Part shown: one piece after another, positions 1-21,292 of the stretch
Layout: every line of letters begins with the position of its first letter
Position numbering within the stretch: the first letter of the stretch is position 1
Source: a virus
IMG/VR virus record: IMGVR_UViG_3300025293_000055
Coordinates: 1 to 21,292 of that record
Length of the DNA stretch: 21,292 nucleotides
Strand: one strand, 5' to 3'
The notes under the pieces: model-generated
Told to the model about the DNA's origin: nothing
Databases searched by the model: none
Seen by the model: only the letters and a program-made list of their open reading frames with translations
Program-made: the position numbers and the translations under genes

Positions 1-139
1 CTTTCGAAACGATTACGTCACAATCAAAGCCGGCTAATTTTCCCTTGCTGGACGCCGCTCTTAGCACATCGAACCCGTTATCTCTAAAAAGTTTTGCGAC
101 TTCGCGCTCAAAAGTGACACCCTTGGAATAATTTGACAT
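1..139 (-). CDS. Holliday-junction-resolvase-like PD-(D/E)XK nuclease, N-terminal part (cut by window edge)
   Basis: Only the first ~46 codons are inside the window. The reading begins MSNYSKGVTFEREVAKLF and continues with DNGFDVLRAASSKGKL and then FDCDVIVSK. This matches the start of archaeal-type Hjc resolvases and related phage nucleases: a K-G-x-x-(F)-E-R-E helix carrying the first catalytic Glu, a GF-V-R strand, a Ser/Gly-rich turn, and D-x-D-V-I as the second acidic strand. Such enzymes cut four-way DNA junctions during phage recombination or debranch DNA before packaging. ATG codons occur at 145 and 139. I chose 139 because the G7 run at 146-152 is then about 6 nt upstream, whereas it touches the ATG at 145. 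The gene diverges from the zinc-protein gene with only 34 bp between starts. The family call rests on the N-terminus only, so another Hjc-like restriction-type nuclease is possible. Confidence 0.55.
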   Translation of the reverse strand, partial: MSNYSKGVTFEREVAKLFRDNGFDVLRAASSKGKLAGFDCDVIVSK

Positions 140-157
140 TGACATCCCCCCCTTTGT

Positions 158-186
158 CATATAAAGGAGTTAAATGGCCTCGTCAA
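158..186 (-). promoter_or_regulatory. Possible sigma70 promoter for the leftward nuclease gene
   Basis: On the minus strand TTGACG (186-181) is followed by a 17-nt spacer and TATATG (163-158). The -35 matches 5 of 6 consensus bases and the -10 matches 4 of 6. Transcription would start near 151, leaving a 12-nt leader that begins with the G-run used as ribosome site. The -35 lies inside the start of the opposing gene. The match is moderate and unsupported by other evidence. Confidence 0.3.
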
Positions 187-551
187 CAAAAGTTCAACGA
201 CCGCCCTTTGTACGGGACGAGGAGGGGCAATTTAATTGCCGAAAATGTCAGATGAGATTCGACGTTCTCGACGGGGTTGCGGCCTGGGAAAAATTTTCCG
301 GCACGCCAAAGGTTACAGATGCTGACAAACCACCAAAAAATCAGCATAAATGCCCGGATTGCGGCATGAAATTTTTTAGTGGTTCCCACTCAAAGAAAAA
401 AAAGGGGATTAAAATGTCAATTGACTTAGACACCTATTTGAAACAAGGGGGCGATCTCTACAAGCAAGGCACCTGCGAGATTTGTTCGATTCCGCTTTTT
501 GGCTCCACTAGGATGCCTCGAAAACGTTGCGGTGAGCATGGAAACTTTTAA
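174..551 (+). CDS. Cys-rich zinc-ribbon-like protein of unknown function
   Basis: A 125-aa protein with a good ribosome site (AAAGGAG, 163-169) before the ATG. It carries CxxC pairs at C22/C25 and C60/C63, a likely four-Cys zinc ribbon. A third cluster follows at C101/C104 with C119 and H122, which could bind a second zinc. A Lys-rich linker (K74-K77) encoded by an A-run separates the two halves. An internal in-frame ATG at 414 has its own AAAGGGGAT site, so a 45-aa C-terminal form could be made separately. The A-run also contains an in-frame A AAA AAG heptamer. I do not recognise the family. Position at the head of a recombination and replication cluster suggests nucleic-acid binding, but that is only inference. 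The last 14 bp overlap the exonuclease gene. Confidence 0.7.
   Translation: MASSTKVQRPPFVRDEEGQFNCRKCQMRFDVLDGVAAWEKFSGTPKVTDADKPPKNQHKCPDCGMKFFSGSHSKKKKGIKMSIDLDTYLKQGGDLYKQGTCEICSIPLFGSTRMPRKRCGEHGNF
396..416 (+). promoter_or_regulatory. In-frame A AAA AAG slippery heptamer plus internal ribosome site and ATG
   Basis: The A8 run at 396-403 is followed by GGGG. In the gene's frame the heptamer reads A398 AAA AAG, the sequence used for -1 frameshifting in E. coli dnaX. A -1 slip gives GGG GAT and then stop TAA at 410-412. Just upstream AGTGG (378-382) can pair with CCACT (386-390). The same bases 401-408 (AAAGGGGA) form a ribosome site 5-6 nt before ATG 414. Whether slippage or internal initiation happens cannot be told from sequence. 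Confidence 0.4.
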
Positions 552-1347
552 GCTTTACGGCGGCGAAATCACGCTACAATATGATGATGACAAGCATAAA
601 TATGTTGTTGATGGAAATGTAATCGATTTCACTGCGTCTCAGTGCAGCAATTTTTTCAATCAGCCATGGATGATCCCGTGGGGCAAAAAAGTCATGCGCG
701 AGGCGGCCGTCGAAGAGTACAAAAAATTTTCCCAGGTGATTGGCACGCTCGTCGAATCTGGCGTTAAAATTAAAGCGAGTAATTTTTTAGACGAGGTCAA
801 AATAAAGGAGCTGGAGAAACGCTTAAATGCCGCCACACGAAAAACATCAGACCGCGCTCTTTTAATTGGCGATTTAGTGCACAGGTACGCGCATGAATTC
901 GCGCTCGGAAAAGAACCAGACCTTCCACACAACGAGGATGCCGCGAGGGCCTGTGCGGCCTTTAAAGAAAAATTTTGGGAAAAATTTGACGTTACGCCGG
1001 TTGACGCAGAAGCTAAAGTTTACAGCGCGAAGCACACCTACGCCGGCTCTCTCGATCTTGACGCGCACACTACGCTTGGCAGGTCAATCGTTGATTACAA
1101 AACTACGAACAATTTACGGCGCTTTAGTCCGAAAGTCGAACACATAGTTCAGTGTGCTGGTTACGCGAAGGCGCGAGAAGAAGAAGGGCACGGCCCATAC
1201 GACGTTTTGCTTGTCGTCGAAATTGACAGGGGCGACGGCGACGTTCGAGTTACCGCCTGGGAGGATATAGAGAGGGCTTTTACTGCCTTCAGAGCTTGCG
1301 TGTACAACTACAGGTTGCAGAAAGAAGCGTCTAAACTTCCCAAGTAG
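538..1347 (+). CDS. PD-(D/E)XK exonuclease, RecB/Cas4-like fold
   Basis: A 269-aa protein starting METFKLYGGEITLQY. It shows the RecB-type nuclease motifs in order: GDLVHRYAHE with H115, E158 in the EAKVY strand, GSLD with D173, DYKT with D186 and K188 as the catalytic core, and Q205-x3-Y209 (QCAGY). Proteins of this type process double-stranded ends in phage recombination and may prepare 3' overhangs for annealing. The open frame extends up to an ATG at 499, but that would overlap the upstream gene by 53 bp. ATG 538, with GGTGAG close upstream and a 14-bp overlap, is the better start. It lies just before a gene with an SSB-like acidic tail, fitting a replication and recombination module. No four-Cys iron-sulphur cluster of the Cas4 kind is visible at the C-terminus. 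Confidence 0.85.
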   Translation: METFKLYGGEITLQYDDDKHKYVVDGNVIDFTASQCSNFFNQPWMIPWGKKVMREAAVEEYKKFSQVIGTLVESGVKIKASNFLDEVKIKELEKRLNAATRKTSDRALLIGDLVHRYAHEFALGKEPDLPHNEDAARACAAFKEKFWEKFDVTPVDAEAKVYSAKHTYAGSLDLDAHTTLGRSIVDYKTTNNLRRFSPKVEHIVQCAGYAKAREEEGHGPYDVLLVVEIDRGDGDVRVTAWEDIERAFTAFRACVYNYRLQKEASKLPK

Positions 1348-1376
1348 AACAAACAGTAAACAAAAGGAAAGATGGA

Positions 1377-1640
1377 ATGGAAAGAAAATTCGTGTTAGAC
1401 CCTGGGCAAGGCAGCATGTTTAAGCGGATGTCAAACCACCCCAAAGCCCCGGCGTATTCTGGTCCGTTGAAGGATCTCAACGGCAAAGAGCATGACATCG
1501 CAATTTGGTGGGCCAAAAATGATGCAGGGGAGGTAAAAAAAGACAAAAATGGCAACCCGTGGCTGCAAGTAAGCCTATCAGAACAAAGAGTCAGGGACGA
1601 CCGGCCGCAGCAGCAGAAGGAGGAGGATGTCCCTTTTTAA
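1377..1640 (+). CDS. Small single-strand-DNA-binding-like protein with acidic DVPF tail
   Basis: An 87-aa protein with ribosome site AGGAAAG at 1365-1371. The core (GPLKDLNGKEHDIAIWWAK, then GNPWLQVSLSEQ) has the alternating strand pattern I associate with DUF736-like and small OB-fold phage proteins. It ends in a Gln/Arg/Lys linker and then EEDVPF, which resembles the acidic, hydrophobic-ended tail (DDIPF) by which bacterial SSB recruits partner proteins. It is shorter than bacterial SSB (about 110 residues before the linker), so a compact or divergent fold is implied. It sits 29 bp after the exonuclease gene. A role coating single strands during recombination or replication is inferred from tail and context. 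Binding has not been shown for this group as far as I know. Confidence 0.5.
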   Translation: MERKFVLDPGQGSMFKRMSNHPKAPAYSGPLKDLNGKEHDIAIWWAKNDAGEVKKDKNGNPWLQVSLSEQRVRDDRPQQQKEEDVPF

Positions 1641-1682
1641 TCGAAGTTCGTAAACATTTTGGCAATTACGAAGTAGTTTATC

Positions 1683-1946
1683 ATGGAAAAATACGTACCA
1701 TCGATTGAGCCTTTCGAAATCGATTCACAGAACAGGATACGTTTAGTTGACATCGATGCAAACAATTGGGCGTTTCAACGGCTGTCAAAAAAATTTAAAG
1801 TCTGGGATACAGTTGCATATGTCGGAAAGACTGAAAATCTGACAAATATAGCAAAACGGTTTGCCTCAGAGAGCGCTGTGTGCGCGGCTCAAGGGGTTCT
1901 GGAGGGGTTGCCTAGAAAACCAACAAAACGAACAGGGCGCTTTTAA
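1683..1946 (+). CDS. Hypothetical 87-aa phage protein
   Basis: The 87-aa product begins MEKYVPSIEPFEID and has a basic C-terminus (LPRKPTKRTGRF). It has no signal peptide, membrane segment or cysteine cluster; the single Cys is near residue 67. No convincing Shine-Dalgarno site precedes the ATG (GAAGTAGTTTATC), so translation may depend on coupling or be weak. It lies between the SSB-like and HNH genes on the same strand, 42 bp after the first and 15 bp before the second, and is probably cotranscribed. The pattern of charged residues suggests a small soluble alpha/beta protein. I do not recognise the family and offer no function. Confidence 0.55.
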   Translation: MEKYVPSIEPFEIDSQNRIRLVDIDANNWAFQRLSKKFKVWDTVAYVGKTENLTNIAKRFASESAVCAAQGVLEGLPRKPTKRTGRF

Positions 1947-1961
1947 AATGGCGTATAGAGG

Positions 1962-2330
1962 GTGTCGGGAAAAAACGCTGATTTTTTGAGTTTCATTCGC
2001 GGCTTGCCGTGCTGTTCGTGTGGTGCGGTAAGTCAGGTACAGGCTGCTCACGTTCGAATCCTGCCGGTCAAGGAGGAATTAAAGGGTGGCACGGGGAAAA
2101 AGCCGGCAGACTTCGCTGCTGTACCTCTGTGTTTTTCATGTCACAGCACACAGCACCAAAAAGGGGAAAGGACATTCTGGGCAAACAAACGTGTTGAGCC
2201 GATAAGGTACGCACCATTTTTGGTGGGGTGTTTTATTTTGTATAGGCTCGACCTTGCCACACAAGTGGCCGCCAGGGAGACATTTCATTCGTTAAATGTC
2301 AAGCATAAAGATGGGTGGTATGATAACTGA
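1962..2330 (+). CDS. HNH-type nuclease-like zinc protein (DUF968/Ref-like)
   Basis: A 122-aa protein. It shows LPCCSCG (C17/C18, C20), AAHVR (H30), then VPLCFSCHSTQH (C57, C60, H61, H65) followed by KGERTFW. This spacing of two Cys knuckles around an A-H-x-R motif matches DUF968/Ref-type HNH proteins found in phage recombination clusters; the zinc holds the fold and the histidines would coordinate metal and attack DNA. The in-frame start is GTG 1962, directly after TAGAGG, which is a poor ribosome site. An ATG at 1948 in another frame reads MAYRGCRE and would join this frame if the A6 run at 1970-1975 held one more A, giving MAYRGCREKNADFL. The true start may therefore be disrupted. Its end overlaps the next gene by 11 bp. 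Confidence 0.65.
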   Translation: MSGKNADFLSFIRGLPCCSCGAVSQVQAAHVRILPVKEELKGGTGKKPADFAAVPLCFSCHSTQHQKGERTFWANKRVEPIRYAPFLVGCFILYRLDLATQVAARETFHSLNVKHKDGWYDN

Positions 2331-2634
2331 CGAGAGCGCGGAAAAGTGCATCGACTTCATACGTGACAATGCCAGCACATACGCGATGGCAAAGGCAAAC
2401 CGGGTTTATTCAGAGCAGTACAGGAAAACGGTGAAGGCGAGGTTGCGCCAAGAATCAAACGCAAGGACCGAAGGCCAAAAAGACGACTATGCCTATTCAC
2501 ACGTTGACTACAACGGTATTTTAGACGGCTTGAAAGAAGCCGTGTATGCGGAAACGAAACTTCAATGGGAGCTTGAGGCCGCTAGAGTTAAAATTTCAGC
2601 GTGGCAGACCGAACGAAAAGCTAATCTACTCTAA
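2320..2634 (+). CDS. Conserved small helical phage protein of unknown function
   Basis: A roughly 104-aa, almost entirely helical and charged protein: MITDESAEKCIDFIRDNAS, then MAKANRVYSEQYRKTVKARL, then YAYSHVDYNGILDGLKEA. I recall similar short proteins in alphaproteobacterial phage recombination clusters, next to HNH and exonuclease genes, but not a proven function. In-frame ATGs lie at 2296, 2311 and 2320. I prefer 2320 because it puts the protein at the conserved-looking start and overlaps the upstream stop by 11 bp with a weak GGGTGG site; 2296 remains possible. The gene ends 9 bp inside the converging lipoprotein gene, so there is no room for a separate terminator between the two operons. 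Confidence 0.6.
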   Translation: MITDESAEKCIDFIRDNASTYAMAKANRVYSEQYRKTVKARLRQESNARTEGQKDDYAYSHVDYNGILDGLKEAVYAETKLQWELEAARVKISAWQTERKANLL

Positions 2635-2838
2635 ACAGATTCTGTCTTTCATAAGGATTCTGGTTAAGGCGCAGTCCTTCCCAGTCACGGCAGATATGCC
2701 ATGGTCTGTTATAGTTTTATCTGTAATGGCAAACGACAGGCCATCAAACACGCCGATCAATTTGGACGGCATCGAAGAGCAGCCGTTCAAAAATAAAATT
2801 AGCGCAACGCTACTTACGTACTTTTTTAATCGCGTCAC
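2626..2838 (-). CDS. Small lipoprotein with VTGKDC tail motif
   Basis: A 70-aa protein starting at GTG 2838. The N-terminus is MTRLKKYVSS, then hydrophobic VALILFL, then lipobox LNGC with Cys20, so it should be lipid-anchored after signal peptidase II cleavage. The mature part has no second membrane segment. It ends in a block AVTGKDCAL...ICLE; I recall related Cys-containing tails in small proteobacterial lipoproteins. It overlaps the holin-candidate gene by 29 bp and is the last gene of the lysis cassette, the usual place for an outer-membrane spanin subunit (Rz1-like). It lacks the Pro-rich character of Rz1, and no inner-membrane spanin gene overlaps it. It may therefore be an o-spanin, or a conserved lipoprotein with another role. 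Confidence 0.6.
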   Translation of the reverse strand: MTRLKKYVSSVALILFLNGCSSMPSKLIGVFDGLSFAITDKTITDHGISAVTGKDCALTRILMKDRICLE

Positions 2839-3190
2839 TAATCACATTGCCCAGTGGCTTGACGCCGAAGGCCGCTGAAAACGAAATTCCCAGGAAGTAG
2901 AGATACCAGTTTGGAAATGTCTGGAGAACCTCGAATCCTCGTTGGACCCATTCAACAGCCGGCGGGTAAAACGCGAGGACTAGAGGAGCGGCTATTACCA
3001 CCGTCCAAAACTCATCTTTGTAGGAGTTCATTGACCCCCGTGCCATGAACATTTCCCAGGCCGTTTTGTCCTTTAGGTAAGCCATTTTGGCTTCATGTTT
3101 TGCCGTGGACTCTTGATTTTTATTTTGCAAATATTGCTTGCCAGTCGAAAACACGCCGCTGACGACAGATCCGATAATTGAGCCTATCAT
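2810..3190 (-). CDS. Holin candidate, membrane protein next to endolysin
   Basis: A 126-aa protein. The N-terminus MIGSIIGSVVSGVF is weakly hydrophobic or amphipathic. A charged stretch (about residues 17-60) follows, then two clear membrane segments, WTVVIAAPLVLAFYP (about 62-77) and WYLYFLGISFSAAFGV (about 94-110), and a basic tail KKVRK. This layout matches phage holins of marine and alphaproteobacterial phages that have a long N-terminal helix before two membrane spans. A holin forms the inner-membrane lesion that lets the lysozyme reach the cell wall. Its ATG overlaps the endolysin stop as ATGA, so translation is probably coupled. Context and topology carry the call. Confidence 0.65.
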   Translation of the reverse strand: MIGSIIGSVVSGVFSTGKQYLQNKNQESTAKHEAKMAYLKDKTAWEMFMARGSMNSYKDEFWTVVIAAPLVLAFYPPAVEWVQRGFEVLQTFPNWYLYFLGISFSAAFGVKPLGNVISDAIKKVRK

Positions 3191-3615
3191 ATTCCCTCCT
3201 TGAGCAAACGCGCGATTGTGTAGGAGCGCTCACCAACCTGACTGCTCCATTTTGAGCGAAGCAATTCAGCAGAGACATCTGACCATGACGCCTCTCCGTT
3301 AACGGCTTGCCCTATAAGAGCGAGTGTTTTTTTGAATTTTTTGAGTTTCGTTAAACCAATATTGTAGTGCAAATCGATTAACGCGATCTGCCGTGCTTCA
3401 CTAAGGTTACTAAACCACGGAAACGAATCGTCAAGCTCCTTCATGGAAATGTCGATATCGTTTTTCAGGAGATATAGAGCCTCATTTTTAGAGATTCCAC
3501 GACTCTGAATGTTTCTTCCCACGCCTATGCTGAGAAATCCCTCTGGGCACGTGTAGGGCTCTAATTTTAATCCCTCGTGATGGATTAGTTGTTCACACAG
3601 ACGATTAAAATCCAT
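3187..3615 (-). CDS. Endolysin, T4-type lysozyme (GH24)
   Basis: A 142-aa muramidase-type endolysin. The N-terminal catalytic block reads HHEGLKLEPYTC, then PEGFLSIGVGRNI. Aligned with T4 lysozyme, E14 corresponds to E11, C23 to D20 and S29 to T26, with GVG replacing GIG. The helical lobe follows (SEARQIALIDLHYNIG, then WSSQVGERSYTIARLL), which carries the usual R-x-x-E-x-x-L/I-x-L ending. It should cleave the MurNAc-GlcNAc bond of peptidoglycan. There is no signal peptide or signal-arrest membrane segment, so release needs the adjacent holin. The start overlaps the upstream stop as TAATG, and its own stop overlaps the holin ATG. Length is normal for the short form of the family. Confidence 0.92.
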   Translation of the reverse strand: MDFNRLCEQLIHHEGLKLEPYTCPEGFLSIGVGRNIQSRGISKNEALYLLKNDIDISMKELDDSFPWFSNLSEARQIALIDLHYNIGLTKLKKFKKTLALIGQAVNGEASWSDVSAELLRSKWSSQVGERSYTIARLLKEGI

Positions 3616-3785
3616 TAGAAATCCAATTTCTTAATTAAATACGAATACTGGCTGTGGTGCCCTTTCATATCTCCCGCGTCTTCCCAACCAGGTGGTGCTG
3701 GTTTCCCAATTGGCCAATACTGTAAAGTCTCGATGGAGAAGGTGGATTCATCACAAAAATTGATTGGTTGTTTTTGCTCATCCAT
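3615..3785 (-). CDS. Small conserved phage protein, 56 aa
   Basis: MDEQKQPINFCDESTFSIET is followed by LQYWPIGKPAPPGWEDAG and GHHSQYSYLI. The block P-P-G-W-E, about six residues, then G-H-H-x-x-Y-S-x-L-I is one I have seen in very short proteobacterial and phage proteins of unknown role. The open frame extends back to 3905, but only the ATG at 3785 makes sense: it overlaps the upstream stop by 8 bp, has GGGGAAG close upstream, and the extension lies wholly within the neighbouring gene. It has no membrane segment or signal. The gene is translationally linked to the TSCPD-like gene before it and the lysozyme after it. Confidence 0.6.
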   Translation of the reverse strand: MDEQKQPINFCDESTFSIETLQYWPIGKPAPPGWEDAGDMKGHHSQYSYLIKKLDF

Positions 3786-4008
3786 ACGGGTCTTCCCCTT
3801 GTAAAACCTGTGAAATCCAAATCCCAGTCTCAAGCATGACCTGATTAAAAGCAGTCCCGGTTTTGCCACGGTCATTGAAAAAAACCTCGCAGGCCTTGCC
3901 CTCATTAAAGCCTATCGTAATTGTAAGTTTAAATTTATTCCCCATGGCATCGTACGCTTCTATGTCACGGCTGATCGTCGGTCGCCGATCCGGTGGCCGC
4001 TTCCGCAT
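3778..4008 (-). CDS. TSCPD-domain-like small protein
   Basis: A 76-aa protein with a basic start (MRKRPPDRRPT), then FKLTITIGFNEGKACEVFF, then GKTGTAFNQV and ISQVLQGED. The order G-x-A-x-E-V/I-F, then a G-T/S-A turn, then a helix ending I-S-x-x-L-Q-x-G matches the TSCPD domain found at the C-terminus of class II ribonucleotide reductases and as stand-alone proteins in alphaproteobacteria and their phages. A link to nucleotide metabolism is known for the family, but the role of stand-alone forms is unclear. The start is ATG 4008, right after AGGAGGAAA; the frame opens earlier at TTG 4023. It overlaps the DUF3310 gene by 44 bp. Confidence 0.55.
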   Translation of the reverse strand: MRKRPPDRRPTISRDIEAYDAMGNKFKLTITIGFNEGKACEVFFNDRGKTGTAFNQVMLETGIWISQVLQGEDPYG

Positions 4009-4222
4009 TTTCCTCCTCTTCAATGAGACAGTTTAAATACCACCGAGCCTTATACAGGTCCGGCAACCCGTCCTTTATTTTGTACCTGGACACATACTTT
4101 ATTACATTTCCCTGCGCGTAGCCGAATTTGTTAGAGTTAATATAGTCGAATGTTTCGACACCTCCCTGGTTATAATGACGTGGGCGGATCAAATACTCCT
4201 CTAAAGTTAAATTTTTATCCAT
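3965..4222 (-). CDS. DUF3310 phage protein
   Basis: An 85-aa protein with the DUF3310 signature: P-x-H-Y (RPRHYNQGGVETFDYI), a G-x-x-x-K-Y-x-x-R helix (GNVIKYVSRYKIKDGL), then D-L-x-K-A-x-W-Y-L. The family is common in phages, often near replication or nucleotide-metabolism genes, and its biochemical role is not settled. It matches the usual compact domain length. I use ATG 4222, which overlaps the metallophosphoesterase stop by 8 bp (ATGGATAA). The open frame begins earlier at 4273 inside that gene. The C-terminal tail is acidic (EEEENAEAATGSATDDQP). Confidence 0.82.
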   Translation of the reverse strand: MDKNLTLEEYLIRPRHYNQGGVETFDYINSNKFGYAQGNVIKYVSRYKIKDGLPDLYKARWYLNCLIEEEENAEAATGSATDDQP

Positions 4223-4970
4223 ATTCCCGCAAAATTCGTTTTGTGGAAATCCATTCGTGGTCAAACTCTCCACGCCTTACATCTCGCAGAATTAGCAAAC
4301 CACGTTTCCACATCCAATTTGCTGATCCAGCATATCCTTCAAACTGCCGTGGGTCCAGATAGCATCCCGCAATGACGCCTTGAAGGCGCTCTCCCCGCGC
4401 GTTATTTCTTTCTGCGTAATCGAAGAGGTGGCTGTGGCCCGCAATGCAGGACATGTGCCGTTTCATAATCATTGTATATGCAGGATGTTCGCCAGATATC
4501 GACCGCTGCATGATGCCCGTGACATGAAAATGAGAAAAGGCGATGCGGTCCTTGGTCAAGACACCAGGGCTTGACCCCTCGTATTTTGTCAGATTCCAAC
4601 CAAAATCATTGAAAGCCATCGATTCGAGACCGACTACGCCCTCAAGCTGCGGTTCAGTTTCGATGGCCCTAGACGCCCTATGCTCGTGGTTTCCTTCAAG
4701 AGCTTCCCTCTCAAAACTCATTTTTTTAGTGTAATGATCGAAAATCTCTAGAGCGTTGTTGCCACAATCAATGTCGTTTTTGTACCTGCGACCTTCGAAT
4801 CCTTTCGTGCCACGATCATACGAACACAACGATTCCATGTCGAACCAATCGCCCATGTTCACTACCACGTCCGGCTTCAAATCACGGGCGAGTTTGCCCA
4901 GCCAATGGTAACGTCGATTTGAAACGGCCGGCTTGGCGTGAGAATCGCCAATTATTAAATATTTCCGCAT
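4215..4970 (-). CDS. Calcineurin-like metallophosphoesterase
   Basis: A 251-aa protein with all binuclear-metal motifs in order: GDSH (D9, H11), VVNMGDWFD (D41), EGNHEHR (N94, H95) and the C-terminal GHSH. A further SHFHVTG motif lies between them. These bind two metal ions and hydrolyse phosphoesters, and phage members may act on nucleotides, DNA ends or phosphoproteins. The substrate cannot be read from sequence. ATG 4970 is the start, with AGGGGGG four bases upstream; an earlier in-frame TTG at 4994 lacks a ribosome site and lies at the predicted transcription start. It is the first gene of the minus-strand cassette, about 20 nt below the promoter at 4996-5024. Confidence 0.88.
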   Translation of the reverse strand: MRKYLIIGDSHAKPAVSNRRYHWLGKLARDLKPDVVVNMGDWFDMESLCSYDRGTKGFEGRRYKNDIDCGNNALEIFDHYTKKMSFEREALEGNHEHRASRAIETEPQLEGVVGLESMAFNDFGWNLTKYEGSSPGVLTKDRIAFSHFHVTGIMQRSISGEHPAYTMIMKRHMSCIAGHSHLFDYAERNNARGERLQGVIAGCYLDPRQFEGYAGSANWMWKRGLLILRDVRRGEFDHEWISTKRILREYG

Positions 4971-4995
4971 CAGCCCCCCTGTGGGCAATTTCAAA

Positions 4996-5024
4996 ATTAT
5001 ACTTTAATTTCAATGCCTAGTCAA
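4996..5024 (-). promoter_or_regulatory. Near-consensus sigma70 promoter of the phosphoesterase-to-lysis operon
   Basis: On the minus strand TTGACT (5024-5019) is followed by exactly 17 nt and a perfect TATAAT (5001-4996). This is 11 of 12 consensus bases with ideal spacing. The predicted start near 4989 leaves a leader of about 20 nt with an AGGGGGG ribosome site before ATG 4970. It is the best promoter I found in the window and implies use of the host RNA polymerase. Confidence 0.85.
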
Positions 5025-5064
5025 GGGCGTTGCTAAATACGCCTAGATGTGGTAGGCCAAAATT

Positions 5065-5340
5065 ATGACACCAAGGGAAAAATTGGAAAAAGAGGGGGTG
5101 CAACTGCGCGGTTGGAACAGCCAACATGCTGAGTGCCCCAAATGCCAGGAAACGAGAATAAAGCATCCAAGGGATCGCCCGTTATCAATTACTGTAAAAA
5201 ATGAGGGGGTCACCTGGTATTGTCATCACTGTCAGTGGTCTGGAGGATGGAGTGAGCGCCGAGAAATTTTTCGAAAATCGCGGAATATCGAAAAGAACGC
5301 TAAAAGCATTTGGCGTAACGCACGGAATAAAAACGTTTAG
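5065..5340 (+). CDS. Zinc-binding domain of a split primase-helicase
   Basis: This 91-aa frame holds the N-terminal zinc ribbon of a T7 gp4-type primase: C24-P-K-C27, then WYC53-H-H-C56-QWSGG. The zinc domain recognises the template trinucleotide for primer synthesis. After about residue 62 the frame loses similarity (ERREIFRKSRN and so on) while the +1 frame continues the expected protein. The useful part is therefore about 5065-5250, and the tail to 5340 is probably non-native. ATG 5065 has only a weak TAGG site. Either a +1 shift joins it to the downstream frame, or it is made as a separate zinc peptide, or one base is extra in the sequence. It diverges from the phosphoesterase gene, with the strong opposing promoter between them. 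Confidence 0.6.
   Translation: MTPREKLEKEGVQLRGWNSQHAECPKCQETRIKHPRDRPLSITVKNEGVTWYCHHCQWSGGWSERREIFRKSRNIEKNAKSIWRNARNKNV
5242..5254 (+). promoter_or_regulatory. Internal Shine-Dalgarno plus GTG start for the TOPRIM-helicase frame
   Basis: GGAGG (5242-5246), five bases, then GTG (5252) is an ideal ribosome site placed exactly where the zinc domain ends and the second frame becomes meaningful (VSAEKFF). T7 gene 4 has a similar internal start producing the short 4B helicase without the zinc domain. Here the second start lies in a different frame from the first. Confidence 0.6.
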
Positions 5341-6661
5341 CGATGGCGAAAAAAGAGATTGTGTAATTTTTAATTATGGGGATAATCGATACAAGGCGAG
5401 GTCAATTGTCGGACGCGAGTGGACGCAGAGTCCGGGGGGCGTTCAAAACTTCTACAATTTGGAAAATGTATTAGGTGGAAGTTTAGACGCAGTTTTTATA
5501 ACGGAAGGCGAAATCGATGCTCTTTCTCTATGCGAAGCTGGGTTACCGTATGATTCAATTTTATCTGTTAAAGGCGGGGCTCCTTCCCAAGAGTCTGAGG
5601 AGCCGCATAGGAATACGGGCTACCAGCACGTCCTTGATGCTCTCAAGAGAGGTCTCCATACGGTCGAGCGGTTTGTGCTGCTTACGGACAACGACGCCCC
5701 TGGACGTGCGCTGAGGGCAGATTTGGCAAAACTGTTGGGGCCGGCAAAATGCTGGTACGTAGATTGGCCGGAAGGAATTAAGGATGCGAACGAACTTCTG
5801 TGCGCCAAGGGAAGTTTGTCAAGTTACGTTCACGCGGAACAAAAAATCTGGCCGGTCGAAGGTCTTTTTGCTCTGGATAGCTTACCGGAGCCGACTGCTT
5901 TCGTTCGTTGGGAGCCAGGATTTGGATGGGGTGACAAGCTGGCGTTCAGCCCAGGCACCGTATCCGTTGTCAGCGGCCAACCAAACCACGGAAAATCGCA
6001 CCTTATGGCGCAGATCTGGTTTCAGATCGCCCAACGATATTCGATAAATGTTTGCATTGCTGGGTTTGAAACGCGAGCAAAACCGCACTTGCGAAGGTAT
6101 TTCCGCTCTTTTTATACGAATAAATTAGAAAAGGATATTTCTAGCGATGAGGTAGCCTTGGCGGACCAATTTATCAACAACCACTATACGTTTGTCGTGC
6201 ACCCGCAACTAAGGCCTAGTTTGGATTGGTGTTTAGACACGTTTGAGGTTGCTGTCGTACGACACAACGCTCGTGTGGTTCAAATTGACCCTTGGAATAA
6301 ACTGGAGAGCGACAGAGGTGAACTTTCGGAGACGGATTACGTTGGTGTGTGTCTTGATAAGCTTGCTGATTTTGCAAGGGATCTCTCGTGCCACGTTCAA
6401 ATTGTGGCCCACCCATCCAAACGCGGTCATTACGAATCTCGAAAAGCTCCTCCAGAATTGGAGGACATCCATGGCAGTAAAAATTGGGATAATCGCCCAG
6501 ATCTCGGACTCGTTATTTGGAGACCCGCGATGTATGACGAAGGGCAAAGGCAGACAGATTGTGAACTCTATGTCAGGAAATCAAGATACGAAGAACTAGG
6601 GTATCCTTGTAAAATGGATTTATTTTACGATTTAAAGTGCGGAAATTTTATAGCGCGGTGA
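5252..6661 (+). CDS. TOPRIM primase plus DnaB-type helicase (T7 gp4/Twinkle-like), zinc domain in other frame
   Basis: 469 aa from GTG 5252. After an AEKFFENRGIS linker helix, the TOPRIM part shows E85 and D89 (TEGEIDALSL) and D146/D148 (LLTDNDAPGRA), the metal-binding residues for primer synthesis. The helicase part shows Walker A GQPNHGKS (residues 242-249), Walker B VVQIDPWNKLE, and motif IVAHPSKR, as in T7 gp4 and mitochondrial Twinkle. These proteins form hexameric rings that unwind DNA 5'-3' at the fork. The frame opens at 5201 but has no likely start before 5252. Without the zinc domain it could unwind DNA but would prime poorly. The stop is 3 bp from the converging late-operon end. 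Confidence 0.88.
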   Translation: MSAEKFFENRGISKRTLKAFGVTHGIKTFSDGEKRDCVIFNYGDNRYKARSIVGREWTQSPGGVQNFYNLENVLGGSLDAVFITEGEIDALSLCEAGLPYDSILSVKGGAPSQESEEPHRNTGYQHVLDALKRGLHTVERFVLLTDNDAPGRALRADLAKLLGPAKCWYVDWPEGIKDANELLCAKGSLSSYVHAEQKIWPVEGLFALDSLPEPTAFVRWEPGFGWGDKLAFSPGTVSVVSGQPNHGKSHLMAQIWFQIAQRYSINVCIAGFETRAKPHLRRYFRSFYTNKLEKDISSDEVALADQFINNHYTFVVHPQLRPSLDWCLDTFEVAVVRHNARVVQIDPWNKLESDRGELSETDYVGVCLDKLADFARDLSCHVQIVAHPSKRGHYESRKAPPELEDIHGSKNWDNRPDLGLVIWRPAMYDEGQRQTDCELYVRKSRYEELGYPCKMDLFYDLKCGNFIAR

Positions 6662-6695
6662 AATTACCTAATCTCGACGCGCTCAATTCTTTTTT
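6652..6695 (+). terminator. Weak terminator candidate after the helicase gene
   Basis: AGCGCG (6652-6657) can pair with CGCGCT (6678-6683) across a 20-nt loop, followed after six bases by T6 (6690-6695). The stem is short, the loop long and the T-run displaced. It overlaps both converging gene ends, so it is only a weak candidate. Confidence 0.25.
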
Positions 6696-7005
6696 CCAAC
6701 GACCGCACAATATGGAATAATCGCTCCTGGCGTTCGTCAGTTCTGGCTTGAAACTCCGCTGATTCTCTAGTTGTTTGGGACAATTTTTCTGGCTGTAGGA
6801 TTCCCGTTACAACGTTAAGTTTATTTTCTAGAACCGTTATTCGGGTAAGCAGTGAGTCTATCCTATCAGACTCCATTTTTGTAAATGTTTCTATTTTTGA
6901 AACATCTACAAGTATTGCCTTCAGTTGATTTTTAGCGACTCCCCACGCCGTAGCTAAACTCGCAACGACCCCGCCGAGTGTAAGCAAGAGACGAAAATCT
7001 TCCAA
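6664..7005 (-). CDS. Membrane protein with N-terminal span and coiled coil
   Basis: A 113-aa protein, last gene of the late operon. Residues about 5-24 (LLLTLGGVVASLATAWGV) form one membrane segment. The rest is charged and heptad-like (IETFTKMESDRIDSLLTRI, then RLFHIVRSLEKRIERVEIR), suggesting a coiled coil. One N-terminal span followed by a long coiled coil is the layout of inner-membrane spanins (Rz-like), but also of many small phage membrane proteins. The start is TTG 7005 because a stop lies three codons before it and no ATG follows near the membrane segment; GTGAAAG stands a few bases upstream. I do not recognise a named family. Confidence 0.55.
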   Translation of the reverse strand: MEDFRLLLTLGGVVASLATAWGVAKNQLKAILVDVSKIETFTKMESDRIDSLLTRITVLENKLNVVTGILQPEKLSQTTRESAEFQARTDERQERLFHIVRSLEKRIERVEIR

Positions 7006-7031
7006 ATTCTTTCACCCATTTAATTAGCAAA

Positions 7032-7274
7032 TCAAGCTCCAAAAACCTTATGAAAATTACTGAAAAAGCCGACAACGCCAGCGATGATTAGGCCGGCCAC
7101 TTTCATGCCCCTTTGCCCGATCTCCAGTTTTCGAATTCGGGGCTCTAGGATTTCGTTAATTTTGTCTATTTTAGCTGAATTGTCTCGGCCAACATCAGTT
7201 GCGTAGTCGAGCTTCCCTTCTATCTGGCCTAGCAATCTCAGCATTTCGCCATCGTTCTGTCGCCGGTCCTCCAT
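7032..7274 (-). CDS. XhlA-like membrane protein with C-terminal span
   Basis: An 80-aa protein. The first 50 residues form a charged amphipathic helix (MLRLLGQIEGKLDYATDVG, then DNSAKIDKINEILEPRI). One C-terminal membrane segment follows, MKVAGLIIAGVVGFF (about 57-72). This is the topology of the haemolysin XhlA group, which is associated with holin-type lysis in some phages. No good Shine-Dalgarno site precedes ATG 7274 (TTAAATAG). Its topology mirrors that of the next gene (113 aa, span at the N-terminus), so the two might act as a pair. That is an inference. Confidence 0.5.
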   Translation of the reverse strand: MEDRRQNDGEMLRLLGQIEGKLDYATDVGRDNSAKIDKINEILEPRIRKLEIGQRGMKVAGLIIAGVVGFFSNFHKVFGA

Positions 7275-7295
7275 CTATTTAACGCGAAACTGAAG

Positions 7296-7682
7296 CTAGA
7301 GTGAGATATGTTGAGTTTCTGGAGAGGTTGCTTTGGGCGGAGCGCTTTTTTTGGGAAGTTTGGGGGGCTTCAAAGTTTCCCAATCCGAACCATTCGATAT
7401 CATGCAACTCATCGTTTTGTTTGTATCGTACCCGACAATTGTCCATGTACCCGTTTCCTGATTTGAGAGGACGTAGAATAAGCCTTCCCCGCCGTCAACG
7501 ATGCCTCGCCCTACGGGCTGCTCACCGTGTGTTTTAGTAAGCTCGTCGATTAAAGATTCGGCAGTTTGTGGAAAACACGCCATTTTTAGTGTCCCAACAA
7601 CCAAATCTGCTGCTTTAGTCGGCCACGCGAATGTCAACGTGGCCGTTATTAAAAAAGCGAAAAAATACTTTTCATACCGCAC
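7296..7682 (-). CDS. Secreted or periplasmic conserved phage protein
   Basis: A 128-aa protein with a clear Sec signal peptide: MRYEKYFFAFLITATLTFAW and likely cleavage after TKA (residue 24). The mature part has two Cys (CFPQTAESLIDELTKTHGE, and MSCMISNGSDW) that could form a disulphide, and a TGTWTIVGYD strand. It ends in a Pro/Lys-rich tail (PPKLPKKSAPPKA). I recall alphaproteobacterial and phage proteins with the same Cys...GTWT...C...G-x-x-W pattern but no known function. The start is supported by GGAG six bases before ATG 7682. A secreted protein in a late operon may act in the periplasm during lysis or entry, or protect the infected cell. Confidence 0.65.
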   Translation of the reverse strand: MRYEKYFFAFLITATLTFAWPTKAADLVVGTLKMACFPQTAESLIDELTKTHGEQPVGRGIVDGGEGLFYVLSNQETGTWTIVGYDTNKTMSCMISNGSDWETLKPPKLPKKSAPPKATSPETQHISL

Positions 7683-7702
7683 TCCGGTGAAAATAATTAA
7701 GT

Positions 7703-7867
7703 TTAATACTTTTTCTTTGAAGATTTTTTCTGAACGCCGAGTCGCGAAGTAATACGCTTAACGTCTTGGTCTGTCATAACCCCACCACCCACAACTTTGT
7801 TACGCATCGCGCCATAAAGATGGGTTAGTGAACTCTTGGTTTTGTTATTTTTGGGTTTGTGTTTCAT
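7703..7867 (-). CDS. 54-aa protein sharing a segment with the 622-aa virion protein
   Basis: A short gene with a good ribosome site (AGGA six bases before ATG 7867), eight bases after the stop of the 979-aa gene. The product is basic at both ends (MKHKPKNNKTKSS and KKSSKKKY). Its middle, KVVGGGVMTDQDVKRITSRL, is nearly the same as EVVGGGVLTEQDAERVISRL in the 622-aa virion protein about 3.4 kb away, and the DNA is about 84% identical over 63 bases. It may be a detached copy of that segment with its own function, such as binding the same partner. I know no family for it. Confidence 0.65.
   Translation of the reverse strand: MKHKPKNNKTKSSLTHLYGAMRNKVVGGGVMTDQDVKRITSRLGVQKKSSKKKY
7736..7803. repeat. 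Duplicated segment, copy 1 (partner at 11136-11203)
   Basis: Bases 7741-7803 and 11141-11203 are in the same orientation and about 84% identical by eye, starting with GCCGAGTCGCGAA and including CCACCACCCACAACTT. The differences are mainly at third codon positions, so both copies appear to be kept as protein sequence. Confidence 0.8.
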
Positions 7868-7875
7868 TGGATTTC

Positions 7876-10815
7876 CTAAAATTGATAAGGTTGAGGATAC
7901 GATTGCATATGTTGGGAAGCGCGCTCTGAGGCAGACTGTAAAACGTCATCAAATTCGCCGATTTGTTCCGGCGCAACGGACAGGGCGGTTTTCATCGAAG
8001 CGTACCGCATAAGGCTGATTTCTTGTGCTGCTGTTAATTTCTTTAACGCGTCCACACGTAATAGCCTAGCGGCAAATTCCGGTTCTTTTAATGCCTGCTG
8101 CAATATATTAAATGACTGCTCGGCGTCCATGCTAAGAAGACGTTGGACTAGCCCCGAAGCCGATTTCCGCATAACATTAGCCCACATTAACCCATGTGCC
8201 CCAGGATTCAATCGCGCTCCCAAAATTATCCCTAGGGTGCCTCCTATCGTAGACAATTTTTGTACCGTGTCTGATCCCCCTGCCTCTGCGATTCCCAGAC
8301 TTTGCCTCATATTTACAGTTAAACCGGCTTCGACCTGCTCAAGAATAGCTACTCCTCCAGCGCCGTAGATTTTTTTGAGAGCGGCCTTTTTATTTTTGAG
8401 AAGCGTCCTTAGTGGGCGGGCGATAACTTTAGGGTCTCCCACTACGTCACGCGCAGCATTAACATACGGGGCAACCGTATCCAGTATAACCTCCGTCATT
8501 GCTGACCTGACACCTCGAACAGCGTTTCCGGTGGGGTCTTTTTTTGCTTTTGCCATTATTTTAGCGGCTGCGGAAACTGGAGATTTTGAAGTTAGAACGG
8601 ACCTTGCTTGAGCCGAAGGCTCTCCATTAATATATTTTGCCGCAGTTGATTGCACCTTAATATTCGTAATTCGCGTCCGTAGCCCCTTTTGCGCCGCTTC
8701 TGCTAATTCCCGGCCGGTTGCAGCGTTTGACATCTGTTCCTTGAGTTCAGGAAATTCGTCCAGCACCCTGCTGTGCTTTTCTACGAACCGCAACCCAGCT
8801 TTTGGAAGAAATGTTCCGCGATGGTCTGTAATCGACGCCGCGTATAAAGCCTTTAGAAATTCCTGAACAGCATCGTCAATTTCAGCGGCCCCCTCATCCC
8901 CTGCGGCCTTACGCATTGCCTGAAGGCCTAAAACCCCAAAAGTTGGGTCTTCAATCATGTTGTAAAGGGTTCTTTCTGGAGATATGATAAAATCACGCGA
9001 GGTGTCGTATTCAAACAGCTTTCCTATCGGACCCCTGGTGAAAGTGTCATTTAGTGACTTGCTGAAATCCCGCGCTTTTGTGACAGCGCCCAAAATTGGA
9101 TCGTCATCTATTTTTTCCCAGCGAGCGGCTTTGCCCGTGCCCACCCTTCTGACGGGCACGATGTCATTAAACAGCGGATCTAAAAGTTCTGTACGCAAAA
9201 TCCTGGCGCGATTAAATCTGCCCGCCGCTCTTTCCGCCGCGATAGCATTCAAAACCCTGCTGCGAAGAGCAAGAATCTCCCCTATAGACTCCACATCATC
9301 CCACATGGGCTTGGCTGTTTTTACCGGAACGCCTAATTCATTTATCGCGCCCTCTGGGAGATCTGGTTTTCGACTAAGTTCGTAAAAGATCGGGCTGTAC
9401 TCATTTGAACTTTCAGCCTTAAACTTCGACTCTATGGCCAGTCTTGCCCGCCCAATTATTGCGGAAACGTCATAATTTTGATAACCTATGGCGGTCCATT
9501 CCGTTTTTTCTCTTTCTCGGGCGTCGTCAAGTGCACTTTTTAATCGGCCCCTGGCGATTTGGCTGGCCTCAAAGTCAGTGTACTTTGCGCCCAGTTTGTT
9601 GATTTCTGTCCTTGAAGCGTTGATTGCCTCACCCACCCTGGCCTCAACAAATTGAACTGCCCGGTTTATTCTGTCTCCAAAAAACTTAACGGAAAATTCA
9701 GAGGTGTCGTCTCCCGGAGCTAATGTTTTAATTGCCGAAAGCAACGATTGGTTTGACCGCGTAAGGTAATCCTGACTGCGTGCAACCAATTTCGGGTCTG
9801 CCGCGTCTACCCCGCGCTCCAGGGCTATAAGGCCTGGGTCATTGTATGCCCGCCCGGTGGACGGCTCCCCATACTGAGGTAAATCTACGTCTCCCCACTC
9901 CATGCGTTCAATTGTTGTGGGGTCTGCGGCGGCACGAAAAATATCTGGTATACGTCGTTCCTGCGCCGCCCGGCTAATCCCAATATCGTTGGCTAAACCT
10001 CGGAATGCTTTGCTAGTTAAAGCTAATGTGCTGGCTGGCGCAAGCCCGCCCACCAACTCGCCATAAGGGCGTGCCCCTTCGCCAAATGACGAAAATAATT
10101 CACCAGTTGCCCCGATAGGCCAAGCTATGCCCAACTCCATTAAAGCGGTACGGTACGGGTGGCTCCTAACAGCGTTAAGCATTGGCTCAAAAAATCTTCG
10201 CTTAGTCTGTAGAGCAATATGTTGAGCCACAGGGGTCAATTTAGCAAAACCACCCAGTATGCCAAACCCTACCAGAGCTTCCCCCGTAACGCGGCCTATG
10301 GACCCCATATAACCAGAATCCGGGGTGGCCCCTACGCCAGTCCACTCGAAAAGACGTTTTAAACTTTCGCTTCCCCCAAGGGGTTCGTCATGGCCAAGAA
10401 TAATATTCGCTAGATCAACAGGTGCACCAATGAGATGAGATATACCAAGATTAACACCTTCGCCAAAATTCTCAACGATACTTTTCCTGTTCCATACGCT
10501 CTGGCCGAATTGTTCAAATGGGTTTGGCCCTGGTTCGGGTGGATCAAATTGTTCAAAGGGGTTTTTCCCCTCTGCGGTTACGGCCGTGTCAGCAGGTTTC
10601 GCATCATACTCGGAAAAGAACCGGACCTTTATCCTCTCATCAGGCTCCACATCATAAGGCTCCACATCATATGAGGGATCTGGAACAGTGGGTGGATTAA
10701 ATTGTTCAAAGGGGTTTGCGCCCTCTAAGGCCGTGTCGGCCTCAACCCAAGTTTCATCATCTCGTTCATCATACGAGACTTCATCAATAAAAGGGGTATC
10801 TCCCATCATTTTCAC
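7876..10815 (-). CDS. Large internal virion / DNA-ejection-type protein with NPFEQF repeats
   Basis: A 979-aa protein, the largest in the window. The acidic N-terminus carries three NPFEQF motifs (residues 34-39, 85-90, 98-103) and a YDVEP pair (about 49-58). A block IGAPVDLANIIL with GGSESLKRLFEWTG (about 129-160) recurs, as I recall, in large virion proteins of alphaproteobacterial phages. Gly/Ala-rich stretches near 180-270 could contact membranes, and the rest is mostly helical. It is third in line after the 187-aa and 622-aa proteins, like T7 gp16 after gp14 and gp15, which form the ejection channel. I see no transglycosylase motif at the N-terminus. The GTG start at 10815 overlaps the upstream stop as GTGA; ATG 10809 or 10806 is also possible. 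Confidence 0.7.
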   Translation of the reverse strand: MKMMGDTPFIDEVSYDERDDETWVEADTALEGANPFEQFNPPTVPDPSYDVEPYDVEPDERIKVRFFSEYDAKPADTAVTAEGKNPFEQFDPPEPGPNPFEQFGQSVWNRKSIVENFGEGVNLGISHLIGAPVDLANIILGHDEPLGGSESLKRLFEWTGVGATPDSGYMGSIGRVTGEALVGFGILGGFAKLTPVAQHIALQTKRRFFEPMLNAVRSHPYRTALMELGIAWPIGATGELFSSFGEGARPYGELVGGLAPASTLALTSKAFRGLANDIGISRAAQERRIPDIFRAAADPTTIERMEWGDVDLPQYGEPSTGRAYNDPGLIALERGVDAADPKLVARSQDYLTRSNQSLLSAIKTLAPGDDTSEFSVKFFGDRINRAVQFVEARVGEAINASRTEINKLGAKYTDFEASQIARGRLKSALDDAREREKTEWTAIGYQNYDVSAIIGRARLAIESKFKAESSNEYSPIFYELSRKPDLPEGAINELGVPVKTAKPMWDDVESIGEILALRSRVLNAIAAERAAGRFNRARILRTELLDPLFNDIVPVRRVGTGKAARWEKIDDDPILGAVTKARDFSKSLNDTFTRGPIGKLFEYDTSRDFIISPERTLYNMIEDPTFGVLGLQAMRKAAGDEGAAEIDDAVQEFLKALYAASITDHRGTFLPKAGLRFVEKHSRVLDEFPELKEQMSNAATGRELAEAAQKGLRTRITNIKVQSTAAKYINGEPSAQARSVLTSKSPVSAAAKIMAKAKKDPTGNAVRGVRSAMTEVILDTVAPYVNAARDVVGDPKVIARPLRTLLKNKKAALKKIYGAGGVAILEQVEAGLTVNMRQSLGIAEAGGSDTVQKLSTIGGTLGIILGARLNPGAHGLMWANVMRKSASGLVQRLLSMDAEQSFNILQQALKEPEFAARLLRVDALKKLTAAQEISLMRYASMKTALSVAPEQIGEFDDVLQSASERASQHMQSYPQPYQF
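10537..10717. repeat. Dispersed 28-bp repeats encoding NPFEQF
   Basis: GGGTGGAT(C/T)AAATTGTT continues into CAAAGGGGTTT at 10537-10564 and 10690-10717, with one mismatch in 28 bases. A third, diverged copy lies at about 10507-10527. They encode PNPFEQF-type motifs on the minus strand and so are coding repeats. Confidence 0.8.
10642..10671. repeat. Perfect 15-bp tandem repeat, two copies
   Basis: AGGCTCCACATCATA occurs twice in a row (10642-10656 and 10657-10671) and encodes the YDVEP YDVEP pair. Perfect identity suggests recent slippage duplication. Confidence 0.9.
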
Positions 10816-12680
10816 TTTAGGTATTGTTTTGCCGGGGTTGGGTTAGCTTTATTCCCATAATGTTCATTAAAATACGTTTCATACCGCTTTGGGTCTTCCA
10901 GTAATAGTTTAATGGCTTCTTCCGTAGGTGCGCGCGTTAATATGCCGCCAAAAAGGTCGTCGTAGTCAACTTTGATTGGGGCTCTTGGAACATAGTTAAA
11001 CTGACCGTATCCCTGAGAAACCTGCATATTCCAAGCCTTTCTGTCAACGTTGTTGTAGGTATCGACTTTTTGTTTCATTATTGATCGAATCGCGTCTGCC
11101 ACAACCTCTGGGCTTCGAAGAGCGCTAACATCGTTGCCGAGTCGCGAAATAACACGCTCAGCGTCTTGTTCTGTCAAAACTCCACCACCCACAACTTCCT
11201 TGCGGAATCTGCCGAGAAGCCCCTGAAGTCGGCCACTTTGAGTCATGTCAGTTAGTTGTTGACTTGTAAGTCTATTACCGAAAACTGTATTAAACTCTCC
11301 AACAAATTGGCTTGCTAAAAGTCTCCAGCCTTGGGAAGAGTCTTTGACCTTTTTCCAGTAGTCAACTAAAGCTGTAATTGATTGTTCATTAAAATTAATT
11401 CTTTCGTGGAGTTTTATAAACTGTTGTCCAGTGAGAGTGGAGCGAGCAAGCGCCGTTGGGGTTCTTCGTTGAGCGTTTATGGGGAGAGGGATCATTTGGC
11501 CGCCCCCAGATGGGCGAAGGTAAAATTCTCCTTGATTAAATATGCCCTCGCCCAAATACCGTCCGGCATTGTCAACATAAGGCCCCAATGGTCTCATGGA
11601 CCGCAGTTCCCCGGATTTTACGCGCCATTTGAATTTGGCTTGATCGTCCTCTCGCCTGAGTTTCCACTGATCGTCACTAATGTTAGCGCGGGTTTTACGC
11701 CACTCAAATACATTGCGTTCGTGTACTCGTTGTAAACGCCGTGCCTCATCCAGTTGATTTTGATTTTTTTCTTTTTGATTATAAGTTTTTACTTTTAAAT
11801 CGTGCGTTTTATTATATTGTGAAGCGTTTTGGGCTAGTTTTTTGTTAAATTGCTCTTCTTTAAGTTTTGCTTGATCCGTTTTGAATTTGAACAGGTTAGC
11901 TTTGTGGTCACGTTCAAGTCTGTCCACCTTTTCTTTATACTCTTGTTCGGTAAGGTACCTGGCATCTAGTTTGGCCGCTCTGATTTCCCGCCACTCATTA
12001 TCCAACTTTTCTTGTTTTGTTATCCGCGCTTCTCTTGTTTCTGCTAATTCGGCGGTTCTGTCTTGAGCAGCGTCAGCTGCAATATCTCGGCGAGCCCGAC
12101 GTTCAACATCTTCACTCCTTTTTTGTTTGTTAAAATCTAATATTTTTCTCTTATGTTCAAGTGTTTGTCGGCGGTATTCCGTGGTCGCCTTTTTAGACTC
12201 TCGTACTTCTTCACGGCGCAACCTGGCTTCTTCGTCAGCCGCTTTGTCCCTGCCTGCTTGGCGCTCAATCTCGTACGCCTTTAAAGCGTTAACCTTACGG
12301 CCGGCCTGGATTGCGTTTATGGCCTCCCCATACGTTTTCTTGCCGTCAAATGTAGACAGCAGTGCCCTGGTAATATCCCTCACTTCAGGGGCTTTGCGCG
12401 ATTGATCCAGCAGCAGACGAGTGACGCGGTTTTTTGCGGAGATAATAGAGTTCTGCAAGTCACCGGGTGGCACACCCGTTCGCTCAGTTACTACATTTCC
12501 GGCCTTGCGGCCTTCGATCATTTTCTTTACGTCGGGGCTTAACTCGATATCCCCAGAATATTGGGCTCGTCGGTAATCGAACTCGCTCCCCCCATAAAGC
12601 CTGCTGGGCAGATCTCGTCTTCCAGGTGTCCCAAGTAGTTGATCTATAGCAAGTCCTTCAAGAGAAGTATTTTGTACCAT
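10812..12680 (-). CDS. Internal virion protein with long coiled-coil middle
   Basis: A 622-aa protein. Residues 1-120 form a mixed N-terminal domain. About 120-365 is a very long charged helix rich in R, K, E, Q and D (for example DEEARLRREEVRESKKATTE). A C-terminal domain (about 400-622) begins at LTGQQFIKLHERINFNEQS and contains EVVGGGVLTEQDAERVISRL (about 492-514), the segment shared with the 54-aa gene. It lies between the 187-aa and 979-aa genes, the position of T7 gp15 in the ejection complex, and the long helix fits a periplasm-spanning tube component. Assignment is by position and architecture, not clear homology. It overlaps the upstream stop by one base (TAATG) and the next start by 4 bp. 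Confidence 0.65.
   Translation of the reverse strand: MVQNTSLEGLAIDQLLGTPGRRDLPSRLYGGSEFDYRRAQYSGDIELSPDVKKMIEGRKAGNVVTERTGVPPGDLQNSIISAKNRVTRLLLDQSRKAPEVRDITRALLSTFDGKKTYGEAINAIQAGRKVNALKAYEIERQAGRDKAADEEARLRREEVRESKKATTEYRRQTLEHKRKILDFNKQKRSEDVERRARRDIAADAAQDRTAELAETREARITKQEKLDNEWREIRAAKLDARYLTEQEYKEKVDRLERDHKANLFKFKTDQAKLKEEQFNKKLAQNASQYNKTHDLKVKTYNQKEKNQNQLDEARRLQRVHERNVFEWRKTRANISDDQWKLRREDDQAKFKWRVKSGELRSMRPLGPYVDNAGRYLGEGIFNQGEFYLRPSGGGQMIPLPINAQRRTPTALARSTLTGQQFIKLHERINFNEQSITALVDYWKKVKDSSQGWRLLASQFVGEFNTVFGNRLTSQQLTDMTQSGRLQGLLGRFRKEVVGGGVLTEQDAERVISRLGNDVSALRSPEVVADAIRSIMKQKVDTYNNVDRKAWNMQVSQGYGQFNYVPRAPIKVDYDDLFGGILTRAPTEEAIKLLLEDPKRYETYFNEHYGNKANPTPAKQYLK
11136..11203. repeat. 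Duplicated segment, copy 2 (partner at 7736-7803)
   Basis: This is the copy inside the 622-aa gene, about residues 492-514. See copy 1 for the alignment. Confidence 0.8.
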
Positions 12681-13243
12681 TATGCACTAATCCGAGTGTT
12701 GGCCGGCTGAGGCCTGTTAGTGCGGATCATCTCACGGATGAAGTCATTAAGGCCTGGGTTGCCGGCGCGTGGGTCCGCTAATCGTCTAATGTAATCGAGT
12801 GACGCTAGACCAAGGTTGCCCACTTGTTGGCGAGAAGCTGTTGCCGCATTAAGAAAATTGGACGCCGCAGGTGGCTGTAGCCCAGCGGCCGCTGCATATC
12901 TTTGGCGCAGGACGTCACGCGCGTTGTTGCCGGCGACGGCTGATGCGCCCATCAACCGCTCATCCCATCGCGGGTCGCGCTCATTCCTAAATCCCTGGCG
13001 GTAAGACCTCTGGCCTCGAAGCGCAGCCTCAGTGATGGCTCTGGCGAATTCGCCTTTTCGAAGGCTCTCCTCTTTTTCGACTTCGCTGGCGGGCGGCGTA
13101 ATAGATTTGCCAACCAATGTACGGAAGTAGTTCAGTCTGTCGTCTTGGTCTGTACGCGCGCGGTCTAGTTCTCTTCGATTCTCCAGCACATTCCATAAGC
13201 TCAGCCCAAGTCCCCCAGCGCCTAAAATAGCATCCAAAACCAT
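12680..13243 (-). CDS. Small internal-virion-type protein (T7 gp14 position)
   Basis: A 187-aa helical protein. The N-terminus MVLDAILGAGGLGLSLWNVL is hydrophobic and Gly-rich. A charged helix follows (ENRRELDRARTDQDDRL), then a long Arg/Ala/Asn-rich region (RDVLRQRYAAAAGLQPPAA, and ASRQQVGNLGLASLDYIRRL). It is the first of three consecutive genes that match the order and rising size of T7 gp14, gp15 and gp16; gp14 forms the outer-membrane end of the ejection channel and also has a hydrophobic, Ala-rich sequence. I see no direct similarity to T7 gp14, so this is a positional assignment. Its start directly follows the nozzle stop (TAGATG). Confidence 0.6.
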   Translation of the reverse strand: MVLDAILGAGGLGLSLWNVLENRRELDRARTDQDDRLNYFRTLVGKSITPPASEVEKEESLRKGEFARAITEAALRGQRSYRQGFRNERDPRWDERLMGASAVAGNNARDVLRQRYAAAAGLQPPAASNFLNAATASRQQVGNLGLASLDYIRRLADPRAGNPGLNDFIREMIRTNRPQPANTRISA

Positions 13244-15298
13244 CTACCGTACTCCCCAAACCGTGCCGTAATGTGTGTGTCGGCTCAACAAAAAAGGCCC
13301 CGTTGAAGAGCTTGTTTCAATAGTCATGGTTACGTTCCTTCCCCTCCATCTGACAGGGTATTTTTTGTCGCTAATTACTGTCGAACTTGCTGATACAGTG
13401 ATAGTTTGCGTTGCTGACGTGGCAGTGTCGTAGTCAGACTGAAAAGTCACGCGGAATGTTTCATTGTTTGCAACCTCCCACAATGGCCTAAAATAAAGCC
13501 CCTGCTTTTGTCTTGTGGAAGGCCTTGTTGAGCCCGTGAAATCCATTCGATGAGTTTTAAATTTAGTGGGTATGCTGGCCCCAGCCAACCCGTCTTTGTA
13601 GACGCTGTCGTCGTCCCACTTAACCAGACCCTCACCTGTCGCGGCAACCGCCGTGCCCTTAGTCAGGCGAATTATATGATTAGGCTCAGTACCGTTATCC
13701 GGGTATCGGAATATAGACCAACCGCCCTCTTTTGGGTCAAGGATACTTGGCCGGTTGCGTCTCCCGGATTGAATGAGCGCGGAGTAGTTGAATATCGCCG
13801 CTGCGTCGGTGCTAACGTTGTCGAAGTTTATCCCGTGTACAACAACCCATGACTTTTTTGGATAATGAAAAAGCGATACGTCACTAGCCTTTCGGGCTAT
13901 ATCCTCACGCAACGTGTCTTTAATCTGCTCAGAGATGTTAGAGCGATTAAGGTCAGATGAATCGCTAATTTGTGAGATCGTTTGAATGCCATCTGGCGAG
14001 ACGAACACGGCATCATCGCCAATTGAAATTAAACAATCTTTATTTATAACCCCCTGTGGGAATATGCCCGTTAAGACAAAGCCTTCAGAATCAGCCGTTG
14101 TATCGACAATCGGGTTTCTACCCGAGAACAAAAAGATATTTTTCTGCCCGCCGACAGCCAAAAGCCGCTGGTATGAGGTAATCGCCACAAACTCTTCGTC
14201 CTCATCCGCAAAGTTTCCCATGAGGATGCTTGAAGAGTCCAACGAAAGCGAATTGGTTGTTACATCTTCTGGGTTGTTTCGACCTGTAACAATGATTCTT
14301 TTTCTATCACGAGCGTCTAGAAAATACCCGCGCATCTCATGGACATGAGCAACATCGATAACCGGCATTGCTTGCCTTAAAAAAACAAGGGAATCATTGG
14401 TTGTCTGGCCCGCCACAGATGTAACTGTCAGAGCAGACGTGCCCACAGAGGAAACTTTCGCAATGGCAGACCGGGTGGTGTTTCTGACGTAGTCGCCTTT
14501 TTTAACAGCCTTGGCAGAAAAGTTAACGCCTGATACGCGGATTGTTGTCGCGTTCGTTCCAGAGCCGCCAGTCCCCGTGTTATCGTCCGTAGTGTCGGTT
14601 GGAACAATGTTTAATTCGACAAGGTCAATAATCTCAAAACGGTCGCCGGTTATCTGGTTTTCGGTAGCTTGCCCCAGTCCAGTGCCCGTCGTGCCAATCG
14701 TCGTGTGTTCGATATGTGAGGTGACAACCGCAGTAATGACTGCGTAAGCATTTTTTGTCGCATTGTATACGAGGTCATTTACTTGCACGTTGCTGTCGAG
14801 AACCCAGTCGGCGACAGCAGAAGAATCGACCCCACCAGCCGAAACAGCCCCGGCGGCCGTTTCGCGCTCTATAATTCCGGTAAGCTCGGAAAAAGAAGAG
14901 CCGTCTGTCGTAAAAACAGGGCGGTCTTCTCCATTATAGAAAATAGCCTTTCCGCCCATGGAAACGGCGCGAGGCCCCTGGTTGACCGGCGTGTCAAACT
15001 CAAATACCTGAGACTCCGTGTTAGCCCCAGCATCTTTCAAAAATATAGTGTCCGTATCTGCCGAAAATAATTTACGGTCACCGCTTTGATCAATGAACTC
15101 AAACACAAAGGTTCGGCTTGCATTAGTGCCAGCCGCACTAACTATAACTGTTGAGCCGCCGCGCTTACGGACAGCCCCATCGCCGTCAATGTAAACATTA
15201 ATGAAATCGAGCGCGTAATCTTTGGTGATTAACGCCTCGCCAAATGATGTTGCCACACCACGGGAGGGAGGATTAAATGAACCCTCAAATCTAGCCAT
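13244..15298 (-). CDS. Tail nozzle / packaged-DNA stabilisation protein (T7 gp12 / P22 gp10-like)
   Basis: A 684-aa beta-rich protein. It starts MARFEGSFNPPSRGVATSF, a promoter-proximal N-terminus typical of podovirus tail tube B and stabilisation proteins. It continues with beta-propeller-like strands (RKRGGSTVIVSA; RLLAVGGQKNIFLFSG; DAVFVSPDGIQTISQI) and ends VRWRGRNVTMTIETSSS and HTHYGTVWGVR. Proteins of this group form the distal tail nozzle and keep packaged DNA from leaking. The Thr/Gly/Ser-rich part at about residues 180-290 looks like an inserted domain. Position directly after the adaptor gene (6 bp gap) is the normal podovirus order. The choice between the T7 gp12 and P22 gp10 families needs a profile search. 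Confidence 0.75.
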   Translation of the reverse strand: MARFEGSFNPPSRGVATSFGEALITKDYALDFINVYIDGDGAVRKRGGSTVIVSAAGTNASRTFVFEFIDQSGDRKLFSADTDTIFLKDAGANTESQVFEFDTPVNQGPRAVSMGGKAIFYNGEDRPVFTTDGSSFSELTGIIERETAAGAVSAGGVDSSAVADWVLDSNVQVNDLVYNATKNAYAVITAVVTSHIEHTTIGTTGTGLGQATENQITGDRFEIIDLVELNIVPTDTTDDNTGTGGSGTNATTIRVSGVNFSAKAVKKGDYVRNTTRSAIAKVSSVGTSALTVTSVAGQTTNDSLVFLRQAMPVIDVAHVHEMRGYFLDARDRKRIIVTGRNNPEDVTTNSLSLDSSSILMGNFADEDEEFVAITSYQRLLAVGGQKNIFLFSGRNPIVDTTADSEGFVLTGIFPQGVINKDCLISIGDDAVFVSPDGIQTISQISDSSDLNRSNISEQIKDTLREDIARKASDVSLFHYPKKSWVVVHGINFDNVSTDAAAIFNYSALIQSGRRNRPSILDPKEGGWSIFRYPDNGTEPNHIIRLTKGTAVAATGEGLVKWDDDSVYKDGLAGASIPTKFKTHRMDFTGSTRPSTRQKQGLYFRPLWEVANNETFRVTFQSDYDTATSATQTITVSASSTVISDKKYPVRWRGRNVTMTIETSSSTGPFLLSRHTHYGTVWGVR

Positions 15299-15304
15299 TT
15301 TTTG

Positions 15305-15994
15305 TCAAGACCCGCTTGGCGTAAGATAGAGGTCTGTCGATGTGTCAGAAGTCAGCCGGTTGTAAGCTTCCTTCCTCATTTCTCTGTATCTCGCCTCACT
15401 AGCCTGTACGGCAGGAGTCGCTTCCATGCCCGCTTCTTCGAGCAGAGCTTTTGCCATCGTTCCTTGAACCAGCATACGAGACGGGAAAGCCGGGATTGCA
15501 GATCCATCCGCAGACGCTGTAGTATAGAGGCGATTTTTTTTAAAATACGCAACATCAAAATCTCCGCTTGAATTGGCGCACGCAACAATTGGGTAGACCC
15601 GGAATTTTGGGTTGGTCCCTGACGTGTCAACCACGGCAAACTGTCGCGGCTCGCCCAAACCTGACGTTTTTTGCAGTACCCTTATTTCCGACGTTGTTCG
15701 TGAAACAAGGGGGCTCGTTTGTGTTCCAAAATGAATTTCGTATATATTTTTTACTTCTGCCGAGACTGCAAGCTCGTACGTACCTGTGCAGGCCTGAGAG
15801 GAAACGGTTACCTCCCGGTACATCTGCTTCCAATTACCAAAATCGTTACACTCATCTATCGTATCATTGAGAAAATCCAAAAGAACTTTGGCGAACCTAT
15901 TATCGACGACATGCGCCGTCTCATCGATTCCCAGCTTACGCTCGACCTCGTTGATAATATCAATAACCGATTTTCTGATGTCTGTGGAAGCCAT
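15305..15994 (-). CDS. Head-tail adaptor (T7 gp11 / P22 gp4-like)
   Basis: A 229-aa protein. The helical N-terminus (VIDIINEVERKLGI, then FAKVLLDFLNDTIDECNDFG) leads into NWKQMYREVTVSS, a pattern of two helices and then a W-containing strand that I know from phage adaptor proteins. A beta region follows, then helical PAFPSRMLVQGTMAKALLEE and a C-terminal arm. Adaptors of this class form the dodecameric ring between portal and tail tube. Lengths near 200-230 aa are usual. It precedes the nozzle gene directly, as T7 gp11 precedes gp12. Confidence 0.75.
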   Translation of the reverse strand: MASTDIRKSVIDIINEVERKLGIDETAHVVDNRFAKVLLDFLNDTIDECNDFGNWKQMYREVTVSSQACTGTYELAVSAEVKNIYEIHFGTQTSPLVSRTTSEIRVLQKTSGLGEPRQFAVVDTSGTNPKFRVYPIVACANSSGDFDVAYFKKNRLYTTASADGSAIPAFPSRMLVQGTMAKALLEEAGMEATPAVQASEARYREMRKEAYNRLTSDTSTDLYLTPSGS

Positions 15995-16022
15995 TATTTA
16001 AAAGAATCCCGTTTAAATTCGT

Positions 16023-16445
16023 CTAACATACCGCTGAAACAAATTCGGTCGCCAAGGCAGTCCCACCCTCTGTGACGACCACGTAGACTCCTGACTCGTC
16101 CAGAAGAAGCGAGAAAACCTTGGCACCTGACGTGGGGGCGTACAGGTGATGCGCGGGACCGTTTTTTGGACGCAGAATTGGATGGTCTGAGTCCTCGGTC
16201 AAACCTGCGAATAGGGTTTTAACGCTGGCGGGGGTATCTGAGACGGGCGCAGGGCGCGTGTGTCTCAAAGGAAATGGGTCTGCCTTGGCTTTGACAAATT
16301 CCTGGGGCTGGCGTGTCTCAAACTGGTCTTTACGAACCCAATTGCCGTTCCACTTTTCGACCATTTCAGATCTGTAGTGGACTCTGCCGGATTCGTCGTC
16401 AAGCATCAGGTAATCCCCGATACGATGAGAATTTCGCCAAGCCAT
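16023..16445 (-). CDS. Conserved phage virion-region protein, 140 aa
   Basis: MAWRNSHRIGDYLMLDDESG is followed by VHYRSEMVEKWNGNWVRK and FETRQPQEFVKAKADP, then LRHTRP. I recall this block (D-Y-L-M-x-D-D-E-S-G, then R-S-E-M-V, W-x-G, P-Q-E-F-V) from alphaproteobacterial phage genomes, where it sits in the head-tail region; the W-x-G and P-Q-E-F elements suggest a small metal or structural domain. The C-terminal part (about 85-140) reads like a small beta domain (KVFSLLLDESGVYVVVTEGG) and is probably a fused or species-specific extension. It precedes the adaptor gene by 28 bp. Its function is unknown; a minor virion protein is plausible. Confidence 0.65.
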   Translation of the reverse strand: MAWRNSHRIGDYLMLDDESGRVHYRSEMVEKWNGNWVRKDQFETRQPQEFVKAKADPFPLRHTRPAPVSDTPASVKTLFAGLTEDSDHPILRPKNGPAHHLYAPTSGAKVFSLLLDESGVYVVVTEGGTALATEFVSAVC

Positions 16446-16462
16446 TAATAGCGCCCCGGTAT

Positions 16463-16478
16463 TGTTTCGTACGATACA
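16463..16478. other. 16-bp near-palindrome in an intergenic gap
   Basis: TGTTTCGTACGATACA reads almost the same on both strands, with 8-bp arms and one mismatched pair, centred on CGTACG. It lies in the 45-bp gap before the 140-aa gene, about 18 bp upstream of its start. It could be a protein-binding site or chance; no promoter boxes are convincing around it. Confidence 0.3.
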
Positions 16479-16490
16479 GGTTTATGTAAT

Positions 16491-16640
16491 TTACTCAGTG
16501 TTGCTGTTATCGCTCGAATCTTTTCCGTTTATAATTTCAACCAGCGCACGCTGCACTGCGAGAAAGGTTTCCACCTCTTGACCGCTCATCTGCACGCGCA
16601 TTAAAAAAGCGGCGCACGCTTTGGCTAACTCCGGGGTCAT
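16491..16640 (-). CDS. Small conserved phage protein, 49 aa
   Basis: MTPELAKACAAFLMRVQMSG is followed by QEVETFLAVQRALVEIING and an acidic tail. The helix pattern with F-L-x-R-V-Q-x-x-G-x-E-V is one I recall from very short phage proteins near tail genes. The frame opens at 16694, but that would overlap the fibre gene by 50 bp. ATG 16640 follows the fibre stop by five bases with GCGGG eight bases upstream, and it gives the recognisable N-terminus. It has no signal, membrane segment or cysteine cluster. Function unknown. Confidence 0.6.
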   Translation of the reverse strand: MTPELAKACAAFLMRVQMSGQEVETFLAVQRALVEIINGKDSSDNSNTE

Positions 16641-16644
16641 GGTA

Positions 16645-18633
16645 TTACCCGCAGTGTAGGATGCACAAAACTCTTGGAACCCCGTCCGGGTCATTCGTAT
16701 GCGGCGCAGCTAGTGCCTGTGCCACTGAGTTCGTGTCTTTTGTATCACCCGTGGAATACAGCGTTCCATCACCGTTGCTTGAGAGCCAATCGCCTTTTGA
16801 GCAATCACCAGTGATAAGTGCGCCGTATTCACCGCTTAAACCGACGCCCCAAACAATCTGGTTTCCACTGTCTGCTTGTTGTCCTGCGTAGATTCCATAT
16901 GACATTTCGTCTTTTGTATCTGAAACCTTAATTCTTAAAAGACGTTTGTTATTATACTTTTCTATGACATGTTTCTCACGAACCGCTGGGGAAACAACCT
17001 CTGTATCCCAGACTGGCTGACTATATGTTGCTTGTTCACCATCAACCATTTTTGGTGAACCGTCTTCATTAAACAGTAACACGTCCTCAAAGACATCTAC
17101 TTTGATTGCCACCTCGACAACTTTTTCGCATAGCTTTCCGTCAATTTCTTCAACTATCACCTTCTCTTTTGTCGAATCAACTGTTCTCTGCTTTTTCTTG
17201 GTTTTGGCCTCAATGTCAACAAACCACTCATCACCAAGATCCTTATCATCTACGCGCTTTTCACCGACACCAATGAACTCACCAGTGTCATTGTTGTAAA
17301 TACGCTCAACGAGCCATTCACAGTATTCATCAGTTGACTTTACAATAGTGCCGATTTTTGGGTTTTCTTCAGGAGCGTCAGTTAAAGACCACTGAGAGGG
17401 GTGGGCACCAACAAACGCGGTCAGCGATACGGTAGTTCCACTTACAGATATATCGCCCTCTTCGCTAGTAGCTTGATGGAAAGAAATCAACTTCCCGTCG
17501 TTTGTCAGGCGGTTTAACTGAAGGGGTTCAGAGCCTGCGCGCGTATGCATCGCAGTGCCCGCAGCCTGCAACTCGTGCCCCGCTGTGGCCAATGCGCTGC
17601 TGGCCTTACCAACGAAAAAATGACCGGCATTATTGAGCGCAGCCATGATAGACGTGCCGTTGGCATAAAACCCGATTAGGTTGTCTGCGTGGTCCCCCCT
17701 GATCGACATTACGTCGTTGTCATCCGGGTCTCCAAAAAATATGCCACCTTCCTGATCTGTAGGAGTGAGGATTGATATTCCACAACCAGCACTGTTCTCA
17801 AGGACGAGTTCATCACCAGTTGAGCTTGCTGTGACGCTCCCTGCCGTTGCGCTATGCACATGCAGTTGACCGTCGCCGTCTAAGTTGCTCCCAACAACAA
17901 GAGTCCCAGGCATTTCTACCCGCGTCGTTCCTGTGGGGATTTCAATTACATCTGCATCGGCATCGTTTTTTATTGTAACATCGTTTGTCGAGCCTTGGCC
18001 GGTGACGATAATTCCCTCAGCGGCAGTGTAACCAATTGCAGCGTTATCACTAGCTGCCGTATCGCCATCAGCGTTCAACGTCGCTGCTGTCAGGTCTCCG
18101 ACAACATCAACATTTGTCGTACCAGTTGCAATTGTTATAACAGCGGCGTCAGCATCGTTTTTTACTGTCACGTCTGACGTGCTTCCTTGACCAGTAAGGA
18201 TGAGTCCTTCCGCAGCCGTATATCCCATTGCAGCATTATCACTAGCTGCTGTATCGCCGTCAGCGTTAACGGTCGATGCCGTAACATCACCAACGATGTC
18301 TACGTTTGTCGTACCAGTTGCAATGGTTATAACAGACGCATCAGCATCATTTTTTATTGTTATATCCGAAGTGCTTCCTTGACCCGTTAGAATAAGTCCT
18401 TCAGCAGCCGTATATCCCATTGCCGCGTTATCACTAGCAGCAGTATCGCTAGTCGCATTGACAGTGCCACCGCTAATATCGCTGGTCGTCGTGATCGCAA
18501 CTGGAACGCCGTCGAAAAAATTAGTGAGTGTGATTTTCTTTGTCGCTGACGCGCTGTCATCGACAATAGCCAGCAGATCTGCCGCCGCCTGGGTTGAGAG
18601 AGCGGAGAGGTCTGAAATTTTTACATTAGCCAT
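16645..18633 (-). CDS. Tail fibre / appendage protein with triplicated 64-aa repeat
   Basis: A 662-aa protein. The start MANVKISDLSALSTQAAADL is the particle-anchoring type seen in many phage fibres. Three tandem units of about 64 residues follow (57-248), each with DTAASDNAAMGYTAAEG, TGQGST, IKNDAD and a TGTTNV strand, as expected of a trimeric beta-helical shaft. The middle (about 250-410) looks like a receptor or shaft domain, and residues 430-560 are Lys/Glu/Val-rich. The C-terminal part (YGIYAGQQADSGNQIVWGVG, GALITGDCSKGDWLSSNGDG, and final VLCILHCG) matches a terminal domain common in phage fibres, possibly related to self-cleaving peptidase-G2-type chaperones. It would bind the host receptor. 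Its place between capsid and adaptor differs from T7. Confidence 0.8.
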   Translation of the reverse strand: MANVKISDLSALSTQAAADLLAIVDDSASATKKITLTNFFDGVPVAITTTSDISGGTVNATSDTAASDNAAMGYTAAEGLILTGQGSTSDITIKNDADASVITIATGTTNVDIVGDVTASTVNADGDTAASDNAAMGYTAAEGLILTGQGSTSDVTVKNDADAAVITIATGTTNVDVVGDLTAATLNADGDTAASDNAAIGYTAAEGIIVTGQGSTNDVTIKNDADADVIEIPTGTTRVEMPGTLVVGSNLDGDGQLHVHSATAGSVTASSTGDELVLENSAGCGISILTPTDQEGGIFFGDPDDNDVMSIRGDHADNLIGFYANGTSIMAALNNAGHFFVGKASSALATAGHELQAAGTAMHTRAGSEPLQLNRLTNDGKLISFHQATSEEGDISVSGTTVSLTAFVGAHPSQWSLTDAPEENPKIGTIVKSTDEYCEWLVERIYNNDTGEFIGVGEKRVDDKDLGDEWFVDIEAKTKKKQRTVDSTKEKVIVEEIDGKLCEKVVEVAIKVDVFEDVLLFNEDGSPKMVDGEQATYSQPVWDTEVVSPAVREKHVIEKYNNKRLLRIKVSDTKDEMSYGIYAGQQADSGNQIVWGVGLSGEYGALITGDCSKGDWLSSNGDGTLYSTGDTKDTNSVAQALAAPHTNDPDGVPRVLCILHCG
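17893..18465. repeat. Three tandem ~192-bp coding repeats in the fibre gene
   Basis: The units span about 18465-18274, 18273-18082 and 18081-17893, each coding for about 64 residues. Protein identity is high between units 1 and 2, while many third codon positions differ. Unit 3 has drifted at its end (TGTTRVEMPG). This is an intragenic duplication of shaft repeats. Confidence 0.85.
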
Positions 18634-18635
18634 TT

Positions 18636-18806
18636 TTATTCCTGGATAAGAACGCTGTCGCCGTCCTCTGCTGCGAGGATGTCAACAGCATTTTCTAATA
18701 AAATTCCCATATACGGCATCGAGGGTCGAGTTGTGTTGCTCAACCACCCAATACCCATACGCCCAACGCCCTCGCCTTGAGGCATTCCGGTTGATCCTAC
18801 GCTCAT
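18636..18806 (-). CDS. Small virion-region protein, 56 aa
   Basis: MSVGSTGMPQGEGVGRMGIG is followed by WLSNTTRPSMPYMGILLENA and an acidic end DILAAEDGDSVLIQE. The frame opens at 18941 inside the upstream gene. ATG 18806 overlaps the upstream stop as ATGA with AGAGTGGG just before it, so coupled translation is likely. The next gene, the fibre, begins 3 bp after its stop. It has no membrane segment, signal or cysteine. Its close coupling to the fibre and a small virion gene suggests a structural or assembly role. I do not recognise the family. Confidence 0.6.
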   Translation of the reverse strand: MSVGSTGMPQGEGVGRMGIGWLSNTTRPSMPYMGILLENAVDILAAEDGDSVLIQE

Positions 18807-19126
18807 AGCCCACTCTGTAAGAGGCGAAATGTTGCGTGAGACGAGCCCGAAGCGGCAGTTATGTTTAGCCTGACTCCACGAATTGGAACGGTGATATTCC
18901 CAACGTTGGATGCCGTCTGGCCAGACACAGAATCCAGCCAAAGTGCCGAAACGTCTGCATCCTGTAAATCGTCCAACGTAAACTCAATGTCGTACGTCGA
19001 AGTGCCGTTTCCGCCCCTTTCTAGGGACCACGTAATTTGTGACGTGCCGTCGTGTACATTTAGGGGAACAGGCGTAAAGGCGGTAACCGCTGAGATAACG
19101 TGCCGTGATTGGTGAAATACCGGCAT
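18803..19126 (-). CDS. Hypothetical beta-rich virion-region protein, 107 aa
   Basis: This protein starts MPVFHQSRHVISAVTAFTPV and continues with alternating strands (ITWSLERGGNGTSTYDIEFT; NITVPIRGVRLNITAASGSS; ATFRLLQSGL). It looks like a single beta-sandwich domain and has no cysteine, membrane segment or signal. AGGAG six bases before ATG 19126 gives a strong ribosome site. It lies between the 179-aa and 56-aa genes in the run from capsid to fibre, where small decoration, head-fibre or tail-associated proteins are often encoded. I cannot place it in a family, so structural is an inference from fold pattern and context. Confidence 0.65.
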   Translation of the reverse strand: MPVFHQSRHVISAVTAFTPVPLNVHDGTSQITWSLERGGNGTSTYDIEFTLDDLQDADVSALWLDSVSGQTASNVGNITVPIRGVRLNITAASGSSHATFRLLQSGL

Positions 19127-19135
19127 GGGTTACTC

Positions 19136-19675
19136 CTATTGCACGTAGACGATTGAGAGCTTCCCTGAAGCGGCAGAAGCTACGGCACCCGAAACTGCGG
19201 TGACTTGCGCCATAATTTTTGCGCCTGCGCCGGAAAGGTTATTCCAAGACGAGCCGGCTGACGTAAACGCGCCGTTTGCCAGGTGGTGCATACCGCCGGC
19301 AATATTCGTGTCGAGATTAAACTCTCCGAATAGCGTTTCGTTAGCTGATGTGCCAACACGCACCTTAACGTCTGCTGCCGCCGTTGCAAAAGCGGTATCG
19401 ACAAAAAAGTAAATGTCCAATATGTCGCTACCGTCTGGAACAACAGCTACAGTCGCGTTGGCGGTACTCGTCTTGCCAAGATCGGCTTGCTGCACGAGTT
19501 GCACCTTACCTTGCGTGCCGGAATCACTTCCTGCGGTAAGTGCGCCATTAAAAATGGAGCCGCCGTTAAAGTCAGCGCCTTGTGCGAAGTGGGCAGAGCC
19601 AGAAGCGTCGATACGTGCTACCGTCGTTTCTGAAAAAGCCTTTTTAACTTTGACAGGGCCAGTAAATCTAGTCAT
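19136..19675 (-). CDS. Hypothetical structural protein downstream of capsid, 179 aa
   Basis: This protein starts MTRFTGPVKVKKAFSETTVA and is rich in Ala, Ser, Gly and Thr, with beta-strand stretches (KVQLVQQADLGKTSTANATV; AVVPDGSDILDIYFFVDTA; DVKVRVGTSANETLFGEFNL). The start T-R-F-x-G-P-V and the low-complexity Gly/Ser composition resemble small virion proteins found after the capsid gene in marine phages. It has no cysteine, signal or membrane span. A TAAGGAG site precedes ATG 19675. The 91-bp leader between it and the capsid gene holds two hairpins. Head decoration or head-tail joining is possible, but the sequence alone does not decide. Confidence 0.65.
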   Translation of the reverse strand: MTRFTGPVKVKKAFSETTVARIDASGSAHFAQGADFNGGSIFNGALTAGSDSGTQGKVQLVQQADLGKTSTANATVAVVPDGSDILDIYFFVDTAFATAAADVKVRVGTSANETLFGEFNLDTNIAGGMHHLANGAFTSAGSSWNNLSGAGAKIMAQVTAVSGAVASAASGKLSIVYVQ

Positions 19676-19705
19676 TTTGTCTCCTTAGCCTAGCTCTGGT
19701 TTTTT

Positions 19706-19737
19706 GTCCTTCTTCGGGACGGGGGCACAAGGCCCCC
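19706..19737 (-). other. Two adjacent hairpins between capsid gene and downstream gene
   Basis: On the minus-strand transcript GGGGGC (19737-19732) pairs with GCCCCC (19726-19721) over a 5-nt loop. Directly after it GTCC (19720-19717) pairs with GGAC (19709-19706) over 7 nt. An A-run follows rather than a T-run, so it is not a standard intrinsic terminator. It could attenuate transcription, stabilise the capsid mRNA 3' end or be an RNase III-type processing site. Confidence 0.4.
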
Positions 19738-19766
19738 TATCCCTCCGTCTAGGTCATTTAGTGAAA

Positions 19767-20663
19767 TTACGCGCCGGGGGTGCCAAAAACACCGCGCGGA
19801 TCAGACCATCCGCTTGAAAAGCGTTCAGTCGTCGCAAATTTCAGGTTTTGAGTATCGAACTCATTATCACGAACAAGTTCAGCGGCCCTGCGGGTAAACC
19901 ACATAAGGCCATGGGGAACGTCCGTAATGATGAACCACGCATCCGTGTCAGTGAGATACGGGCTAACGATAAGATCCTGAAACAGACCCTTGGTCGTATT
20001 GGGATCATTATCAGCCGAACCCACAACGAGATCGGATTCGATAAGCTTCAGTGCCGTATGGTTCATGGCGGTTGGCACCACCAAACATTTAGGCATGACG
20101 CGAATCTTCAGGCTTTGCTCATCGACAAAATCCATGAGATCCTGAGTTCCGGTCTCAAGGCTGGTTTGGGACAAATCGGCAGCAGTATTAAGCTGATTTC
20201 GATAAGTCCCTCCTCCAACCAGAGAGTGAGATGCGTTACAGAGAGAAACGCCGTCAGCGCCCGTGTAAGAGGCGTTGAACGCGCGGTTCAAGTGGTTAAA
20301 CGCGATTGTCTCCTTGGTCTGCCACAGGGAGCGCGACAGCATGGTGGGGATGTCGTTGATGAACGAATACATGTCATCTTCGTACATCTCCCTCGTTACT
20401 ATCGAACCTAAAGCATACGTCGAATTGACGAATTCTTCCTGTGGGCCTTCGAAGGGGTCTTCGTAAGGAATCGAAGAACCTTCGTCTTTAACGGCGGCCA
20501 GACCCAGGCCGGTAACATTCTGCATCTTTTCAAAACGCTTATCGGAATCACGCATTTCGAAAATCTTGGCGTACAGAGCTTCGTAGTCGTTGTAGCTCTC
20601 TCCCCAAAGGTCAGCGATACCAGGCCAGAGGAGTTCAGGAAAGGCACCTGTGCCTGTAGTCAT
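19767..20663 (-). CDS. Major capsid protein (HK97-fold type)
   Basis: A 298-aa protein. It starts MTTGTGAFPELLWPGIADLW and contains a long N-terminal helix (DYEALYAKIFEMRDSDKRFE), a GSSIPYEDPFEG loop, and the spine helix (MLSRSLWQTKETIAFNHLNR). The central block ASHSLVGGGTYRNQL is followed by a beta region (CLVVPTAMNHTAL; WFIITDVPHGLMWFTR). It ends RFSSGWSDPRGVFGTPGA, a pattern usual for capsid proteins of this group in alphaproteobacterial phages. There is no sign of a fused scaffold or protease domain, and a scaffold gene would be expected upstream of the window. The ribosome site AGGAGGAATAGGAT before ATG 20663 is very strong, as expected for the most abundant virion protein. Confidence 0.88.
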   Translation of the reverse strand: MTTGTGAFPELLWPGIADLWGESYNDYEALYAKIFEMRDSDKRFEKMQNVTGLGLAAVKDEGSSIPYEDPFEGPQEEFVNSTYALGSIVTREMYEDDMYSFINDIPTMLSRSLWQTKETIAFNHLNRAFNASYTGADGVSLCNASHSLVGGGTYRNQLNTAADLSQTSLETGTQDLMDFVDEQSLKIRVMPKCLVVPTAMNHTALKLIESDLVVGSADNDPNTTKGLFQDLIVSPYLTDTDAWFIITDVPHGLMWFTRRAAELVRDNEFDTQNLKFATTERFSSGWSDPRGVFGTPGA

Positions 20664-20677
20664 ATCCTATTCCTCCT

Positions 20678-21292
20678 TTAGTTGGTTACGCCAACACGAA
20701 CATTGGCGCGCTTCCAGTCATGGTCCGAAATCAGAACTTCTATATCCTGATTCAAGGCGAACTCAGAACCGGCAACCCTATCGTTGCCAATAGCGCGTTC
20801 GTTTGGACCAATCGCAATAATACGGAAGCGGTGCCCCACCGAAGAAGCGGTGGCGTCCGCAAGACGCAGATGAAAGCCGGAAATACCGGCGGCTGAATTT
20901 GCCGAACCAGCCGTTGCGCGGCAGAACTGACCAATCATGGTCTGGGCTGCGGTAGCGTCGGAACTGATAAGGAAGGTGGTGTACGGGTCGTCCGCGACCT
21001 CAACAAAACCTGCCGTAGAAGCATCTAAAAACCCACCGCCCGAAGGCTTATCGTGAGTTAGAGGGCGGCCGTTAGAGTCCATAATTCCAACAACGACCCC
21101 TAGAATGCCCCGCTCAAGAGCGGAAACACCAGATGTGTCGATTACGCGAACATAGCCGTCATCACCCAATTCCACGGGATCGCCGCGAAAAATCGCTTTC
21201 GGGTTGTCCGATTTAACACTATAGCGGCGTGTGCCAATAACGGCGTGGCCGGTCATGTGTCTATACGGAACCAGTCCGCGAGGGTTATTACG
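20678..21292 (-). CDS. Conserved head protein upstream of capsid (start beyond window)
   Basis: At least 204 codons are open to the window edge. An internal ATG at 21256 exists, but the frame continues upstream as RNNPRGLVPYRH before MTGHAVIG. N-P-R-G-L-x-P-Y-R is the N-terminal pattern I know from proteins encoded just before phage capsid genes, so the true start almost certainly lies just outside the window. The rest is beta-rich with FRGDPVELGDDGYVRVI, LGVVVGIMDSNGRPL and RLADATASSVGHRFRIIAIG, and ends DHDWKRANVRVGVTN. Such proteins may be head decoration or stabilising proteins. The gap to the capsid start is 14 bp with a strong ribosome site. Confidence 0.7.
   Translation of the reverse strand, partial: RNNPRGLVPYRHMTGHAVIGTRRYSVKSDNPKAIFRGDPVELGDDGYVRVIDTSGVSALERGILGVVVGIMDSNGRPLTHDKPSGGGFLDASTAGFVEVADDPYTTFLISSDATAAQTMIGQFCRATAGSANSAAGISGFHLRLADATASSVGHRFRIIAIGPNERAIGNDRVAGSEFALNQDIEVLISDHDWKRANVRVGVTN

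Follow-up and report, generated by a model that had tools for sequence, protein, structure and literature searches.

Results

Organization of the primase-helicase locus

The DNA stretch analyzed here (hereafter the window) was the 21,292-base virus record IMGVR_UViG_3300025293_000055, which is a fragment. Two overlapping open reading frames were found on its plus strand. The first one, ORF A (5065..5340; 91 aa), was assigned as a putative stand-alone primase zinc-binding protein from the ORF list, its homology to the zinc domain at the N-terminus of fused relatives and an AlphaFold2 model, and the core of the zinc-binding domain, C24-C27 ... C53-C56, is encoded at 5134..5232. The frame of ORF B, +1 relative to ORF A, is open from 5201, has a GTG at 5252 and ends at 6661. 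ORF B as read from this GTG (5252..6661; 469 aa) comprises a TOPRIM primase core and a DnaB-like (SF4) helicase, and matches to Pfam, PHROGs and T7 gp4 structures identified it as equivalent to the short form of T7 gp4. The TOPRIM domain with the catalytic TEGE.D and DxD motifs was located at 5495..5800, and the DnaB_C helicase domain at 5945..6601 with Walker A at 5975-5998. The original prediction, in which C24, C27, C53 and C56 lay in one frame and TOPRIM plus helicase in the +1 frame, was thus borne out.

The tail of ORF A overlaps the start of ORF B at 5252..5340. A GGAGG Shine-Dalgarno (SD) sequence (5242..5246) was found inside ORF A, within the W-S-G-G turn codons after the last cysteine, followed by an ATGGA spacer (5247..5251) and the GTG start codon of ORF B (5252..5254) located 20 nt 3' of the last zinc cysteine. 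The GGAGG-N5-GTG that had been noticed exactly at the joint is indeed present at 5242-5254. As the density of GGAGG-N4-9-start in the window was 0.19 per kb per strand, the chance of finding one inside the joint of ~33 nt was below about 1%. The comparative evidence, consisting of 43 loci with this layout (window included), is far stronger than this chance estimate.

Domains encoded by ORF A and ORF B

The domain in ORF A and the N-terminal zinc domain of the fused enzymes were homologous (hhalign probability 99.9%, E 9e-31), and C24, P25, C27, R31, L40, C53 and C56 were invariant in 14 split relatives. The N-terminal-type CxxC...CxxC zinc domain is accordingly present as in the T7 gp4-type members, but encoded by ORF A. 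The AlphaFold2 model showed a confident core (pLDDT 82-90 over residues 1-60) and a loose tail (about 50). Pfam, PHROGs and NCBIfam named ORF A weakly, a Foldseek search with the 91-aa model gave no convincing structural match, and nothing was found when the zinc domain alone was used as a query against viral contigs.

ORF B matched Toprim_2 (2.9e-9) and DnaB_C (2.9e-8) in Pfam and phrog_239, DNA primase/helicase (9.6e-53), in PHROGs. T7 gp4 structures were its best sequence and fold matches, with Twinkle also among the best structural relatives. The TOPRIM residues T84, E85, G86, D89, D146 and D148 were invariant in 13 split relatives, as were the helicase residues G242, G247, K248 and D346 in the split relatives. 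Primer synthesis and 5'-3' unwinding by the split enzyme are predicted from these conserved catalytic residues.

Distribution of the split among relatives

Split-type B proteins were used as queries to scan IMG/VR and GTDB genomes, and the relatives were then classified systematically. The 257 related loci consisted of 43 split in +1 (window included), one split in -1, 178 fused in frame and 35 without a recognizable zinc motif. Most relatives of ORF B were a single fused ORF, in which the zinc domain is followed by a linker of some 20-40 aa and the core. The sole -1 locus, L272, is a broken prophage gene on a Devosia chromosome, in which the helicase is broken into two frames. The assignment of another locus (L191) as fused was rejected as it relied on a spurious CxxC match; this locus is split.

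The original prediction had proposed a search for relatives with the same split, and had regarded close relatives with one continuous frame at the site as contrary evidence. The closest relatives instead shared the split: in the two viral contigs nearest to the window in the first scans, L026 (44%) and L027 (42%), as well as in L052 and L058, the zinc domain lies in the other frame and B at +1. Other searches identified two further +1 splits, L360 and Bradyrhizobium phage BDU-MI-1, bringing the +1 total to 45, the window's phage included; its relatives with the split, at least 44 in number, are nearly all linked to Alphaproteobacteria. BDU-MI-1 (KY940711.1) is a sequenced isolate, in which the unannotated zinc ORF of 110 aa (17539-17871; L359:240-572) starts two bases past the end of the preceding gene. 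The depositors annotated its helicase from 17744, an internal ATG, and the zinc ORF overlaps it in the other frame. The split loci in GTDB genomes were all labelled Alphaproteobacteria except for one MAG (L328), and from these labels the host of the window's phage probably belongs to that class.

In addition, the contig IMGVR_UViG_3300009605_000401 (L105) encodes a major capsid protein 99% identical to that of the window and could derive from the same phage species. The contigs of near phages obtained by the capsid-based search, L105 among them, gave no primase match.

In a tree of 96 B proteins built by maximum likelihood, a single branch (support 99) separated the split from the fused loci, corresponding to one change. 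As the split loci formed one clade, the split arose once. The tree had no outgroup root, and the direction was deduced from the wide spread of fused forms outside the clade, which makes a fused ancestor the simpler assumption. The split would have originated from such an ancestor through the loss of most of the linker between the zinc domain and the core, together with a move to another frame at the internal start.

Start signals of ORF B

In the region from +17 to +29 nt, counted from the last zinc cysteine, a start codon in frame B was present in 35 of the 43 split loci (31 ATG), while frames A and C each had such a codon in one locus. In the 31 ATG-starting relatives, positions -13 to -9 relative to the ATG were GG-rich, which is an SD profile, and the window has its GTG behind a perfect GGAGG. 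SD-like sequences occurred in 31/43 split loci versus 41/178 fused loci. The residues of the ORF A frame carrying these signals differed likewise: the second glycine codon (GG) was found in 25/43 split and 26/178 fused loci, and an F-Y-D motif (YD/FD-type) in 27/43 and 1/178, respectively. Conservation of an SD sequence and a start codon was thus confined to frame B, as in an overlapping gene pair. At the usual place, five of the 43 split loci had no ATG, GTG or TTG; CTG is present in L187 and L281, L268 and L270 have a canonical start only elsewhere, and L198 has none nearby.

The overlap and the constant +1 relation

The spacer from the last cysteine to the R-G-I-S motif, the positions of which are approximate as they came from a simple motif search, was about 20 aa in the split loci (15 in the window) versus a median of 42 in the fused loci. 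Its length underwent at least 23 changes along the tree, and the frame none. As many of the spacer indels are constrained by B itself, the length changes were not taken as proof of selection on A. The tail of ORF A in the window was open for 28 codons, whereas synonymous shuffles of B gave an expectation of 8 (quantile 0.97-0.98). When the same test was applied to all loci, the mean quantile was 0.67-0.70 in the split loci versus 0.57-0.59 in the fused control, and it was counted as weak because the control itself lay above 0.5. Codon conservation in the overlap was raised in two subclades only. Over a region of 90 nt, codon-usage scores were too noisy to place the switch of frame.

In three loci of the Hyphomicrobiaceae type (L298, L311 and L330), ORF A extends inside B for 121 codons beyond the zinc domain, much further than the shuffles would give, and codon conservation was raised. 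A long functional overlap is possible in these loci.

Comparison with fused enzymes

T7 gp4 is the textbook case of a primase and a helicase in one chain, occurring in long and short forms. These forms, of 63 kDa (gp4A) and 56 kDa (gp4B), are both made from gene 4. Translation of gp4B begins at an internal start that has a ribosome site of its own; gp4B is unable to prime, and unwinding is best coupled to synthesis when both forms are mixed (PMC12593628). The comparison with T7 gene 4 drawn in the original prediction therefore holds as to long and short forms by an internal start, with the start out of frame in the window. The domains and their order are the same, the short form beginning just past the zinc domain, and ORF B has the TOPRIM core and the DnaB-like (SF4) helicase in a single chain. 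In contrast, the internal start of T7 is in frame and a long fused form results, whereas that of the window lies in the +1 frame, so that long and short forms are not read from one frame and the long form is not produced by ordinary decoding. A zinc domain joined covalently and in frame through a linker is likewise missing from the window and 42 others, which are split by +1; in the window most of the linker is gone and the zinc domain is a protein of its own.

The fused phrog_239 primase-helicases (L001-L104, L274 and others) share the homologous zinc domain (E 9e-31), and their TOPRIM-helicase is 26-32% identical to that of ORF B. They differ in having one continuous frame (178 relatives) and a longer linker, without the FYD motif or a frame-specific start after the zinc domain.

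Alternative explanations of the split

A single extra base had been among the options of the original prediction, and the exact joint sequence was indeed absent from every other viral contig searched, leaving the joint without a second contig. However, the 43 loci and the two further cases came from different sequencing projects, including isolate genomes, and had the same split with different sequences. As both close and distant relatives were affected, a base error in sequencing or assembly was excluded; both catalytic domains are intact, which argues against a broken gene. Taken together, error or decay of the gene in the window is extremely improbable. A programmed +1 ribosomal frameshift within the overlap, joining A to B into a full-length primase-helicase either alone or beside the separate products, would agree with three observations: B lies at +1 of A in all 45 split loci that remain when the broken L272 is set aside, overlap of the open frames was seen wherever it was measured, and a few loci lack a canonical B start at the usual place. 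The slip site proposed for it, TTT C at 5269-5272, where tRNA-Phe would re-pair before a CGA codon, is present in the ORF A frame as described (TTT 5269-5271, CGA 5272-5274). Nevertheless, this TTT CGA (5269..5274) was not conserved, being found in 3/43 split loci at differing positions, and no other slip-prone codon was fixed in place at the switch. The start codon and SD sequence were specific to frame B, and the linker of a fused product would be unusually short (about 15-20 aa versus about 42), which favors separate proteins. The split is real, conserved and of single origin, and is not convincingly a programmed frameshift, which we consider unlikely.

The strict +1 relation across a deep clade is still more than independent starts alone require, and counts against a reading as two genes. 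It may be explained by a useful tail of A or by a minor shifted fusion. A dual output, in which mostly separate zinc protein and helicase are accompanied by a minority of zinc-primase-helicase fusion made by +1 frameshifting, is doubtful; if true, the phage would tune the fraction of priming-competent subunits by decoding, where T7 uses two in-frame starts. It is also conceivable, but very unlikely, that A and B are separate and A no longer takes part in priming, leaving B as a Twinkle-like helicase only and A with some other task. Mitochondrial and plant Twinkle resemble ORF B in the TOPRIM-like and DnaB-like helicase fold, although in a single chain, and animal Twinkle has lost primase activity (PMC9860392); the T7 short form without the zinc domain has no primase activity either (PMC12593628). 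Against such a loss, the catalytic residues of TOPRIM do not vary within the clade, the four cysteines of A are invariant, and A adjoins B in every split locus.

A probable two-subunit primase-helicase

The layout is highly probably that of two overlapping genes for a two-subunit, T7-gp4-like primase-helicase, with A presumably acting in trans on B. This option of the original prediction gained support from the same split across relatives and the start and SD sequence specific to frame B. ORF A would be translated from the ATG at 5065 into a small zinc-binding protein, and ORF B would be initiated separately at the embedded GGAGG and the GTG at 5252, giving a TOPRIM core with a hexameric helicase equivalent to the short gp4B form of T7. 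The zinc protein is presumed to bind and act in trans on the B ring, recognizing primer start sites and thereby conferring primase activity. A precedent for primase crosstalk in trans, judging by the title of the study, is provided by DnaG, in which the zinc domain works across subunits (Corn et al. 2005, cited in PMC6163395). The likeness of DnaG to the window lies in this crosstalk, while the zinc domain of DnaG is covalently attached and not a separate gene.

In the open-access literature, we did not encounter any description of a T7-type primase whose zinc domain is detached. The clade in which this domain has left a T7 gp4-type enzyme, and which has the isolate BDU-MI-1 as a member, lends itself as a natural experiment to asking whether primer sites can be recognized in trans and why T7 keeps two forms, and also illustrates a route from a fused enzyme to a two-gene system via an internal start. 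It further reveals an annotation gap, as the zinc gene was missed even in an isolate genome.

Other features of the window

Several repeats were observed elsewhere in the window. A 69-nt direct repeat (86%) lies at 7736-7804 and 11136-11204, through which a 54-aa ORF (7703-7867, minus strand) repeats a segment of a 622-aa ORF (10812-12680, minus strand). Similar short stretches (76%) at 1796-1829 and 7886-7919 encode DT(V/I)AYVGK-like peptides in small ORFs with a common RTGRF motif. The region 17924-18499 contains three 192-nt tandem repeats, tail-fibre-repeat-like in appearance, within a 662-aa ORF (16645-18633, minus strand).

Follow-up and report, generated by a model that had tools for sequence, protein, structure and literature searches.

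A short gene of an uncultivated virus, p54, carries a real, recent and lineage-specific copy of a fragment of a nearby late gene, p622. The DNA analysed (the window), 21,292 bases long, is a single record of an uncultivated virus, in which both genes lie on the minus strand, p54 at 7703..7867 and p622 at 10812..12680. p54 has the position, size and charge of a small basic protein encoded by relatives, together with a module that is otherwise found in much longer proteins. We tentatively propose that it is a lineage-specific replacement for that small basic late protein, with a module of an ejection-type protein at its centre, and that it probably gives rise to a putative virion-associated product.

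Along the minus strand, the window encodes a capsid protein, tail-region proteins (including those of 229 and 684 aa), three proteins of 187, 622 and 979 aa, p54 and a 128-aa protein. Compared with podovirus capsids, that of the window gives 44.6% for MW202785, 41.3% for Alcaligenes phage vB_Af_QDWS535, whose capsid is annotated as Mu gpT-like, and 39.0% for Pelagibacter phage HTVC023P. The order tail protein, short, medium and long protein is common to the window, MW202785 and the related contig L089, and it is found in contig L091 with two additional genes in between. By this gene order, p187 (12680..13243, minus strand), p622 and p979 (7876..10815, minus strand) are probably the first, second and third of a set of candidate ejection-type proteins, p622 being the owner of the module and p979 adjoining p54 upstream. 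In L091, the gene before that of the p622-type protein matches a DNA ejection protein (phrog_4287, E 1e-18); only this upstream neighbour, and not p622, matches a known ejection-protein family. As p622 has no family match of its own, with no good hit among PHROG, Pfam and PDB entries, its virion role is proposed from gene order. A fold search with a p622 fragment gave no PDB match at E 0.001 or better and one match in BFVD (A0A1B1INQ4, E 6.2e-14). p979 shows 28.6% over an 879-column match with contig L100, and no p979 relative was found beyond that already known contig. Two further repeats were observed in the window, namely three tandem 192-nt repeats inside the gene for a 662-aa protein (17924-18499) and, near the start of p979, a short repeat present three times and encoding NPFEQF (10498-10726).

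The product of p54 has 54 aa, a net charge of +13 and a pI of 10.7. As the sequence-only reading had it, the gene directly follows that of the 979-aa protein: it starts 8 nt after the p979 stop (9 nt past the stop's last base) and fills the gap between p979 and the next downstream gene, p128 (7296..7682, minus strand; phrog_25396, function unknown). An AGGA that resembles a ribosome-binding site (7874..7877, minus strand) overlaps the p979 stop codon and is spaced by 6 nt from the ATG of p54. Outside the module, codon usage is unremarkable (-0.03 per codon), and of 174 stop-to-stop ORFs of 45-90 codons, 5% score as high as the complete gene or higher. We detected no RNA structure over p54 (z 0.35), no match above shuffles between its lysine-rich ends and the rest of the window, and no Pfam family at E up to 1. 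AlphaFold2, run with an alignment composed mostly of p622-type modules, predicted helices at residues 9-26 and 33-42 (mean pLDDT 67.3, pTM 0.36).

The segment shared with p622, described from the letters alone as about 63 bp at about 84%, is confirmed as a direct repeat (D2) of 69 nt with 59/69 nt identical (86%), located at 7736..7804 in p54 and at 11136..11204 in p622 (both minus strand). The two copies have the same orientation, lie 3.4 kb apart, and are in frame in both genes, p54 residues 22-44 aligning codon by codon with p622 residues 493-515. Chance is excluded, because the best ungapped 69-mer matches of 20 codon-shuffled versions of the gene to the window reach at most 35-39/69. When p54 was searched against the record of the window itself, p622 was recovered at E 1.1e-8, with 53% over residues 13-46.

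As for the origin of the repeat, p54 and p622 share 59/69 nt with 15/23 aa identical, and 292 pairs of relatives' modules at the same 15/23 aa have a mean of 42.7 and a maximum of 51 identical nt out of 69. Since the DNA match is far closer than the protein identity predicts, the core must have been copied recently within the lineage. p54 is the derived copy and p622 the likely donor, because p622 keeps every invariant position of the module, whereas in p54 the E and the A are replaced by D and V. A single uniform duplication is at odds with the data, because the part upstream of the core seems to resemble the family in protein but does not match p622 in DNA. Over these 24 nt, only 9/24 are identical to p622, versus 59/69 in the core (Fisher 1.6e-5). 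The corresponding p54 stretch, LTHLYGAM, scores 4.7 bits against the family (p622's stretch, 23.7 bits), a level attained by 5/5670 8-mers of the window and 8/100000 shuffles. These observations would fit an older module that p622 has partly overwritten, or an upstream part that has changed fast.

The differences between the copies had been described as largely synonymous, and the stand-alone copy as being under selection. Neither view is supported by our counts. Eight of the ten differences are non-synonymous and two synonymous, though M/L, D/E, V/A and I/V are conservative; the others include two K/E charge reversals, N/K and T/I. The dN/dS analysis suggested for the shared segment was run by the Nei-Gojobori method and looks neutral (dN 0.177, dS 0.118, dN/dS ~1.5), with at least 8/10 non-synonymous changes having a P of 0.48 at omega 1 and of 0.005 at omega 0.2; two invariant positions are altered as well. 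Purifying selection on the p54/p622 pair is unsupported, and ten changes are also too few for claiming positive selection. With positions sorted by hand, differences affect 2/14 family-conserved and 6/9 variable sites (P 0.023), though part of the changes could have occurred in p622 rather than in p54.

The repeat covers the core of a conserved helix-GGG-helix module of p622 (residues 484-515; 11136..11231, minus strand), delimited with the relatives' alignment and AlphaFold2. By family resemblance and AlphaFold2, the full module of p54, helix - GGGVMT - helix, spans residues 14-44 (7736..7828, minus strand). The model of p622 residues 350-622 (53 sequences) has a mean pLDDT of 81.5, about 65-80 in the module, and predicts a helix, a GGG turn and a helix. 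The notion of a piece of a virion protein present as a separate gene is supported, the piece being a coherent module, conserved across many phages, of a late and probably virion (ejection) protein. A profile made of 64 module segments, with p622 included and p54 left out, finds p54 at 49.6 bits (E 3.6e-13), and p54 has the GGGV-T-x-QD-x-R...LG core of the p622-type family. It departs from that family in standing alone rather than being embedded in a large ejection-type protein.

Across 62 distinct module copies, GGGV, T, E, D, A, R and the two outer G are invariant. p54 breaks two of these positions, E19 and A22 (62/62 distinct relatives' modules), with D and V instead. Although several invariant positions were fixed by the search patterns, D was permitted at E19 and V at A22, so the constancy of these two sites was not imposed by the searches. 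Contig L091 also encodes a 686-aa protein (L091:3967-6027) with module-like stretches, GSGVMSDQDVERL and GSGVMTDLDAQRV, and a stretch matching tail tape-measure families. As D and V occupy the E19 and A22 positions in its module-like stretches too, these residues need not signal decay in p54. The GG(x)LS/TxxE motifs of CRP-902, L056 and L091 were considered as module members; the profile scores none, none and two weakly, respectively, and these look-alikes are a lead rather than members. A regular expression for the motif gave 100 real versus 0-3 shuffled matches, an overestimate, since the motif itself had served to fetch most of the loci.

Apart from p54, the module was found in long ORFs. 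We fetched 140 module loci from viral contigs with alignments of both copies, without and with one relative (the best 80 of 128 confirmed matches in one search and the best 80 of 118 in the other, several overlapping on the same contigs). The module always lies within an ORF that measures 331-687 aa between stops, except for two ORFs truncated by contig edges (149 and 195 aa). A 701-aa ORF with additional weak module copies occurs in L091 and L173, which come from the same contig. Every module match in a further 49 records, a large part of which are genome fragments, is in an ORF of at least 367 aa, and the window control worked. Among more distant relatives, the module place reads like ARAIEPGGRLSNQDV..VL.ALG in 17/42 loci (E < 0.5, either profile), each of which has it in an ORF of 512-738 aa. 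No short uncut module ORF other than p54 was present in the 140 fetched loci, the 49 records or the 42 further relatives.

Relatives were reached only via alignments that included relatives, and viral contigs searched with p54, p622 or p979 alone gave none. In the phage collection, a direct search with p54 gave only four chance-level matches (E 4-9), and p622, p979 and the 435-aa p622-type protein of L091 found no relative. Bacterial genomes yielded 29 pattern matches for the module pair, none of which was confirmed, and 33 records searched by p54 and by p622 were empty in a run without a positive control. The search of relatives that had been called for thus retrieved no stand-alone relative of the 54-aa gene, and for this reason its conservation cannot be shown. 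Absence from relatives combined with a neutral pattern, the outcome named beforehand as speaking against a functional stand-alone gene, is what we obtained among the relatives examined. The literature searches brought up no description of the module or of the genomic slot discussed below, absence there being no proof.

The slot is the place behind the last ejection-type gene, which was taken to be the second large ORF beyond the tail protein. The 684-aa tail protein retrieved 42 relatives, L232 being the closest with 40% identity, and the slot was readable in 23 contexts (19 groups once contexts with a large ORF at least 90% identical were merged). A DUF6496 protein is present in 19/23 contexts and 15/19 groups. 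New relative to the sequence-only reading is that DUF6496 proteins, which resemble p54 in size and charge, are the normal occupants of this slot. In 16/19 cases the protein was read directly, with 53-55 aa, a net charge of +12 to +14 and a start between -3 and +14 nt relative to the preceding stop; in L238, L254 and L273 it lies inside a longer ORF with an internal start. One slot protein was assigned by a Pfam run (E 1.2e-9) and the others by a profile built from 12 of these proteins. The contexts without DUF6496 are L232, L233, L234 and L242, and in L232 the slot harbours neither DUF6496 nor p54 but another small basic ORF.

p54 has the slot position, length and charge of the DUF6496 relatives, features that are outside the Pfam definition, and it does not match the DUF6496 (PF20106) profile (local profile -0.7 bits, hhalign probability 0.6%). 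Homology of p54 or its module to DUF6496 had been suggested by GG and V aligning without gaps, and it was not found by HMM or hhalign. Because p54 is not DUF6496 by sequence, unrelated sequences of similar size and charge share the slot. A full-text literature search found no paper on DUF6496.

Other small genes occur at or near such positions. A 150-aa ORF (L056:255-704) combines a DUF6496 segment with two SGAxVTxxE motifs and connects the slot family to a motif resembling the p622 module. In L239, L248, L250, L256 and others, a second small basic family (49-74 aa) comes after DUF6496, ~160-175 nt after the last ejection-type gene, and often ends like AKVSMGAQKTNPARRNRSY. For the p622-module loci, 56 contexts were read at the position that follows the next large ORF, which by eye contains mostly other genes, often fibre-like; small basic genes were noted in 2/56, in L100 (89 aa) and L138 (58 aa). 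The L100 protein has a Pfam DUF5754 match below the curated cut-off (21.7 vs 27.4 bits) and a weak match to part of phrog_220, annotated as minor head protein and DNA pilot (E 1.1e-4). The 58-aa basic ORF of L138 (L138:7101-7277), with a net charge of +13, is of another sequence type, lies at the end of the large gene and has no Pfam or PHROG match.

The slot, size, charge, module and recent copying of p54 are observed. In the reading we prefer, its middle is a copy of the helix-GGG-helix module of p622, the last 23 codons of which were recently copied from p622 or overwritten by conversion, and its lysine-rich ends were drawn from elsewhere. The gene product would most likely be made late, together with the ejection proteins, and might take over the job of the usual slot protein. 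Its module might dock to whichever partner the p622 module binds, and its basic, lysine-rich tails might contact DNA in or near the virion. DNA binding by T7 gp15 and gp16 is covered in part of a review on ejection proteins (PMC8954989). The proposal is favoured by the recent copying and its direction, the mosaic history of the module, the slot with its usual DUF6496 occupant and the spaced AGGA, as well as by the L056 ORF that joins DUF6496 with look-alike motifs and by the weak phrog_220 match of the L100 slot protein. It is weakened by the lack of a stand-alone relative, the dN/dS of ~1.5, the unremarkable codon usage, the lack of homology between p54 and DUF6496, the L232 slot without both proteins and a virion role of p622 that is read from gene order. 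A bolder and, in our view, unlikely extension is that the slot is home to a small +13 DNA-handling virion protein of interchangeable sequence, and that phages refill it by joining lysine-rich ends to a helix-GGG-helix docking module of an ejection protein, the module serving as a portable virion address tag.

The main, serious rival to a replacement gene, because no second genome with p54 was found and the substitution pattern looks neutral, is that p54 is a young non-functional passenger. A chance partial duplication would have made a short ORF after p979, perhaps translated, jobless and drifting. We find this somewhat doubtful, even though p54 is in one record only among those examined, eight of its ten differences are non-synonymous and two family-invariant positions are altered. 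A passenger accounts less readily for an ORF that fills the intergenic gap behind a spaced AGGA, that matches the usual slot protein in size, position and charge, and that has fewer differences at conserved than at variable sites, some of which might belong to the p622 branch. Alternatively, in line with the sequence-only reading, p54 might be a competitor or assembly regulator that mimics the p622 module, occupies its partner and limits or times the incorporation of p622. The module is nearly complete in p54 and is predicted, with moderate confidence, as the same two-helix hairpin. We nevertheless consider such a role improbable, as it leaves unexplained both the +13 charge and the sharing of the slot with module-less DUF6496 proteins, and its partner is putative only.

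Two more possibilities concern the DNA itself. The direct, same-orientation copies 3.4 kb apart could act at the DNA level, in recombination or regulation, with a coding content that is only incidental. This seems very unlikely, since the match is codon-phased and stops where the protein module ends, and since the stretch upstream is family-like in protein and not in DNA; moreover, relatives' modules differ widely in DNA, the protein motif persisting with little DNA similarity, as seen for p622. An assembly artefact of the metagenomic contig might be invoked for a single uncultivated virus record with no second genome to confirm p54. We deem it hardly credible, given that the gene order resembles that of relatives, that the junctions overlap normally (the p979 start inside the p622 end and the AGGA over the p979 stop), and that the copies differ at 10/69 sites with unrelated flanks.

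Should p54 indeed be a replacement for the slot protein, it would represent a new small phage gene caught in the act of being made from part of a probable virion protein, and placed in a position usually taken by a non-homologous protein that equals it in size and charge. What DUF6496 proteins do could then be tested via charge and docking rather than sequence. The case of p54 hints at how phages make new small genes.

Comparisons with other systems place p54 between several types of proteins. Its residues 14-44 match the p622-type modules of uncultivated phages (GGGVMTEQDA), but those are in long ORFs, and p54 alters two invariant positions. The 89-aa phrog_7595/DUF5754-like protein of L100 is, like p54, the product of a small basic gene, in this case after a p979 homologue; its sequence is unrelated to that of p54, and it starts 216 nt after the stop. 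p54 resembles DUF6496 (PF20106) proteins, which have a lysine-rich C-terminus, in slot, length and charge, whereas DUF6496 lacks the GGGVMTEQD core and has no homology to p54 or to the p622 module. Finally, although p622 has no sequence or solved-structure match to the ejection (pilot) proteins of P22 and T7, the late run of the window, with its small, medium and large proteins, resembles them in forming by gene order a candidate ejection set.
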